Origin: Cryomorpha ignava
GTDB taxonomy: Bacteria; Bacteroidota; Bacteroidia; Flavobacteriales_D; Cryomorphaceae
Assembly (NCBI RefSeq): GCF_010686655.1
Contig: NZ_JAAGVY010000007.1
Span: 62,001 to 126,000, forward strand
Direction: 5' to 3'
Length of the DNA: 64,000 nucleotides
In this document: one piece after another, positions 1 to 64,000 of the stretch
Numbering within the stretch: the stretch's first letter is position 1
Layout of the letters: each line of letters starts with the position of its first letter
Made by a program: the position numbers and the translations under genes
The notes under the pieces: model-generated
What the model saw: only the letters and a program-made list of their open reading frames with translations
Told to the model about the DNA's origin: nothing
The model's database searches: none

Positions 1-211
1 ATTGGCCATAAAACACATTATCGCCTGCTTGAATTTTTGGCTTCTTTCCTTTCTCATCTTCGTCGCTAACAGAAATTACAGTTCCTTGTAGCGGTTTTTC
101 TTTTGCGGTATCCGGAATATAAATTCCGCTGGCAGTTTTCTCTTCTGCAGGAGCAGATTCTACAACTACTCTGTTTTGAGATCCTGCAATTGGTTTAAAA
201 TTTATTGACAT
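1..211 (-). CDS. groS: Co-chaperonin GroES, 5' part only
   Basis: The gene runs off the left edge; 70 codons from its ATG at 211 are visible. GroES forms the heptameric lid of the GroEL folding chamber in the cytoplasm. The start [10 protein letters not shown], the motif [13 protein letters not shown] around residues 30-42 and the following GTVISV are diagnostic of the family. Between KPIA and RVVVE there are about three extra residues (GSQN) compared with the usual KPLADRVLVEP. It is separated from secG by a strong terminator, so it has its own promoter. groL probably follows outside the window. Confidence 0.93.
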
Positions 212-301
212 GGGTTTTAATTTTAAGATTTGATCTAATCTCTTTCATATAATGTGCCAATGGTAAATTGGGTGCCTGATTTACGCATTTTGGCATAGAT
301 C

Positions 302-338
302 AAAAAAAAATGTCAGTGTGAAGTGACACACTGACATT
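302..338 (-). terminator. Intrinsic terminator after secG
   Basis: A perfect 12-bp inverted repeat (AATGTCAGTGTG and its complement, 6-nt loop) is followed on the minus strand by nine T residues. It ends the miaB-regulator-lptE-TPR-secG transcript and insulates groS. Confidence 0.9.
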
Positions 339-367
339 TAATACAGTTTATTTAACTTAATTTCTTT

Positions 368-709
368 TTAATCGCCAGATTCCTGATCGTCAAGCGGCAT
401 TTCTGCTGCCCCTTGATCTGCCGGTTGCTGCTGTTGCATTGGTTCAGCCTCTTGATAAATAGGAGCGGTAGATTTTACCACATTGCCGCGCTGCTGAATG
501 CCAGCCGAAACAAGGCATAGTACAAAAAGCCCAATAGCTAGCGACCAAGTGCTTTTCTCCAAAAAGTCGGCTGTGCGTTTTACACCACCTATTTGGTTGG
601 CAGATTGAAAACTAGAGTCAAGCCCACCACCTTTAGGATTTTGAATAAGGACTATAAGCGCCAAAAGAACGCATACAATTATGATGAGTACAAAAATGAA
701 AACTTGCAT
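368..709 (-). CDS. secG: Protein translocase subunit SecG
   Basis: SecG is the small accessory subunit of the SecYEG channel in the inner membrane. The 113-residue product has two membrane helices (about residues 3-22 and 53-71) flanking the conserved QNPKGGGL loop at residues 23-30. The C-terminal tail after residue 75 is Q-rich and acidic. It is the last gene of a minus-strand operon, 5 bp after the TPR gene. The association secG-lptE is common in Bacteroidota. Confidence 0.95.
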   Translation of the reverse strand: MQVFIFVLIIIVCVLLALIVLIQNPKGGGLDSSFQSANQIGGVKRTADFLEKSTWSLAIGLFVLCLVSAGIQQRGNVVKSTAPIYQEAEPMQQQQPADQGAAEMPLDDQESGD

Positions 710-714
710 AACAA

Positions 715-1638
715 TTATTTTATTTGATCTTCCGCCTTTTTTTCAAGGTCTGCAAAGTAAATGCTTTTTTCTGGAAATTTCAACTTTAGATTTTTATAAG
801 CTTTTGCAGCCTTTTTAAAATCTCCCTGGCGCTCATAAATCTTCGCAAGTGTTTCAGTTACAAATGATTCGTCTTCTACTAAACTCATTTTGCCCATTTG
901 AGATGGCGAGAAGAAAGCGGTTTTAACAGGCGATATTTGGGGACTTTCCTGAATGAATTTGTCTATAATTTGCCTTTCTACAGGTGGGATTTTGCCTTTC
1001 GACTGGAAAGGAGTGCGTGTGTACGGCGAATCTTTTTGAAGCAACCAAGCTCCAAAACTCAAAGGCTCTGCATCCGCTTTTTCAGCTGAGGACCCTAGCT
1101 TGGTTTTATTTTCAGTATCTGAAGCCAATTCATGCAGGCGCATATCGCTTTCTATCTCGCCAAGGTGCGAAATAGCTTCACGCATAATCTGAACTTCGAG
1201 CGCCTCAGTTTTAAAGTGATCCTTGTTGAAGTTGTCATTTTCAATTGCAACCGAATGAGTTTCAGTGTTCTCTTCATGCAACTGGTCATCATCCGATTCG
1301 TTATCAGGTATTGCTTGTTCCGGTATTGGAAGAGTTGGCAAAGAAATTTCTTCTATTGTCTCTTCTTCCACTTCAGCAGAGCTGGCTTCAATTCTGCTTA
1401 GCAAATTCTCTTTTACTATATAATCGTATAGTTTAGACCGGTCTTGAATGGCAATGGCAGCGCGGTTGAGCTGGTTCTTAAAATCTATGCTGTCCTGCTC
1501 TTTGAGATCTATTGCACTTAGCACTTGAAATGTAGCGCAATACGGGTATTTATCTGCAAGCTTATGCAATCCTTGTGCATCGCCGATGCCCTGCACCCTG
1601 CGCGCATCAATCATTGCTATGATTTCTCTCTGCTGCAT
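715..1638 (-). CDS. Hypothetical protein with C-terminal tetratricopeptide-like repeat
   Basis: This 307-residue protein has no signal peptide and is probably cytoplasmic. It has an alpha-helical N-terminal part (residues 1-90), a long acidic low-complexity middle (about 90-190), a motif region around LSFGAWLL near residue 195, and a C-terminal TPR-like helix pair from about residue 265 (ETLAKIYERQGDFKKAAKAYKN). Its ATG directly follows the lptE stop codon, so the two are translated from one message. The function is unknown; TPR segments usually mediate protein contacts, and the location suggests a link to envelope biogenesis. Confidence 0.8.
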   Translation of the reverse strand: MQQREIIAMIDARRVQGIGDAQGLHKLADKYPYCATFQVLSAIDLKEQDSIDFKNQLNRAAIAIQDRSKLYDYIVKENLLSRIEASSAEVEEETIEEISLPTLPIPEQAIPDNESDDDQLHEENTETHSVAIENDNFNKDHFKTEALEVQIMREAISHLGEIESDMRLHELASDTENKTKLGSSAEKADAEPLSFGAWLLQKDSPYTRTPFQSKGKIPPVERQIIDKFIQESPQISPVKTAFFSPSQMGKMSLVEDESFVTETLAKIYERQGDFKKAAKAYKNLKLKFPEKSIYFADLEKKAEDQIK

Positions 1639-2148
1639 TTACCAGGCGCCAAGTGATGCGTCAAAAATATCTTGCGTAAGCTGACTGTTAATGTCAGTAA
1701 TCAAATCTTTTTCTACTGTTGTTAAATCCTGACTAGAATTGTAGTCGGCAAACCGACTGAACGTTTTTTCAAAGTTCTTTTCACGCTCAAAAGTATTGAT
1801 ATACTTGATTTTAAGAGAAATAGTAAGCCGGTTTACACTTGTTACTTCCTCAGACGAAATGGCGGCATTGCCTATTTGGTATTGCGTTACAACTCCTTCG
1901 TATTGCAAATCACCGCGTTTTTCGGCAAGATCAAGCGATGTTTGCGAAAGCATTAAATCTTTCAAACTTTCTGTAATATCTAAATTGTAAGACGCAGGAG
2001 CAAGGGGCGTTGCCATTTGAAATTGCTTTACAGAAAATGTTTTTGCTTCCGCAGGAATATCTGCTCCGGTAAAAGAGTAGCCCACTGTGCACATCTGCAT
2101 CGCCGGAAGGCAAAGAAGTACTATTAGTAAGATGAAAATGCGCTTCAT
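1639..2148 (-). CDS. lptE: LptE-like LPS-assembly lipoprotein
   Basis: LptE is the outer-membrane lipoprotein that plugs the LptD barrel and helps insert lipopolysaccharide. The 169-residue product starts with a hydrophobic signal ending in a Cys at about residue 20, followed by VGYSFTGADIP, the typical Bacteroidota LptE start. The rest is a mixed alpha-beta domain. It lies 4 bp after the sigma-54 activator gene and abuts the TPR gene. The residues before the Cys (PAMQM) make a poor lipobox, so lipidation is inferred rather than shown. Confidence 0.82.
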   Translation of the reverse strand: MKRIFILLIVLLCLPAMQMCTVGYSFTGADIPAEAKTFSVKQFQMATPLAPASYNLDITESLKDLMLSQTSLDLAEKRGDLQYEGVVTQYQIGNAAISSEEVTSVNRLTISLKIKYINTFEREKNFEKTFSRFADYNSSQDLTTVEKDLITDINSQLTQDIFDASLGAW

Positions 2149-2152
2149 GAAA

Positions 2153-3403
2153 TTATTTCAAATTGTACTCTTTTATTTTTCGATAAAGGGTTCGCTCTGA
2201 GATTCCCAGCTCCTTTGCCGCATTTTTTCGGCGATTGTTATGCCTTCTCAATGCTTTTTGAATCAGCTCGCGCTCTGTGTCTTCCAGCGAAAGCGACTCT
2301 TCATATTCTTCGTGGTCAGCAATTTCTGTACCATTGTCTGGCTTCCCATATACATATGGCTGAGCCCTCTCGGAAGTAATAATCGCCGCTTCTTCCTCCG
2401 AATCCTGCGGTGAATCCTCGAAAAGTCTTTTTAGTGCAGCCGGATTGCTCGTATTTACCGAAGTGCCTCCTCTAGTCTGGTTTTGAAGAAGTTCTAAAAC
2501 AATCGTTTTTAAGTCGCTTATGTCCTGACGCATTTCAAAAAGAAACTTGTATAGAATCTCCCTTTCGGTAAAGTCTCCACCGGCTTTGTGTTGATCTACA
2601 ATCGCAGGTAAGTTACTTTTGTCAATATCGGGAAGATATTGTTTCAGTACTACAGCGCTAATACTCTGCGCAGCCTCAATTACTGATAATTGTTCAGTAA
2701 TATTCTTTAGCTGCCTGATATTTCCGGGCCAGCGATAGTTTTCGAGAAGGCGTTCTGCATCATCTTCGAGTCTCGTGGTTGGCATTTTATATTTCTCAGC
2801 AAAGTCAACAGCAAATTTTCTGAAAAGCAAAGCAATATCTTCCTTTCTGTCGCGCAATGGCGGAAGGTAAATAGGTACCGAATTGAGACGATAAAATAAA
2901 TCTTCGCGAAATTTTCCGTTGCGAATAGCCACGTTCATATCCACATTAGTGGCAGCAACAATTCGTACATCTGTTTTAATGACTTTTGAAGATCCCACAC
3001 GAATAAATTCGCCAGACTCTAACACACGTAATAAGCGTGCCTGGGTTTGAATGGGCAGCTCTCCAACTTCATCAAGGAATATCGTACCGCCATTGGCCAC
3101 TTCAAAGTATCCTTTTCGGGAATCGTGAGCGCCTGTAAATGAACCTTTTTCATGACCAAACAGCTCTGAATCAATAGTTCCTTCGGGAATCGCACCGCAG
3201 TTTACTGCAATATATGGCCCGTGCTTTCGCGCTGAAAGTTGGTGGATAATCTGCGGCATCGTTTCCTTACCAGTTCCACTCTCTCCATTAATAAGGACAG
3301 AAATATCAGTAGGAGCCACTTGGGTGGCAATATCAATGGCTCTATTTAGCGCCGGAGAATTACCAATTATTCCAAATCGCTGTTTTATCTGTTGAGTATC
3401 CAT
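2153..3403 (-). CDS. Sigma-54 dependent transcriptional activator (AAA+ and Fis HTH, no receiver domain)
   Basis: The product activates sigma-54 RNA polymerase by ATP hydrolysis. Visible are Walker A GESGTGKE at about residue 40, the sigma-54 contact loop ELFGHEKGSFTGA (GSFTGA instead of the usual GAFTGA), Walker B GTIFLDEVGELP, the sensor region RIVAATN, and a C-terminal Fis-type helix-turn-helix (NAAKELGISERTLYRKIKEY). There is no N-terminal receiver or other sensor domain, so activity may be constitutive or set by a partner. I chose the ATG at 3403, giving 416 aa; the 34 codons upstream lie in 7-bp repeat DNA and look non-coding. It is cotranscribed with lptE. Confidence 0.9.
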   Translation of the reverse strand: MDTQQIKQRFGIIGNSPALNRAIDIATQVAPTDISVLINGESGTGKETMPQIIHQLSARKHGPYIAVNCGAIPEGTIDSELFGHEKGSFTGAHDSRKGYFEVANGGTIFLDEVGELPIQTQARLLRVLESGEFIRVGSSKVIKTDVRIVAATNVDMNVAIRNGKFREDLFYRLNSVPIYLPPLRDRKEDIALLFRKFAVDFAEKYKMPTTRLEDDAERLLENYRWPGNIRQLKNITEQLSVIEAAQSISAVVLKQYLPDIDKSNLPAIVDQHKAGGDFTEREILYKFLFEMRQDISDLKTIVLELLQNQTRGGTSVNTSNPAALKRLFEDSPQDSEEEAAIITSERAQPYVYGKPDNGTEIADHEEYEESLSLEDTERELIQKALRRHNNRRKNAAKELGISERTLYRKIKEYNLK

Positions 3404-3407
3404 TAAT

Positions 3408-3430
3408 GGTTCTTGGTTCTTAGTTCTTGG
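3408..3430. repeat. Three 7-bp tandem units (GGTTCTT)
   Basis: GGTTCTT, GGTTCTT and AGTTCTT follow each other without gaps immediately upstream of the regulator start codon. Confidence 0.8.
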
Positions 3431-3516
3431 TAAAAAGGAATTACGAGATGCGAATTTCATCCGGGGCTTCGAGTTTGGTAACTGAGGCTCTCGACTTTCA
3501 TCCACCTAACAATCTA

Positions 3517-3589
3517 ATTCGTAATTAACCCATTCGTAATTCGTAATTCATTTTTCGTAATTCGTAATTCGTAATTAATCTAATTCGTA
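3517..3589. repeat. Interrupted 7-bp tandem repeat ATTCGTA
   Basis: At least six exact ATTCGTA copies and one variant occur in 73 bp between miaB and the regulator gene, in runs of two or three with perfect 7-bp phasing broken by short spacers. No promoter or terminator is recognisable in it. Confidence 0.85.
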
Positions 3590-3594
3590 ATTGA

Positions 3595-5022
3595 TTAAAC
3601 AACGTCTCCCATAAGTGTAGCCGAAGTGCAATCTGTAACTTTTACATTTACATACATGCCCGGCTTAAAGTCTCCTTTATCAAAAATTACAACAGCATTC
3701 TGGCTATTTCGTCCAAAAAGGTGTTCATCCGATTTTTTTGAAAAACCTTCAACCAATACTTCAAAGATTTGACCCACGCTTACCAAATTTCGCTTCAGCG
3801 AACTTGCTCTTTGAACGGCTACAACCTCTTCAAGCCGCGCTTGTTTAACTTCTTCAGGCACGTCATCTTCAAACTTTCTTTCGGCTAGTGTTTTTGGGCG
3901 CTCAGAATATTTGAACATATAGGCATATTCGTAATCAACTTCTTTCATAATCGATATCGTATCTTGATGATCCTGGTCAGTCTCTCCGCAAAATCCCGAA
4001 ATCGTATCGGTACTAATTGCGCATTCAGGCATAATTCTGCGGATGGCGTCAATTCGTCCCATATACCATTCGCGTGAGTATCCGCGGTTCATTCGTTTCA
4101 ATACTTCTGTGCTTCCGCTCTGCACAGGGAGGTGAATGTATTCGCAAATATTTTTGTACTTCGCCATGGTGTGAAGTACATCATCAGTCATATCTTTTGG
4201 GTGCGATGTAGAAAACCGAATACGAAGAAGAGGATTTACCAAAGCCACTTTTTCAAGCAATTGGGCAAAATTTACGGTTTCGGCATTGGGATCTGTTATT
4301 TCTCCTTTTTTGGTAATGTTCCATCTATATGAATCTACATTTTGACCTAGAAGAGTCACCTCGCGGTAGCCTTCCTGAAAAAGGTAGGATGCTTCGCGCA
4401 CAATAGATTCCGGATCGCGACTTCTTTCGCGGCCACGCGTAAAAGGCACCACACAAAAGGCACACATATTATCGCAACCGCGCATAATAGAAATAAAAGC
4501 CGTAACCCCATTGCTGTTGAGCCTTATGGGATTAATCTCTGCATAGGTTTCCTCACGCGAAAGCAATACATTTACCGCTTTTCGTCCATCGGTTATTTCT
4601 TCGATAAGTCCCGGCAGCTCGCGATAGGCATCGGGGCCTACCACCATATCTACAAGATGTTCTTCCTCGAGAAGTTGCGATTTTAAACGCTCGGCCATGC
4701 AGCCCAAAATTCCAATCAGGAAATCGGGCTGGCGCTTTTTTATTCCATTAAAATGGTTTAGCCTGTTTCGGACCCTTTGCTCTGCGTTGTCGCGAATAGA
4801 GCAGGTATTGATCAATACCAGATTAGCTTCTTCGGCATTGCTTGTGGTTTCATATCCTTCTTTTGCCAAAATGGAAGCTACAATCTCACTATCAGCAAAA
4901 TTCATCTGGCAGCCATAGCTTTCCAAATAGAGTTTCTTGCCATTTTTCTTCCATTCACCTTCTACAGTTGTAGCTTCTCCCTGACGGGTTTCGTCTAATA
5001 CTTTATTTGAACCAGTAAGCAT
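3595..5022 (-). CDS. miaB: tRNA-2-methylthio-N6-dimethylallyladenosine synthase MiaB
   Basis: MiaB is a radical-SAM enzyme that methylthiolates i6A37 in tRNAs. The N-terminal domain shows the cluster cysteines in [20 protein letters not shown] and GILGCMAER. The radical-SAM motif CDNMCAFC follows, and a C-terminal TRAM-like region ends the protein. I chose the ATG at 5022 (475 aa): the alternative start further upstream would place the gene's own promoter inside the coding region. It is the first gene of the minus-strand cluster leading to secG. Confidence 0.95.
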
Positions 5023-5044
5023 ATTTTTTCTGAATTTAAAGGGG

Positions 5045-5077
5045 CAAAGGTACTTAATTTTGGCTTGTTCTGCCAAA
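5045..5077 (-). promoter_or_regulatory. Bacteroidota-type promoter of miaB
   Basis: On the minus strand TTTG is followed after 21 nt by TACCTTTG, an exact match to the -33/-7 consensus TTTG and TAnnTTTG of the phylum. The -7 box ends about 22 nt before the chosen miaB ATG. Confidence 0.8.
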
Positions 5078-5212
5078 ATGACACGTTGATTTTCTAAGGC
5101 TGAAAATGAGAATTATAGCTACTCTTATTTTCAAAATTACCGTGATTAAAATTAAAGTGCTTTACTTTGTGCGCAAGAATCCCTTGAAACTATACCTTAA
5201 AAAGCTCCTTAT

Positions 5213-7612
5213 ATGTCAAAGAATTTAGTAATTGTTGAGTCACCAGCTAAGGCAAAAACGATAGAAGGATTTCTCGGTAAGGATTTTACCGTAAGATCGA
5301 GTTTCGGCCATGTGCGAGACCTTAAGAAAAAAGGTCTTTCGGTAGATGTGGACAATAATTTTGAGCCGGAATATGAGGTGTCGCCAGATAAGGTGAAGGT
5401 AATTGCTGAGTTAAAAGCGCTAGTAAAGAAAAGTGACGTAATATGGCTCGCAACTGACGAGGATCGAGAGGGGGAAGCTATTTCGTGGCATCTTGAAGAG
5501 TCATTAAACTTAAAAGATAAAGACACCAAGCGCATAGTTTTTCATGAGATTACAAAAAATGCGATTGCAAAAGCCATCGAAAATCCTCGAAAGATTGATT
5601 ATCGCCTCGTAGATGCCCAGCAGGCGCGCAGAATACTCGACAGATTGGTGGGATTTGGAATTTCGCCCATTCTCTGGAAAAAAATAAAACCTTCGCTTAG
5701 CGCAGGGCGTGTACAATCTGTAACCGTACGCCTAATTGTGGAACGCGAACGCGATATTCAAAATTTTAAAGAGGAAGTATCGTATAGAGTAACCGGAGTG
5801 TTTGACATTAAAGGCAAATCGTTTAAAGCAGAGCTTTCAAAACGTTTTAAAGCGCTGGAAGAAGCGCGCGAATATATGCAGGCATGTGTTGATGCATCGT
5901 TTAGCGTTGGTGATCTGGAAGTAAAGCCGGCAAAGAAATCGCCAGCGGCACCATTTACCACATCTACTTTGCAGCAAGAGGCCGGACGAAAACTTGGTTT
6001 TTCGGTAGCTCGCACCATGACTGTAGCTCAAAAACTCTACGAAGAAGGAAACATAACCTATATGCGTACCGACAGTTTAAACCTTTCGGACACTGCTATA
6101 AATGCTGCCAAAGCCGAAATATCATCTAGCTATGGGGCAGAGTACTCCAACCCGCGAAAGTTTACTGCAAAAACCAAAGGAGCGCAGGAAGCTCACGAGG
6201 CTATTCGACCAGTTGATATGTCTCGTAAAGCTGTAAAAGGCGACAGCAGTGCCCAGCGGCTTTACGATCTTATCTGGAAAAGAACGCTGGCATCGCAAAT
6301 GGCCGATGCCCAGCTTGAAAAAACCAAGGTGACCATTGATGCAAAAGGAAGTAACATTCTCAATACAGCCAGTTTTGTAGGTCGAGGTGAAGTAATAAAA
6401 TTTGACGGTTTTCTAAAAGTATATATGGAAGGAACCGATGATGATCAAGAAGAGAAAGAGGCAGAAGGATTGCTGCCGGCAATGAATAAGGGAGATAGCC
6501 TCGGCAGACAGATTATTACTGCCACACAGCGCTTTAGCAACCATCCGCCGCGATACTCTGAAGCCAGCTTGGTAAAGAAACTTGAGGAACTCGGCATTGG
6601 CCGACCTTCTACGTATGCACCAACAATTAGTACCGTACAAAAGCGCGGATATGTTGTAAAAGAAGATCGTGAAGGTCATCAGCGCCAGTACAATCTTATA
6701 ACACTTGACAATAAAGGTCTCAATGAATCTGTTGCCACAGAAACAACGGGCACAGAAAAGTCAAAACTCTTCCCCACAGATATTGGCATTGTTGTCAATG
6801 ATTTTCTGGTTGAGAATTTTGATAAAATAATGGACTATGATTTTACGGCTTCGGTAGAAAAGCAATTTGATGATATTGCTGAAGGCCAATTGAAATGGAC
6901 CACAATGCTCAAAGATTTCTATACAGGTTTTAATACCAGCCTGGAAGACGTTCTGGAAAATAGTGATCGCGCTACTGGTGAGCGCGAATTGGGCGAAGAT
7001 CCAAAAACCGGAAAGCCGATTATTGCACGAATAGGTCGATACGGCCCGATGGTTCAAATTGGTAGCCCCGACGATGAAGAAAAACCGCAATTTGCAAGTC
7101 TTCGTGCAGAGCAAAGCATCACGAATATTACACTTGAAGAGGCACTGGACTTGTTTAAGCTTCCGCGAAAAGTGGGTATGTATGAAGATGCAGATATCAC
7201 AGCAGCAGTGGGTCGATTTGGCCCTTACCTTCGTCACAAAAGTGCGTTTTACAGTATTAAGGAAGCAGATGGCGATGATCCTTTAAGTATAAAATTGGAC
7301 AGATCTATAGAAGTAATTGAGGCTAAACGAAAGGCTGATAGAGAAAAGCTTATAAAAACTTTTGACGAAGATGCCGATATGCAGTTGCTCAACGGCCGCT
7401 GGGGGCCATACTTAAAAGTGGGTAAAAACAATTTCAAACTTCCAAAAGATACGGAACCTACCGAGCTGAGCTATGACGACTGCTTAAAGATAATGAAGGA
7501 AGCTCCCGAAAAAAAAGGTAGAGGAGCTAAAGCTGCCGCGCCAAAAGCTGCTGTAAAAAAGCCTGCAGCGAAAAAGAAAACGACAGCTAAAAAGAAACCC
7601 AAAAAGAAATAA
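5213..7612 (+). CDS. topA: DNA topoisomerase I
   Basis: TopA is a type IA topoisomerase that relaxes negative supercoils. The Toprim domain occupies the N-terminus (IVESPAKAKT near residue 7, DEDREGEA at 82-89), and the catalytic tyrosine is Tyr283 in ITYMRTDS. The second half carries topoisomerase C-terminal repeats with RxGRYGP-like motifs in place of the four-cysteine zinc fingers of E. coli TopA. A Lys/Ala-rich tail of about 40 residues resembles histone-like DNA-binding tails. Length 799 aa is normal for the phylum. It leads into the arginase-like gene after 11 bp. Confidence 0.97.
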   Translation: MSKNLVIVESPAKAKTIEGFLGKDFTVRSSFGHVRDLKKKGLSVDVDNNFEPEYEVSPDKVKVIAELKALVKKSDVIWLATDEDREGEAISWHLEESLNLKDKDTKRIVFHEITKNAIAKAIENPRKIDYRLVDAQQARRILDRLVGFGISPILWKKIKPSLSAGRVQSVTVRLIVERERDIQNFKEEVSYRVTGVFDIKGKSFKAELSKRFKALEEAREYMQACVDASFSVGDLEVKPAKKSPAAPFTTSTLQQEAGRKLGFSVARTMTVAQKLYEEGNITYMRTDSLNLSDTAINAAKAEISSSYGAEYSNPRKFTAKTKGAQEAHEAIRPVDMSRKAVKGDSSAQRLYDLIWKRTLASQMADAQLEKTKVTIDAKGSNILNTASFVGRGEVIKFDGFLKVYMEGTDDDQEEKEAEGLLPAMNKGDSLGRQIITATQRFSNHPPRYSEASLVKKLEELGIGRPSTYAPTISTVQKRGYVVKEDREGHQRQYNLITLDNKGLNESVATETTGTEKSKLFPTDIGIVVNDFLVENFDKIMDYDFTASVEKQFDDIAEGQLKWTTMLKDFYTGFNTSLEDVLENSDRATGERELGEDPKTGKPIIARIGRYGPMVQIGSPDDEEKPQFASLRAEQSITNITLEEALDLFKLPRKVGMYEDADITAAVGRFGPYLRHKSAFYSIKEADGDDPLSIKLDRSIEVIEAKRKADREKLIKTFDEDADMQLLNGRWGPYLKVGKNNFKLPKDTEPTELSYDDCLKIMKEAPEKKGRGAKAAAPKAAVKKPAAKKKTTAKKKPKKK

Positions 7613-7623
7613 GCTGACGCAGT

Positions 7624-8793
7624 ATGAATTGGACTGACGATTTTGCTTACTTATTACAACCAGTGGGTATGCAGCCAGGCGCTGAAGGGAGCTCTCCACA
7701 ATTATTAGCCAATTATATAGATGCTCATAGGGAAAATCATTTTCCCGATTTAGATGGAATAGATCTGGTAATACTGGGCGTCAACGAGTCACGCCGATCA
7801 GATAGCGTTACTATTCAAAGGGGAGCCGACGCCATTCGCGAAAAGCTTTATGCCCTTTATCAACACGGCCCTGATATTAAAATTGCAGATGTTGGAAATA
7901 TTGATGCTGGCGAAACTCCACATGATACAGACCATGCCGTTAAGACAGTGGTCAAAAACCTAGTAGACAGGAATATTGCCGTAATTATACTAGGCGGATC
8001 TCAGGAGCTTACCTTTTCAAATTACGCAGCTTACGAAGTGTTGGAATCTACAGTAAATCTTGCGGTAATAGATTCTTCAATAGATCTCGGAGAGTTTCGT
8101 GAAGAGCTTTCTCCTTCAAATTATTTGAGTAAAATCGTACTTCACGATCCCAGCTATCTTTTTAATTTAAGTGTTTTGGGATATCAAACTTACCTTTCAG
8201 AGCCTGAAAGCATAAATTTAATTGAGAAGCTTTTCTTTGATGCGCATCGGCTTGGCACCCTTGCGGGCGATTTAAAAACTACCGAGCCACTTTTAAGAAA
8301 TGCCGATATTGTAAGTTTTGATATAAATTCCATTCAAAACTCGTCAGCCCCGGGCACAGGCCAGCCCAATGGCTTTTCGGGAGAGCAGGCATGTCAAATG
8401 GCTCGATACGCCGGTATAAGTGATAAAACAACTTCCATAGGTTTCTATAATTACGATGTGGCGAAAGATACGCTCGGCCAAACAGCCATGCTTATAGCTC
8501 AGATGGTTTGGTGTGCCATTGATGGGTTTTGTTACCGGCAGAGAGAATTTCCACTGTTTAGCAAAAAAAATTTTTTAGAGTATAAAGTGCATCTTCCAGA
8601 CGGCAAAGATGAGATGATTTTTTACAAAAGTAAGCGTACAGATAAGTGGTGGATGAACGTTCCTTATGCCGGTGGAGATCAGGGGAGATTGAGCAGACAT
8701 CACTTAGTGCCATGTAGTTACAGCGATTACGAACAGGCCGGGCGAGGTGATGTTCCCGATATGTGGTGGCGTACTTATCAGAAGTTGGGTTAA
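7624..8793 (+). CDS. Arginase/formimidoylglutamase-family protein with lost metal ligands
   Basis: The 389-residue protein has the arginase fold signature order but not the manganese ligands. The usual GGDHS is GGSQE (124-128), the DAHxD motif is DSSID (150-154), and SxDxDxxDP is SFDINSIQN (231-239). Only scattered Asp residues remain, so binuclear manganese hydrolysis is unlikely and this looks like a pseudoenzyme or a protein with a new activity. A C-terminal extension of about 90 residues follows the arginase core. It sits between topA and porP-gldKLMN, and I recall similar arginase-like genes beside this locus in other Bacteroidota, which would imply a T9SS-related role. That role is an inference. 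Confidence 0.75.
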   Translation: MNWTDDFAYLLQPVGMQPGAEGSSPQLLANYIDAHRENHFPDLDGIDLVILGVNESRRSDSVTIQRGADAIREKLYALYQHGPDIKIADVGNIDAGETPHDTDHAVKTVVKNLVDRNIAVIILGGSQELTFSNYAAYEVLESTVNLAVIDSSIDLGEFREELSPSNYLSKIVLHDPSYLFNLSVLGYQTYLSEPESINLIEKLFFDAHRLGTLAGDLKTTEPLLRNADIVSFDINSIQNSSAPGTGQPNGFSGEQACQMARYAGISDKTTSIGFYNYDVAKDTLGQTAMLIAQMVWCAIDGFCYRQREFPLFSKKNFLEYKVHLPDGKDEMIFYKSKRTDKWWMNVPYAGGDQGRLSRHHLVPCSYSDYEQAGRGDVPDMWWRTYQKLG

Positions 8794-8846
8794 CGAATTT
8801 TAAGGCTTAGGAATCCTTTCCAAACTTGAAATTATAAACCCAACTT
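8782..8846 (+). repeat. Stem-loop over the end of the arginase-like gene
   Basis: AAGTTGGGTT (8782-8791) is matched by its exact complement AACCCAACTT (8837-8846), with a 45-nt loop, followed by an A/T run. It may serve as a weak terminator or a 3' stabilising structure. Confidence 0.45.
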
Positions 8847-8857
8847 CGTTAAAAATT

Positions 8858-8887
8858 TTTGTGAGTATAAGAATTTAGCTATTTTAG
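8858..8887 (+). promoter_or_regulatory. Candidate promoter of porP-gldKLMN
   Basis: TTTG, 18 nt, TATTTTAG (one mismatch to TAnnTTTG) precedes the T9SS genes. Transcription would start near 8893, just before the 8909-8934 hairpin. Confidence 0.4.
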
Positions 8888-8908
8888 CTGCGAGCTTAGC
8901 GTCAAATG

Positions 8909-8934
8909 ACCCCAAAAATGGGGTTGTTTTTGTT
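8909..8934 (+). terminator. Terminator-like hairpin in the porP leader
   Basis: ACCCCA, AAAA loop, TGGGGT, then TGTTTTTGTT. It lies 20 bp before the porP ATG. It could end topA-arginase transcripts or act as an attenuator in the T9SS leader. Confidence 0.6.
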
Positions 8935-8953
8935 AGTGAAATCAATTAACTGC

Positions 8954-9916
8954 ATGAAAAAAATCTACTTACTTTTAATCGTAGCGAGCCTTGGCTCCGC
9001 GAGTCTATTTGGGCAGCAAGACCCCCAGTTTACCCAGTTTATGTATGATCGTCTTTCCATTAATCCCGGATCTGCCGGTAGTCAGGATGCGCTCTGTGCA
9101 ACCCTGCTCGGACGGCAACAATGGTCTGGATTTACCGGTCAGCCAAATACAGCACTGTTGAATCTATCCGGTCCTATAGAGTCTATTAAGAGTGGTGTGG
9201 GTTTAAGTGTGTATCTCGACGAAATAGGTCCGCAGACCACAACTTCTGCAAGATTGAGCTATGCATACCACATAAAAGTAGGTGGAGCAACTAAGCTTGG
9301 CCTCGGTGTTTCGCTGGGTTTAATTAGCAGTTCATTAAACTATGATTGGATAGCCTACGATTTTAATAGCAATGGCAATGCCGGTATAGGAACCGGTATT
9401 GGCGACGATGGCATTCCAATAGGCGATCAGGCAGCAACTACTTTTGATGCATCATTTGGTGCATATCTATACAATCCTAAATATTATGTAGGTGCTTCTG
9501 TTGTTCATTTAAATGAAGGCGACCTTTCTGAAATGAATATACAAGTAGCTCGGCACCTGTATTTTATGGCAGGTTATAACTTTGAGCTAACTCCAAAACT
9601 GGTACTTACTCCACACGTTTTGGCGAAAACAGATTTGGCTTCTACACAATTAGATGTAAACGCCACCGTTATGTATGCCAATACTTTTTGGTTTGGGGTA
9701 AGTTATCGGCTTGAAGATGCCATAGCACCCATGGCTGGGTATCAATACGAATTTCCAAGTGGAAAAAGCACCTTGAGAATCGGATATTCGTATGATTATA
9801 CAACTTCGGAATTGAATAATTATAGTACTGGTAGTCATGAGCTTATGCTCAGCTACTGCCTGAAGCTTGCCAAGCCTTTACCAAAACGTGTTTACAAAAA
9901 CCCACGGTTTTTATAA
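8954..9916 (+). CDS. porP: Type IX secretion system outer-membrane protein, PorP/SprF family
   Basis: PorP/SprF proteins are outer-membrane beta barrels that link T9SS to its envelope partners or to surface adhesins. The product (320 aa from the ATG at 8954) begins with a signal peptide ending near SLFGQ, followed by QDPQFTQFMYDRLSINPGSAG, the hallmark start of the family. The rest alternates aromatic-rich strands and ends with a barrel-type C-terminus. I chose the internal ATG because it starts the signal peptide; the upstream extension falls in the terminator-like hairpin. It heads the gldKLMN cluster, 84 bp before gldK. Confidence 0.9.
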   Translation: MKKIYLLLIVASLGSASLFGQQDPQFTQFMYDRLSINPGSAGSQDALCATLLGRQQWSGFTGQPNTALLNLSGPIESIKSGVGLSVYLDEIGPQTTTSARLSYAYHIKVGGATKLGLGVSLGLISSSLNYDWIAYDFNSNGNAGIGTGIGDDGIPIGDQAATTFDASFGAYLYNPKYYVGASVVHLNEGDLSEMNIQVARHLYFMAGYNFELTPKLVLTPHVLAKTDLASTQLDVNATVMYANTFWFGVSYRLEDAIAPMAGYQYEFPSGKSTLRIGYSYDYTTSELNNYSTGSHELMLSYCLKLAKPLPKRVYKNPRFL

Positions 9917-10000
9917 AAGAACTTGAAACCATCTTGAATAAAGAACCGTAAACCACGGTTGCTGTAATTATTTTTAATGAGGATTAATAACCTGCACGAT

Positions 10001-11350
10001 ATGAAAAATTTGATTTTTTTCCTGGCCATAGGGGCTACTCTATTGAGTTGCGCCGGCGGCAATCGAGGTGAACTGGTTGGGGTACAGCCGCGAGAAGACT
10101 GGATTCAGTACAATCCTTACGGAATGAACTATATCCACTTCGGAAGTTATGTAATGGGTCCTGACGATCAGGATGTACCTTACGCCAACATCAACAATAA
10201 AAAACGTGTTACTGTATCTGCGTTCTATATGGACGATACCGAGATCAGTAATAACGAGTACCGACAGTTTGTACACTGGGTGCGCGATTCCATTGCGCAC
10301 AGATACCTCGGCGAGGCCGGTATTGGTGAGCACGTTGTTGAAGAAGATGAGTACGGTGAAATTATTGATCCCCCTACCATTAACTGGGATGAAAGAATAG
10401 AATGGGAGGGAGAAGATGAGCGCGAAGAGCTCGCAGACCTGTTTCTTCCGGAGTACGAGCGTTTTTACCGTCGTAAAGAAATCGATACCCGTAAACTTAA
10501 ATTTGAGTATTACTGGATAGATCTTCAGGCTGCCGCCGTGAAGGCAAACCGCGATCTTGACCTCTCATATACCAATATAAAGGGTCAGAACAACGCTATA
10601 AAGGGTCACTCTGATAGAAGTCAATTTATTATTCGTGAAATTATAAATGTTTATCCTGATACATTGGCATGGGTGCACGATTTTACCTACGCCTTTAACG
10701 AACCTATGACAGAAATGTATTTCTGGCATCCGGCATACGATGATTATCCGGTAGTAGGAGTTACCTGGAATCAAGCGAAAGCATTTAACGTGTGGAGAAC
10801 ACAATTAATCTCTACATGGAAACTGAATAACGGTGAAACCTTCGTTCAGCGCTTTAGATTGCCTACAGAAGCTGAATGGGAGTTTGCATCTCGCGGGGGT
10901 CTTGATCAGTCGCCTTACCCATGGGGTGGTCCTTATATCAGAAATATTTTGGGTTGTCCATTGGCCAACTTTAAGCCGCAGCGCGGTGATTATGTTGACG
11001 ATGATGGATGCCAAACAGTTGATGTGCGCTCGTATGAGCCAAATGGTTATGGTCTTTTCTGTATGTCAGGAAATGTGGCCGAGTGGACAAATACTGCATT
11101 CGACGAGTCTGTATATGAGTTTTCACACGATTTAAATTCAGAGTACCAATACGATGCCTTGGCAGATGACCCACCGGCATTGAAAAGAAAAGTAATTCGC
11201 GGCGGATCTTGGAAAGATGTAATGTACTACCTGCAAAACGGTACACGATCATTTGAATACCAGGATACAGCTAAGAGTTATATCGGTTTCCGATCAGTAA
11301 TGAGTTACCTCGGTAGAGGTAAAGCCGGAAATCCTGAAGATTGGAATTAA
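10001..11350 (+). CDS. gldK: Gliding motility/T9SS lipoprotein GldK
   Basis: GldK (PorK) forms, with GldN, the periplasmic ring under the outer membrane in T9SS. The 449-residue product has a lipoprotein signal with lipobox LLSC (Cys at about residue 17) and a formylglycine-generating-enzyme-like (sulfatase-modifying factor) domain: early motif FYMDDTEISNNEYRQFV, later RLPTEAEWEFASRGG, then GNVAEWTNTAF and VIRGGSWKD. The ATG at 10001 is chosen because it starts the signal peptide; the eight upstream codons are unlikely to be used. A short AACCGT/ACGGTT hairpin (9944-9960) lies in the gap after porP. Confidence 0.95.
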   Translation: MKNLIFFLAIGATLLSCAGGNRGELVGVQPREDWIQYNPYGMNYIHFGSYVMGPDDQDVPYANINNKKRVTVSAFYMDDTEISNNEYRQFVHWVRDSIAHRYLGEAGIGEHVVEEDEYGEIIDPPTINWDERIEWEGEDEREELADLFLPEYERFYRRKEIDTRKLKFEYYWIDLQAAAVKANRDLDLSYTNIKGQNNAIKGHSDRSQFIIREIINVYPDTLAWVHDFTYAFNEPMTEMYFWHPAYDDYPVVGVTWNQAKAFNVWRTQLISTWKLNNGETFVQRFRLPTEAEWEFASRGGLDQSPYPWGGPYIRNILGCPLANFKPQRGDYVDDDGCQTVDVRSYEPNGYGLFCMSGNVAEWTNTAFDESVYEFSHDLNSEYQYDALADDPPALKRKVIRGGSWKDVMYYLQNGTRSFEYQDTAKSYIGFRSVMSYLGRGKAGNPEDWN

Positions 11351-11408
11351 TTCAGAGTACATAAATTAGCAAAGCAAAAACCATTTATTAAGTTAAAACA
11401 AGGAAAGT

Positions 11409-12197
11409 ATGAAACCAGGTAGTAAAGGATGGAAAAAGTTTATGGCCAAGCTCTATGGGTGGGGAGCCTCCGTAGTAATTATTGGTGCATTATTTAAAAT
11501 ACAACACTGGCCGTTTGCAGGTCTTCTGTTAATTATCGGTTTGAGTACCGAGGCAGTTATATTCTTCTTCTCGGCATTTGAACCGTTGCATGAAGATATT
11601 GACTGGTCATTGGTTTATCCCGAATTGAGAAGCGGTGAGCCAGCGCGTGAAGCGGGTCTGAACAGAGCCGACGAAGGTTCGCTTACAGAGCAACTTGATC
11701 ATATGCTTGAAGAAGCCAAAATTGAGCCTGAGCTGTTAGCAAGTCTTGGTGAAGGTATGAGAAATCTTAGTTCGCAAGCATCTAAACTTACTGATATTAC
11801 AGATGCTTCTGTAGCGACCGGTGAATATACACAATCACTTCGTGGAGCATCTGAAAAAGTTACCCAATTAAGTTCTTCTTATGCTGAGGCATCAGAGGCG
11901 CTTACAGGTCTTACAGAAAGTCAGGCAGAAGGAGCTTCTACAGGTCAGCACTTGAGAAAAATGTCTGCAAATCTTGAGCAGCTTAACGGCATGTACGAAA
12001 TGCAGCTAAAAGAATTGCAAACTTCATCTGAGCTTTACTCCGGTATTAGTGAATTGATGAAAAATCTTGCAGAATCTGTTGATGATACGCGCCGATACAA
12101 AGAGAATATCGCTGAATTGGCTACAAATCTTTCATCGTTGAATACGGTTTATGGTAACATGCTTTCTGCAATGAGCATGCCTGCCAGACAAGCGTAA
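11409..12197 (+). CDS. gldL: Gliding motility/T9SS motor protein GldL
   Basis: GldL is the inner-membrane stator-like subunit that, with GldM, turns proton flow into T9SS and gliding rotation. The 262-residue protein has two membrane helices near the N-terminus (about 17-30 and 37-57) bracketing the conserved FKIQHWPFAG turn (residues 29-38), with Glu48 in the second helix (GLSTEAVIFFF). A long cytoplasmic helical and coiled-coil region of about 190 residues follows. It lies 58 bp after gldK and 40 bp before gldM. Confidence 0.96.
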   Translation: MKPGSKGWKKFMAKLYGWGASVVIIGALFKIQHWPFAGLLLIIGLSTEAVIFFFSAFEPLHEDIDWSLVYPELRSGEPAREAGLNRADEGSLTEQLDHMLEEAKIEPELLASLGEGMRNLSSQASKLTDITDASVATGEYTQSLRGASEKVTQLSSSYAEASEALTGLTESQAEGASTGQHLRKMSANLEQLNGMYEMQLKELQTSSELYSGISELMKNLAESVDDTRRYKENIAELATNLSSLNTVYGNMLSAMSMPARQA

Positions 12198-12237
12198 TTT
12201 TCCAAATTAGTCACATTTTATTTAAAAGAAACCATTC

Positions 12238-13920
12238 ATGGCTGGAGGAAAAGAAACACCAAGACAGAAGATGATCGGTATGATGTACCTCGTACTCACC
12301 GCACTTCTGGCGCTTAACGTATCAAAAGAAATTTTGGACGCTTTCATTACTATCAATGATGGTCTTGAAACAACCAAAGTAACTTTTGACGGCAAACTTA
12401 ACAATCAATATGCTGCCTTTGCAGCTTCATACAACGAGAACCCAACAAAATATGGGCCGGCGTATGAAAAAGCAAAAGTATTGCGCGACGAAGCAAACGC
12501 GCTTATAAAGCATATTGACCTGATTAAGGCTAAAACAATTGCTGAAACCGAAGGTTTGACTTTGGAACAGGTAATTGGTAAAGGGCCTTTAGGGCAAGAC
12601 ACTATCTTGAATCTTTCGTATGTAAATGGCAAGGACAATTACAACGCGAATACTAACATTATGATTGGCGCCGAGCCGGACAAGCCTTTGGATACCGACA
12701 ATGCCGATGGAAACAACTATCGCGCTGCGGTATTAAAGCAGAAGCTCACCGACTATGGCCAATCTTTGAAAGGTATGGTGTCGGATAACCCATCACTTGT
12801 TGCAACTATAGATAGTCTTTTTACTTATCCTGAAAAGGTTAAAGATGCATCTGGTACAGTAACAAATTGGGAAGCGCTAAACTTTTACAGCGTTCCACTG
12901 GCGGCTACAACAACTATTTTGTCTAAATTACAATCAGATGTGCGTAATGCAGAGTCAGATGTACTGGGTCACCTTTTTGCCGATGTAGAAGCGGCATCTT
13001 TCAAATTTACAGAGCTTAGAGCGGTAGTTATTCCTGAAAAGACGTATGTTTTGGAAGGCGACTCGTTTCGAGCAAATGTATTTTTGGCGGCTTACGACAA
13101 TACCAATCTTCCGGAAATTAACATTGCACCTGAAGGAGTTGAGATTGCAGAAGATGCAACCGAAATTCCAGGCGGAAAAGGAGATCTTGTACCTATGGGT
13201 GCAAATGGATATGGACGCGTTGCCATTCCTGCAAGGGGTCTTGGCGAAAAGAACTGGGAAGGTATCATCAAGTTTAAAAAACCGGATGGTTCTGGTTTCG
13301 TTTATAAAAAATACGATATCAATTACGAGGTTGCACGACCTTCTCTTGTTGTATCGCCTATTAAAATGAACGTTCTTTACCGTGGTATCGATAATCCAAT
13401 TGCTATTTCGGTTCCTGGAGTATCTGCCGATGCTCTGAACCCTTCTATAAGCACAGGAACGTTGACTAAGCAATCTGACGGAACTTACATCGCGAGAGTT
13501 AAGTCTGGAAGTGAGGCTGTGGTAAGCGTTTCCGCTAATATGAACGGAGTGAATAAACCCATGGGTTCGTTTAAATTTCGATTGAAATCAGTTCCAGATC
13601 CGGTGGCGAAATTTGCCGGAAAAGGTCCATCTGACAATACGGTTAAGAAAGCTGAACTTACAGCGGCACTTGGTGTTATTGCCGATCTTGAAGACTTTGT
13701 TTTTGACCTTAAATTTCCTGTACGATCTTTTGATATTACAGTTATCATGGGTGGAGATGTAAAAACACTTGAATCAACGAGTAATCGACTTACGAGTCAA
13801 CAGCAGGAATTGTTGAATCAAGTGCGTAGAAATCAGGTTGTAATTATTGAGAATATTAAGGCTACTGCGCCTGACGGATCTATTCGTAAGCTTGGTAGTA
13901 TAAACCTTAGAATAATATAA
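12238..13920 (+). CDS. gldM: Gliding motility/T9SS motor protein GldM
   Basis: GldM spans the periplasm as a rod and connects the GldL motor to the GldKN ring. The 560-residue protein begins MAGGKETPRQKMIGMMYLVL, the invariant GldM start, with one membrane helix at about 11-30. A helical periplasmic domain and then beta-rich Ig-like domains follow. Spacing to gldN is 10 bp, so the genes are translationally linked. Confidence 0.97.
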   Translation: MAGGKETPRQKMIGMMYLVLTALLALNVSKEILDAFITINDGLETTKVTFDGKLNNQYAAFAASYNENPTKYGPAYEKAKVLRDEANALIKHIDLIKAKTIAETEGLTLEQVIGKGPLGQDTILNLSYVNGKDNYNANTNIMIGAEPDKPLDTDNADGNNYRAAVLKQKLTDYGQSLKGMVSDNPSLVATIDSLFTYPEKVKDASGTVTNWEALNFYSVPLAATTTILSKLQSDVRNAESDVLGHLFADVEAASFKFTELRAVVIPEKTYVLEGDSFRANVFLAAYDNTNLPEINIAPEGVEIAEDATEIPGGKGDLVPMGANGYGRVAIPARGLGEKNWEGIIKFKKPDGSGFVYKKYDINYEVARPSLVVSPIKMNVLYRGIDNPIAISVPGVSADALNPSISTGTLTKQSDGTYIARVKSGSEAVVSVSANMNGVNKPMGSFKFRLKSVPDPVAKFAGKGPSDNTVKKAELTAALGVIADLEDFVFDLKFPVRSFDITVIMGGDVKTLESTSNRLTSQQQELLNQVRRNQVVIIENIKATAPDGSIRKLGSINLRII

Positions 13921-13930
13921 TTTCATAAAT

Positions 13931-14788
13931 ATGAAGAGGATCATTTGTATTTCGTTTTTTGGGATAATGGCCGCAATGGTCATTGCTCCTTCTGCTCAAA
14001 GCCAAACTGTACTTGATGGTGCCTGGATTAAGGAGCACAACAAAACAAAGAAAGTTGTGCAATATCCCTTTATTCGTGAGGCCGATGTAATGTGGTCAAA
14101 GCGTATTTGGCAAGATATTGATCTTCGCGAGAAGATGAACTTGCCACTATACTACCCTATGCAAGAGTCAAATGGCATGAAAAGTCTCTTTGATGTAATT
14201 AGAGATGCGCTTCTTATTGAAGGTTCTATTACGGCTTACAGCACTGGAGTAACTGGTCAGGAAGACGATTTTAGAACACCACTTCTAGTAAGTGATGTCA
14301 AATATATTCTTGAAAAACCTGACACTACTTCTACTGAAGATCCTGATACGGGTGAAATGATTGAAGTAATTCAGGTAGTAAAGATTACAGGCGATCAAAT
14401 TACGCGTTACCGCATTAAAGAAGATTGGTTTTTTGATAAACAGCGCTCTGAACGCTATATCCGTATTATTGGTATTGCTCCTCAAAAAGAGCGTATTGGT
14501 AATGATGGTGAGCTCACAGGTGCCTACGAAACATTGTTTTGGCTTTACTTTCCAGAGTGCAGATATGTATTTGCAAATTGGGATTCGTTCAATAGATTTA
14601 ATGATGCCGAGCGCAGATCTTTTGATGATTTATTTCAAAAGAGAATGTTTAGCTCTACAATCGTAAAAGAATCGAATGTGTATGACAGAAAGCTTGATGA
14701 CGTGTATACAGGCCTTGACAGGTTGCTAAAATCTGAAGAGATTAAAGAGAAACTTTTCATTGCCGAACACGATCTTTGGAGTTACTAA
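13931..14788 (+). CDS. gldN: Gliding motility/T9SS ring protein GldN
   Basis: GldN (PorN) binds GldK to form the T9SS periplasmic ring. The 285-residue product has a signal peptide (cleavage near PSAQSQ, residue 25) and the conserved GldN features DVMWSKRIWQDIDLREKMNLPLYYP cut across residues 53-78, FDVIRDAL, and YRIKEDWFFDKQRSERYIRIIGIAP in the middle. It is the last gene before a strong terminator, which closes the porP-gldKLMN unit. Confidence 0.96.
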   Translation: MKRIICISFFGIMAAMVIAPSAQSQTVLDGAWIKEHNKTKKVVQYPFIREADVMWSKRIWQDIDLREKMNLPLYYPMQESNGMKSLFDVIRDALLIEGSITAYSTGVTGQEDDFRTPLLVSDVKYILEKPDTTSTEDPDTGEMIEVIQVVKITGDQITRYRIKEDWFFDKQRSERYIRIIGIAPQKERIGNDGELTGAYETLFWLYFPECRYVFANWDSFNRFNDAERRSFDDLFQKRMFSSTIVKESNVYDRKLDDVYTGLDRLLKSEEIKEKLFIAEHDLWSY

Positions 14789-14807
14789 CATTTCATATTT
14801 TTAATCT

Positions 14808-14840
14808 AAAAAAGCACCCTATCTTTGGGTGCTTTTTTAT
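14808..14840 (+). terminator. Intrinsic terminator after gldN
   Basis: AAAAAAGCACCC and GGGTGCTTTTTT form a 12-bp stem with a 7-nt loop and a T run; the A tract on the other side makes it look bidirectional. Confidence 0.9.
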
Positions 14841-14859
14841 TTATGCTTAATTACAATCA

Positions 14860-16761
14860 ATGCTAAAGTTAAATCAGTTAAGGCTGGAGTTTGCCGACAG
14901 AGTGCTCTTCAATGATATAGATATATTTTTTGGAGAAGAACACAAAGTAGGCCTTGTAGGGAAGAATGGTGCGGGTAAGTCAACCCTGCTTAAAATTATA
15001 ATGGGTCTGCAGAAACCTACAGGTGGGATGGTAATTAAACCTAAAGACTTCACTATAGGGTACCTGCCACAGGATCTTGATTTTGAATCTGACCTTTCTG
15101 TAAAAGACGAGGTAATGACAGCTTTTGAGATAACTCAAAGTCTTGACAGGCGAATTGAAGAAATTTCGCATCAGCTTACGGTGCGCACAGATTATGAATC
15201 AGATTCGTATATGGATTTGGCAGAAGAGCTTAATCACGTATCTGTGCAGCTTGGCCTTTACGACGTTGATCATCAAGAAGAACAGGTTGAAAGAGTGCTT
15301 CTGGGTTTAGGTTTTACGCGCGAAGATTTTACCCGACCAATGAATACCTTTAGTGGTGGTTGGAAGATGCGGATGGCTTTGGCCAAAATCCTTCTTCAAC
15401 GTCCTAACTTGGTGCTCCTCGATGAGCCAACGAACCACCTGGATATCGATTCAGTAGAGTGGCTTGAAACTTATTTGAAGAATTATTCAGGAGGGGTTAT
15501 TTTGATATCTCACGACCGGTATTTTCTCGATAGAGTAACCAACCGAACGGTTGAAATTATCAATGGTAAAACATTTGATTATCCTGCTGCCTACTCAAAG
15601 TTTGTTGAGCTACGCACTGATGTAATTCAAAAGCAAATTGATGCCAAGAAGAATCAGGACAAGGAAATAAAGCAGACCGAATTGCTTATCAATAAATTTC
15701 GCGCGAAAGCCAGCAAGGCATCTTTTGCCCAAAGCTTAATGAAGAAGCTTGATAAAATGGAGCTTGTTGAAATTGATGAAGAGGATGAATCGTCTATGCA
15801 TTTTCGTTTCCCGCCTGCGCCACGATCTGGGCTTGTTGTTGTAAAGGCCGAAGGTCTTAGCAAGTCATATGGTGAGAAAAAGGTATTAAACAACCTTGAT
15901 TTTGAAATTGTAAGAGGTGATCATGTTGCTCTTGTCGGTAAAAATGGTGTTGGAAAAACAACGCTTACTAAAATCATTGCGGGTCTTATTCCTTATGATG
16001 GTAAGTGCGAGCTTGGCACCCAGGTAGATTTGGGCTACTACAGCCAAAACCAGAGTGAGGAGCTTCCGGTAAAAGCTACTGTCCTTGATGTAATTGATGA
16101 TGAGGCTACGGGCGAAATGCGAACTCGGATCAGAAGCCTTTTGGGAGCTTTTATGTTTCAGGGCGACGATGTATATAAGCAGGTGAGCGTTCTTTCCGGT
16201 GGGGAAAAGGCTCGGCTTGCACTTTGTAAAATGCTTTTGCATAAATATAACGTGTTGCTGCTTGATGAGCCGACAAACCACCTCGATATGCGTTCTAAAG
16301 ATGTACTGAAGGCGGCTTTGAAAAAATTTGACGGTACCATGCTCGTTGTATCTCACGACCGTGAATTTCTGCATGGCCTTACCAGTAAGGTTATGGAAAT
16401 TAAAGATGGCGTAATGAGTGTTTTTCCGGGTGATATAACTGAATTTCTTGCACAGAAAAAAGCCGCTTCCATTCGCGAGTTTGAGCGTGTAAGGGTAGAG
16501 AAAGTTGTAAAAGCCAAGCCAAAACCTGCTGTTTCTGAAAAGGAAAAATGGGTGCTGTCTAAAAAAGTAGGTACGCTTGAAAAGGAAATTGAAACACTGG
16601 AAGGGAAAATATCCGGCCAAAAGGAAGAGTCTGAAAAGCTTGATTTTAGTGATCATGCAAAAATTAAGTTGCACATGGAAAAGTTGAACGAGATGGAGGC
16701 GAAGCTTTTGGAAAAAATGAGCTCTTGGGAAAAACTATCTGATAAGCTAAATGCCGTCTAA
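14860..16761 (+). CDS. ABC-F family ATPase (ribosome-associated type)
   Basis: ABC-F proteins carry two fused ABC ATPase domains without membrane segments and act on the ribosome, for example as translation factors or resistance proteins. Here Walker A sites are GKNGAGKST (about residue 35) and GKNGVGKTT, signatures FSGGWKMRM and LSGGEKARL, and Walker B is VLLDEPTNHLD in both halves. The linker contains the ABC-F region rich in K/R, and a C-terminal coiled coil covers about residues 560-633. It most resembles the Uup/YheS-type housekeeping members. Its end overlaps the deacetylase gene by 11 bp. Confidence 0.93.
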   Translation: MLKLNQLRLEFADRVLFNDIDIFFGEEHKVGLVGKNGAGKSTLLKIIMGLQKPTGGMVIKPKDFTIGYLPQDLDFESDLSVKDEVMTAFEITQSLDRRIEEISHQLTVRTDYESDSYMDLAEELNHVSVQLGLYDVDHQEEQVERVLLGLGFTREDFTRPMNTFSGGWKMRMALAKILLQRPNLVLLDEPTNHLDIDSVEWLETYLKNYSGGVILISHDRYFLDRVTNRTVEIINGKTFDYPAAYSKFVELRTDVIQKQIDAKKNQDKEIKQTELLINKFRAKASKASFAQSLMKKLDKMELVEIDEEDESSMHFRFPPAPRSGLVVVKAEGLSKSYGEKKVLNNLDFEIVRGDHVALVGKNGVGKTTLTKIIAGLIPYDGKCELGTQVDLGYYSQNQSEELPVKATVLDVIDDEATGEMRTRIRSLLGAFMFQGDDVYKQVSVLSGGEKARLALCKMLLHKYNVLLLDEPTNHLDMRSKDVLKAALKKFDGTMLVVSHDREFLHGLTSKVMEIKDGVMSVFPGDITEFLAQKKAASIREFERVRVEKVVKAKPKPAVSEKEKWVLSKKVGTLEKEIETLEGKISGQKEESEKLDFSDHAKIKLHMEKLNEMEAKLLEKMSSWEKLSDKLNAV

Positions 16762-18052
16762 TGTTCAAATATATTCGCCGAAAAGCAGCGCTGCGTTAAG
16801 CTTTGTACTCGATTTTGTATTTGATGAATTTTATGGCTGCGGATACGAAATTATTTCTGAAGTCAACGACTTGGATCTCGATGGTGTAGTAATCAATTAC
16901 TCAAAAGCCCAGATTGAAAATGCGATACAGATAATCCCTAATGACTACCTCTTTGCTTCAGATTTAAAAAGATTTCCTGAAGTTGAGATCGCACAATGGA
17001 AAGAGCTTCCCGTGTTTTTTGAAACCCAAGGTTCCGTTCCTTTCGATCTTTTTGGAGCTATATTTTTTCTGCTATCACGGATAGAGGAATATACGAACCG
17101 GAAAAGAGATGCTCACAACCGGTTCAGTGCCGGGATTTCAATTTTCTCAACTGATTTTATTCAACGACCCGTTATTGATGAATGGCTGGTTGAATTAAAA
17201 AATGAATTCCCGAATGGTGCAGGTCTTACATTCGCCGAAAGGCAGTTTAAATGGATTAATACCTACGATATTGATGTTGCTTATGCATATCGTTTTCGCA
17301 CGTTTAAACATGTAATTTCAGCAGCGGGAAGAAATATTCTAAGAAGCGATTTCAATTCTTTTTTTACGCGTTTTAAAGTTCTTCTCGGAAATAAAAAAGA
17401 TCCTTATGATACATTCGCCTTTCAAAGGGAAGTTTCTGAAAAATACGCTGATGAAACGATTTACTTTTTTCTGCTGGGTGATAGAAGTAAATACGACAGA
17501 AATCTTCCGTACCACAATAATGGAATGAAATCTTTAATTCAATCGAGTGAAAATTTTGCTCGTATTGGTATTCATCCTTCGTATGTATCTGGCGAAAAGC
17601 CGGGACAGCTTTCAGTAGAGATAAATCGGTTGAGTAATATTGCTTCAAAGGAGATAATGGCCAGCAGGCAGCACTTTTTGAGAATTAGTATGCCGTCAAC
17701 GTTCCGAAACTTAATTGACAGCGGTATTTCTCAGGACTATTCAATGGGGTATGCAGATATGCCGGGATTTCGATCTGGCACGTGTACGCCCCATTATTTT
17801 TTCGATTTGGAGAGAAAATCTAAAACTACTTTAAAAATTTTTCCGCTGGTAGTAATGGAAGGTAGTTTGCGCGATTATTTAAAATTGGATCAATCGCAGG
17901 CTCAAACCATGATTAATATGCTAATGGATAGGGTGAAAGCGGTGAATGGAACTTTTATATCACTCTGGCACAACGATAGTCTAGCTGGTGAAGAGGGAAA
18001 TTACTGGAAGGATTTATATCTTGAAATGGCGAAATCTTTAAAGCGTAAGTAG
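16751..18052 (+). CDS. Polysaccharide deacetylase-like protein
   Basis: The 433-residue protein combines an N-terminal domain of about 130 residues with a NodB-like carbohydrate esterase fold. Likely metal-site motifs are NTYDIDVAYAY (about 175-185), GIHPSY (about 274-279) and LWHNDSLAG near the C-terminus. There is no signal peptide, so it would act in the cytoplasm, possibly on a lipid-linked sugar. It overlaps the ABC-F gene and its stop is followed immediately by the ATG of a glycosyltransferase, which suggests a glycan-synthesis role. The substrate is unknown. Confidence 0.78.
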   Translation: MPSNVQIYSPKSSAALSFVLDFVFDEFYGCGYEIISEVNDLDLDGVVINYSKAQIENAIQIIPNDYLFASDLKRFPEVEIAQWKELPVFFETQGSVPFDLFGAIFFLLSRIEEYTNRKRDAHNRFSAGISIFSTDFIQRPVIDEWLVELKNEFPNGAGLTFAERQFKWINTYDIDVAYAYRFRTFKHVISAAGRNILRSDFNSFFTRFKVLLGNKKDPYDTFAFQREVSEKYADETIYFFLLGDRSKYDRNLPYHNNGMKSLIQSSENFARIGIHPSYVSGEKPGQLSVEINRLSNIASKEIMASRQHFLRISMPSTFRNLIDSGISQDYSMGYADMPGFRSGTCTPHYFFDLERKSKTTLKIFPLVVMEGSLRDYLKLDQSQAQTMINMLMDRVKAVNGTFISLWHNDSLAGEEGNYWKDLYLEMAKSLKRK

Positions 18053-19192
18053 ATGAACATTCTCTTTGTTGCCGCGTGGTATCCCTCTAAGCTAAATCCT
18101 AAAAATGGAAATTTCATTGAGCAGCATGCACTTGCGGTTAAGTCGATAGGATGCAATGTAATTGTCGCTCATCTTATTTACAGCAATCGCATTCTGGTAC
18201 CGGAGATTAAAGTTGTTTTTCAAAATGAAATCATGGTTTACCAGGTTCAAATTCCACGGCTTCTCAAAAATTCTGAAAGAGTACAGGCTTTTATGTTTAA
18301 GAGATTGATTTCGAAATTGGATAATGTTGGGTTTGCTCCGGACATTATTCATGGACATGTGGTCTATCCCGCAGGCCAACTGGCACTGTTTCTGAAAAAT
18401 CATTTTGAAGTTCCGCTGGTTTACACAGAACATTGGTCGGGATATAAAGCAGTCAATTCAGATCTTTTTACTGATGACGTTGCGGCGATGGCTACAGAAG
18501 TTTTGAGCAATACTGATTTGATACTTCCGGTGTCTGAAGATCTCGGAAAAAATATGATTGATAAAGGTTTTACGGGAAACTATTCTGTTGTAAACAATAC
18601 GGTAAATACTTCTGTATTCTATCCCGAAAAACGTTATCAATCAGAAGTGTTTAGATTTCTTCATATTTCCAATTTTGAACCTAGAGCCAAAAATACAGAA
18701 GGTATTGTTAGTGCTTTTATCAAGGGAGAGTTTGAGGGCGCGACGCTCACCATAGCGGGAGATGGCGATATTGAAAAAATGCGCAAATATGCAGAATCTC
18801 TCGATGCAGATATTTCTCAAATAGAATTTATTGGAGCGCTTGAATATGAGGAAGTTGCGGATTTAATGCGCAATTCTGACTGTTTCGTATTGTTCAGTAA
18901 TTTTGAAAACTTACCCTGTGTAATTGCAGAGGCGCATTGCTGTGGATTGCCGGTACTTGCGACGGATGTAGGCGGTATTCCTGAAATGATGGATGAAACC
19001 AATGGTTTTCTGATTGAACCGAATGATGAGCCAGGGTTAATTGCGGGAATGCAGAATATGGTTGAGAAAAAAATGCACTTTAACAGAATAGGCATATCAA
19101 ATGTGGCCTCAAAGAGGTATTCTTTTGAAGCAATCGGTCGCGAATTCCTCAAACTCTATACGGCGCTTCTCCAGGGGCATCTACTTCTGTAA
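18053..19192 (+). CDS. Glycosyltransferase family 4 protein
   Basis: The enzyme transfers a sugar from a nucleotide donor in the GT-B fold. The N-terminal domain starts MNILFVAAWYPS with NGNFIEQHA; the C-terminal donor-binding domain has SNFEPRAKN, TIAGDGD (about 240), FSNFENLPCVIAEAHCCGLPVLATDVGGIPEM split around residues 283-315, which includes the GT4 E-x7-E motif. It directly abuts the deacetylase gene and is probably cotranscribed with it. Acceptor and product cannot be deduced. Confidence 0.9.
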   Translation: MNILFVAAWYPSKLNPKNGNFIEQHALAVKSIGCNVIVAHLIYSNRILVPEIKVVFQNEIMVYQVQIPRLLKNSERVQAFMFKRLISKLDNVGFAPDIIHGHVVYPAGQLALFLKNHFEVPLVYTEHWSGYKAVNSDLFTDDVAAMATEVLSNTDLILPVSEDLGKNMIDKGFTGNYSVVNNTVNTSVFYPEKRYQSEVFRFLHISNFEPRAKNTEGIVSAFIKGEFEGATLTIAGDGDIEKMRKYAESLDADISQIEFIGALEYEEVADLMRNSDCFVLFSNFENLPCVIAEAHCCGLPVLATDVGGIPEMMDETNGFLIEPNDEPGLIAGMQNMVEKKMHFNRIGISNVASKRYSFEAIGREFLKLYTALLQGHLLL

Positions 19193-19197
19193 AAATT

Positions 19198-19353
19198 ATG
19201 CTTGATGTTTTGCAAAAAGCGTTTCCGCAAATAGTGAAATCAAAAGAAGCGGCATCACGATTGATAGAGATGATACCTATCTGGAATGAGAAATTAGAGG
19301 AGAAAACTTTTAAACGTGCATTGGAGCATTCAAAGGTATCTTTGAAATTGTAG
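19198..19353 (+). CDS. Small hypothetical ORF, possibly a remnant
   Basis: An ATG-started 51-codon frame begins 5 bp after the glycosyltransferase stop. The peptide is charged and helical (MLDVLQKAFPQ to HSKVSLKL) with no recognised domain. It lies next to a decayed tRNA copy, so it may be a fragment of something once inserted there, or a small cotranscribed gene. Expression is not shown. Confidence 0.3.
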   Translation: MLDVLQKAFPQIVKSKEAASRLIEMIPIWNEKLEEKTFKRALEHSKVSLKL

Positions 19354-19541
19354 AGATCAATTTCCATAAGTAACCATGTCTGGAATAAGGAAAGTCCAAA
19401 TTCAAAAGCATCGCGTCCTAATCGCAAATTATCCGACAGCGTATGAAAAAGGTCGTGTAATCCCAATAAATATTCTTGAACTTGGAGTAAGCCAAATGTC
19501 TCTATCTCATATGGATCGCTATTGCGATCCTCTTTTTCTAG

Positions 19542-19641
19542 TAGCGGGGACAGGACTACTCCTTTCAGTCGTGAGATCGTTTCACTAAGTTCGAACCTAT
19601 GACCTCCCGTACGGGCGAGCGATCAACTGCTGCACCCCGCA
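19542..19641 (-). pseudogene. Decayed second copy of the initiator tRNA gene
   Basis: Both ends match the intact tRNA at 19721-19793 (first 16 bp, and the acceptor and D-arm end), but a 34-bp insertion (19558-19591) splits the T-loop and the anticodon arm has collapsed to the palindrome CCCGTACGGG, with no CAT anticodon. The terminator hairpin downstream of the intact gene is also duplicated (GGATCGC/GCGATCC, 19513-19530). Confidence 0.85.
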
Positions 19642-19685
19642 ATGTCAATTAAGAAATAATAATCGCAAAACTAAAATCTTAAACT

Positions 19686-19710
19686 AAAAAAGGATCGCAA
19701 TTGCGATCCT
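19686..19710 (-). terminator. Terminator of the initiator tRNA
   Basis: A 20-bp perfect palindrome AGGATCGCAATTGCGATCCT is followed on the minus strand by a T run, 10 bp beyond the tRNA 3' end. Confidence 0.8.
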
Positions 19711-19720
19711 CTTTTTCTAG

Positions 19721-19790
<70 letters not shown>

Positions 19791-19793
<3 letters not shown>

Positions 19794-19995
19794 ATGCTTT
19801 CTCGGATTGTACAAACAAGGCATGCCTTGTCTCTATCCCCCGCAATGCTTTCTCGGATTGTACAGACAAGGCATGCCTTGTCTCTATCCCCCGCAATGCT
19901 TTCTCGGATTGTACAAACAAGGCATGCCTTGTCTCTATCCCCCCGCAATACTTTCTCGGATTGTACAAACAAGGCATGCCTTGTCTCTATCCCCC
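19791..19995. repeat. Four 51-52 bp palindromic tandem repeats in the tRNA-fMet leader
   Basis: Units start at 19791, 19842, 19893 and 19945 and are nearly identical (one A/G change, one A/G change, one extra C). Each contains the 16-bp perfect palindrome ACAAGGCATGCCTTGT. Unit junctions read CCCCGCAATGC, the same as the tRNA 5' end plus flank, so the unit seems to include the first six nucleotides of the tRNA. There are no variable spacers, so it is not a CRISPR array. Confidence 0.95.
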
Positions 19996-20047
19996 GCAAT
20001 TTATTTTGATGACTTTTAATAAGTCAGACGTTTCTGATTTAGGAGTG

Positions 20048-20078
20048 CAAATATATATTTTGTTTCTTTGATCTCAAA
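20048..20078 (-). promoter_or_regulatory. Promoter of the initiator tRNA
   Basis: On the minus strand TTTG, 19 nt, TATATTTG matches the phylum consensus exactly. The start would be near 20041, so the pre-tRNA would carry all four palindromic repeats in a leader of about 250 nt. Confidence 0.75.
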
Positions 20079-20091
20079 ATTTATTTTCAAT

Positions 20092-20976
20092 ATGTCACAT
20101 AAAGCAGGATTTGTTAACCTTATAGGCCGTCCAAACGCAGGAAAATCAACATTGATGAATCAATTAGTGGGCGAGCAGATGTCTATTATTACTCCAAAAG
20201 CTCAAACTACAAGGCATCGGATTGTCGGAATTGTGAATGAGGACGACTATCAAATAGTTTATAGCGATACTCCAGGCATGCTCGAGCCAAAATATGCGCT
20301 TCAGGCAAATATGATGACTTTTGTAAAAGAAGCATTAAAAGACGCAGATATTCTGATCTTGATAATTGATATAGCTGATAAGAATATGGAGTTCTTTGGT
20401 TTTGATAAAGCACTTACCGAAATGGAGACTCCAATGTTGATAGCTCTCAATAAAGTAGATATCTCTGATCAGACAGTTGTTGAAGCGGCGGTTGAACGAC
20501 TTAAGCAAACTTTTCCAAACGCAGAGATAATGCCGGTTTCTGCATTACACGCCTTTGGAATTGACCATTTAAAAAACCGGGTACACGCTCTTTTACCCGA
20601 ATCGCCACCTTATTATGAAAAAGATGCACTTACTGACAAACCAATGCGTTTCTTTGTGAGCGAAATTATTCGGGAACGAATACTAGAAAATTATCAAAAA
20701 GAAATTCCGTATTCTGTTCAGGTTGAGATAGAAGCGTACGTAGAAGAAGAAAATATTGTACGCATTTCGGCGGTGATTTATGTGGCCAGAAAGTCACAAA
20801 AGGGAATTATTATTGGCCATCAGGGTCAAAAATTGAAAACAGTAGGCACCGAAGCCCGCTTAAAAATGGAAGAGTTTATAGGCAAAAAAGTGTTTCTTGA
20901 AATGCATGTAAAGGTAGATGAAGACTGGCGCAACAAGGATAGAAGTTTAAAGGCTTACGGATATAAAAAATCATAA
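20092..20976 (+). CDS. era: GTPase Era
   Basis: Era is a cytoplasmic GTPase that binds the 3' end of 16S rRNA and assists 30S assembly. The G domain shows GRPNAGKST (G1), DTPG (G3) and NKVD (G4); the C-terminal KH domain contains [19 protein letters not shown] chose the ATG at 20092 (294 aa); earlier start codons are weaker and precede the family start MSHKAGFVN. The stop overlaps the der start by one base (TAATG). Confidence 0.96.
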
Positions 20977-22280
20977 TGGGAAATATAGTTGCAATAGTTG
21001 GACGACCAAATGTTGGTAAATCCACACTTTTTAATCGATTGACAGAACGGCGCGATGCCATTGTAGATTCTACAAGCGGTGTTACAAGAGACCGTCATTA
21101 CGGAAAGGCTGAATGGATTGGTATTGAGTTTTCAGTGATAGACACTGGAGGCTATACTGTAAATTCGGATGATATTTTTGAAGACGAAATCAAAAAACAA
21201 GTAGAATTGGCAATTGATGAGGCCACCACAATTGTTTTTCTTCTCGATGTTACTACAGGGATTACAGATCACGATGAAGCCATAGCCGGATTTTTGCGAA
21301 AATCGGATAAACCAATTATTGTTGTGGCAAACAAAGTAGATACCAACGATCGCATATTGCCGGCCAGCGAGTTTTATAGTTTTGGGTTGGGCGATGTGTA
21401 TTGCATCTCATCATCAAATGGTGGTGGAACGGGTGACATGCTTGATGCGCTTGTAGCAACTTTCCCTACAAAAGACCCACTACCTGAAATCGATATTCCG
21501 AAAATTGCTGTTGTGGGCAAGCCAAATGTTGGGAAGTCGTCGCTAATTAATGCATTGCTGGGCGAAACACGAAATATTGTGAATGAAGAAGCAGGTACAA
21601 CGCGCGATTCTTTGTTAACCAGATACCAGGCATTTGATTTTGACTTTTTCCTAGTAGATACCGCCGGAATTAGAAAGCGCAGCAAGGTGCATGAAGATAT
21701 AGAGTATTACTCTGTTTTAAGGTCTATAAGAGCCATAGAAGAAAGTGATGTATGCCTGATGATGATCGATGCGCGGGAAGGTATGCAAAAGCAGGATTTG
21801 AATATTTTTTACACGGTAGAGAAGAACTCAAAAGGGTTGGTGATTTTGGTTAATAAATGGGATTTAATAGAGAAGGAAACCCAGACAACTAAAGAGTTTG
21901 AAGACGAGATTCGGGAGCGTATCGCACCGTTTACGAATGTGCCAATAGTATTTATTTCAGCCTTGACTAAGCAGCGGATTCACAAAGCGGTAGAAAAGGC
22001 TATTGAAGTTTACGAATCTATCAAAACGCGAATACCTACTTCGAAGCTCAATGAAGTTTTTCAACCGATTCTCGAGCGCAATCCACCACCGAGCACCAAG
22101 GGCAAATTTGTGAAAATTAAATATGTAATGCAGTTGCCGACTCACAAACCGGCCTTTGCATTTTATTGCAATTTGCCTCAATATATTAAAGATCCCTATA
22201 AGCGCTTTTTGGAAAATAAATTGCGTGAGAATTTTAATCTGGAAGGGGTACCGGTAAAGATTTTCTTTCGGAAGAAATAA
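20976..22280 (+). CDS. der: GTPase Der (EngA)
   Basis: Der is a tandem-GTPase factor for 50S ribosome assembly. Two G domains are visible, with GRPNVGKST at residues 8-16 and GKPNVGKSS near 182, each followed by DTGG/DTAG and NKVD/NKWD. A C-terminal KH-like domain completes the 434 residues. It is translationally coupled to era. Confidence 0.97.
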
Positions 22281-22390
22281 TCGAGATATTCTAAATACTC
22301 CAAACGCTCATTTGCATTTCTCAGAGTAGGGCAGTTGCCAGAGCACCCAGAAAGGGATCTGATAAAAAGCGATTGCTTTCTTCAATGCAT

Positions 22391-22425
22391 AAAAAAACCA
22401 CTTAGCTTTTATAAACTAAGTGGTT
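22391..22425 (-). terminator. Intrinsic terminator after metK, probably shared with der
   Basis: AACCACTTAG and CTAAGTGGTT form a 10-bp stem with a 10-nt loop and a run of seven A on the plus strand (seven T on the minus), between the converging der and metK. The 110 bp between der and the hairpin show no gene. Confidence 0.85.
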
Positions 22426-22454
22426 AAAACTATGGTTTAGGACTTGTTGTCTTT

Positions 22455-23753
22455 TTAAATACCAAAAGCAGCCTTAACTTTATCTACATAATCGGTTTTC
22501 TCCCAGGTAAACAATTCTACCTCAATATCTTTCTGCTCAATACCTTGGTGATTGTTTCTGTAGAAAGTTTTGGTGACTGTTTGTGGTTTGCGGCCCATGT
22601 GACCGTAAGCAGCAGTTTCGCGGTAAATTGGAGCGCGCAGTTTTAAATTGCGCTCAATGATTCCCGGACGAAGATCGAAAATACCTTTCACCTTTTCTGC
22701 TATTTCGCTATCAGTCATATCTACTTTTGCTGTGCCGTAAGTGTCAACAAAAACACCCATAGGTTCTACCACTCCAATAGCGTAAGATACCTGAACAAGA
22801 ATTTGATCTGAAACACCGGCAGCGACTAGATTTTTTGCAATATGGCGTGCAGCGTAAGCTCCCGAACGGTCAACCTTGCTCGGATCTTTTCCCGAAAAGG
22901 CACCACCACCGTGTGCTCCCTTACCACCGTAAGTATCAACAATAATTTTACGACCGGTTAAGCCTGCATCTCCATGAGGTCCACCTATTACAAACTTACC
23001 TGTAGGATTTACGTGGTAGGTAATTTCGTCATTAAAAAGCTTTTGAATATGCCCGGGTAATTGCGCAATAACACGTGGCATCAAGATGTTTTTTACGTCA
23101 TCGGCAATCTTCTTGCACATATCAGCTTCTGCCTTGTCTTGTGCCGCTTGCGATTTGTCTTCTGACTTAATAAACTCATCGTGCTGGGTAGAAACTACTA
23201 TTGTTTCAATGCGCTGCGGAGTGTGATCGTCAGAATACTGAATGGTAACCTGCGACTTGGCATCCGGACGTAAATACTTAACGTCATTGTTTTCGCGGCG
23301 AATCGCAGCGAGTTCTCGCAGAATTTTATGCGATAGATCCAAAGCCAGTGGCATGTGATTTTCGGTTTCGTTGCTGGCGAATCCAAACATCATACCCTGA
23401 TCTCCAGCGCCCTGATCTTCAGGGTTTCCACGATCTACACCACGATTTATGTCAGGGCTTTGCTCGTGAAGCGCGCTAAGGACACCACAAGAGTTTCCTT
23501 CAAACATGTATTCACCTTTGGTGTAACCAATTTCGTTGATCACATCGCGGGCTATTTGCTGCACATCTACGTAAGTGTTTGATTTTATCTCTCCCGCAAG
23601 CATCACCTGTCCGGTGGTTACCATCGTTTCGCACGCCACTTTTGAATAAGGGTCGAAAGCGAGAAAATTATCGAGAATAGCGTCAGAAATCTGATCGGCA
23701 ATTTTATCAGGATGTCCTTCTGATACGGATTCTGAGGTAAATGAATAAGGCAT
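22455..23753 (-). CDS. metK: S-adenosylmethionine synthase
   Basis: MetK makes SAM from methionine and ATP. The 432-residue protein begins [21 protein letters not shown] and shows the hallmark [12 protein letters not shown], the P-loop-like [14 protein letters not shown] and the [19 protein letters not shown] region, all in normal order. It is slightly longer than the E. coli enzyme, as usual in this phylum because of insertions in the middle. It is a single gene, flanked by a terminator and a possible regulatory leader. Confidence 0.97.
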
Positions 23754-23805
23754 TTTAAGTTTTTTTTAAATCAATTAATAAGAAGCCTTAAAAAAGTATA
23801 GAATA

Positions 23806-23862
23806 CCTTTTTAGCATTGTTTTGAGTGGTTGCAATAGGCCAAATAAAGCGGCACAAAAATA
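23806..23862 (-). promoter_or_regulatory. metK promoter and possible SAM-II-like leader
   Basis: The -7 box TATTTTTG (23855-23862, minus) lies upstream of CCTATTGCA and TGCTAAAAAGG (23806-23840). These two segments can pair as CCU/AGG and GCA/UGC around an AUU/UAAAA internal loop, resembling the ligand-binding pseudoknot of SAM-II riboswitches. The outer P1 helix of that class is not convincing here: the only candidate, UUUUGUG with CACUCAAAA, overlaps the -7 box. The promoter is moderately supported; the riboswitch is tentative. Confidence 0.3.
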
Positions 23863-23889
23863 GAAAAATTTAAATGTGAAATTCCTTAT

Positions 23890-24792
23890 TTAACGAGTAA
23901 GTGTTTTAAACACGTCTTCGAGGCTGCGCTCTTCTTTTCGAAGCTCTTCCACATCAGCATTTTCCAGCGTCGCAAGAGCATTTAACTTAGACAGTACAGC
24001 CTTTCCTTTTTCGGCAGTAATGCGGTATTTCCCTTTTTCTATGGTTTGCGTTTTTTCTACTCCGTCTATGGCATTGATCTTTTCAATATTTATAGATTTA
24101 TTCAAGTGCAATATCAAAATTTCGGTATTTGAATCTTCTTTAATACTGCTCACGGGGCTGTCGGCAACGATTTTTCCCTTTTTGATAATAATTACCCTGC
24201 TGCAGATAGCTTCTACTTCTTGCATTATATGGGTGCTAAGCAATACCGTTTTTTCTTTTCCAATTTCGCGAATCAACTTGCGCACGTCGTCAAGCTGGTT
24301 GGGGTCAAGCCCCGATGTTGGCTCATCGAGAATAAGTACTTCCGGATCGTGTATAAGCGCTTGCGCCAATCCCACTCGCTGGCGGTAACCCTTTGATAAG
24401 GCGTTGATTTTCTTGTGACTTTCGGGCGTAAGACCAACCATTTTAATAATCTCTTCTACCCGTTTTTTTTTATTCTTTACGCCGTACAATCCTGCAACAA
24501 AGTTTAAATATTCGCGAATGTACATTTCGGGATATAACGGATTCGTTTCGGGAAGGTACCCTACTTTTTTGCGCACATTGAGCGAATCGTCGATAATATC
24601 GTGGCCCGCAACTTTTACATCGCCTTTGCTCGGGGGCAAATAGCAGGTTATAATTTTCATCATTGTTGACTTTCCGGCACCATTTGGTCCCAAAAAACCT
24701 ACAATCTCTCCGCGTTTTACAGAGAAGCTCACACCGCCGAGCGCGGCTTGCTCTCCATAAAATTTCGTAACATTTTTAGCTTCTATTGACAT
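23890..24792 (-). CDS. gldA: ABC transporter ATP-binding protein, GldA-like
   Basis: The 300-residue protein is an ABC ATPase of the ABC-2 exporter type: Walker A GPNGAGKST (about residue 35), LSKGYRQRVGLAQAL signature (GldA-type KGYRQR), Walker B VLILDEPTSGLDP, H-loop STHIMQEVE. A C-terminal domain of about 85 residues follows. It closely fits GldA, the ATPase of a gliding-related exporter whose permease subunits are GldF and GldG; neither is in the window. A generic ABC-2 ATPase remains possible. Confidence 0.75.
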   Translation of the reverse strand: MSIEAKNVTKFYGEQAALGGVSFSVKRGEIVGFLGPNGAGKSTMMKIITCYLPPSKGDVKVAGHDIIDDSLNVRKKVGYLPETNPLYPEMYIREYLNFVAGLYGVKNKKKRVEEIIKMVGLTPESHKKINALSKGYRQRVGLAQALIHDPEVLILDEPTSGLDPNQLDDVRKLIREIGKEKTVLLSTHIMQEVEAICSRVIIIKKGKIVADSPVSSIKEDSNTEILILHLNKSINIEKINAIDGVEKTQTIEKGKYRITAEKGKAVLSKLNALATLENADVEELRKEERSLEDVFKTLTR

Positions 24793-24904
24793 AAGAATAT
24801 TCTGATTGCGAATTTATGCATTAAAATTGGCAAGCACGAGTGGTTAGCATGATTTAGGAAACAGAGATTATTCAACTCAGGTTGCTACCTTAGCGCATTG
24901 AATA

Positions 24905-25828
24905 ATGGAACGCGGAAGAGTCATAAAAAGTACTGGGAGCTGGTACACTGTTGAAAGAGAAAACGGTGAGCTTATTGAATGCCGTGTGCGCGGAAAATTC
25001 AGACAGCGGAATATCAAATCGACAAACCCCGTAGCGGTAGGCGATTGGGTGAGGTTTTATGGTGAGACCAACGAATATGTCATTTCCGATATTGATGAAC
25101 GAAAAAATTATATCGTTCGTAAATCGGTCAATCTATCAAAGCAAAGCCATATTATAGCCTCAAATTTAGATCAGGCCGTGCTGGTTGCCACGCTCAAAAA
25201 CCCGGTTACTTTCCCCACTTTTATTGATCGGTTTTGCGTTGCAGCCGAAGCCTACCACATTTCGGTGGTTATAGTATTCAATAAAATTGACCTCTTTGAC
25301 GAGGAAGAACGCGAAATGGTTGAGGCATTTCGCAGTGTATACACTGATTTAGGCTATGTTACCGCTGTTTGTTCGGCAGAAACCGGCGAAGGATTAGATG
25401 AATTTAAATCCATATTAAAAGATAAAGTTTCTCTTCTTTCAGGACATTCAGGAGTTGGCAAATCAACGCTTATTAATGCCATTGATAAAAATATTAAGAT
25501 AAAGACCGGAGCAATAAGCGAGGCACATTACACCGGCCAACATACCACCACATTTGCAGAAATGCACAAGCTCGACTTTGGTGGATACATTGTAGATACA
25601 CCCGGTATTCGCGGATTTGGATTAGTTGATATTGAAAAGGAAGAAATGGCCGGCTACTTTCCCGAAATGCGTGAACTTTTACCCGATTGCAAATTTTACA
25701 ATTGTGTGCATATCAGCGAGCCGGGTTGCGCTGTGAAAGAAGGAATTAAAACAGGGAAAGTCGCCGAAACTCGCTATAAAAGTTATCTGAATATGTATCA
25801 AAATAGCGACGAAGAACACTATAGATAA
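24905..25828 (+). CDS. rsgA: Ribosome small subunit-dependent GTPase A
   Basis: RsgA (YjeQ) is a circularly permuted GTPase that checks 30S maturation. An N-terminal OB fold leads to the GTPase motifs in permuted order: NKIDL (G4), then SGHSGVGKSTLINAI (G1) and DTPGIRGFGL (G3). The C-terminal zinc site is CKFYNCVHISEPGCAV. It overlaps dtd by one base (TAATG). The 112-bp region shared with the divergent gldA-like gene has a weak TACCTTAG box. Confidence 0.96.
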   Translation: MERGRVIKSTGSWYTVERENGELIECRVRGKFRQRNIKSTNPVAVGDWVRFYGETNEYVISDIDERKNYIVRKSVNLSKQSHIIASNLDQAVLVATLKNPVTFPTFIDRFCVAAEAYHISVVIVFNKIDLFDEEEREMVEAFRSVYTDLGYVTAVCSAETGEGLDEFKSILKDKVSLLSGHSGVGKSTLINAIDKNIKIKTGAISEAHYTGQHTTTFAEMHKLDFGGYIVDTPGIRGFGLVDIEKEEMAGYFPEMRELLPDCKFYNCVHISEPGCAVKEGIKTGKVAETRYKSYLNMYQNSDEEHYR

Positions 25829-26280
25829 TGAGGGCAGTAATACAAAGAGTTATCAAGGCGAGCGTAGAAATTGAAGAAAAAGTGGAAGGCGAAATAGCCG
25901 TCGGTTTGCTTGTACTGGTTGGAATTGAAGATGCCGATACCGAAGAAGACGCCGAATGGCTTGCTCGAAAAATTGGAACCATTCGCATATTTGATGATGG
26001 AGAGGGTGTTATGAATCTTTCGGTAAATGAAGCGGGCGGGAAAGTGCTGGTAATAAGCCAGTTTACGCTTCATGCTAAAACGAAAAAAGGCACACGTCCC
26101 TCGTATATCCACGCCGCAAAACCCCATTTAGCAATCCCGATGTACGAAAAGTTCAAACTCCTCCTTTCGGCAAATGTGGACAAGGGAATCGAGAGTGGTG
26201 TTTTTGGAGCCGACATGAAAGTCTCTCTCGTAAATGATGGCCCGGTAACTATAATTATCGATACAAAAAACAAAGCATAG
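25828..26280 (+). CDS. dtd: D-aminoacyl-tRNA deacylase
   Basis: Dtd hydrolyses D-amino acids from mischarged tRNA. The 150-residue product starts MRAVIQRVIKASVEI and carries the two active-site motifs SQFTL (about 76-80) and GPVT (about 137-140). It is translationally coupled to rsgA and followed by the MazG-like gene after 2 bp. Confidence 0.95.
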   Translation: MRAVIQRVIKASVEIEEKVEGEIAVGLLVLVGIEDADTEEDAEWLARKIGTIRIFDDGEGVMNLSVNEAGGKVLVISQFTLHAKTKKGTRPSYIHAAKPHLAIPMYEKFKLLLSANVDKGIESGVFGADMKVSLVNDGPVTIIIDTKNKA

Positions 26281-26282
26281 CC

Positions 26283-26612
26283 ATGACAATAGAAGCATTG
26301 CAAAAAGAAGTGGACCAGTGGATTAACACTATTGGAGTGCGCTATTTTGGCGAGCTGACCAATATGGCAATCCTTACCGAAGAAGTTGGAGAGTTGGCGC
26401 GGATAATGGCACGCCGCTACGGCGAACAGTCTGAAAAAGAATCAGATAAAAACAAAGACCTTGGCGATGAAATGGCCGATGTACTTTGGGTTTTGGTTTG
26501 CCTCGCCAATCAAACTGGGGTAGACCTGGAAGAGGCAATCAAGAAAAACTTTGAGAAAAAGACCTTGCGCGACAAGGACCGGCATAAGAATAATCCGAAG
26601 CTGGAAAATTAG
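26283..26612 (+). CDS. MazG-like nucleotide pyrophosphohydrolase
   Basis: This 109-residue single-domain protein has the all-alpha NTP pyrophosphohydrolase motifs: TEEVGELARIM (EExxE, about 31-41) and DLGDEMADVLWVL (ExxD, about 59-71). It likely cleaves nucleoside triphosphates, perhaps house-cleaning non-canonical ones; the substrate is not deducible. It is the third gene of the rsgA-dtd cluster. Confidence 0.85.
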   Translation: MTIEALQKEVDQWINTIGVRYFGELTNMAILTEEVGELARIMARRYGEQSEKESDKNKDLGDEMADVLWVLVCLANQTGVDLEEAIKKNFEKKTLRDKDRHKNNPKLEN

Positions 26613-26625
26613 CTTCAAGTCTTAA

Positions 26626-26658
26626 GCCGCAAGCTTCAAGAATCTTAAAGCTTGCGGC
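26626..26658. repeat. Perfect 11-bp inverted repeat
   Basis: GCCGCAAGCTT and AAGCTTGCGGC with an 11-nt loop, 14 bp after the mazG-like stop. No clear T run follows on either strand, so terminator activity is uncertain. Confidence 0.55.
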
Positions 26659-26780
26659 AATAATTATAGATTAAAAAGTTTTGAGTTCTGAAGCTAAGCT
26701 TACTTAAGTCTCAATATATAATTCCAACAAATCAATACTCAATGTACCTCGCGAATTGCGACCAAAGGCGCGCGACTCTT

Positions 26781-26811
26781 TTCTCCCCGCACTTCTCCCC
26801 GCACTTCTCCC
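26781..26811. repeat. 12-bp tandem repeat TTCTCCCCGCAC
   Basis: Two exact units and a partial third lie in the GC-rich spacer between the mazG-like gene and maeB (26613-26847), which otherwise holds no gene. Confidence 0.7.
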
Positions 26812-26847
26812 TCGAGACTAGCGACTCGTGTGACTCGCGACCCAATA

Positions 26848-29136
26848 CTACCCCTTCCCATTCTTCCGCTGCTGCGCATCTACGGCCGCAATGGAGGCCA
26901 TATTTACAATTTCTCGTACGCCACTTCCCATTTGCAATACGTGAGCGCTCTTGTCAAGCCCAACAAGCAAAGGCCCGATAGCTTCAGCAGATCCGTATGA
27001 TTGCAAAAGTTTGTAAGCAATGTTTCCGGATGCTAGGTCTGGGAAAATGAGTGCATTCGGTTTATTGCCAACGAGTGTGCTAAACGGGAACATTTCTTCC
27101 AGGAGTTTATTGTTCATCGCAAAATTGGCTTGCATTTCACCGTCTACAATTAGATCAGGATATTTTTTGCGAACCAATTTGGTGGCAGCTTCCATTCTAT
27201 CCGGAATCCTTCCTTTATTTGATCCGAAGTTGGAATAACTTAGAATTGCAATTTTTGGTATTAAACCCAGTTTTCGAATTGCTTCGGCAGTGTTTTCTAC
27301 TATTTCAACAATATCTTCTACGCTTGGATCGGTGTTGATTGTAGTGTCGGCAAGAAATAAGGGGCCGTCTTTTGTCAGAATTATATAAACTCCTGCTGCT
27401 TTATTTACTCCAGCCTTGCGGCCGATAATTTCGAAAATCGGTTTTATGGCTGAAGGATATTTTAAGGCCAATCCTGTTAGTAATACATCAGCCTTGCCGG
27501 TTTTTACCATCATACTGCCGTAATATCCTCGGGTAATCATGTTTTTGCGCGCTTCGTATTCGGTGGCTCCACTACGCTTGCGGGCTTCGTAATAAATATC
27601 GGTAAACTCGGCCACTGTTTCAGGATGCTCATTTATATCCTCAATTTCAATACCTTCAAGGCTCAAGGCATATTTCTCAACGAGTTCGTCAATTTTATTT
27701 CTGCGCCCCAGAACGATTGGTTTTGCAATACCGTCATCGGCTAGAATTTGAGCTGCCTTCAGCACCTTGTATGTTTCTCCATCAGCAAAAACAATGCGTT
27801 GCGGATCTGATTTGGCTTTTTCCATAACGACGCGGATAAACTTATCGTCGCGTCCGAGTTTTGTAATAAGGTGGTCTTCGTAATTTTTCCAATTTCTTAT
27901 TGGTCGCCTTGCCACACCGCTCTCCATAGCAGCTTTGGCAACAGCCGGAGCTACTGTAATAATAAGACGCGGGTCAAATGGTTTTGGAATAATATATTCT
28001 TTCCCGAAAGAAAGATCGCGCCTATTGTAAGCGAGGTTTACTACTTCGGGCACTGTTTCTCTTGCTAAATCTGCAATGGCTTTTACAGCGGCGAGTTTCA
28101 TTTCTTCATTAATGCTGGTGGCGCGCACATCTAGTGCTCCTCTAAAAATATAAGGAAAGCCCAAAACGTTGTTGACCATATTGGGATTGTCTGATCTTCC
28201 CGTGGCCATAATAATGTCTTTGCGGGCGGCAGTTGCATCCTTATAACTTATTTCCGGATCGGGATTTGCCAAAGCGAAAACGATTGGGTTGGGAGCCATG
28301 CTTTTAACCATCTTTTGGTTCACCACTCCACCTTTTGAAAGTCCCACAAATACATCGGCATCTTTAATCATTTCTGCAAGTGTCTCAATATCTGTATCTT
28401 GCGCAAATTTCTCTTTCTCTTTATTCAAATTTTCTCTTCTCGTGGTAATAACACCTTTGCTGTCAAGCATAAAGAGGTTTTTAGGATTCACGCCAAGAGA
28501 AATGTAAAGCGTGGCGCACGAAATGGCGCTGGCGCCTGCTCCATTGAAAACAACTTTTACATCTCCTATTTTTTTTTCTGCTAAATCAAGCGCGTTGAGC
28601 AAGGCAGCCCCGGTAATTATAGCTGTTCCGTGCTGGTCGTCATGCATAACCGGAATATCCAGCTCATCGCGAAGGCGGCGCTCTATTTCAAAGCATTCAG
28701 GGGCTTTTATATCTTCGAGATTTATTCCACCAAAAGTGGGAGCAACGATTTTAACGGTTTGTATAAACTTCTCTACGTCAGTAGTGTCTAGTTCCAGGTC
28801 AAATACATCGATATCTGCAAAGATTTTGAATAGCACGCCCTTTCCTTCCATTACCGGTTTTGAGGCCAATGCACCTATATCGCCAAGTCCGAGTACGGCG
28901 GTTCCGTTAGAAATTACTGCAACAAGGTTTGCCTTTGCCGTATAGCGGTAAGCCGCTTCGGGGTCGTTTTGAATTTCCTTGCAGGGCTCTGCCACGCCGG
29001 GTGAATATGCAATAGATAAATCGCGCTGACTGTTAGAGGGTTTTGTAGGAATAACTTCAATTTTTCCCGGTCTATCGTTCTCGTGGTACTCCAAAATGTC
29101 TTTTTTTCGGAGGCCTGTACTTTTCTTTTGTGTCAT
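26848..29136 (-). CDS. maeB: NADP-dependent malic enzyme with phosphotransacetylase-like domain
   Basis: MaeB oxidatively decarboxylates malate to pyruvate with NADP. The N-terminal 430 residues form the malic enzyme: SIAYSPGVAEPC, GTAVLGLGDIGALASKPVMEGK across residues 79-100, NGAGASAISCA nucleotide fold, and ALANPDPEI. The C-terminal 330 residues are the phosphotransacetylase-like domain (RIVFADGE, LLTGLALKYPSAIKP), usually regulatory rather than catalytic. Length 762 aa matches the two-domain family. It is transcribed alone; no partner gene is adjacent. Confidence 0.96.
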   Translation of the reverse strand: MTQKKSTGLRKKDILEYHENDRPGKIEVIPTKPSNSQRDLSIAYSPGVAEPCKEIQNDPEAAYRYTAKANLVAVISNGTAVLGLGDIGALASKPVMEGKGVLFKIFADIDVFDLELDTTDVEKFIQTVKIVAPTFGGINLEDIKAPECFEIERRLRDELDIPVMHDDQHGTAIITGAALLNALDLAEKKIGDVKVVFNGAGASAISCATLYISLGVNPKNLFMLDSKGVITTRRENLNKEKEKFAQDTDIETLAEMIKDADVFVGLSKGGVVNQKMVKSMAPNPIVFALANPDPEISYKDATAARKDIIMATGRSDNPNMVNNVLGFPYIFRGALDVRATSINEEMKLAAVKAIADLARETVPEVVNLAYNRRDLSFGKEYIIPKPFDPRLIITVAPAVAKAAMESGVARRPIRNWKNYEDHLITKLGRDDKFIRVVMEKAKSDPQRIVFADGETYKVLKAAQILADDGIAKPIVLGRRNKIDELVEKYALSLEGIEIEDINEHPETVAEFTDIYYEARKRSGATEYEARKNMITRGYYGSMMVKTGKADVLLTGLALKYPSAIKPIFEIIGRKAGVNKAAGVYIILTKDGPLFLADTTINTDPSVEDIVEIVENTAEAIRKLGLIPKIAILSYSNFGSNKGRIPDRMEAATKLVRKKYPDLIVDGEMQANFAMNNKLLEEMFPFSTLVGNKPNALIFPDLASGNIAYKLLQSYGSAEAIGPLLVGLDKSAHVLQMGSGVREIVNMASIAAVDAQQRKNGKG

Positions 29137-29324
29137 AATTCAATTAAAGGCGTAAAGCTAACCAATCTAAAAGCGTATTGGTAAAATGCGCAATTTGATC
29201 TTGCTAAAAGTTGAAAAAAAGAATTTTTGAAAATTTGAAACCCTTATTTCTAAATCCCGTAGAAGTTTAAAGTGCAGGGCGTTAAGCCATCTCCTTAAAT
29301 GCACCATTACTCCTCAGCAGCACA

Positions 29325-29355
29325 AAGCCTTCGATATTTTTTCGAGGGCTTTTTT
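29325..29355 (+). terminator. Orphan plus-strand terminator
   Basis: AAGCCTTCGA and TCGAGGGCTT (one G-T pair) with a 7-nt loop and a TTTTTT tail on the plus strand. Both flanking genes are on the minus strand, so no annotated transcript ends here. Confidence 0.65.
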
Positions 29356-29565
29356 AGTTGAGTTCTGTTAAAGATGGAAATTGATACCAGTTTACTTTGA
29401 ATAACCTGGCGAGACGCCAGTATAGGCCATCCTCGCCCCCAACTTCGTTGTTTACGGGCACGGCAAGATGCCACGCTAAAAAGCTTGGTGAACGGGGCGT
29501 GTGCGCGCAACAAAAGCTAAGCCAAATTGAGATTGATGTGACTCTTCCCCTGCGAGAGAAAAAAC

Positions 29566-29599
29566 AAAAAAAAAGCCACTTTGATTTCTCAAAGTGGCT
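29566..29599 (-). terminator. Intrinsic terminator after atpC
   Basis: AGCCACTTTGA and TCAAAGTGGCT, a perfect 11-bp stem with a 4-nt loop, are followed on the minus strand by eight T. Confidence 0.9.
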
Positions 29600-29622
29600 C
29601 TGCTTGAAATAAGTATTCTGTT

Positions 29623-29859
29623 TTACTCAGCCAGAATAATCACTTTATTATTAAGTACTTCAGCTACGCCGCCTTTAATATCGAAGAACACTTCCTCATT
29701 ATTGGCATTTGTAACTTTTACCTTTCCTTCTTTTAGCGCGGTAATCAATGGCGCGTGATTATTTAAAATCCCCAGGCTCCCATCAATTCCGGGTACTGTA
29801 ACGCCTTTTGCTTCGCCTTTAAAAAGAGATTTGTCAGGTGTAATGATTTCAATAGTCAT
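29623..29859 (-). CDS. atpC: ATP synthase F1 epsilon subunit, short form
   Basis: The epsilon subunit sits on the F1 central stalk. The 78-residue product covers only the N-terminal beta-sandwich domain (ITPDKSLFKGEAKGVTVPG, GILNNHAPLITAL, VAEVLNNKVIILAE). The C-terminal helical hairpin that inhibits ATP hydrolysis in E. coli is missing, as is normal for Bacteroidota, so this is not a truncation. It follows atpD with a 154-bp hairpin-rich gap. Confidence 0.95.
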   Translation of the reverse strand: MTIEIITPDKSLFKGEAKGVTVPGIDGSLGILNNHAPLITALKEGKVKVTNANNEEVFFDIKGGVAEVLNNKVIILAE

Positions 29860-29902
29860 AGTTGATATGTCTTAATCAATGTGCTTCAGTGGTTGATCCA
29901 TG

Positions 29903-29997
29903 ATGTTCGATAGCGAGGCGCAAGCAGTATTGAAAATAAGGATTTGACTTTTGTCAATGACTGTTTTCAATACAATTGCAACGCCGATAGCGGACAT
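29903..29997 (-). repeat. Long imperfect hairpin between atpD and atpC
   Basis: Arms of about 34 nt start at ATGT and meet over the perfect 10-bp stem GTATTGAAAA/TTTTCAATAC, with an inner TTGAC/GTCAA hairpin at the tip. It lies between two cotranscribed genes, so it is probably part of the message. Confidence 0.7.
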
Positions 29998-30013
29998 TAA
30001 GGACAATCACTAA

Positions 30014-31592
<1,579 letters not shown>

Positions 31593-31653
31593 TGTAATGT
31601 GCTTATTTAATTTTCATAATTTTGAACCCACGCAAACCAAAGCGATAATAATG

Positions 31654-31661
31654 TAAGTTTG
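31654..31661 (+). promoter_or_regulatory. Candidate -7 box of ribF
   Basis: TAAGTTTG matches TAnnTTTG and lies 35 nt before the ribF start; no good -33 box at the right distance. Confidence 0.4.
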
Positions 31662-31696
31662 CTTAATAAAAACGGGTATTTCAAAGAGTTGACCTA

Positions 31697-32650
31697 TTGA
31701 AAGTTTACAGAAAATTATCTGAGTTTAAGCCGCAAGCCAAGGCGATTGTTACAGTAGGAACTTTTGATGGTGTACATATTGGCCATCAAAAATTGCTTTC
31801 TACGATTAATGATTTAGCGAAAGCTGAAGATGGCGAATCGGTGCTTTTAACCTTTTCACCTCATCCCAGATTGGTTCTTTTTCCGGAAGATAACGACCTG
31901 AAATTGCTTTCCACACTTGATGAGCGTATTGAGAGATTGCGAAAGTCGGGTCTTGACCATTTAATTGTACATCCGTTTACAATTGATTTTAGTCGGATTA
32001 CTGCAATAGATTATGTGAGCGAAATTCTCGTTAATCAGCTCGGTGTCCATAAGCTCGTAATTGGCTACGACCATCATTTTGGGCGTAACCGCGAAGGAAA
32101 TCTAGAGTATTTAAAGAAAGTGGCACCCGAGTGTGGTTTTGAAATAGTAGAAATTCCCGCTCAGGAAATTGACGATGTAAATGTGAGTTCCACAAAAATA
32201 AGAAAGGCTCTTGTAGAAGGAAAAGTAAGTCTGGCAAATGAATATCTAGGCTACGAATACGGCATAGATGGCACAGTAGTGAATGGAAATAAGATAGGTA
32301 GAACCATGGGGTTTCCTACAGCCAATATAAAGCCGCTTGACAAATATAAGCTTGTGCCGGGGAGTGGAGTTTATGCCGTTTTGTTTAGAATTGATGATGT
32401 ATGGTATAAAGGAATGGCCAATATTGGCACCCGTCCCACCGTTACAAATTCTCCAAAATCGGTAATAGAAGTAAATGTTTTCAATTTTGATGGTGACCTT
32501 TACGGCAAAAAGGTGCGTGTAGTTTTTGTTAGTCGCCTGCGCAACGAGGTGAAGTTTGAAAATATGGCAGAGCTTGCAAAACAAATGGAAAATGATGCAG
32601 ACAATACCGAAATGGCTCTCGCTGATCGCTCTATGGATTTTATGGACTAG
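31697..32650 (+). CDS. ribF: Bifunctional riboflavin kinase/FAD synthetase
   Basis: RibF makes FMN and FAD. The N-terminal FMN adenylyltransferase part has TVGTFDGVHIGHQ (about 18-30), YDHHFGRNREGN and SSTKIR; the C-terminal riboflavin kinase part has GRTMGFPTANI and GVYAVLFRIDDVWYKGMANIGTRPT split across residues 224-250. The start codon is TTG: the family start MKVYRKLSEF coincides with it and no ATG or GTG is available upstream. The last 59 bp overlap the next gene. Confidence 0.95.
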   Translation: MKVYRKLSEFKPQAKAIVTVGTFDGVHIGHQKLLSTINDLAKAEDGESVLLTFSPHPRLVLFPEDNDLKLLSTLDERIERLRKSGLDHLIVHPFTIDFSRITAIDYVSEILVNQLGVHKLVIGYDHHFGRNREGNLEYLKKVAPECGFEIVEIPAQEIDDVNVSSTKIRKALVEGKVSLANEYLGYEYGIDGTVVNGNKIGRTMGFPTANIKPLDKYKLVPGSGVYAVLFRIDDVWYKGMANIGTRPTVTNSPKSVIEVNVFNFDGDLYGKKVRVVFVSRLRNEVKFENMAELAKQMENDADNTEMALADRSMDFMD

Positions 32651-33167
32651 CTTTACAATCCCTGTCAATCAGAGCATTTGCGAACGCATTGATAAGAACG
32701 GAAAGCTTCAAATAAAAAATACCGACTTAAATAATCTCGGTGCAATATGCAGCTGTGAAAATATAAGATCACTATCTTTTAAAAAGTGCAATTTTGTAGC
32801 TTTGCCGGAATGCGTTTCGACGACTAAGGAGTGCGAATGTACCGCGAATGGAGGGGTAGAGTCTATCTCATTCTCAAAAGCCAATATTCAGCGCCTTCCT
32901 GAGGGGCTCGAAAATTTTAATAATCTGCAAAACCTCGATTTATCATTTACAGATATTGTTTTTCTACCTGAAGATCTCTATCAATTTTATGAGTTAAAAA
33001 CGCTCAATCTGCGCGGAACGGGCATTGTGAGTCTGCCCGATGGATTAGAAAATCTTGAAATGATAGATATGCGCATGATTGATTTGAGCCGCGATGATCA
33101 GGAGGCAATTTACGCACAGTATCCAGAAGTTAAAATATATTTTTCGTCACCTTGTCAATGTAAATAA
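32592..33167 (+). CDS. Small secreted leucine-rich-repeat protein
   Basis: The product (about 191 aa) begins with a strong signal peptide (MMQTIPKWLSLIALWILW, residues 1-18) that starts inside ribF. Four or five short leucine-rich repeats follow (SISFSKANIQRLPEGL, LDLSFTDIVFLPEDL, LNLRGTGIVSLPDGL). It is cysteine-rich at the N- and C-terminal caps (CSCEN, CECTA, CQC). An LRR surface or periplasmic binding role is likely, but the partner is unknown. The exact start is uncertain (32592 or 32595). Confidence 0.7.
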   Translation: MMQTIPKWLSLIALWILWTSFTIPVNQSICERIDKNGKLQIKNTDLNNLGAICSCENIRSLSFKKCNFVALPECVSTTKECECTANGGVESISFSKANIQRLPEGLENFNNLQNLDLSFTDIVFLPEDLYQFYELKTLNLRGTGIVSLPDGLENLEMIDMRMIDLSRDDQEAIYAQYPEVKIYFSSPCQCK

Positions 33168-33169
33168 GT

Positions 33170-33436
33170 ATGGAAATAACTCTAGAAATATCTATGTATC
33201 CCTTGCGGGAAGATTACGAAGTTCAAATTCTCAATTTCATTTCAAAACTTGAAAATAATCCAGATTTTACATTGCATGTAAATGCGCTAAGTACACAAAT
33301 ACAAGGTGATCAAAAAGTGATCATGGATGCCGTAAATAAAGCGATTGCTGAGGTGTATAAAAGCGGAATAAAGGCCACATTTGTAATGAAGGTGCTTCCT
33401 GGAGGAATAGATTTGGCATACGAGCACAATGCTTGA
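33170..33436 (+). CDS. Thiamine-binding protein, MTH1187/YqgV type
   Basis: This 88-residue protein has the ferredoxin-like fold signature of the family: ISMYPL near the N-terminus, then NALSTQIQGDQKVIMDAVNKAIAEV split over residues 42-66. Family members bind thiamine or its phosphate in the cytoplasm. It starts 2 bp after the LRR gene and overlaps pnuC by 8 bp, pointing to joint use with the transporter. Confidence 0.78.
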   Translation: MEITLEISMYPLREDYEVQILNFISKLENNPDFTLHVNALSTQIQGDQKVIMDAVNKAIAEVYKSGIKATFVMKVLPGGIDLAYEHNA

Positions 33437-34001
33437 AGCAATTGAAATTATCGCAGTGGCCTTTAATATTGGCTACATCATTTTAGCAGCGCGCGGGAAT
33501 GCGTGGTGTTGGCCGCTCGGCATAATCGGTTCTTTATTAAGTATTTGGCTTTTTGTAGAGATTAAACTCTATGCCGAGTCAGTGCTTTTTACCTATTATG
33601 TTATAATTGGTTTTTATGGATGGTATCAATGGAAAAAGCAACGTACCGACATTGATAATTTACAAATCAGAAACTGGGATTTGAAAAATCATCTATTCTT
33701 ATTGGCTGGAGGCTATCTTTCTACCTGGCTGCTCTTTTTATTATTGCAGCATTATACCGATGCCGAAATGCCTTTGCTCGATTCGTTTACAACGATGTTT
33801 AGCTTCATTGCTACCTGGCTCACAGCAAAGCGGTATATCGAAAACTGGCTTTACTGGATTGCACTTAATCTGCTGACAATCTATCTTTATTTTTCGCGCG
33901 ATTTGCAAGTCTATGCTGTACTTTCAATGGTATATGCAGTTATGGCGATTTACGGATATTATAGTTGGAATAGAGATTTTAAAGAGCAGGAACTTCTATA
34001 A
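33429..34001 (+). CDS. pnuC: PnuC-family vitamin transporter, probably for thiamine
   Basis: PnuC proteins are seven-helix facilitators of vitamins that are trapped by phosphorylation. The 190-residue product has the signatures GNAWCWPLGIIGS, YYVIIGFYGWYQW and MAIYGYYSWNR, and about seven membrane segments. Sequence alone cannot tell nicotinamide riboside from thiamine import, but the adjacent thiamine-binding protein and TPP riboswitch favour thiamine (PnuT). It overlaps the next gene by one base. Confidence 0.85.
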   Translation: MLEAIEIIAVAFNIGYIILAARGNAWCWPLGIIGSLLSIWLFVEIKLYAESVLFTYYVIIGFYGWYQWKKQRTDIDNLQIRNWDLKNHLFLLAGGYLSTWLLFLLLQHYTDAEMPLLDSFTTMFSFIATWLTAKRYIENWLYWIALNLLTIYLYFSRDLQVYAVLSMVYAVMAIYGYYSWNRDFKEQELL

Positions 34002-34522
34002 TGTCTATTCTGAAAATAGCGATAACGGGCCCTGAGTCATCGGGTAAATCAGCGCTAAGCAAATCTCTTGCGGCTTATTACAGCACTAGCTACGCGCCAG
34101 AATATGCCCGAACTTTCCTTGAGAAAACGGGTGGTGAATACGATTTTAATGACCTGATTTTGATTGCAAAAGGTCAGGTAGCCAATGAAAAAAAGGCTTT
34201 AGCCAAAGCAGAGAAAGTTTGTTTTTTTGATACAGATATGCTCGTGCTGAAAGTTTGGGCAGAATTTCGTTTTGGCAAGGTCCCTGAATTTATCGAAACC
34301 GCTTTTCAGCGAAAGCGTTATGACCACTACCTGCTCTGTAAGCCCGATTTAACTTGGGAAGCTGATGCTTTCCGGGAAAGCCCAAACCAGGCAGAACGTG
34401 ATTTGCTTTTTAAGATTTATGTTGAAGAGTTGGAAAAAATTGGTGCAACTTACCATATTATAAGTGGGTTGGGAGAGGAGAGATTAAAGTCGGGCGTTGA
34501 GTATTTGAAACGTTATATTTAG
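34001..34522 (+). CDS. NadR-like P-loop kinase
   Basis: The 173-residue protein resembles the kinase domain of NadR: P-loop GPESSGKSALSK (residues 9-20), YAPEYARTFLE, DTDMLVLKVWAEF and the YDHYLLCKPDLTWEAD segment. The NadR adenylyltransferase domain is absent. It would phosphorylate the substrate delivered by PnuC and trap it. Given the thiamine context, thiamine is a plausible substrate, nicotinamide riboside the alternative. Confidence 0.75.
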   Translation: MSILKIAITGPESSGKSALSKSLAAYYSTSYAPEYARTFLEKTGGEYDFNDLILIAKGQVANEKKALAKAEKVCFFDTDMLVLKVWAEFRFGKVPEFIETAFQRKRYDHYLLCKPDLTWEADAFRESPNQAERDLLFKIYVEELEKIGATYHIISGLGEERLKSGVEYLKRYI

Positions 34523-34847
34523 CGGTTGTGGGTTATTCTAAAGCGTTGAAAGCGGAAATCAATTTCAATGTGAAACTTGAAAATGAATATATACAACTTG
34601 TTCAAAGCGACCTCAAAGTTTTAATCTTAGAATACGCAGCGCTCTCACGTGGTTATTGAGCGCAGTCGAACTTAACGTAGTGATCTCATGACCGCAGGGA
34701 ATAAATGCAGCGAAGCAACTGATCGAAGCGATCACTTTAACACCTTGAAAAATTAACACGAGCGAAAAGCTAAATCTTTGAGGTCTGACCGACATATTGT
34801 TGTGAATTCAATTTTCGAGCAATCTAAGAACCAAAAACCAAAAACCC
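34523..34847. other. Intergenic region with degenerate inverted repeats
   Basis: No gene is visible. GACCTCAAAG near 34610 is repeated inverted as CTTTGAGGTC near 34777, and TTGAGCGCAGTCGAA at about 34656 is a short element I have seen often between genes in this phylum. Confidence 0.5.
34826..34846. repeat. Three 7-bp tandem units (AAGAACC, AAAAACC x2)
   Basis: Units run without gaps directly upstream of the -33 box of the TonB receptor promoter. Confidence 0.7.
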
Positions 34848-34878
34848 TTTGCTGTTACCAAAAAAGAAATACCTTTGC
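34848..34878 (+). promoter_or_regulatory. Promoter of the TPP-regulated TonB receptor gene
   Basis: TTTG, 19 nt, TACCTTTG, an exact consensus match. Transcription would begin around 34884, immediately before the riboswitch. Confidence 0.85.
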
Positions 34879-34885
34879 CGCATCT

Positions 34886-35006
34886 CACAGGGGTGCCTAT
34901 ATCTAAAAGCCAAACGTGGTTTTAAGACAGGCTGAGATCATACCCTACAAGCAATAAGTTTATTGACTTGTACACCTGATCCGGTTAATGCCGGCGTAGG
35001 GAGGAA
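34886..35006 (+). ncRNA. TPP riboswitch (THI element)
   Basis: The conserved segments are present in order: ACAGGGGTGCC, GGCTGAGATCATACCC, ACCTGATCCGGTTAATGCCGG and GTAGGGAGG. They form the two-arm thiamine pyrophosphate aptamer. GGGAG at its 3' end (35000-35004) could alternatively pair with CTCCC (35026-35030) ahead of the ATG at 35064, a possible expression platform. Confidence 0.95.
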
Positions 35007-35063
35007 AATTAGTTGGCTTGCGCTCTCCCCGAGTGGCAACCATTACTAAAAAACAAAATCTAA

Positions 35064-37514
35064 ATGTTGATCAAATTGAAGTATGCTGCAATGGCGGCAA
35101 TGCTCTATGCGCTACCAATTGCAGCGCAGAGTCAAATTAATGGAGTGGTAACTAGCAATACGGGCGGAGCCCTCGGTGGAGCCCATGTAGTATTAAACGG
35201 ATACGAACGAGCAGTTTACACGAGTTTTAACGGTGAATTTGAATTCGGAAATCTGAAACCGGAAAAGTACGCGCTAAGGGTTAGTTATATTGGGTATCAG
35301 ACTTATTATGATACGCTTGAAGCCGGTAGAAATGGAGAGAATTTGAAAATAATTCTTGAACCTTCTCGGTTTCTAACCGACGAAGTGGTGGTGAGCGCTA
35401 CGCGGCTTTCGCAAAAAGCCCCGGCAACTTTCAAAAACATCAGTAAACGCGAAATCGAAGAACGAAATCTCGGTCAGGATTTGCCCATGCTTTTAAATTA
35501 TACCCCATCACTAGTTGCAACGAGCGATGCAGGAGCAGGTGTTGGCTATACCAGCATGCGTATTCGAGGAAGCGACCAAACCCGAATAAATGTGACCGTA
35601 AATGGAATCCCGATCAATGACCCCGAATCACAGGGTGTGTTTTGGGTAAATATGCCCGATATTTCCAGTAGTTTGTCGAGTATTCAGATTCAGCGTGGTT
35701 TGGGAACTTCTACAAATGGATCGGGTGCTTTTGGAGCTTCTATAAATATGGAAACCAATACATTGGATCAGGGCGCTGGAGGAATGATTTCAAATAGCTT
35801 TGGCTCTTTCAATACAAGAAAACACACCGTGCAGTTTAATTCGGGACTCCTGAATAATGGCTTTGCCGTGGAAGGCCGACTTTCTGAAATAGCCAGCGAC
35901 GGATATATTGACAGAGCGTCGAGCAATCTCCGTAGCTATTATCTTTCCGGTGGTTATTACGGTGAAAAAACTGTTGTAAAGGCTATTACATTTTCCGGAA
36001 CGGAACGCACTTATCAAAGTTGGTACGGTACACCTCAGTCGCGGTTGAACAATGATGTGGATGGAATGCTTACTCATGCTGCCAATGAAGGTTATAGCGA
36101 AGCACAGACCCAAAATTTACTCAACTCGGGACGCACATACAACTATTACACTTACGATAATCAAGTTGATGATTATGAGCAAACGCATTACCAACTCCAT
36201 CTTATTCAGAAATTTGCGCCGAATTTAAGCCTTACTCTGGCGGGTCACTATACCAAAGGACAGGGATTTTTTGAAGAGTACAAACCACGAGCTAAATTTA
36301 TTGATTACGGAAAGCCGAATGCGATAATAGGTGGAGATACAATCTCCAGAACCGATATTATTCGGCGAAGATGGCTCGACAATGATTTTTACGGAGGAAC
36401 ATTCTCACTTAATTACGAGAAGAATAATCACAACTTAACTCTCGGAGGGGGAGCTCACTTTTATCGTGGCAATCACTTTGGCGAAATCGTCTGGGCTGAG
36501 GTATCCACCACAGTTGATCACTTGGAAGAGTATTATAGGAATATTGGTGATAAAGACGAAGTAAACATTTACGGAAAGTGGGACTACAGCCTGGAAAAAT
36601 GGACTTTTATGGCCGATTTGCAAATTCGATCTGTGAATTATATCACGAACGGCATTGACAATGATCAATTGAATATTGATGTAAGCGAGCAGTTTTTATT
36701 TGTGAATCCTAAAGTGGGTGCTCGCTATAAGCTGAACTCCCGCAGTAGCATATATGGATATGCCGGACGCGGAAACCGTGAGCCGGTTCGAAATGATTTT
36801 ATAGACGCTCCCGAAGGTACTAAGCCACGCGCTGAGACATTGAATAATTTTGAGGCTGGCTACGCGCTTATCGATGATAAATTAAACCTGACTTTTAATG
36901 GGTTTTATATGGATTACGAAAACCAGCTGGTGCTTACCGGCGAGCTGAATGATGTGGGCTCATCTGTGCGCCGAAATGTGGATAAGAGCTACAGGGCAGG
37001 CGTGGAGATAGATGGAACTTACATGTTCCTTAAAGAGTTTGGGGTGAATGCCAACGCCGCTTTTAGCCGGAATAAGATTGAAAACTTTAATGAGGTGATT
37101 TATGATTACGATGAAATTAATGGAGGTATTTTGAATAAAAACTACAATGATGTTGACATTAGTTTCAGCCCGACGGTGGTAGCCTCAGGAATGCTTATAA
37201 TTAAACCGCTTAAAAACCTGGAGATTAACTTTATGTCTAAATATGTGAGCAAACAATATTTGGATAATACGGCCAGCGATGTGAGATCTATTGATGCATA
37301 CTGGGTTAATGATTTAAGAATAGGTTATGGAATCGACGATTTAGTATTTGATAGAATTGAATTCAATTTGCTCATTAACAATATTTTCGATGCTAAATAT
37401 TCGTCAAATGGATACACCTATTCTTATGCCTTCGGCGGTGACTTAACGACCGAGAATTTTTATTATCCGCAGGCTGGAACTAATTTCCTAATTGGGCTTA
37501 ATTTGGTTTTTTAA
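35064..37514 (+). CDS. TonB-dependent outer-membrane receptor, probably for thiamine
   Basis: The 816-residue product has a signal peptide (cleavage near AAQSQ, residue 23), a carboxypeptidase-regulatory-like domain (about 25-110, GVVTSNTGGALGGAHVVL), a plug (SRFLTDEVVVSATR, then MRIRGSDQTRINVTVNGIP) and a 22-strand barrel ending NFLIGLNLVF. Control by the TPP riboswitch marks thiamine or a precursor as the substrate. The plug and barrel are complete. It converges with the histidine kinase gene across a 43-bp tandem repeat. Confidence 0.93.
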   Translation: MLIKLKYAAMAAMLYALPIAAQSQINGVVTSNTGGALGGAHVVLNGYERAVYTSFNGEFEFGNLKPEKYALRVSYIGYQTYYDTLEAGRNGENLKIILEPSRFLTDEVVVSATRLSQKAPATFKNISKREIEERNLGQDLPMLLNYTPSLVATSDAGAGVGYTSMRIRGSDQTRINVTVNGIPINDPESQGVFWVNMPDISSSLSSIQIQRGLGTSTNGSGAFGASINMETNTLDQGAGGMISNSFGSFNTRKHTVQFNSGLLNNGFAVEGRLSEIASDGYIDRASSNLRSYYLSGGYYGEKTVVKAITFSGTERTYQSWYGTPQSRLNNDVDGMLTHAANEGYSEAQTQNLLNSGRTYNYYTYDNQVDDYEQTHYQLHLIQKFAPNLSLTLAGHYTKGQGFFEEYKPRAKFIDYGKPNAIIGGDTISRTDIIRRRWLDNDFYGGTFSLNYEKNNHNLTLGGGAHFYRGNHFGEIVWAEVSTTVDHLEEYYRNIGDKDEVNIYGKWDYSLEKWTFMADLQIRSVNYITNGIDNDQLNIDVSEQFLFVNPKVGARYKLNSRSSIYGYAGRGNREPVRNDFIDAPEGTKPRAETLNNFEAGYALIDDKLNLTFNGFYMDYENQLVLTGELNDVGSSVRRNVDKSYRAGVEIDGTYMFLKEFGVNANAAFSRNKIENFNEVIYDYDEINGGILNKNYNDVDISFSPTVVASGMLIIKPLKNLEINFMSKYVSKQYLDNTASDVRSIDAYWVNDLRIGYGIDDLVFDRIEFNLLINNIFDAKYSSNGYTYSYAFGGDLTTENFYYPQAGTNFLIGLNLVF

Positions 37515-37517
37515 TAT

Positions 37518-37669
37518 TTTCCGCGCGATAAATCGCGCGTTAAAAGGAGGGTTTCTCTGGTTTCCGCGCGATAAATCGCGCTTTAAAAGGAGGGTTTCTC
37601 TGGTTTCCGCGCGATAAATCGCGCGTTAAAAGGAAGGTTTCTCTGGTTTCCGCGCGATAAATCGCGCGG
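37518..37669. repeat. 43-bp tandem repeat with a CGCGCG palindrome
   Basis: Three full units (37518, 37561, 37604) and a fourth partial unit (37647) fill the gap between two converging genes. Each contains the palindrome CGCGCGATAAATCGCGCG, which can form an 8-bp hairpin, then TTAAAAGGAGGG. One base differs in the palindrome of unit 2. The last unit ends at the kinase stop codon. Confidence 0.95.
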
Positions 37670-38587
37670 CTACAGGGGTAATTCGACGATAAATTTACTG
37701 CCAGTTGGCGAATTATCTTCGATATGAATTTTTCCGCCGGTCATGCTCACCAATTCTTTTACGATGTACAAGCCGAGACCCGTACCTTTTTGGGTGCGGG
37801 TTTCTTCATTTTCGGCGCGATAAAATTTGTCAAAAACCCGGTTCTTTAATTCATTCGGAATGCCCATGCCATAATCTGAAACCACCAGAGTAGCTTTTGA
37901 ATTTTGGGTAGATAGTTTTACTTCAATAGCTTGATCTCCACCGTATTTTAATGCGTTTTCAATTAAATTGATCACTATAGACTCATAATTGTGCATATCT
38001 GTATAGCCGATAATGCCAGAATCAATAGCGGTGTTTATTTCAGATTTTCCCGATGTTTGAGCAATTCGGGATACGAGTTTTTTGGTAAGCTCGCTTAAGT
38101 TTATTTCAGATTTGTCGAGGGTGTCTTTCCCATTTTCAATTCGTGTAGCGAGTAGTACATTTTCTATGAGCAAACTTAGCCGTTCTGTATTCTCTCGCAC
38201 ATTATTTTGCAGTAAGTTGCGCTGTTCTACATCTAAATTCTCGCGTTTTGCAAGTGTGTCCATACACAGTTGAATTGCTGCCAGAGGTGTTTTAAGCTCG
38301 TGTGTTATAGAGAGTAGAAAATTTCGCTGCTGGCGCACGAGTTTTATTTCTTTGTTAATTGTGCGCTGTGTAATGAAAATGCCGGCGAGGAGGAATATAA
38401 AAAAAACCGATCCCTCACCAATGATCATCCATACTTTTAGATTACCCAGACCGGGATCTGCCGATGCGTAGTGCTCAATATTGAGCTTGATAAGCAAATA
38501 CGCCCACCAAAAAAATTGAAGAAGTATATAAATAGTAAGCAGGTAAAAAAGTATGCTTACTCTTTTACCTGCTTTCGTAGATTGCAT
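37670..38587 (-). CDS. Sensor histidine kinase
   Basis: The 305-residue membrane kinase has two transmembrane helices (about 11-32 and 51-72) around a short periplasmic loop of about 20 residues, then a dimerisation domain with SITHELKTPLAA (phospho-His at about 95) and a catalytic domain with NLIENALKYGG (N box), DYGMGIP (G1), FYRAE (F box) and GTGLGLYIVKE (G2). No response regulator is adjacent, so its partner is elsewhere. The small loop suggests sensing within or near the membrane. Confidence 0.92.
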   Translation of the reverse strand: MQSTKAGKRVSILFYLLTIYILLQFFWWAYLLIKLNIEHYASADPGLGNLKVWMIIGEGSVFFIFLLAGIFITQRTINKEIKLVRQQRNFLLSITHELKTPLAAIQLCMDTLAKRENLDVEQRNLLQNNVRENTERLSLLIENVLLATRIENGKDTLDKSEINLSELTKKLVSRIAQTSGKSEINTAIDSGIIGYTDMHNYESIVINLIENALKYGGDQAIEVKLSTQNSKATLVVSDYGMGIPNELKNRVFDKFYRAENEETRTQKGTGLGLYIVKELVSMTGGKIHIEDNSPTGSKFIVELPL

Positions 38588-38602
38588 GACTTATTTGCGA
38601 AA

Positions 38603-39040
38603 TTAATACTCCACTTTAGTACGGAAGTAATATTTCATTAGCTTCCCTTCTTTTCCAGGATGATTTGTCACAGAAATTAATTCTAGCTTTTGCTGCGCCA
38701 TAAGGTTTAATAGATCTGTTTCAGACATTACCATTCTTGCAGCATCCTGCATTTTGAGACCCATTTCCTTTGCACGTTCTAACTTATCATCACCAGTTTT
38801 GTTTTCGCTTTCTTCAAATTTGATGGTGAAGTTTTTGTCTTCAATAATGACGGTCGCTACAGAATAAACCCATCTGTATTCAGGCTCTTTTACAGAATCG
38901 TCGGTAGTGGAGGTTTGAGAAACGCTCGTTTCAACTTGACTCTTATCCGTTTTTTTAGTTTTTTGCGCAGATGCAACATTGATGCAAAGAGCGAATGCAA
39001 CGGACAGAACGAGGGTTTTTAAGATTGTTGAATTATTCAT
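38603..39040 (-). CDS. Hypothetical secreted protein
   Basis: The 145-residue product has a clean signal peptide (cleavage after NVASAQ, residue 26), a Ser/Thr/Lys-rich linker (27-52), and an alpha-beta domain with no family I recognise. It lies 15 bp upstream of the histidine kinase and is probably cotranscribed with it. A TATCTTTG -7 box is at 39060-39067 (minus). Confidence 0.7.
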   Translation of the reverse strand: MNNSTILKTLVLSVAFALCINVASAQKTKKTDKSQVETSVSQTSTTDDSVKEPEYRWVYSVATVIIEDKNFTIKFEESENKTGDDKLERAKEMGLKMQDAARMVMSETDLLNLMAQQKLELISVTNHPGKEGKLMKYYFRTKVEY

Positions 39041-39124
39041 ATTTGTGTTGATTTTTTTTCAAAGATAGAAAAATCGCAATGTAGCCCGTTTAAAAAACCT
39101 ATTTTTGAACTTGTTTTTTAAATT

Positions 39125-39889
39125 ATGAGTCTTTACAGATACGCTCTTCAAAATTTACCACGGCCATTACTAATTCGTGCAAGTTATGTTTTCAGGCTTT
39201 TTGCGCCTTTATTATACAGGGGCAATGATGTAGAATGTCCTGTTTGCAAGCGACACTTCAGCAAGTTTTTGTCTTATGGCTCAAATCAGGCCTTACGGCA
39301 AAATGTGCTCTGCCCGCATTGTCTTTCGCTTGAGCGGCACCGATTGCTTTGGATATACCTGAATCAAAAAACAAATTTTTTTAGCAAGCAGCACGATGTA
39401 TTGCATATTGCGCCCGAGCAGTGTTTTCATGAACGATTTAAAAAATTAAAGAATATTACTTATTTCACCGGCGATCTGGAGTCTCCGTTGGCCGAGTATC
39501 ATTTTGATTTGCATCAAATTCCGTTTGATGACAATAAATTTGATGTGATATTATGCAACCACGTATTAGAGCATGTGGAAGATTACGCCCGATGTATGCG
39601 TGAACTTTACCGTGTTTTAAAACCGGGAGGATGGGCTATAATGCAAGTGCCCATAGATTATAACCGTGAACTTACTTATGAAGATAAAACAATAACCAGC
39701 CCAGAGGAGCGTGAGAAGCACTTTTGGCAAAAAGACCACCTACGGCTTTTTGGTAAGGACTATCCCCAGCATTTGGAAAAGGCTGGTTTTAAGGTTAAAA
39801 GTGACACTTTTGTAAAGAATTTGAAACCCGAATTACGCCAGAAATTCAGGCTTCAAAATGAAGAAATAATTTATCTGGCACAAAAATAA
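39125..39889 (+). CDS. Class I SAM-dependent methyltransferase with zinc-ribbon-like N-terminus
   Basis: The 254-residue protein has four cysteines in two CPxC pairs (CPVCKRHF near 39, CPHC near 68), likely a small metal site, then a methyltransferase type 11 domain: VLHIAPEQ, FDVILCNHVLEHVEDYARCMRE, LKPGGWAIMQVP. The substrate is unknown. The gene stands alone; TATTTTTG at 39100-39107 is a possible -7 box. It ends before tRNA-Phe on the other strand. Confidence 0.85.
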   Translation: MSLYRYALQNLPRPLLIRASYVFRLFAPLLYRGNDVECPVCKRHFSKFLSYGSNQALRQNVLCPHCLSLERHRLLWIYLNQKTNFFSKQHDVLHIAPEQCFHERFKKLKNITYFTGDLESPLAEYHFDLHQIPFDDNKFDVILCNHVLEHVEDYARCMRELYRVLKPGGWAIMQVPIDYNRELTYEDKTITSPEEREKHFWQKDHLRLFGKDYPQHLEKAGFKVKSDTFVKNLKPELRQKFRLQNEEIIYLAQK

Positions 39890-39902
39890 ACAGCCCAAAA
39901 AC

Positions 39903-39934
39903 AAAAAATCCCACTGCCGAAGCAATGGGATTTT
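39903..39934 (-). terminator. Terminator of tRNA-Phe
   Basis: On the minus strand AATCCCATTGC, TTCG tetraloop, GCAGTGGGATT (one mismatch) is followed by TTTT. Confidence 0.85.
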
Positions 39935-39939
39935 AGAAG

Positions 39940-40012
39940 TGGTGATGGACGGAATCGAACCGCCGACACAAGGATTTTCAGTCCTTTGCTCTACCGACTG
40001 AGCTACATCACC
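39940..40012 (-). tRNA. tRNA-Phe (GAA)
   Basis: The 73-nt cloverleaf starts GGTGATGTAGCTCAG, has the anticodon arm GGACTGAAAATCC with GAA, the GGTTCGATTCC T-loop, and ends CATCACCA with the discriminator base A73. CCA beyond that is not encoded. Confidence 0.97.
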
Positions 40013-40026
40013 AACTTTGCAGGGCG

Positions 40027-40059
40027 CAAATATAATATAAATTCTATATCACAACCAAA
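40027..40059 (-). promoter_or_regulatory. Promoter of tRNA-Phe
   Basis: On the minus strand TTTG, 21 nt, TATATTTG, ending 15 nt before the tRNA. Confidence 0.7.
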
Positions 40060-40067
40060 ACTTAAAA

Positions 40068-40811
40068 ATGAGTGTGCAAAAATCAAATATGATTATCGAT
40101 ATTGGCAATACCCGGATGAAGGTGGCGTTGTATGTCAGAAATCAACTTGATGGTGTGCTCACTTTTTCAAACCGGGCACACAGACAGGTATCAGAATTAA
40201 TTGAAAATACCCAGGCAGAGTACGCCATAATTAGTAATGTTACCAATTTACCTCAGCCATTGACAGAAGTCTTTCAGGAAAACTTGAACATTATAGAATT
40301 TGACGGCACAACACCAATACCAATAAAACTGGACTATAAAACCCCAAACACCCTCGGTACCGATAGAATTGCCAATGCTGTAGGTGCTCAAAAGAACTAT
40401 CCGGGGCAAAATGTGCTGATAATCGACTTTGGAACATGCATAAAATTTGATGTACTTTCGGCCGATGGTATTTATAGAGGTGGCGCCATTTCGCCCGGTG
40501 TGAAGATGCGTTTTAAAAGTATGCACCAAATGACTGGCAAGCTCCCATACATTAAAGACTGGCATGAAGATGAAGAAATTTGGCCGGGGCTTGATACGAG
40601 ATCGAGCATGGTTAGTGGTGTAATTCAGGGAGTACAGGCTGAAATACTGCGGTATATCGATATCTCAAACGAACATTACAATAATTTAACGGTTATTGCC
40701 ACCGGAGGCGATTTTGCATTTTTTGATAAAGCATTTAAAAATATCATCTTTGCAAATCCTTATCTCACCCTTCAGGGCTTACATGAAATCTTACTATACA
40801 ACATTGATTAA
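40068..40811 (+). CDS. coaX: Type III pantothenate kinase
   Basis: CoaX phosphorylates pantothenate in the first step of coenzyme A synthesis. The ASKHA-fold motifs are IIDIGNTRMKVAL (phosphate 1), TLGTDRIANAVGA, LIIDFGTCIKFDV (phosphate 2) and TGGDFAFF near the C-terminus. Length 247 aa is typical. It overlaps the following outer-membrane gene by 29 bp. Confidence 0.95.
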   Translation: MSVQKSNMIIDIGNTRMKVALYVRNQLDGVLTFSNRAHRQVSELIENTQAEYAIISNVTNLPQPLTEVFQENLNIIEFDGTTPIPIKLDYKTPNTLGTDRIANAVGAQKNYPGQNVLIIDFGTCIKFDVLSADGIYRGGAISPGVKMRFKSMHQMTGKLPYIKDWHEDEEIWPGLDTRSSMVSGVIQGVQAEILRYIDISNEHYNNLTVIATGGDFAFFDKAFKNIIFANPYLTLQGLHEILLYNID

Positions 40812-42159
40812 ACTTGGAACCGCGGCAGCATTGCTTATTTTTATTACGACTCATTCCTTTGCCCAGTCTGATCTATCATCGCCGTATTCCCTTTTTGGAC
40901 CGGGTATCCCGTCGCCCAATCTTTCTGTAAGCCAGTATGGTATGGGAGGAAGTGGGGTGGCACTCATAGACCAGTATAAAATGAACTTTGCCAATCCCGC
41001 GGCTCTGGCTTATTATTTGGAACCCATTTTTGAAACATCGGGTGCCGGAACATTTTCTACCTTCAAAACAAATACGGGAAGTTTTGAAAATCAGAATTTT
41101 ATTCTCAATAACTTAAGCCTTAGTTTTCCGATTAAGCGTGGAGTATGGGGCCTTACCGTGGGGCTTAAACCGTATACTACGGTGGGCTATGATGTAAATA
41201 CAACTACTCCAAATCCCGACCTGTCTTCAGATGCAGTAACTGAGTATTCTGGTGATGGCGGAATTAATCAGGGCTATCTGGGCATGGCTTATAAAGTTTA
41301 CAGCAAAACTGACTCTGCAGGGAATACCTCGACTTTGGCTATTGGTTCAAATTTTAATTTCAATTTTGGCACAATTGACAATAACCGGCAAATTTATTTT
41401 CCCACCAATAGGGAAACACTGGGTTTGCGGATTCAAGAAAGCGTTCTTATACGCGATGTGAATTTTGACTTTGGAGTACATTATCAGACCAATCTTATTG
41501 GCAAATCTGCCGTAAGTTCAAATTATTTAAAGTTTTTGGCCGGTGCCACAATATCTACGAGTGCAGATTTAAAAGCACAGAAAAATGCTACTGCTTTCAA
41601 TTTTTTGGGTAGCTATTTACTTCCCGGCGATACGCTTTCTTCTGTAGTGAGGCAAGATGGTAGAGTGAATTTACCTATGCGCGTTACGGCGGGTATCGGG
41701 CTTGATTATATTACTGAAAAGCGTCGTCGGTTCCGTTTTGCATTAGATTATACTACACAAGAGTGGTCAGCGTATAGCGAGAAGTTTGGCGATGATGTCA
41801 CTACATTCAACTTTCAGAATAGCCACATTATTAGCACCGGTCTGGAATATACACCGCAACTAGGTGCTTCAAAATATCTGCGATCTGTTGAATACCGTGC
41901 TGGTTTTAAGTATGAAAAAACCAACTTAAATATCAATGGTACAGACGTTAACGATATTGGCATGAGTTTTGGTTTATCTTTGCCGTTGCATCACAGACGC
42001 GGTCTCACCAAATCGGCGTTTCACATCTCTGGGCAATACGGAACTTATGGAACTACAGACAGTGAACTCATTCAGGAAGACTACTTCAAAATATTTGTGG
42101 GCTTTTCGTTTACGCCTCATTTCAGGAACCGCTGGTTCGTTCAACCTAAATATGATTAA
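40783..42159 (+). CDS. Outer-membrane beta-barrel protein of unknown function
   Basis: The product (458 aa from the ATG at 40783) has a signal peptide cleaved near HSFAQS (about residue 25), then SSPYSLFGPGIPSPNLS and a FadL-like opening (GMGGSGVALIDQYKMNFANPAALAYY across residues 48-73). The rest is strands rich in aromatic ends with a terminal barrel signature. The ATG is chosen for its signal peptide. In position between coaX and the TPR-lptC genes, an envelope role is likely. Confidence 0.8.
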   Translation: MKSYYTTLIKLGTAAALLIFITTHSFAQSDLSSPYSLFGPGIPSPNLSVSQYGMGGSGVALIDQYKMNFANPAALAYYLEPIFETSGAGTFSTFKTNTGSFENQNFILNNLSLSFPIKRGVWGLTVGLKPYTTVGYDVNTTTPNPDLSSDAVTEYSGDGGINQGYLGMAYKVYSKTDSAGNTSTLAIGSNFNFNFGTIDNNRQIYFPTNRETLGLRIQESVLIRDVNFDFGVHYQTNLIGKSAVSSNYLKFLAGATISTSADLKAQKNATAFNFLGSYLLPGDTLSSVVRQDGRVNLPMRVTAGIGLDYITEKRRRFRFALDYTTQEWSAYSEKFGDDVTTFNFQNSHIISTGLEYTPQLGASKYLRSVEYRAGFKYEKTNLNINGTDVNDIGMSFGLSLPLHHRRGLTKSAFHISGQYGTYGTTDSELIQEDYFKIFVGFSFTPHFRNRWFVQPKYD

Positions 42160-42175
42160 TAATTATAAGTTAACT

Positions 42176-43504
42176 ATGAAGAATGTAATTTTCAGCCTCA
42201 TGGCTGCTATGCTAATGGTATTTTCGGCAAATGCTCAAACAGATTCAACCAAATACGGGAATACGCCTGAGGAACAGAAAGAATGTAAGGAGTGTATATC
42301 ACTTTATCGGGAGTATCGCGATCAAAATATGCAAAAAGATGCCTTGCCCTACTGGCGATGCGCTTTTAGAACCTGCCCTCAAAGTGCCAAGACCTTATAT
42401 ACAGATGGTGCGAAATTTTACGGGACTATTCTCGATGGTATTTATGAGGATTCCACTAAAGCCGATATGAGGAATGCGCACTTAGACACTTTAATGATGA
42501 TCTACGATAAGCGAATTGAATATTTTGGTGAAGAAGGTAAGGTGTTGACGTACAAGGCGAACGACTTGTTTAATTACGACAACATGCGTGCTGAAGAAGC
42601 TAATTCTATGCTTAAAAGATCTATGGAGCTGGAGGGTATGAATAGCGATGCGGTTGCTGCTTCAAAGTATTATCAAACGCTTTACGAGATGTATAAAGTA
42701 GATAAGGCAACCAAGTCTGATCTTTTGGTAGAATATATGCCTGTACTGGAAATTTTGGATTACAATATTGCACGGCTTGATAGTGCGGAGGGAGTGCGCT
42801 ATGAAAAGGCTAAGAATAACCTGGATGCGTTTTTTATTAAAATTGCTGAATGCGACGATATTTATAGAATTCTTGGCGAGCGACTCGCGGAAACGCCAAA
42901 CGATATAGACCTCAATAAAAAGGCGCTCGCGGTAATGAATAAGCGAGATTGTACAGATAGCGATCTTTATCTTCAAGTTGCAGAGCGCGTATATCAGGAT
43001 AAGCCAACTCCAGATGCTGCTTATTCTATAGGAATTCAAAAGCTTAAAGCCAAAGATTATACTCAGGCACTTAAATATTTTGAAGAAGCGGCAGACCTTT
43101 GCGGCGATTGTATAGATTTGAATAAATACTATTTGCGAGCTGGGCAAACGGCCAGTATTTTAGGTCAGACTTCAAAAGTGCGTTCGATAGCTAATAAGAT
43201 GATTCAGAATAATCCTAAGAGCGGAGATGCATACTTGCTTCTGGGCGATGCAATTGCGGCTGCTGCAAAATCGTGCGACGATGGTAAACTTGGCAGTTAT
43301 GGTGCGTACTGGCTTGCTACCGATTATTTTGCGAAAGCAAAATCTGCAGATAGATCTGTAGCTGACAAGGCAAATCAAAAAATTGCCAGTTACTCAAAGC
43401 AATTTCCGCTAAAGATTGATATTTTCTTTAACAATTTAGATAATGGAGATTCTTATACGGTTGCCTGCTTTGGTGAAACCACCACTGTGCGATCTAGAGA
43501 CTAA
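42176..43504 (+). CDS. Secreted tetratricopeptide repeat protein
   Basis: The 442-residue product has a signal peptide (MKNVIFSLMAAMLMVFSANAQ) and helical repeats, clearest near PDAAYSIGIQKLKAKDYTQA and EAADLCGDC. Several paired cysteines (ECKEC, CAFRTC, CGDC) suggest disulfides in the periplasm. It fits a periplasmic scaffold in outer-membrane biogenesis, as inferred from its lptC neighbour. I chose the ATG at 42176 for the signal peptide. Its 3' end overlaps any annotated ATG-start form of lptC. Confidence 0.8.
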   Translation: MKNVIFSLMAAMLMVFSANAQTDSTKYGNTPEEQKECKECISLYREYRDQNMQKDALPYWRCAFRTCPQSAKTLYTDGAKFYGTILDGIYEDSTKADMRNAHLDTLMMIYDKRIEYFGEEGKVLTYKANDLFNYDNMRAEEANSMLKRSMELEGMNSDAVAASKYYQTLYEMYKVDKATKSDLLVEYMPVLEILDYNIARLDSAEGVRYEKAKNNLDAFFIKIAECDDIYRILGERLAETPNDIDLNKKALAVMNKRDCTDSDLYLQVAERVYQDKPTPDAAYSIGIQKLKAKDYTQALKYFEEAADLCGDCIDLNKYYLRAGQTASILGQTSKVRSIANKMIQNNPKSGDAYLLLGDAIAAAAKSCDDGKLGSYGAYWLATDYFAKAKSADRSVADKANQKIASYSKQFPLKIDIFFNNLDNGDSYTVACFGETTTVRSRD

Positions 43505-44096
43505 GCCTAAACCCCTGAAAACTTTTCTTAAAATAAAATTTATAACACCGGCTGTTCTCGCAGCCGGTGTTATGTTTTCTTGTACCTCCAATGAATTGGA
43601 AAAAGTACTTGAGTTTTCAGATTATGATTCGCCCCCTATACGCAGTACGCTAGATGCGTATTACACTTACACAGATTCCGGAAATGTCAAAAATACCTTG
43701 AGAGCCGGAAAGCTGGATCAATATCAAACGCCCGACTCTACGTACAGCAAGATTTCGAAAGGGTTTGAACTTACCTTTTACGATGCAAATGCAGAGTTTG
43801 ATGGTCGGCTTACTGCAAAAAACGGGTATATTAGCGGCGATAATTCCATGATGATTGCGCGCGATTCAGTCGTATTTACAAACAAAGAAAAAGAAACACT
43901 TCACACCGAAGAATTATTCTGGTATCAGGATTCGGCTAAGGTTTATACCGATAAGTTTGTGACAATTGAGCGCGCCGATGCGGTAATTTATGGAAAGGGA
44001 TTAACTTCGAACCAGAATTTTACCAATTACGTAATTAAGGACGTAACGGGTGTTATAAATATTGAAGATGAACCAGAAGAACAAAAAGAACAATAA
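43443..44096 (+). CDS. lptC: LptC-like LPS export protein, start uncertain
   Basis: LptC bridges the LptBFG transporter to periplasmic LptA. The family core is clear: SGNVKNTLRAG, FDGRLTAKNGYI, TLHTEELFWYQDSAKVYTDKFVTI split over residues 146-169, and YGKGLTSNQNF. A lipoprotein signal ends at FSC (about residue 47 from 43443). No ATG, GTG or TTG lies between the TPR stop and the signal sequence, so the start must overlap the TPR gene (ATG 43443 or GTG 43473) or be non-canonical. A perfect 13-bp hairpin lies inside the signal-peptide codons. Confidence 0.8.
   Translation: MEILIRLPALVKPPLCDLETKPKPLKTFLKIKFITPAVLAAGVMFSCTSNELEKVLEFSDYDSPPIRSTLDAYYTYTDSGNVKNTLRAGKLDQYQTPDSTYSKISKGFELTFYDANAEFDGRLTAKNGYISGDNSMMIARDSVVFTNKEKETLHTEELFWYQDSAKVYTDKFVTIERADAVIYGKGLTSNQNFTNYVIKDVTGVINIEDEPEEQKEQ
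43542..43573 (+). terminator. Terminator-like hairpin inside the lptC signal sequence
   Basis: ATAACACCGGCTG, loop TTCTCG, CAGCCGGTGTTAT, then GTTTTCTTG. It lies 37 nt after the TPR stop and encodes TPAVLAAGV in the lptC frame. Confidence 0.55.
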
Positions 44097-44097
44097 T

Positions 44098-44304
44098 ATG
44101 CGTGGTGTAAGTCTGTTTATGGAAAAATTTTGGCTGGCTCTTGCTATTGCATCTTTTGTGGTGGTGGTTTATATTTTTATAAGTGATGGCGGCTTTACGC
44201 GCGAAAATGCGCAGTACATTGTTTTTCCGCTTCTTGCGGGTCTTATGTATGGTTTTAGAACCTATGTAAGGAAACGGATGGAAAAAAATCAAGATTCAGA
44301 ATGA
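44098..44304 (+). CDS. Small membrane protein of unknown function
   Basis: The 68-residue protein (ATG 44098, directly after the lptC stop) has two membrane helices (about 9-27 and 40-56) and a basic C-terminus. It follows lptC and precedes the CBS/CorC gene in one operon. No family recognised. The longer start at 44062 is possible but overlaps lptC. Confidence 0.65.
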   Translation: MRGVSLFMEKFWLALAIASFVVVVYIFISDGGFTRENAQYIVFPLLAGLMYGFRTYVRKRMEKNQDSE

Positions 44305-44332
44305 TTTCATTCTATCTCTGTACATTTGATCG

Positions 44333-45595
44333 ATGGATTTAATAGTTCTTATCGCCATATCATTATTCTTTTCCGCCTTTTTTTCAGGTATGGAAATAGC
44401 CTTCTTGACTTCCAATAAGTTAAAGATTGAATTGAATAATAAACAAGGAGCTTTCTCGGCTCGGTTGTTATCAGGATTTTTACAGCATCCTTCTCGCTTT
44501 ATCGGAACCATGCTGGTAGGTAATAATATTGCCCTTGTACTATATGGTATTTTGATGGCGCGCATGCTCGAGCCGGTGTTTTATAATTGGGGACTTACAA
44601 GTGCTAGTGTATTGCTTCTTCAAACTATTGTATCTACGCTAATTATATTGTTTGCTGGTGAGTTTTTGCCCAAAACACTTTTTCGAATCAATTCTAATTT
44701 TATTCTCAACCTTTTTGCCGTTCCATTAAAGATTATTTACTTTATTTTATGGATACCGATGTACGTTATGGTTGGGTTGTCAGAGCTCATTTTGCGTCTC
44801 TTTTTTGGTGTTGATACAAGTAAGCAACAAGTTGTTTTTGGCCGACTTGATCTGAGCAATTATGTGCGTGAAATAACCCAAACAGCAGAAGGTACTGAAG
44901 AAGAACTTGAGCATGAAATACAGATTTTTCAGAATGCTCTAGATTTTTCTAAAGTCAAGGCGCGCGATTGTATGGTGCCGCGAACAGAGATTGCTGCGGT
45001 ATCGGTTGATGATGATTTGAAAAAATTACGTGAGGTATTTATCGATACCGGATTTTCGAAGGCACTCGTGTATCGCGATAATATTGACCACATTATTGGT
45101 TATGTAAACTCTTCGGAGCTGTTTAATAATCCCGATTCTATTAAGCGAATGATTGTACCGGTTATCATTATTCCCGAAACGATATCGGCAAAAGAAGTGC
45201 TTGAACTTTTTATTAAACAGAATAAAAGTATTGCCGTGGTGGTAGATGAGTTTGGTGGCACAAGCGGAATACTTACAATTGAAGATATAATTGAAGAAAT
45301 ATTTGGCGATATAGAAGATGAACATGACCTGGAAGAATTTCTTGAAGAAAAAATTGACGACCATACATATCATTTCGCCGCAAGGCTCGAAATAGATTAT
45401 ATAAATGATAAGTACAAGCTTAATCTACCCGAAAGTGATGAATATGAGACACTTGCTGGATTTATTATTCATACTTATGCTGATATTCCCGAATTAAACA
45501 CCGTAATAAAAGTGGATGATTTTAGTTTTAAAATCACCGCAGTGACTAATGTTCGAATAGAAACCGTTCTCTTACAGATAATAGAAGAGAAATAG
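44333..45595 (+). CDS. Hemolysin/CorC family transporter-associated protein with CBS domains
   Basis: The 420-residue protein has an N-terminal CNNM/DUF21 membrane domain (four helices, FFSGMEIAFLTSN at 16-28), two CBS domains (about 190-320, with CMVPRTEIAAV and VDEFGGTSGILTIEDIIEE) and the CorC/HlyC domain at the end. Such proteins move or regulate magnesium or other ions; GldE is a relative, but nothing here identifies this one as GldE. It is embedded between lptC and the foldase gene. Confidence 0.88.
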   Translation: MDLIVLIAISLFFSAFFSGMEIAFLTSNKLKIELNNKQGAFSARLLSGFLQHPSRFIGTMLVGNNIALVLYGILMARMLEPVFYNWGLTSASVLLLQTIVSTLIILFAGEFLPKTLFRINSNFILNLFAVPLKIIYFILWIPMYVMVGLSELILRLFFGVDTSKQQVVFGRLDLSNYVREITQTAEGTEEELEHEIQIFQNALDFSKVKARDCMVPRTEIAAVSVDDDLKKLREVFIDTGFSKALVYRDNIDHIIGYVNSSELFNNPDSIKRMIVPVIIIPETISAKEVLELFIKQNKSIAVVVDEFGGTSGILTIEDIIEEIFGDIEDEHDLEEFLEEKIDDHTYHFAARLEIDYINDKYKLNLPESDEYETLAGFIIHTYADIPELNTVIKVDDFSFKITAVTNVRIETVLLQIIEEK

Positions 45596-45650
45596 TTCGT
45601 TTCGATCGTAGATATTTGTATATTCGCAACCTTCAAAAAAAGTACATTTA

Positions 45651-47741
45651 ATGGCAGCTATTGGAAAAATTAGAGAACAATCAACACTATTATTGATTGT
45701 AATAGGCGGGGCTATGGTAGCCTTCGTTTTAGGTGATATTTTTTCTAACCGTGGTGGTTCCGGACAAGGAGACCAGTACGTAGGAGAAGTATTTGGCGAA
45801 GAAATTAATCTCGTAGAATACGAGAAGCGCGTTGAGGCCGAAAAGCAGAGTATGGCCAGTATTGGTCAGGGAGCTGCGAGCAGTCAGGATCAGCAAATTA
45901 GAAATCAGGTTTGGAATGACATGGTTCAGGAAAAGGTGATGTACACCGAGATGAACAAAATAGGCTTACGCCTGGGTCAGGATGAGTTTGACGACATTAG
46001 ATTTGGTGAAAACGTACGCGAAGATTTTATGGGAAACCAGAATTTTCAAGATCCACAAACAGGTCAATTCGACCCGAAACTCGTACAGAATTATTTTTCT
46101 GTAATTCAAACCCAGTATCCACTTTTCTACGAGGCACAGGTTAATCGCATAGTTAACGAGCGGCTTTATGAAAAGTACAATGCACTGGTAAAAAATGGTG
46201 CGTTTGTAAATGTGCTCGAGGCAAAAGACGAATATTACCGTCAGGAGCAACAGGTAAATTTTAACTATGTGGGTCGCGAATATGCAAATATTGCTGACAG
46301 CACTGTAGCAATTAGCGACGATGAATTGCGCGCTTATTACAACGAGCACAAAGAAGAAGACCGCTTTGATCGCGATGCTTCAGCAAATATAAAGTTTGTT
46401 GCTTTTGATGTACAGCCTACAGAAGAGGATAAAGTAGCCATAAAGGAAGAGCTAAGTGGTTTGAAAAATGACTTCAGCAAAGCGAAAAGCGATTCTCTTT
46501 TTGTATTAAAATTCAGCAGTTCGAGAAATGCAAATCAGATTGACTTAAAAGGCGCCGACAATCCGGACCTTCAGGGAATGATTGACAATGCTGAGAACGG
46601 CGATGTAATAGGCCCTTTTCAAATGGGAGAGAAATTTGCAATTGCAAAGATCAAAAATAAAGGAACTGAAGAGCGTGCATCAGCGCGTCATATTTTGCTC
46701 TCAAATCAATCAGAGGCTGATATGAAAGTACTGATGGCTCGTGCCGACAGCATCAAAAAAGTGATTCAAAAGAATGACAATTTTGAAGAAATGGTTACAA
46801 AGTTTAGCGAAGATCCCGGTTCGATTCAAAACGGCGGTAAATACGAAGATTTTGATCGTAAAATGATGGTTGCAGAATTTACTGAAGCCGCATTTGATAA
46901 GCCTGTAGGATCAATCAATATTGTAGAAACTACTTATGGAGTGCATATCGTTGAGCCACTTGAGCATAATGATGTAAATGTTGTAAAAGCTCTTGTAGTA
47001 GATGAGCCTATCATTCCTTCTAACCGCACTTTTAATGAGGCCTATGACGAGGCTAATACTTTTTCTATTGATGCAAAAGATGCTGCCGGACTGGTTAAAC
47101 TTGCTGAAGAGAAAGGCTTTAAAGTTGAGGAGGGTAATAAAGTTACGACACAGGCGCGTACTATTCCGGGTATTGCCGGTTCGGTAGAGGCCGTAAGATG
47201 GGCACATAATGTAGACAAGACCAATGTAGGTCAGGTAAGCCAACCATTCGAATTTGATAGAAAGATTGTGGTCGTGGGTCTCGATAAGAGAACGTCATCT
47301 GGCCTTGCTTCATTCGAAGATGCTAAGGAGGATATTAAGCCTGACGCAATTCGCGAGAAGAAAATAGAAATATTTAAAGCAGAGATGAAGGATAAATCGC
47401 TTGAAGATTTGAAAGCGGAATTTAATCTTGAAATTAAAAACGCGGTAAACGTTTCTGAAAAGAGACCTAGCCTGCCGGGTGGTGCTAATGAAGGATACAT
47501 TGTTGGTTACGCGCTTTCTATGAAAGAAGGAGACTTAAGCCAGCCTTTAGAAGGAAACAGAGGTGTTTATGTTGTTAAGCTTAATAGCAAAACAGAAGTA
47601 GAGCCGAGAGAAGATTATACAACATACCGTGACGAACTTTTACAAAACAAGCAAAACGGTGTAAAAACCTATACTATAGGAGTTTATCGCGCGCTTAAAG
47701 ATTTTGCGAAAGTTAAAGACGAACGTTCGCGGTCGTTTTAA
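45651..47741 (+). CDS. Periplasmic peptidyl-prolyl isomerase, PpiD-like
   Basis: The 696-residue protein is anchored by one N-terminal helix (about 11-29, STLLLIVIGGAMVAFVLGD) and extends into the periplasm. A SurA/PpiD-type chaperone domain precedes a parvulin domain (about 344-440, SARHILLSNQ, FSEDPGSIQNGGKY, TTYGVHIVEPL). It probably chaperones outer-membrane proteins as they leave the Sec channel. Length is typical for the Bacteroidota form. Confidence 0.9.
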   Translation: MAAIGKIREQSTLLLIVIGGAMVAFVLGDIFSNRGGSGQGDQYVGEVFGEEINLVEYEKRVEAEKQSMASIGQGAASSQDQQIRNQVWNDMVQEKVMYTEMNKIGLRLGQDEFDDIRFGENVREDFMGNQNFQDPQTGQFDPKLVQNYFSVIQTQYPLFYEAQVNRIVNERLYEKYNALVKNGAFVNVLEAKDEYYRQEQQVNFNYVGREYANIADSTVAISDDELRAYYNEHKEEDRFDRDASANIKFVAFDVQPTEEDKVAIKEELSGLKNDFSKAKSDSLFVLKFSSSRNANQIDLKGADNPDLQGMIDNAENGDVIGPFQMGEKFAIAKIKNKGTEERASARHILLSNQSEADMKVLMARADSIKKVIQKNDNFEEMVTKFSEDPGSIQNGGKYEDFDRKMMVAEFTEAAFDKPVGSINIVETTYGVHIVEPLEHNDVNVVKALVVDEPIIPSNRTFNEAYDEANTFSIDAKDAAGLVKLAEEKGFKVEEGNKVTTQARTIPGIAGSVEAVRWAHNVDKTNVGQVSQPFEFDRKIVVVGLDKRTSSGLASFEDAKEDIKPDAIREKKIEIFKAEMKDKSLEDLKAEFNLEIKNAVNVSEKRPSLPGGANEGYIVGYALSMKEGDLSQPLEGNRGVYVVKLNSKTEVEPREDYTTYRDELLQNKQNGVKTYTIGVYRALKDFAKVKDERSRSF

Positions 47742-47762
47742 TTCCATAGCTAATTGAATTTT

Positions 47763-47800
47763 AAAAAAAATGGTCTGCATGAATTGCAGACCATTTTTTT
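47763..47800. terminator. Bidirectional terminator after the ppiD-like gene
   Basis: AAAAAAATGGTCTGCA, loop TGAAT, TGCAGACCATTTTTTT. It lies between converging genes and has a T tract on both strands. Confidence 0.9.
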
Positions 47801-47859
47801 GTGGGCTTTGTGGATGTGAAGATGGTTCAGAAAAGGAGCTTGATATACATGGGAGCCAC

Positions 47860-48468
47860 CTATGACATCGAATTCTTATACATAGTAAAGAATAAGAAAG
47901 GTAAGAATCCAAAGGCGAAAAGAAAAGTTCCCAATACTAGAAGTATATTTGCTCCCTGCAAATGAAAGAACTTAAACAAGATTGAAATTCCTATAATCGC
48001 TACAGAGGAAAAACCCAATATAAATTTCATTTTCTCAGTCAATGTTCGAGAAATTGCTACTTTATAGCGATCCAAAGCTAGGAGTGGCATGAACACCAAA
48101 AACAACAGAACAAGGCCTGTAATAGATAGCACATTGGCCAAAGGATAATGAAGTAGTTTAAAGGTAATGCCAATAGTTAAAATTAATGCACCGATAAATC
48201 CGATGCTGTACATGAGCTTTTTCATAATAATGATACGGTTTGAGTTAAGTAAAAAAAGAGTACGATTTTCTAATTGCTTTAAGCCATGCGGCGCGAGGTC
48301 ATTTATGGCTTCATTTAAAAGTTGATCAAAGGACTTTCCTCTTCCGTGTTGGGTTTCTATTACGCAACATAGATGATCAACAATATCGTTTTGTAAAGAC
48401 TCCATGCCAACGCCTGCAGTCTTTACTGTGTTATAGACATATTCTTCCTGTTCAACAGTGAGTTTCAT
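47860..48468 (-). CDS. Membrane protein with two GldL-like transmembrane motifs
   Basis: The 202-residue protein has a helical N-terminal domain (1-75) similar in layout to the HAAS-type region found beside PadR regulators, then four membrane helices. Two copies of one motif occur: FKLLHYPLA (103-111) and FKFFHLQGA (165-173), each after a helix and followed by a second helix. GldL has FKIQHWPFA in the same position. Its function is unknown. The start overlaps the padR-type stop by the ATGA arrangement. Confidence 0.75.
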   Translation of the reverse strand: MKLTVEQEEYVYNTVKTAGVGMESLQNDIVDHLCCVIETQHGRGKSFDQLLNEAINDLAPHGLKQLENRTLFLLNSNRIIIMKKLMYSIGFIGALILTIGITFKLLHYPLANVLSITGLVLLFLVFMPLLALDRYKVAISRTLTEKMKFILGFSSVAIIGISILFKFFHLQGANILLVLGTFLFAFGFLPFLFFTMYKNSMS

Positions 48469-48803
48469 GCAAACTTTGTTTCGTTAAATACCAGTACATT
48501 CAGCGTAGCCATAAAGTCCTTTAGCTCCTTCAGGTATGTTATTTTTTCTTCATTTCCTTTGGGAGTAAGGGTATAATACTTTCGCACCCGTTTGCCAATG
48601 TACTCTTCTTCAAAAGTGACTAGCCCGTCTTTGGTCATTTTCTGCAAAGCGGGATACAATGAGCCGTCTTTCAGCAATACCTTGTCATCAGACAGCTCCT
48701 TCACAATTTGAGAAATTTCATATCCATACATTCTCTTATTTTCCGATAGTAGATTAAGAATAATGGCTGATAAGGTACCTTTTAATAGTTCTTTTGAATA
48801 CAT
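48465..48803 (-). CDS. PadR-family transcriptional regulator
   Basis: The 112-residue protein is a winged-helix regulator: MYSKELLKGTLSAIILNLLSE, MYGYEISQIVKE, LKDGSLYPALQKMTKDGLV, KRVRKYYTLTPKG. PadR proteins usually repress their own operon, here shared with the membrane protein. The ATG at 48803 is chosen because it matches the family start; the promoter box ends only 4 nt upstream, so the message may be leaderless. Confidence 0.9.
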   Translation of the reverse strand: MYSKELLKGTLSAIILNLLSENKRMYGYEISQIVKELSDDKVLLKDGSLYPALQKMTKDGLVTFEEEYIGKRVRKYYTLTPKGNEEKITYLKELKDFMATLNVLVFNETKFA

Positions 48804-48807
48804 AGGA

Positions 48808-48839
48808 CAAATATATATAGAATAGTAATACATCACAAA
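48808..48839 (-). promoter_or_regulatory. Promoter of the padR-type operon
   Basis: On the minus strand TTTG, 20 nt, TATATTTG (exact consensus), ending four bases before the ATG. Confidence 0.8.
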
Positions 48840-48967
48840 TCTATGTATTATATTTTTCAGAATATTTAACTTTGAAATGAATAAATCATTGAAAAACAAA
48901 CTGTTAAATAAAATTGTTAATTCGATAATAAAATTTGATATGGGAATCGATTGATTGAATTTGTATT

Positions 48968-50287
48968 CTATCGCAAAACAACCAATCGCTCAGTATCCAG
49001 CTTAAGCAAGAAAAAGAGTAAAATGGTAAAGCCCCAAAGCGATGACCCTCCGTAGCTGAAAAAGGGAAGCGGAATGCCGATAACGGGAGCCAAACCTATG
49101 GCCATACCTACATTTATAAGCAGGTGCATGAAGAATATACAAGCTACTGAATAACCGTAAATCCGGGTAAAATTAGATCGTTGCCTTTCAGCGATAAAAA
49201 TTAGCCGCAGCATGAGCGTTACAAAAACAGCTATTACAAATGTGCTTCCCAAAAAACCCCACTCTTCGCCAATAGTGCAAAAGATAAAATCTGTGCTCTG
49301 CATGGGCACATACTTAAATTTGGTGAGCGTACCATCTAAATATCCTTTTCCTGAAAAACCGCCCGAACCGATAGCCGTTTTAGATTGCTTTACATTGTAT
49401 CCCGCACCTTGCGGATCTTCGGCGAGACCAAGCAAAATGTTGATTCTGATTTTTTGGTGCGGCTCTAAAACATTTTCGAAAACCTGATCTAAGGTTCCTA
49501 TAAAGAGCAGGCTGCCGGCCACTGTTCCTATTAAGAGTAAATAGTTTCTTCGGCGAAAGCGTGGAAGTACAAAGCGCCTGATGCCAAAGAAAATCAGCAC
49601 GGCAGCAATCACCAGGAATATCATTAGAAAATAATGACCCGGTAGTTCAAGCCCAAAATACGATAGGGTAGTGGCTTTGAGCACGAGAGAGAGCACAGCC
49701 AGCACAATCGCTAAAAGCCCTAGTAGCAAAATATTTCCCGAAAGGCCTTCACGATACATTACAAAAATATAGGCCGTAAATACAAGGACAGTTCCTGTAT
49801 CTGGCTGAAGCATAATAAGAAGAGTAGGGAGTATGAGAATTGCTACCGCTGTAAGCTTGGTCTTAAAATCGACGATTTTAATATTGACCTGGCTGAGGTA
49901 ATAGGCCAGCATAAGGCTTATACCGAGCTTTGAAAACTCACTTGGTTGAATACCAAAGCTTCCAAAACCAAACCACGCCTTTGCTCCATTTACTTCTTTC
50001 CCAAAAATGAGTACCAGAACCAGCAATAAGGTTGTTATCCCATAAATAACAGGTGATGCCCGCCTGATAAACTCTCCGTCAAAAAGCATAATTAAGAAAG
50101 CGAGCACACAGGCTGTGATTATCCAGATAAACTGTTTTCCATATTCTTGCGAGGCATCAAACATAGACTGATGGTCTGCATTATAGCTGGCAGAATAAAT
50201 ATTAAACCAGCCCATAAGCATTAAGCCCACGTAAAGCAATACGGTGAACCAATCCAAATTTCTAAGTACGTTTCCTTTTCTGTGCAT
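48968..50287 (-). CDS. rodA: Peptidoglycan glycosyltransferase RodA
   Basis: RodA is the SEDS glycan polymerase of cell elongation and works with PBP2. The 439-residue protein has about ten membrane helices, a central loop with WFGFGSFGIQPSEFSKLG (including SEFxK) and the end motifs LPFFSYGGSSL. It starts just after mrdA (1 bp gap) and belongs to the mre cluster. Confidence 0.95.
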   Translation of the reverse strand: MHRKGNVLRNLDWFTVLLYVGLMLMGWFNIYSASYNADHQSMFDASQEYGKQFIWIITACVLAFLIMLFDGEFIRRASPVIYGITTLLLVLVLIFGKEVNGAKAWFGFGSFGIQPSEFSKLGISLMLAYYLSQVNIKIVDFKTKLTAVAILILPTLLIMLQPDTGTVLVFTAYIFVMYREGLSGNILLLGLLAIVLAVLSLVLKATTLSYFGLELPGHYFLMIFLVIAAVLIFFGIRRFVLPRFRRRNYLLLIGTVAGSLLFIGTLDQVFENVLEPHQKIRINILLGLAEDPQGAGYNVKQSKTAIGSGGFSGKGYLDGTLTKFKYVPMQSTDFIFCTIGEEWGFLGSTFVIAVFVTLMLRLIFIAERQRSNFTRIYGYSVACIFFMHLLINVGMAIGLAPVIGIPLPFFSYGGSSLWGFTILLFFLLKLDTERLVVLR

Positions 50288-50288
50288 A

Positions 50289-52097
50289 TTAATGATTATG
50301 GAGCAGGTCTGCCTCGAGCATTCTTGTTTCTATTCTCGGGCGAGTTATCGTATCGGTAAGATATTGTTCAATCATTAGGCTCGTAATTGGCGCAGCCCAT
50401 GTAGATCCAAAACCTACGTTTTCTACATATACGGCTATAGCAATTTTAGGGTCATCTTTTGGCGCGAAAGCTATAAATATCGAATGGTCTTTTCCATGCG
50501 GATTCTGTGCAGTTCCCGTCTTTCCGCATACTTCTATATCTTTACTAAAACGCACCCCCCTTCCGGTTCCAGATTCTATTACGCGGTACATTCCTTCTAT
50601 TACCATTTCAAAATTTTCTTTCGAAATTCCGGTTACGTGTTTCTGGGTGTAAATACTGTCGGTAATTGCTTCGCCATCTATTTCTTTGATTACGTGCGGA
50701 GTATAATACCAGCCACGATTTGCAATAGCCGCCGTAAAATTGGCCACTTGCAATGGAGTAATCCCGAGTTCTCCCTGCCCAATTGCGAGAGAAATAACGG
50801 TATGAGCATTCCATCTGTTTCTTCCGTAAAACTTGTCGTAATAGGTAGAGGCGGGAACAAATCCACTTACCTCGCTCGTCATATCTACCATAAGTCTCGA
50901 TCCGAGGCCAAACTTGGCTAAGTGTTCTCGCCATATCGTATAGCCTTCTTCGCTGGTGGGATACTTGTCGAGTATTCGCTTGAATACGTTGCAGTAATAA
51001 GCATTGCAACTTGTCTGAATAGAAAAGAGTAAGCTTACGGGCGATGCATGGGCATGGCATCCCAACCTTCTACCCGCATAATAATAGCCACCGTGGCACG
51101 AGAAAGATGTGTTTTCGTCAATTACTTTTTCGTCGAGTCCTATTAAACCTTGTAAAAGTTTGAAAGTGGAGCCTGGCGGATACCGCGCCATCAATGCCCG
51201 GTTGAATAAGGGTTTTAAGGTATCTTCGCTCAATGCCTTATAGTTTTTTCCGCGTACGCGACCCACCAAAAGGTTTGGGTCATAATTTGGATTGGTAATC
51301 AAACAAAGAATTTCTCCCGTGGCGGGCTCAATTGCCACAATACTTCCGCGTTTGTTTTTCATCAGCTTTTCGCCATAAGCCTGCAGCTGAAGATCAAGGC
51401 TAGATGTTAAATTTTTTCCCACTGTAGCTAACGTATCATATTGTCCGTCGGCAAAGCTTCCCTGCTCATTGTTGTGTACATCTACCAGCACCAATCTCTT
51501 TCCGCGTTTGCCGCGAAGAGGTTCTTCGTAAATACTTTCTATTCCATTGGCACCAATGTAATCTCCGCGTTGGTAGTAATTGTTTTTCTCAATTATCGAA
51601 GGCGTTACTTCGCTTACGTAACCCATGGTGTGAGCGGCTATAGGTTCGGGATAATAGCGAAGTGTACGCGGCTGCCCGTAAAAGCCAGGAAACCGATATA
51701 GATTTTCAGCAATATCAACATATAGCGCAGCAGGTATTTGCTTGGCAAATGCGGTGGGCTTATATCTGCTGTATTTTCGGGCAGCGTTGATTTTGGCATT
51801 AAATTCTGCGGTGTCTATTTCCAGAAGCGCACAGAAAGCTAGCGTATCAATATTTTTCATATCGCGCGGTATCACCATCAGGTCATACACTGCCGTATTT
51901 GACACGAGCAGCTCGCCATTTCTATCGTAAATAAGACCCCTTGCGGGATATTCTGTTATAACCCGCTCTGAAGCACTTGCCGCCATAACTTTCCATTCCT
52001 CATCTACTACCTGAAGAAAAAATAGGCGCAGGGAAAAGATGAGGCCTATGGTGATAAAGATTATGACAATTACAAATTTTCTGTCACTCAGATTCAT
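50289..52097 (-). CDS. mrdA: Penicillin-binding protein 2
   Basis: PBP2 is the transpeptidase partner of RodA. An N-terminal membrane helix (about 9-28) leads to a dimerisation domain (YPARGLIYDRNGE) and the transpeptidase with PPGSTFK (catalytic Ser), SQTSCN and KTGTAQ. Length 602 aa is normal. It overlaps mreD by 4 bp. Confidence 0.96.
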   Translation of the reverse strand: MNLSDRKFVIVIIFITIGLIFSLRLFFLQVVDEEWKVMAASASERVITEYPARGLIYDRNGELLVSNTAVYDLMVIPRDMKNIDTLAFCALLEIDTAEFNAKINAARKYSRYKPTAFAKQIPAALYVDIAENLYRFPGFYGQPRTLRYYPEPIAAHTMGYVSEVTPSIIEKNNYYQRGDYIGANGIESIYEEPLRGKRGKRLVLVDVHNNEQGSFADGQYDTLATVGKNLTSSLDLQLQAYGEKLMKNKRGSIVAIEPATGEILCLITNPNYDPNLLVGRVRGKNYKALSEDTLKPLFNRALMARYPPGSTFKLLQGLIGLDEKVIDENTSFSCHGGYYYAGRRLGCHAHASPVSLLFSIQTSCNAYYCNVFKRILDKYPTSEEGYTIWREHLAKFGLGSRLMVDMTSEVSGFVPASTYYDKFYGRNRWNAHTVISLAIGQGELGITPLQVANFTAAIANRGWYYTPHVIKEIDGEAITDSIYTQKHVTGISKENFEMVIEGMYRVIESGTGRGVRFSKDIEVCGKTGTAQNPHGKDHSIFIAFAPKDDPKIAIAVYVENVGFGSTWAAPITSLMIEQYLTDTITRPRIETRMLEADLLHNH

Positions 52098-52621
52098 ATC
52101 TGTCTTGATGACCTTTTGGTCACTATAAAGTATTGACTAATAATGGTTAAGAGCAAGGTGAAGATTGTGCTCAATACGACGCGCAAAAAGGTATTAAAAA
52201 ACCCTTTGAACGAATATACCTCAACGAAAAATAACCATAAATGGTGTATGAGAATTAAAACTGCGGCATATTTTATAAACCAGGTTAGTCCAAAATCTTG
52301 AATTCCCGGTCTCTGGCCGTATTCATATCCGTCGCGCGGTGCAATTCCTTTTAGGTATAGCGGGCGAATGTATGCAATCAGAACACAAGCTGATGCGTGA
52401 ATACCCAGCGTATTTGTAAACATATCTATAGTGAGGCCAAGCACCAAACCGATAAGAAGCTCAAGCCAGCGTGGCGTTTCCAGAGGCAGCATAAGCAAAA
52501 ACAGAATATATAAATAAGGGATTGCCATTCCCTGCCAAAGGTTTACCTCGTTTAGAATTAATCCTTGAAGCAAAACAAGAAATACAAATCGACCGATATT
52601 TTTTAGAATCTCACTGGCCAT
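52094..52621 (-). CDS. mreD: Rod shape-determining membrane protein MreD
   Basis: MreD is a small polytopic membrane protein of the elongasome. The 175 residues contain about five membrane helices and show GLVLGLTIDMFTNTLGIHA, the family's most recognisable segment, split across residues 57-75. Identification rests mainly on hydrophobic profile and position between mreC and mrdA. It overlaps mreC by 11 bp. Confidence 0.88.
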   Translation of the reverse strand: MASEILKNIGRFVFLVLLQGLILNEVNLWQGMAIPYLYILFLLMLPLETPRWLELLIGLVLGLTIDMFTNTLGIHASACVLIAYIRPLYLKGIAPRDGYEYGQRPGIQDFGLTWFIKYAAVLILIHHLWLFFVEVYSFKGFFNTFLRVVLSTIFTLLLTIISQYFIVTKRSSRQI

Positions 52622-53447
52622 CTTCTTCTGTTGTTGCTTCTATTTCGAGTTGCTCTTCTTTGAGCAGGTTTTCAACGACATATACATAGCGAATCTTGCT
52701 AAAGTCATTGAAAAGTTCAATGCGTATTTTGTGAAAATTAGTTCCCTCCTTGGCTTCTACATCGCTAACGATCCCCACGCTTATACCGCGCGGATATATG
52801 GCTGAAGAGCCTCTTGTAATAATAGTATCGCCTATATGGACGTCGGCATGTCGAGGTACATCATTCAGGTATGCATAGCGAAAATCTCTACCATCCCAGC
52901 GAAGTAATCCGAAATTTCCGGTACGCTGAAGCTCCGCACTTGCAGTAAACTTTAGGTTTATGATGGGCAAAACGGTGCTAAAATGCTCTGACACATCCTT
53001 TACCACACCAACGAGGCCTCGTTTATTCACCACACCCATTTCCGGTTTTAAACCTTCTACCCTGCCCTTGTTAATGGTAAGGTAATTGAGTTGCTTATTG
53101 ATAGAACTGTTAACTACCTGTGCAGATTTTGATCGGTATTTTCGCTCGCGCAATGTATCGTTGATCATTACAAAATGATCATTTACGTTAACAAAATTAC
53201 TCTTGAGTCTATTGCGTAGTTCTTCGTTTTCAGCAGAGAGTTCGTCGTTTTCTCGCTGCAATTCAATATATTCAGTAACATTTCCTTTCCATTTATAAAT
53301 CGTTCCAATCAATCTGTTTGACGAATTTACAAAGCTGGCCTCATGGAATGAGTTATTTTTATAAATCATCCAAAAGCACAAGACCTGAAGCCCAAGAAAA
53401 AACAGGAAAATGTGGTATTTAACCAGGAATTGGATAAAATTCCGCAT
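52611..53447 (-). CDS. mreC: Rod shape-determining protein MreC
   Basis: MreC links MreB filaments to the periplasmic wall synthases. The 278-residue product has one membrane helix (about 11-28), a coiled coil (about 58-85), and the beta-barrel domain beginning at NKGRVEGLKPEMGVVNKRGLVG across residues 125-147. It overlaps mreD. Confidence 0.92.
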   Translation of the reverse strand: MRNFIQFLVKYHIFLFFLGLQVLCFWMIYKNNSFHEASFVNSSNRLIGTIYKWKGNVTEYIELQRENDELSAENEELRNRLKSNFVNVNDHFVMINDTLRERKYRSKSAQVVNSSINKQLNYLTINKGRVEGLKPEMGVVNKRGLVGVVKDVSEHFSTVLPIINLKFTASAELQRTGNFGLLRWDGRDFRYAYLNDVPRHADVHIGDTIITRGSSAIYPRGISVGIVSDVEAKEGTNFHKIRIELFNDFSKIRYVYVVENLLKEEQLEIEATTEEDGQ

Positions 53448-53468
53448 TGGGCTTTAATGATTAAAAGG

Positions 53469-54494
53469 TTAGTCGCGCATAAGAAATTGGAAGCGATCAA
53501 TATTTTTAAGGGCTATTCCCGTACCTCTCGCAACAGCCCTAAGGGGGTCTTCAGCAATATGTACAGGTAATTTAGTTTTCAATGAAATCCTTTTGTCCAA
53601 ACCGCGCAGCATAGACCCTCCGCCGGCAAGGTATATTCCTGTGCGGTAAATATCTGCCGATAGCTCGGGTGGTGTTTGTTCCAATGCGCTCAAAATTGCT
53701 TCTTCTATTTTTGAAATGGACTTGTCAAGAGCGTGCGCTATTTCGGTATATGAAACATGGATTTCTTTTGGAATACCAGTCATAAGGTCTCTACCGCGTA
53801 CGGCAAAATCTTCCGGTGGATCTTCCAAATCGGTTATTGCAGCACCCACCTCGATTTTAATCTGCTCGGCTGTGCGTTCTCCAACCAAAATATTGTGCTG
53901 GCGACGCATATATTCTTCAATATCGCTTGTAAACTCATCACCGGCGACGCGTATATTTTTATCGCAAACTATACCGCCAAGGGCAATTACAGCTATCTCG
54001 CTAGTACCACCACCTATGTCAATAATCATATTTCCCATAGGCTCTTCCACATCTATGCCAATACCAATTGCGGCAGCCATAGGTTCGTGAATAAGGTACA
54101 CGTCTTTTGCACCAGCGTGCTCTGCCGAGTCGCGAACGGCTCGTTTTTCTACTTCAGTGATACCAGATGGAATACAAATGACCATCCGCAAAGAAGGGGT
54201 GAAGAAAGATTTTCCGGGTTTAATCATTTTGATCATTCCGCGTATCATGGCTTCAGCAGCCTGAAAGTCGGCAATGACACCATCTTTCAATGGCCTCACT
54301 GTCTTGATGTTTTCGTGGGTTTTGCCGTGCATTTGTTGCGCCATACGGCCAATGGCAATAATTTTACCAGTGGTTCTGTCTATGGCTACAATAGAAGGTT
54401 CGTCAACTACAACCTTGTCGTTGTAAATTATTAAGGTATTCGCCGTTCCAAGGTCAATGGCGATTTCCTGGGTAAAAAAGTTAAAGAGGCCCAT
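53469..54494 (-). CDS. mreB: Actin-like cell-shape protein MreB
   Basis: MreB polymerises under the inner membrane and positions wall synthesis in rods. The ATPase motifs are IDLGTANTLI (phosphate 1), IDIGGGTSEIAVI (phosphate 2) and AGGGSMLRGLD (adenosine). The N-terminal amphipathic stretch MGLFNFF fits membrane binding. It follows purH by 21 bp. Confidence 0.97.
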   Translation of the reverse strand: MGLFNFFTQEIAIDLGTANTLIIYNDKVVVDEPSIVAIDRTTGKIIAIGRMAQQMHGKTHENIKTVRPLKDGVIADFQAAEAMIRGMIKMIKPGKSFFTPSLRMVICIPSGITEVEKRAVRDSAEHAGAKDVYLIHEPMAAAIGIGIDVEEPMGNMIIDIGGGTSEIAVIALGGIVCDKNIRVAGDEFTSDIEEYMRRQHNILVGERTAEQIKIEVGAAITDLEDPPEDFAVRGRDLMTGIPKEIHVSYTEIAHALDKSISKIEEAILSALEQTPPELSADIYRTGIYLAGGGSMLRGLDKRISLKTKLPVHIAEDPLRAVARGTGIALKNIDRFQFLMRD

Positions 54495-54515
54495 GTGTGA
54501 ATTTCGTTGCTAAAA

Positions 54516-56039
54516 TTAGTGCTTAAAATGTCTTGTACCAGTAAATACCATTGCAATTCCATTTTCGTTACAATAATCAATAGAAAGTTTATCTTTTATT
54601 GATCCACCGGGTTGAATTACCGCATTTACTCCTTCTTTACCGGCTATTTCTACACAATCGGGGAAGGGAAAAAACGCATCTGATGCCATAACGGAATCTT
54701 TCAGGTCAAAGCCAAAATGTTTTGCTTTGATAATGGCTTGCATAAGCGCGTCTACACGCGATGTTTGACCGGTTCCGCTAGCGAGTAACTGGTTGTTTTT
54801 GGCAAGCACAATTGTATTCGATTTAGTGTGTTTGCAGATTTTGGAAGCAAATTCCAAATCAAGCAATTGCGCATCGGTCGGCTTTTTGTTCGTTACAAAT
54901 TCAAAACCAGCTTTCTGATCTGTCTCACCATCTTTTTCTTGCCAAAGTACGCCGTTCAATGCTGTACGCAAGGTGATGGAAGGAAACTCACTTTCTATTT
55001 GAACCAGGATAATTCGATTCTTTTTTGATTTTAGTAGCTCCAGAGCTTCCTCATCATATCCCGGGGCAATGACCACTTCGCAAAAAAGCTTGTTGATTGC
55101 TGAGGCTGTTTCGGCATCAATTTTCCTATTGGAAATAAGTACTCCTCCAAAAGCAGATGTAGGATCGCCGGCTAAGGCATCTCTATAAGCATCTGCAAGT
55201 TTTTTTCGAGTTGCAACGCCGCAGGCATTGTTGTGCTTCATTACTACAAAAGTGGGGTCACTTTCGTGAAATTCGCCCATAAGCTGCACAGCTGCATCTA
55301 CATCAAGCAAGTTATTGTAAGACAACTCTTTGCCGTGAAGTTGATCAAAAACTTCTTCCAAGTCACCATAAAAACGGCCTTGTTGATGCGGGTTTTCACC
55401 GTATCGAAGCGACGTGAACTCTGACTCACTCACTTTAAGGGAAGCAGATTCTTCACCTTCCATAAAGTAGCCGTAAATCGCTGCATCGTAATGCGAACTA
55501 ATATCGAAAGCCTCGGCGGCCATCTGCTTTCGGTCTGAAAGGCTCGTGGATCCGTCATTTCCATCCAGCAAATCAAGTAAAATGTCATAATATTCCATTC
55601 CGGGAATAATCATTACATCTTTAAAATTTTTGGCGGCAGCCCTGATTAAAGAAATACCACCAATATCAATTTTCTCAATGATTTCCTGTTCGGAAGCTCC
55701 CGAAGCAAGGGTTTCTTCAAAAGGATAAAGATCTACAATCACTAAATCTATTTGCGGAATAGCGTACTCTTCTAATTGAGCAATATCGCTATCCTCTTCC
55801 CGGCGACCGAGAATGCCACCAAAGATTTTTGGATGGAGGGTTTTAACCCGTCCACCCAATATGCTGGGGTAATCTGTTAAGTCTTCAACGGCATTTACCG
55901 GAATATTCAATCCTCTGATAAAGTCTTCGGTTCCGCCGGTGGAGTATAGTACCACACCGAGATCATGTAATTTTTTTATAATGGGTTCAAGGTTGTCCTT
56001 GTGGTAAACAGAGATTAATGCAGATTTTATTGGTGTCAA
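54516..56039 (-). CDS. purH: Bifunctional phosphoribosylaminoimidazolecarboxamide formyltransferase/IMP cyclohydrolase
   Basis: PurH catalyses the last two steps of IMP synthesis. The IMP cyclohydrolase half (first 190 residues) has SVYHKDNLEP, STGGTEDFIRG and GGRVKTLHPKIFGGIL; the AICAR formyltransferase half has SLRYGENPHQQGRF, MKHNNACGVA and FPFPDCVEIA. It heads the mre cluster, an unusual purine neighbour for cell-shape genes but seen in the phylum. CACCTTTG (56093-56100, minus) is a weak -7 candidate. Confidence 0.96.
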   Translation of the reverse strand: MTPIKSALISVYHKDNLEPIIKKLHDLGVVLYSTGGTEDFIRGLNIPVNAVEDLTDYPSILGGRVKTLHPKIFGGILGRREEDSDIAQLEEYAIPQIDLVIVDLYPFEETLASGASEQEIIEKIDIGGISLIRAAAKNFKDVMIIPGMEYYDILLDLLDGNDGSTSLSDRKQMAAEAFDISSHYDAAIYGYFMEGEESASLKVSESEFTSLRYGENPHQQGRFYGDLEEVFDQLHGKELSYNNLLDVDAAVQLMGEFHESDPTFVVMKHNNACGVATRKKLADAYRDALAGDPTSAFGGVLISNRKIDAETASAINKLFCEVVIAPGYDEEALELLKSKKNRIILVQIESEFPSITLRTALNGVLWQEKDGETDQKAGFEFVTNKKPTDAQLLDLEFASKICKHTKSNTIVLAKNNQLLASGTGQTSRVDALMQAIIKAKHFGFDLKDSVMASDAFFPFPDCVEIAGKEGVNAVIQPGGSIKDKLSIDYCNENGIAMVFTGTRHFKH

Positions 56040-56244
56040 GTTGCTTTTTGTTAAGGGAATATCGCATACAATGTTAACAAGAATAATTGGTTCAAAGGTG
56101 CAATTTACTTGGCTATTCCGAAAGTTGTTGATAATTTTAACATACTGTTAATAACGGCGGTTTTTGTATTATTACACGAACGGTAGCTAAGGGTTCGATG
56201 AATGGACTTAATTTTGGGATAAGCCTCCGAAGAAGATCAATAAA

Positions 56245-57504
56245 ATGAAGAAATTTTTAATCTATATTAGATTGCTGCGCGAAGGTGCAACCTTTGCCAT
56301 TAGCGCACTTGTGGTCAATCGCCTGCGCACTTCGCTCTCACTTTTGGGAATTACAATAGGTATTTTTTTAATAATTTCGGTTTTCACCCTAGTTTCGAGT
56401 CTTGAAAAAAGTATCCGTAGCTCTTTTGAGACCCTTGGAGATGACTCTATTTTTATTGAAAAAATGCCTTGGGGGCCCGAAAAGGATGGGGAGTACGCCT
56501 GGTGGGAATATATGCAGCGGCCTAATGTGACTTTTAGGGAAGCACGCCAGCTCAAGGAGCGCATGAATTCGGCAAAAGCTGTTACTTTTCTAGCTTCTAC
56601 ATCCAGAAATCTGGAGCGGAATAAAAATAGTTCAGAAAACACCGTGATCGTCGCAGCAACTGTGGGTTTCGAAAATTTTATTTCGGTCGAAGTTGAGACC
56701 GGGCGTCTGTTTACCCCTATGGAGCTGGAGTCAACGCGGCGGGTTTGCATTTTGGGAAGTGATGTATCGAGCCGCCTTTTTGGCGAAAGCGAAGCACTGG
56801 GGCAATCGGTCAAAATTTCCGGTTTTAGCGCAACTGTTATTGGTGTGCTTCAAAAAGCAGGGTCGGGCGTAATAGGCGGAGGTACAGATGAATGGTGTAT
56901 TGTACCGGTTGAGTTTGGCAGAATGATTATGCAGCTTGATAAGGTAAAAACTCAAATTGCACTCAAGCCAAAAGATTTGGTGAGTTTTGAGGCTCTTGAG
57001 AATGAAGTTATGCAAAATATGCGCAGCATCAGAATGTTACGCCCTACAGAAGAGCGAAACTTTGCGATCAATAAATCGAGTATGCTCAGCAATGGCCTCG
57101 ACGAGCTTTTTGCGATTCTCAATATCGCCGGATTAATCATAGGCGGATTTTCTATCCTGGTAGGTGGATTTAGTATTGCCAACATCATGTTTGTATCGGT
57201 TAGAGAGCGAACAAATATTATAGGTATTCAAAAAGCTTTGGGAGCAAAGCAATGTTTTATTCTGTTTCAGTTTTTATTTGAATCTGTTGCGCTTTGTGTC
57301 TTGGGAGGCGTAATTGGTATGCTACTAATTTTTCTCGGCTCCATTCTCGCTACGGCCATCACTGGTTTTGAGGTAGTGTTAACTTTAAATAATATCTTAA
57401 TCGGACTTGCTTTTTCTGTAGGAATAGGGCTTGTATCGGGAGTAGTACCCGCTTATATGGCCGCACGCCTTGAGCCTGTGGAAGCTATGCGGTCGTCGGG
57501 GTAG
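56245..57504 (+). CDS. FtsX/MacB-type ABC transporter permease
   Basis: The 419-residue protein has four membrane helices: one near the start (about 33-53) and three at the end (about 290-400), with a MacB-like periplasmic domain between. The motifs LRTSLSLLGITIGIFLIISV and SVRERTNIIGIQKALGAK are typical of lipoprotein-release or efflux permeases. No ATPase lies directly beside it; a truncated one is at 58075-58518 and an intact LolD/MacB-type ATPase at 62821. Its substrate is unknown. Confidence 0.88.
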   Translation: MKKFLIYIRLLREGATFAISALVVNRLRTSLSLLGITIGIFLIISVFTLVSSLEKSIRSSFETLGDDSIFIEKMPWGPEKDGEYAWWEYMQRPNVTFREARQLKERMNSAKAVTFLASTSRNLERNKNSSENTVIVAATVGFENFISVEVETGRLFTPMELESTRRVCILGSDVSSRLFGESEALGQSVKISGFSATVIGVLQKAGSGVIGGGTDEWCIVPVEFGRMIMQLDKVKTQIALKPKDLVSFEALENEVMQNMRSIRMLRPTEERNFAINKSSMLSNGLDELFAILNIAGLIIGGFSILVGGFSIANIMFVSVRERTNIIGIQKALGAKQCFILFQFLFESVALCVLGGVIGMLLIFLGSILATAITGFEVVLTLNNILIGLAFSVGIGLVSGVVPAYMAARLEPVEAMRSSG

Positions 57505-57534
57505 CTATCTATCGTTCTACTTGAGTGGTTTTTG

Positions 57535-57929
57535 ATGCTATTGGGTCGATTTAGTTCCGGTGGCGAATACTTCGTTATTGGCGATTATGAATATGTTTTT
57601 TTTACCGATCACGGCGATATATCTGTTCTCAATCATGTACTCACCTATATTCGTGAAAACGAGCACGCCCGAAAACTCAAAATAGTATGGATTATTGAAA
57701 ACGCTGAAAACTTATCTGCCAAAGCTTTGCGCGATATTGATGATTTAGACCGTGCCTATCCCGACATTAAAATTGAAGTAGTTGAAGAAAAAGGCACATT
57801 TGGCCCATCAAAAATTAAAGAACTGTCAAATAGGTGGAAATTCCGATCAATTTTATGTTTATCGGTTCTCCAGGCGATAAGTTTCCGCATCGTGTAGAAG
57901 ATTTGGGTGGGGTGAGGTTGATTATTTGA
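57535..57929 (+). pseudogene. Hypothetical gene with a frameshift near 57838
   Basis: The first 100 codons (ATG 57535) read as a small alpha-beta protein (FSSGGEYFVIGDYEYVFF, VVEEKGTFGPSKIKELSNRW). The frame then changes at TGGAAATTCC: the used frame stops at 57897, while the shifted frame gives IPINFMFIGSPGDKFPH and ends GGVRLII at 57929, a far better continuation. One missing A in the A run at 57838-57840 explains it. It may be a real mutation or a sequencing error. The family has no function I can name. Confidence 0.7.
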
Positions 57930-58042
57930 TGTTGAGTGTGAAGTATTGCGTATAAAGTTGTGAGTACTGAGTATAATGGATAGATGATAAATTATGAGCA
58001 ATTTTTATAAATATGCGCTAACTTATATCCGAAAATGCTAAT

Positions 58043-58080
58043 TTGCCTATTGCCTATTGCCTATTGCCTATTGCCTATTG
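58043..58080. repeat. 7-bp tandem repeat TTGCCTA, five units
   Basis: Five perfect TTGCCTA units plus TTG. The last unit provides the TAG stop codon (58075-58077, minus) of the truncated ATPase. Confidence 0.95.
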
Positions 58081-58518
58081 AGAAATAATTCTTCCGTCTT
58101 CCATTGTGATTATTCGGTCGGTTTTGGCTGCAAAATCATGGTCGTGAGTTACAACGAGCAAAGATAGATTTCTGGAATGGCTCAATTCTTTAAAAATATT
58201 AAAAACGTTGTCAGAGTTCTTGCTGTCAAGGTTGCCGGTAGGCTCATCGCCCATAATTATAAGCGGATCGTTAATCAAAGCCCGCGCAATAGCCACTCTT
58301 TGCTTTTGTCCGCCTGATATCATTGAAGCTTTTTTGTTCGCTTGATTTTCTATTCCTAAAAGTTCCAGCTTATCCATGGCCAACTTACGAATTTCGGCTG
58401 GAGATTTTATCCCCAGTTTTCGGGCTGGCAGCATTACATTGTCAAGCACCGAAAACTCAGTTAATGGGTTAACCAACGAAAAGAGCGCAGTTTTAGGATT
58501 ACAAAACAATGTATGCAT
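58075..58518 (-). pseudogene. Truncated LolD-type ABC ATPase without Walker A
   Basis: The C-terminal part is well preserved: [31 protein letters not shown] signature, DEPTGNLD Walker B, VTHDHDF H-loop. The first roughly 90 residues, including the Walker A lysine, are absent, and the 18 codons before the homologous part do not match the family. No ABC sequence is visible upstream in any frame. It cannot bind ATP normally and is a remnant. Confidence 0.85.
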
Positions 58519-58663
58519 CGGTGTTTGATAAAATATTTTTCTACCAGTGAAATGAAACTTGGATGATGCCTTTTTTTGAAAATGCGAATTGAGGGAAAAA
58601 ATGAATTCTTCAGCTATTTAAAACACTTATATTCTTAGAAATTTAGAATTCTTTAAAATTTGT

Positions 58664-58671
58664 TAACTTTG
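58664..58671 (+). promoter_or_regulatory. Candidate -7 box of the 58695 gene
   Basis: TAACTTTG matches TAnnTTTG, 24 bp before the ATG; the -33 box is not clear. Confidence 0.45.
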
Positions 58672-58694
58672 GAATTCACCTAAAAAAACAAAAT

Positions 58695-59708
58695 ATGATG
58701 AGAAATTTACTTTACACATTCGGCTTTGTTGCATGTTCATTGATATCAAGCGCCCAAACAATCAATATCGGAGATATGACCCCGCAAATAGGTCATGTTT
58801 ATACCCAGGAAAACAGTGATTATGTTTCTCCTGGAACAAGTGGTGCGAACCAAACTTGGGATCTTTCAGGAATGACTACTAATCAGACGTTTACTACAAC
58901 AATCTCTAGCCCCGTAGGACTTCCCGGCGCGGAGGATTTTCCAAGTGCCACTTTTGCATCAGTAATACAAGGGCAAGAGTCCATTGGTTATTCAGCTGTT
59001 ATAAATAACAGAATTGAAATAGTTGGATTGTACACTCCCACTGCCTCTATGACTTATCCCAATCCTCAAACACAGTTACAATTTCCCCTATCATTTCAAT
59101 CCACCTATTCTGACACTTACGAGCGTAATGTTGATTTTGGCGGTGGTATTGGCAATCAGGAAATAGGCGAGGCTTCTACTATAGTAGATGGGTATGGCAC
59201 ATTGATTACACCTACCGGAACATATACTGATGTACTGCGATTGAAACAAGATGTCGAGGCCGACCTTAACACGACTTCGAATGGTCAAGTTATCTCTACA
59301 ATTCCATTTACCTCAGTAACATATGTCTTCATTAAGGTTGGATTTATTGTTCCTTTAGCGAGTATTGTTACTAGTGAATTTTCCGGACAAACTACAGAGT
59401 TTGCTACCTATTACATTAGCTCAACGGTTGGTCTGGATAAAGTGAGTCCCGTAAATAATATAACTATTTTCCCTGTGCCAATCGTGAATGATTTTACCGT
59501 AAACCTCAATCTTGAAGGTGCTGATAACGTTACTTTCGAACTATTTTCTATAGATGGAAGAATGGTTGCCCAGCTCGGTAAAGAATTTCTTCCCAAGGGA
59601 GAAAATACCCGATCATTTACTTTACCTCAAAGTACAGCAAGTGGCGTTTATTTATTGCAAATAAAAACTCCAGATTCTGCATTGATGAAGAAAATTCTGG
59701 TTCAGTAA
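58695..59708 (+). CDS. Secreted protein with T9SS type A sorting domain
   Basis: The 337-residue product has a signal peptide (cleavage near ISSAQ, residue 21), a beta-rich middle of unknown function (about 22-245), and a C-terminal T9SS type A domain of about 80 residues (NNITIFPVPIVNDFTV, ELFSIDGRMV, GVYLLQIKT, KKILVQ). The domain targets it through the T9SS encoded at 8954-14788. The middle region has no family I recognise. Confidence 0.88.
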   Translation: MMRNLLYTFGFVACSLISSAQTINIGDMTPQIGHVYTQENSDYVSPGTSGANQTWDLSGMTTNQTFTTTISSPVGLPGAEDFPSATFASVIQGQESIGYSAVINNRIEIVGLYTPTASMTYPNPQTQLQFPLSFQSTYSDTYERNVDFGGGIGNQEIGEASTIVDGYGTLITPTGTYTDVLRLKQDVEADLNTTSNGQVISTIPFTSVTYVFIKVGFIVPLASIVTSEFSGQTTEFATYYISSTVGLDKVSPVNNITIFPVPIVNDFTVNLNLEGADNVTFELFSIDGRMVAQLGKEFLPKGENTRSFTLPQSTASGVYLLQIKTPDSALMKKILVQ

Positions 59709-59727
59709 CCAGCTTTAAACGCTGATG

Positions 59728-59762
59728 AAAGAGCCGTCATTAAATGATGGCTCTTTTTTTTA
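59728..59762 (+). terminator. Intrinsic terminator
   Basis: AAAGAGCCGTCAT, TAA, ATGATGGCTCTTT with one mismatch and a T run; ends the 58695 gene. Confidence 0.9.
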
Positions 59763-59798
59763 CAAATCCAGCCCCTGTTTTCGCATTACTCATCTTTG

Positions 59799-59806
59799 TA
59801 CATTTG
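59799..59806 (+). promoter_or_regulatory. Candidate -7 box of the 59843 gene
   Basis: TACATTTG matches TAnnTTTG and lies 36 bp before the ATG. Confidence 0.5.
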
Positions 59807-59842
59807 CCGCCTTTATAATTCATTCTTACACAAACCATCTCT

Positions 59843-61000
59843 ATGAAATATTTTTTCCTGCTGTTTTCTTTTTCGATTTTCACTTTCGTGAATGCTCAAT
59901 CAATTGATGATCTAAATTTCGGTACAGACTCTACTTTTGATGTAGCCACCTGGAATATTGAGCATTTCCCCAAAAACGGGCAGACTACCATTAATTATGT
60001 GACAGATATGATTTATGCGCTCGATCTTGATTATATCGCCATGCAGGAAGTAGATAATCCGGCGCAGTTTGAGAGTTTTATAGCACAACTTGAAGGGTAC
60101 GAAGGTTTTTATCAGGAAAACGAATACGCGCGGCTGGGTGTAATCTATAAATCTGACTTAGTAGTCAATGATCTCTACCAGATTTTTACATCAAATCAAT
60201 ACGATATTGCGTTTTCGAGACCGCCAATCGTCATGGAAGTGGAATTTATGGGAGCCGATTTTGTTTTAATCAACAACCATTTTAAATGTTGTGGTGACGG
60301 ATATTTAGATACCAGTGATCCTTATGATGAAGAAAACAGACGTCGTGCAGCAAGCATTTATCTGAAAGATTATATCGATACTAATTTTCCCGCTGATAAT
60401 GTGATGGTTTTTGGTGACTTGAATGATATTCTCACCGACAATGTGGCTAATAATGTTTTTCAAAATTTTCTTGATGACTCTGAAAATTTTGTTTTTGCCG
60501 ATATGGATATTGCTACTTCTGCTTCCGCGAATTGGTCATACCCTAGTTGGCCCTCACACCTAGATCATATTTTGGTAACCAACGAACTCTTCGATGAGCT
60601 CGAAAATGCGGATACCGAAGTGGCGTGCTTAAAAATTGAGCAGGCTTTACCGGGTGGATGGAGTAGCTATGATTCAAATATTTCAGATCACCGGCCTGTT
60701 GCAATGCGGTTTACACCCAATGTTTTTGTCGGGGTGGAAAATGCTGTTTCACGTTCAAATTATTTTAGGAATTATCCAAATCCAATGGTGAATTCTACAA
60801 ATTTCCAATTTGATGCTTTAGATACCAAAGGTCAAATTAGGATTTTCAATGCTTTAGGGCAGGAAGTTGCATTGATTTCTGTAAATGCCGGACAGAAGAG
60901 TTTAAACTGGCGGACGCGTATTTTGTCTTCGGGAATTTATATCGCGCAATTGATTGATGAGCGTGGTGTTCGAGCTATTTCTAAATTGGTTGTGGAATAA
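59843..61000 (+). CDS. Secreted endonuclease/exonuclease/phosphatase-family protein with T9SS sorting domain
   Basis: After a signal peptide (FTFVNAQ, residue 19) comes an EEP fold: VATWNIEHFP (Asn), MQEVDN (metal Glu), INNHFKCCGDG (His), VFGDLNDI (Asp-Asn) and SDHRPVAMRF (Asp-His). All catalytic motifs are present, so it is probably an active extracellular nuclease or phosphodiesterase. The last 80 residues (YPNPMVNSTNFQF, RIFNALGQEVALI, GIYIAQLIDERGVRAISKLVVE in part) are a T9SS type A domain. Extracellular DNA use is a likely role. Confidence 0.9.
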   Translation: MKYFFLLFSFSIFTFVNAQSIDDLNFGTDSTFDVATWNIEHFPKNGQTTINYVTDMIYALDLDYIAMQEVDNPAQFESFIAQLEGYEGFYQENEYARLGVIYKSDLVVNDLYQIFTSNQYDIAFSRPPIVMEVEFMGADFVLINNHFKCCGDGYLDTSDPYDEENRRRAASIYLKDYIDTNFPADNVMVFGDLNDILTDNVANNVFQNFLDDSENFVFADMDIATSASANWSYPSWPSHLDHILVTNELFDELENADTEVACLKIEQALPGGWSSYDSNISDHRPVAMRFTPNVFVGVENAVSRSNYFRNYPNPMVNSTNFQFDALDTKGQIRIFNALGQEVALISVNAGQKSLNWRTRILSSGIYIAQLIDERGVRAISKLVVE

Positions 61001-61120
61001 TTTGAAGTCTGACCTCAAAGGTCTGTGATGACTTGGCGCCTTTTGAGTTGAAAATCTGCGCTTTCCGCTCAATACTATTTTGACAACAGTTAACTTGAGC
61101 CTTATATAAGAGAGTCTTCT

Positions 61121-61220
61121 GATTACTTCGTGATCCAGTAAATCGTTGCCCTTGTACCCAAGCAAAAACCCACATCCCTTGCTACGCCGGGATGTAGTTT
61201 TTTTATGCCCAAAATTTTTG
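61121..61220 (+). repeat. 100-bp repeat unit A with a terminator
   Basis: The unit starts GATTACTTCGTGATCCAG and ends ATGCCCAAAATTTTTG. It recurs directly at 61221 with a few changes, interrupted by the 352-bp element and resuming at 61651. Confidence 0.9.
61172..61204 (+). terminator. Terminator hairpin with a 10-nt loop (intact copy)
   Basis: ACATCCC, loop TTGCTACGCC, GGGATGT, AG, seven T. It lies after the EEP gene and is the uninterrupted counterpart of the split copy at 61272-61666. Confidence 0.8.
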
Positions 61221-61288
61221 GATTACTTCGTGATCCAGTAAATCATTGCCTTTGTACCCAAGCAAAAAGCCACATCCCTTGCTACGCC
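61221..61288 (+). repeat. Repeat unit B, left part
   Basis: Second copy of the 100-bp unit, ending with the 10-bp loop TTGCTACGCC (61279-61288) at the element boundary; its right part is 61651-61680. Confidence 0.9.
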
Positions 61289-61640
61289 CTAATCTCTATA
61301 CACATCTTTTTTCTGCCTTTGAATCCTTTGACTTATAAATCAATTTAATTGTCTGTGAATCAATGCCTGCACACACCCCAGCCCCTAAAGGGGAGCTGCC
61401 TCCGCACGGTCTATGGTTCCATTTGAAACCTTGAATTTCATGACACGAGGACTTCGTAGATAGGTTGATTTAAATGATAAAAATGGTCTCGTGGGTGAAA
61501 TGAGCGTTGGCGCCCTTCCTGCATCCGACGAGGCTTTTTGCCGAGAGGAATGCAAGGGCGCGGTAAAGCTTTGATGAACAGCGATTTATAAGGTCTGAAC
61601 ACCTAAAGACAATTTCGAGTACGATGTGTATAGAGATTAG
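61289..61640. mobile_element. 352-bp MITE-like non-autonomous element
   Basis: The ends are perfect 18-bp inverted repeats (CTAATCTCTATACACATC at 61289-61306; its complement at 61623-61640). The flanks are identical 10-bp direct repeats TTGCTACGCC (61279-61288, 61641-61650). The intact unit at 61121-61220 shows the empty site with one copy of those 10 bp. The interior has no transposase or long frame, a GC-rich imperfect hairpin (about 61509-61562) and AGCCCCTAAAGGGGAGCT. A transposase supplied in trans is inferred. Confidence 0.8.
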
Positions 61641-61659
61641 TTGCTACGCCGGGATGTAG

Positions 61660-61719
61660 TTTTTTTATGCCCAAAATTTTGCTCAAGCAAGCTTGGCAAA
61701 AAATGCGGGCATAAAAAAA
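61660..61719. repeat. 13-bp inverted repeat overlapping the tRNA-Val terminator
   Basis: TTTTTTTATGCCC (the tail of repeat unit B) pairs with GGGCATAAAAAAA (61707-61719); an inner TTTTGC/GCAAAA pair extends the structure. Confidence 0.7.
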
Positions 61720-61741
61720 CCTCATGCGAAAGCATGAGGTT
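61713..61741 (-). terminator. Terminator of tRNA-Val
   Basis: On the minus strand AACCTCATGC, TTTC loop, GCATGAGGTT and a T run. Confidence 0.9.
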
Positions 61742-61749
61742 TTTGCTTG

Positions 61750-61824
61750 TGGGCGATACTGGATTCGAACCAGTGACCCCCTGCTTGTAAGGCAGGTGCT
61801 CTGAACCAACTGAGCTAATCGCCC
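61750..61824 (-). tRNA. tRNA-Val (TAC)
   Basis: The 75-nt cloverleaf starts GGGCGATTAGCTCAG, has the anticodon arm CTGCCTTACAAGCAG with TAC, the T-loop GGTTCGAATCC, and ends ATCGCCCA. CCA is not encoded. Confidence 0.97.
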
Positions 61825-61845
61825 AAATTCCTTGTTTTGGGACTG

Positions 61846-61875
61846 CAAATATAGCCGAAATTTCAAAGTTGCAAA
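61846..61875 (-). promoter_or_regulatory. Promoter of tRNA-Val
   Basis: On the minus strand TTTG, 18 nt, TATATTTG, 22 nt before the tRNA. Confidence 0.75.
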
Positions 61876-62050
61876 CCCTATCAGGAAAATTTTTGAAAAT
61901 TTTTTGGCTCAAGAGGATTTTTAGGTTGATTTATAGAATCATAGCTTTAGAGTTTTCCGTTCAATTCCCGTCAGCTACCGCTAGTAAGGCTTATTTGCCG
62001 AATTAGGAAAAGGGTGCAAATATGTGAGAATAAGAACTTATTTTCGCCAC

Positions 62051-62824
62051 ATGTCTATTGCCAAACGATACATAGCATACCGTCGCCGAGCCATTAACCG
62101 CCACGGTGTGCACTCGCCGTTTGTGTATGACCTTATTGAAAACGTATTCCGAAAGAAACATTGGGAAAACAAAGTGGCGATTAAATGCTTGCGCAAAGAA
62201 CTTCGAAAAGATTATACAGGAATTGAGGTTGATGATTTGGGCGCTGGTTCACGCGTTAACAATAATCGCCAAATAAAGGTGAGCAAGATTCTCAAAGTGA
62301 GCACCACACCACTGCACAAATCGGCAATGCTGCAACGTCTGGTTGATTTCATGAACTATAAATCAATTCTTGAACTGGGCACAAATCTGGGCGTTACCAC
62401 TTCTGTGCTCGCTTCCGCGAAAGCGAAACCAAAACTTGTCTCAATTGAAGGAGCACCCGAACTAGCGGATCTTGCTGTTAAAAATCTGGAAAAACTCAAC
62501 CTCAAAGCCGAAATTATGGTTGGATCTTTTGAAGATACCTTAGATTTAGCTCTCGGCCAGTTTGAGAAATTAGATATGGCGTATATTGATGGAAATCACC
62601 GTAGAGATGCTACTCTGGCTTATTTTGATGCTATAAAAGAAAAAATGCATAACGATTCAGTTCTAATCATCGGTGATATTCACTGGAGCGACGGTATGGA
62701 AGAAGCCTGGGAATTGGTGAAAGCAAAGCCTGAAGTGCGCGTTACCATTGATCTTTTTGATATGGGGCTGGTTTTTTTCAGAAAGGAAATGACCCCTGAA
62801 CATTATACAATTTACTACTCATGA
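62051..62824 (+). CDS. Class I SAM-dependent methyltransferase (O-methyltransferase-like)
   Basis: The 257-residue protein starts [28 protein letters not shown], where the [11 protein letters not shown] motif (about 16-26) is typical of a Bacteroidota family. The SAM-binding motif is [12 protein letters not shown], followed by VSIEGAPE and [13 protein letters not shown] and [10 protein letters not shown]. The substrate is unknown. A GTG start at 62024 would add nine residues; the ATG fits the family better. It overlaps the ABC ATPase by 4 bp. Confidence 0.83.
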
Positions 62825-63531
62825 GCGATTCATTAATTAAAGTACGCGATTTAGCCAAGATTTATCAAATTGGAAACCAGGAAGTTCAAGCCTTGCGGAG
62901 CATAGATCTGGATATTCAAAAAAACGAATACGTGGCGCTAATGGGGCCTTCGGGAAGCGGAAAGTCAACCCTGATGAATATCCTGGGCTGCCTGGACACA
63001 CCAACCCGCGGAACCTACTTTTTGAATGGTCAGGATGTAAGCAAAAAAGAAGACGATGAGCTCGCCGAAGTGCGAAACCGTGAAATTGGATTCGTATTTC
63101 AAACGTTTAACCTTTTGCCGCGCTATTCAGCTCTCGAGAATGTGGCTCTTCCACTCATCTACAAAGGCGTTGGAAAAACAGAACGACTGGAGCGTGCTCG
63201 CGAGGTACTGACGCAGGTAGGGCTGGGAGATAGAATGGATCACAAACCAAATGAACTTTCAGGAGGGCAGCGTCAGCGTGTGGCCGTTGCTCGTGCATTG
63301 GTAAACAAGCCCTCTATCATACTGGCCGATGAGCCCACCGGAAACCTGGATTCCAAAACTTCTTATGAAATTATGGCGCTTCTTGACGATATTCACCACC
63401 TGGGAAATACGATTATTCTGGTAACGCACGAAGAGGATATTGCGCTAAGGGCGAAGCGGATAGTGAGGTTGAGAGATGGGGTGGTAGAAAGCGATAATCC
63501 GGTAGAATCGGTGGCAACGACCGACTCGTAA
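62821..63531 (+). CDS. LolD/MacB-type ABC transporter ATP-binding protein
   Basis: The 236-residue ATPase has Walker [10 protein letters not shown], the Q-loop [17 protein letters not shown], signature [15 protein letters not shown], Walker [16 protein letters not shown] and H-loop VTHEED. It belongs to the MacB/LolD branch that pairs with FtsX-type permeases; the permease at 56245 is a possible partner but is separated by 5 kb. It overlaps the methyltransferase (ATGA). Confidence 0.92.
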
Positions 63532-63551
63532 ATCTATCCTTATTGCATTTC

Positions 63552-64000
63552 TTACCGAACCAAATCAACGAAGCCTTTCAGGATCGTGGGTTCTCCATAA
63601 ATATAATTTTTAACCACTACGATATAAGCATAAGAATCAGGACTTTGTAGTTCGCCTTTGTAAGTACCGTCCCAACCCTCATCTATACTATTGGTTTGAA
63701 ATATCTGCTCTCCCCACCTGTTGTAAATGCTAAACGACTGTAAGGACTCTATTCCCCATCCTTTTACAAAAACTTTGTCGTTAATGCCATCGCCATTAGG
63801 TGTAAACGCATCTGGCAAACCAGCCGTCGCCACTTCCAATATTTCGAAATAGAAATAGGAATCGGTAGAGAAACACCCCAATGTATCAGTAATTGTAAGG
63901 GTATAGATTCTATCTTCGAGCGGGGTGAAAATAGTGCCGGGGCAGGTACTGCATTCCAATTCGATATTTGGAGTCCATTCATAGGTGTAGCCCGCGCCCA
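63552..64000 (-). CDS. T9SS type B sorting (gliding-associated C-terminal) protein, partial
   Basis: The frame is open to the right edge, so only the C-terminal 148 residues are visible. It shows a PKD-like end (YEWTPNIELEC, IYTLTITDTLGC), then the type B domain: LPDAFTPNGDGINDKVFVKG, FSIYNRWGEQIFQTNS, GWDGTYKGE and YAYIVVVKN in a typical 85-residue arrangement. Such domains end large secreted or surface proteins that cross the outer membrane by T9SS. What precedes it is outside the window. Confidence 0.92.
   Translation of the reverse strand, partial: GAGYTYEWTPNIELECSTCPGTIFTPLEDRIYTLTITDTLGCFSTDSYFYFEILEVATAGLPDAFTPNGDGINDKVFVKGWGIESLQSFSIYNRWGEQIFQTNSIDEGWDGTYKGELQSPDSYAYIVVVKNYIYGEPTILKGFVDLVR

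Follow-up and report, generated by a model that had tools for sequence, protein, structure and literature searches.

Palindromic tandem units before the initiator tRNA gene of Cryomorpha ignava: a probable relic of a tRNA-lodged GIY-YIG cassette

The initiator tRNA locus

The window analysed here is a stretch of 64,000 nucleotides from Cryomorpha ignava (contig NZ_JAAGVY010000007.1, positions 62,001 to 126,000), whose genome comprises 5.0 Mb in 149 contigs; the gene content, read by eye, fits a Bacteroidota bacterium. On its minus strand lies an intact gene for initiator tRNA-fMet, the only full-length match to this tRNA that we found in the 5.0-Mb genome. Four head-to-tail units of 51, 52, 51, and 51 nt (20000-19796, minus strand) are placed between the promoter (20078-20048) and the gene itself (19793-19720), and a rearranged copy of the same tRNA follows. 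The features of the locus, in window coordinates, are these:

20092..20976, plus strand: era, divergent neighbour (same neighbour in relatives)
20048..20078, minus strand: promoter of tRNA-fMet, TTTG-N19-TATATTTG (conserved before tRNA-fMet in other genera)
20001..20047, minus strand: native leader, from promoter to array (sequence)
19950..20000, minus strand: unit 1, 51 nt, 3' end AAAGT (repeat analysis)
19898..19949, minus strand: unit 2, 52 nt, one additional G (repeat analysis)
19847..19897, minus strand: unit 3, 51 nt, right arm with C for T (repeat analysis)
19796..19846, minus strand: unit 4, 51 nt, abutting the real tRNA-fMet gene (repeat analysis)
19720..19793, minus strand: intact initiator tRNA-fMet(CAT) (ARAGORN and Rfam)
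19691..19710, minus strand: terminator-like hairpin and T run after the tRNA (sequence; the hairpin listing marks it as terminator-like on the plus strand only)
19541..19643, minus strand: rearranged tRNA-fMet copy (sequence comparison)
19606..19615, minus strand: palindrome CCCGTACGGG replacing the anticodon stem-loop of the downstream copy (same 18-mer in the cassette of the relative G005)
19557..19590, minus strand: 34-nt insert in the T loop of the downstream copy (related insert in the host tRNA-Pro cassette)
19513..19530, minus strand: second copy of the terminator hairpin, with no T run on this strand (sequence)

Since era is the same neighbour in relatives, the identity of the locus is fixed across them. 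The promoter is of a form that we take to be the Bacteroidota -33/-7 type, and TTTG-N17-21-TAnnTTTG occurs six times on the two strands of the 64 kb, one occurrence being the promoter of the array. The sequence-only reading had placed a promoter ahead of four palindromic units of 51 bp. The promoter was borne out, and its conservation extends to this locus in other genera; the tandem units before the initiator tRNA are real, with lengths of 51/52 nt rather than a uniform 51. With a conserved promoter ahead of the units, the array should be part of the precursor, and the units are very probably cotranscribed with tRNA-fMet.

Every unit opens with the 9 nt ATTGCGGGG, which also opens the real gene at 19795, continues with an imperfect palindrome enclosing the exact 16-nt palindrome ACAAGGCATGCCTTGT, and ends in a short tail, directly followed by the next unit. 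The tRNA part per unit amounts to only about 7 nt, and the tail, CCGAGAAAGC, has no match to the present native leader. TRF scored the array at 405, and the other three units are 93-98% identical to the reference copy. An assembly artefact is an unlikely source of the array, since units 1, 2, and 3 each have a private variant.

The downstream tRNA copy and its hairpin copy (19643-19513) had been absent from the sequence-only reading. Both ARAGORN and Rfam call the intact gene only and leave the rearranged copy (19643-19541) uncalled. The region of its T-loop insert is 80% alike, over about 58 nt, to a 3' copy of tRNA-Pro in the host genome, and a variant of the insert was seen by eye in G007, a genome outside our 395-genome sample of the class. 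We rejected the insert as a widespread element, with a match in 1 of the 395 genomes, the host itself. Beyond the downstream hairpin copy, at about 19495-19505, stands GATAGAGACA, which has 10 letters in common with the left palindrome arm of the array; this may be chance.

The array palindrome and the leader RNA

The palindrome had been proposed to be REP-like, with a genome count as the check. Its core is present at nine exact places in the 5.0-Mb genome, four in the array and five elsewhere, and a control with the reversed pattern gave no genome match. The palindrome is therefore not unique to the array, and the REP-like description gained ground: two of the five nonarray places adjoin transposase fragments. 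At contig C41, two palindrome copies adjoin a putative C-terminal fragment of a REP-associated tyrosine transposase, which matches NF047646 with an E value of 4e-4, below the NCBIfam cut-off; a Pfam search with the 33-residue fragment gave no match. The ends of the array palindrome are GATAGAGAC..GTTTGTAC and have no GTAG tag. GTAG stands at both ends, GTAGAGAC..GTCTCTAC, of one copy on contig C19 and one on C41, and a perfect 26-mer TAGAGAC..GTCTCTA is found at two places in the genome. None of the 11 genomic Y1_Tnp loci carries the core or both arms, and a lone half-arm TAGAGAC lies at one of them (L037).

We compared these properties with those of REP sequences, GTAG-tagged palindromes, and REP-associated tyrosine transposases as given in the available part of PMC3733652. 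As there, the palindrome is short, extragenic, and dispersed, within the 20-40 bp range of a REP; it stands in tandem in the array, two other genomic copies have GTAG ends, and putative transposase fragments adjoin it at C41 (PMC3733652). Unlike the REP systems in that part of the source, it has nine exact cores (five outside the array) rather than a high genome copy number, the array is untagged, and no core stands beside the 11 Y1_Tnp matches (PMC3733652). On the low copy number and the lack of a GTAG end we rejected classical REP membership; the array palindrome is REP-like rather than an established REP. Near the C41 end (L161, 3956-4322), ACAAGGCATGCCTTGT is repeated along with a putative C-terminal fragment of a REP-associated transposase, into the contig end. 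On C19 (72000-72700, L006), tandem half-palindromes of the type TAGAGACAAGGCATGCGCAG precede a full palindrome.

The array RNA is predicted to fold strongly: its energy is -98.7, compared with an average of -53.2 for shuffled sequences (z, -11.3; none of 200 shuffles as low). In equilibrium folding of 19691-20041, palindromes of different units pair with each other, and the 3' acceptor strand of the tRNA, CCCCGC, pairs with the first GCGGGG copy with a probability of 0.74 and with its own partner with one of 0.01, compared with 0.98 for its own pairing in a short-leader control. When the pairing span was limited to 80 or 120 nt, acceptor pairing was normal (0.95 and 0.98), and the energies of the full and the 120-nt-limited foldings differ by only about 2.4 kcal/mol. 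The model thus hints at a possible competition of an upstream copy for the acceptor strand. The units had also been read as decoys for RNase P, which is unsupported: an acceptor strand of 6-9 nt, without its partner and T stem, is not known to be an RNase P substrate. We dropped the decoy reading and kept only the possible pairing competition for the tRNA 3' acceptor strand.

The locus in relatives and GIY-YIG genes at tRNA genes

We surveyed tRNA-fMet in 60 genomes of the order, of which 59 gave a match; the host (G000) is the sole genome of its genus compared, and eight belong to its family. The genomes compared are drafts, and some are metagenome assemblies according to their titles. The search for upstream and downstream copies used a lax E value of 1, at which many short matches are chance, and G049 is masked with Ns at this flank. 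Clear upstream copies were present in 5 of 59 genomes from two families (G000, G005, G006, G037, and G051). The family member G001 is array-free, with the promoter, about 14 nt, and then tRNA-fMet; also array-free are G003 and G004, with leaders of 67 and 78 nt. The stretches of G001 and G002 are identical to those of Bacteroidia bacterium isolate 7_bin.31 (L084) and Flavobacteriales bacterium isolate MAG28 (L085). Of the 29 loci L092-L120, 24 have TAnnTTTG in the 260 nt ahead of tRNA-fMet; it is missing from that stretch in G000, G037, and G051, which have arrays, in G005, where a contig edge cuts the locus, and in G021. The 24 motif-bearing loci have leaders of 9-97 nt, except for G019 with 188 nt, in which a degenerate tRNA copy is doubtful. 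The leader of G006, outside this set, has 224 nt.

Where arrays occur, unit number and unit sequence differ between relatives. G037 and G051, of one genus in another family, have tandem palindrome units before tRNA-fMet: 2.4 repeats of 85 bp with TCCGCCGCGGCGGA in the former and 5.5 repeats of 86 bp, with the D loop replaced by TCCCGAAGTTTCGGGA, in the latter. G006 has one partial 5' copy and no clear palindrome. In G005 the units measure 85 bp and hold the CCCGTACGGG mini-arm, as does the downstream copy of the window. Their number is at least four: contig C108 shows four, the fourth running into the end of the contig, and C103 shows a single one (L024 and L157). The C103 unit has the same left context as the first C108 unit; it may be that very unit or belong to another strain, and the difference possibly reflects strain variation in unit number or an assembly break. 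Behind tRNA-fMet, displaced 3' parts of the tRNA with a more or less perfect palindrome before them were seen by eye in G023, G037, G041, G051, G054, and G056.

Behind tRNA-fMet of G005 comes a small GIY-YIG gene, and directly at its stop codon lies a tRNA-fMet copy with the CCCGTACGGG mini-arm. The same 18-nt mini-arm is thus present both in the tandem upstream units and in the 3' copy directly behind the gene. Flank copies in the host were judged real at tRNA-fMet, -Asn, -Pro, -Cys, and -Glu (30 loci of 34 tRNA matches). Its tRNA-Pro is followed by a GIY-YIG gene and then by a tRNA-Pro 3' copy carrying a relative of the T-loop insert of the window; its tRNA-Asn is preceded by a palindrome unit, truncated where the contig ends, and followed by a GIY-YIG gene. 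At the host tRNA-Cys and tRNA-Glu (L181 and L190), rearranged 3' copies lie downstream with a common insert near TTGAACACC.TTGAAAATAAACACTTGTGAAAA, and no GIY-YIG motif was found there.

How general is the association of GIY-YIG genes with tRNA genes? Among 24 small GIY-YIG loci of the host's family (f1), an intact tRNA lies within 500 nt in 11, tRNA fragments only in 2 (one being L075, with tRNA-Asn fragments), and neither in 11 (L054-L056, L058, L061-L065, L072, and L073); this count left out three small matches and the long frames (UvrC-like and others, among them L082 and L083). Two of the tRNA-free genes, L072 and L058, stand among tandem arrays of other palindromes or repeats, so this nuclease group may be associated with repeat arrays at places other than tRNA genes too. 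Of eight named loci found by protein alone, seven (L084-L089 and L091; two of them from family members) show a tRNA on the strand of the gene and 34-106 nt ahead of it, and the eighth, L090, starts at a contig edge. The tRNA background is low, with nine ARAGORN calls in six loci of 10-20 kb (L084-L089), one of which is a palindrome-bearing copy. PF01541 scored over its cut-off in all four tRNA-linked proteins tried, which came from genomes other than that of the window. We rejected phage and plasmid origins of the nuclease: tblastn with one protein gave no match in phages, and with another single protein no match in plasmids.

A class-wide profile scan found GIY-YIG matches in 64 of 119 genomes. 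The profile was made from ten GIY-YIG proteins of f1, all tRNA-adjacent except one with tRNA fragments only, and favours this clade; tRNA adjacency in other families is a separate observation from this bias. A same-strand tRNA lies within 450 nt in 26 of the 30 best loci and in none of L198, L208, L221, and L222. The flank analysis covered 48 loci, to which the f1 loci without tRNA, L075, and L090 do not belong. Nineteen came from f1, the named matches, or the fMet loci, were partly selected for tRNAs, and were excluded. In 22 of the 29 nonseed loci that remain (L194-L222, the best locus per genome, not selected for tRNAs, host seed excluded), a tRNA on the same strand precedes the GIY-YIG gene by at most 300 nt; the other 7 lack an upstream tRNA. 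A 3' copy accompanies 16 of these 22 and a 5' copy 7, and all seven loci with a 5' copy also have a 3' copy. In an isotype control over all 38 tRNA-linked loci, the tRNA-selected ones included, the 3' flank was matched by the locus's own tRNA in 28 and by tRNAs of other isotypes in 2-7 (five draws); for the 5' flank the figures were 13 and 2-6 of 38 (five draws).

The flanks share one architecture: a variable number of units made of a tRNA 5' part, a palindrome, and a leader; the intact tRNA; a terminator; the GIY-YIG gene; a palindrome with a tRNA 3' part; and a terminator. It is clearest at the tRNA-Lys loci L086 and L087. First come two partial tRNA copies, consisting of the 5' part and having TCCCG..CGGGA where the anticodon stem-loop would be, then the intact tRNA, a terminator-like hairpin, and the GIY-YIG gene; a tRNA 3' part with a like palindrome stands directly at the stop codon, followed by a further hairpin. 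ARAGORN calls the palindrome-bearing copy of L086 a tRNA-Lys, so the valid alignment to the parent is that of L087. Copies of tRNA-Lys, -Pro, -Asn, -Ala, and -fMet have another sequence at the position of the anticodon arm, and those of tRNA-Ala, -Arg, and -fMet have a replaced or split D loop; 5' copies outside the window mostly keep about 35-61 nt of the tRNA. The gene side can be multiplied as well. In G166, from another family, ten GIY-YIG copies follow tRNA-fMet in tandem, one about every 457 bp, and tRNA-Asn is followed by five copies in 379-bp steps, the last incomplete, and has at least three 5' units; G153 has three copies behind tRNA-Leu in 345-bp steps. The ten-copy tandem (L223, contig C9, 905000-911500) adjoins an era-like gene.

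Origin of the array

Measured against this architecture, the window has 5' units before an intact tRNA, with a tRNA part of about 7 nt, and a 3' tRNA part with palindrome and hairpin copy, the latter without a T run; a GIY-YIG gene between the tRNA and the 3' part is absent, and no GIY-YIG match was found in 17501-21000. The locus is thus a relic or relative of the cassettes and not a full member. As both palindrome-bearing flanks are present and the nuclease gene is absent, we think it probable that a homing cassette once lodged in this tRNA gene has lost its GIY-YIG gene and that the array is what remains of its 5' half. In the mechanism that we propose, the nuclease would cut an unoccupied tRNA gene near the anticodon arm, and the break would be repaired from the occupied allele by way of the tRNA parts that border the cassette, 5' and 3'. 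An intact tRNA would thus be copied in along with the cassette, and the essential gene would survive. Recombination between direct tRNA repeats could afterwards gain or lose units, on the 5' side as in the window (four) or on the GIY-YIG side as in G166 (ten), and the palindromes that replace tRNA arms would block cutting or recombination of the fragments as tRNA. The long leader would be a by-product, with a possible effect on the tRNA.

Several results argue for the relic. The array-free G001 has the same promoter, a short leader, and the tRNA; G005 has its mini-arm in the upstream units and in the copy behind the GIY-YIG gene at the same tRNA; and the T-loop insert of the window is related to those of the host tRNA-Pro cassette and of G007. 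Support comes as well from the palindrome unit and GIY-YIG gene at the host tRNA-Asn, from the tRNA linkage in 22 of 29 loci of the class scan together with the isotype control, from the 5' palindrome units in G037 and G051 and the GIY-YIG tandems of G166, and, within the available part of the source, from the tandem amplification of a tRNA locus driven by SegB (PMC13096335). Against it count the missing GIY-YIG match at the locus, the short tRNA part of the units compared with that elsewhere, a palindrome of a kind different from the usual TCCCG..CGGGA, and a tail unlike the native leader. The 5' copies of G006, G037, and G051, with no GIY-YIG match in the DNA fetched there, also count against it, as do the GIY-YIG loci free of tRNA (11 of 24 in f1; 7 of 29 in the class without an upstream tRNA).

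The short tRNA part and the different palindrome leave room for a plain tandem duplication, in which a REP-like palindrome would have inserted at the 5' end of the tRNA and been multiplied by replication slippage or recombination without any GIY-YIG enzyme. The REP-type palindrome at five other places, two of them beside transposase fragments, would fit this, as would the short unit with the 9-bp repeat ATTGCGGGG at both ends and the want of a GIY-YIG match at the locus. Such a duplication, however, leaves unexplained the downstream copy with its mini-arm, T-loop insert, and hairpin copy, features that recur in GIY-YIG cassettes, and also the 5' units at tRNA genes of other families; we consider it rather unlikely. 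Less likely still is a regulatory leader, in which palindromes and acceptor-strand copies would control the maturation or amount of tRNA-fMet, for example, by pairing between units or by competition for the 3' acceptor. The promoter upstream of the array and the predicted pairing of CCCCGC with the first GCGGGG copy point that way, but the alternative structures lie close in energy, the acceptor pairs normally under either span limit, and the folding ignores tertiary contacts and cotranscriptional folding. The array is, moreover, missing in G001, and the unit sequence is not conserved between relatives. Given the downstream copy and the GIY-YIG/tRNA cassette of relatives, a product of recombination would explain the array better than a regulator. 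The array could also multiply tRNA promoters, each unit being one, and TACAAT in each unit gives weak sigma-70-like matches; yet the Bacteroidota -7 motif TAnnTTTG is absent from both strands of the array, and the conserved promoter motif lies just upstream of the array in the window as in G005, G037, and G051. For want of this motif in the units we rejected the promoter reading as highly improbable.

The closest experimental precedent for the mechanism of the proposed relic is SegB. According to the available part of PMC13096335, SegB is a free-standing GIY-YIG homing endonuclease of T-even phages, tRNAs are enriched near segB in phages, and a tRNA-Tyr segment undergoes tandem amplification with SegB, for which the authors propose that the 5' region of the tRNA recombines with the 3' region of segB. 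The cassettes resemble it, as far as that part goes, in a free-standing GIY-YIG gene beside tRNA genes and in tandem amplification (PMC13096335). Unlike SegB, they lie in contigs of bacterial genomes, and their tRNA is flanked by palindrome-bearing 5' and 3' parts. The four tRNA-linked proteins tried have the GIY-YIG catalytic domain (PF01541); cutting and mobility of the cassettes are inferred.

A different comparison is with integrative elements that use tRNA genes as attachment sites, leaving the tRNA intact and a partial 3' copy beyond the insert. The cassettes do likewise; unlike such elements, they carry, in the stretches examined, a small GIY-YIG gene instead of an integrase, are flanked by tRNA fragments at either end, and have palindromes in place of the anticodon or D arm and 5' units before the gene. 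In the open-access literature, to which our search extended, we found no description of palindrome-bearing, tRNA-linked GIY-YIG cassettes in bacterial genomes. On balance we lean towards an apparently undescribed, class-wide family of tRNA-homing GIY-YIG cassettes in Bacteroidia, whose small nuclease genes would move together with an intact tRNA flanked by palindrome-bearing tRNA halves, lodged at many isotypes including the initiator and prone to tandem amplification, of which the window would hold a relic with a lengthened leader. If so, selfish nuclease cassettes, each supplying a functional copy of its own target, would lodge repeatedly in essential tRNA genes of a major bacterial class, and phage SegB would have its counterpart in chromosomes. 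This would account for odd tRNA fragments and for palindrome arrays next to tRNA genes, and the cassettes would offer a direct test of how a nuclease targets an indispensable gene without killing the host.

The window has one further tandem array of palindromes, at 37518-37668, with 3.5 units of 43 bp that contain CGCGCGATAAATCGCGCG; it lies between the ends of convergent genes resembling a TonB-dependent receptor and a histidine kinase. TRF also reported short simple tandem repeats at 3532-3597 (7 bp), 26781-26811 (12 bp), and 58043-58080 (7 bp).
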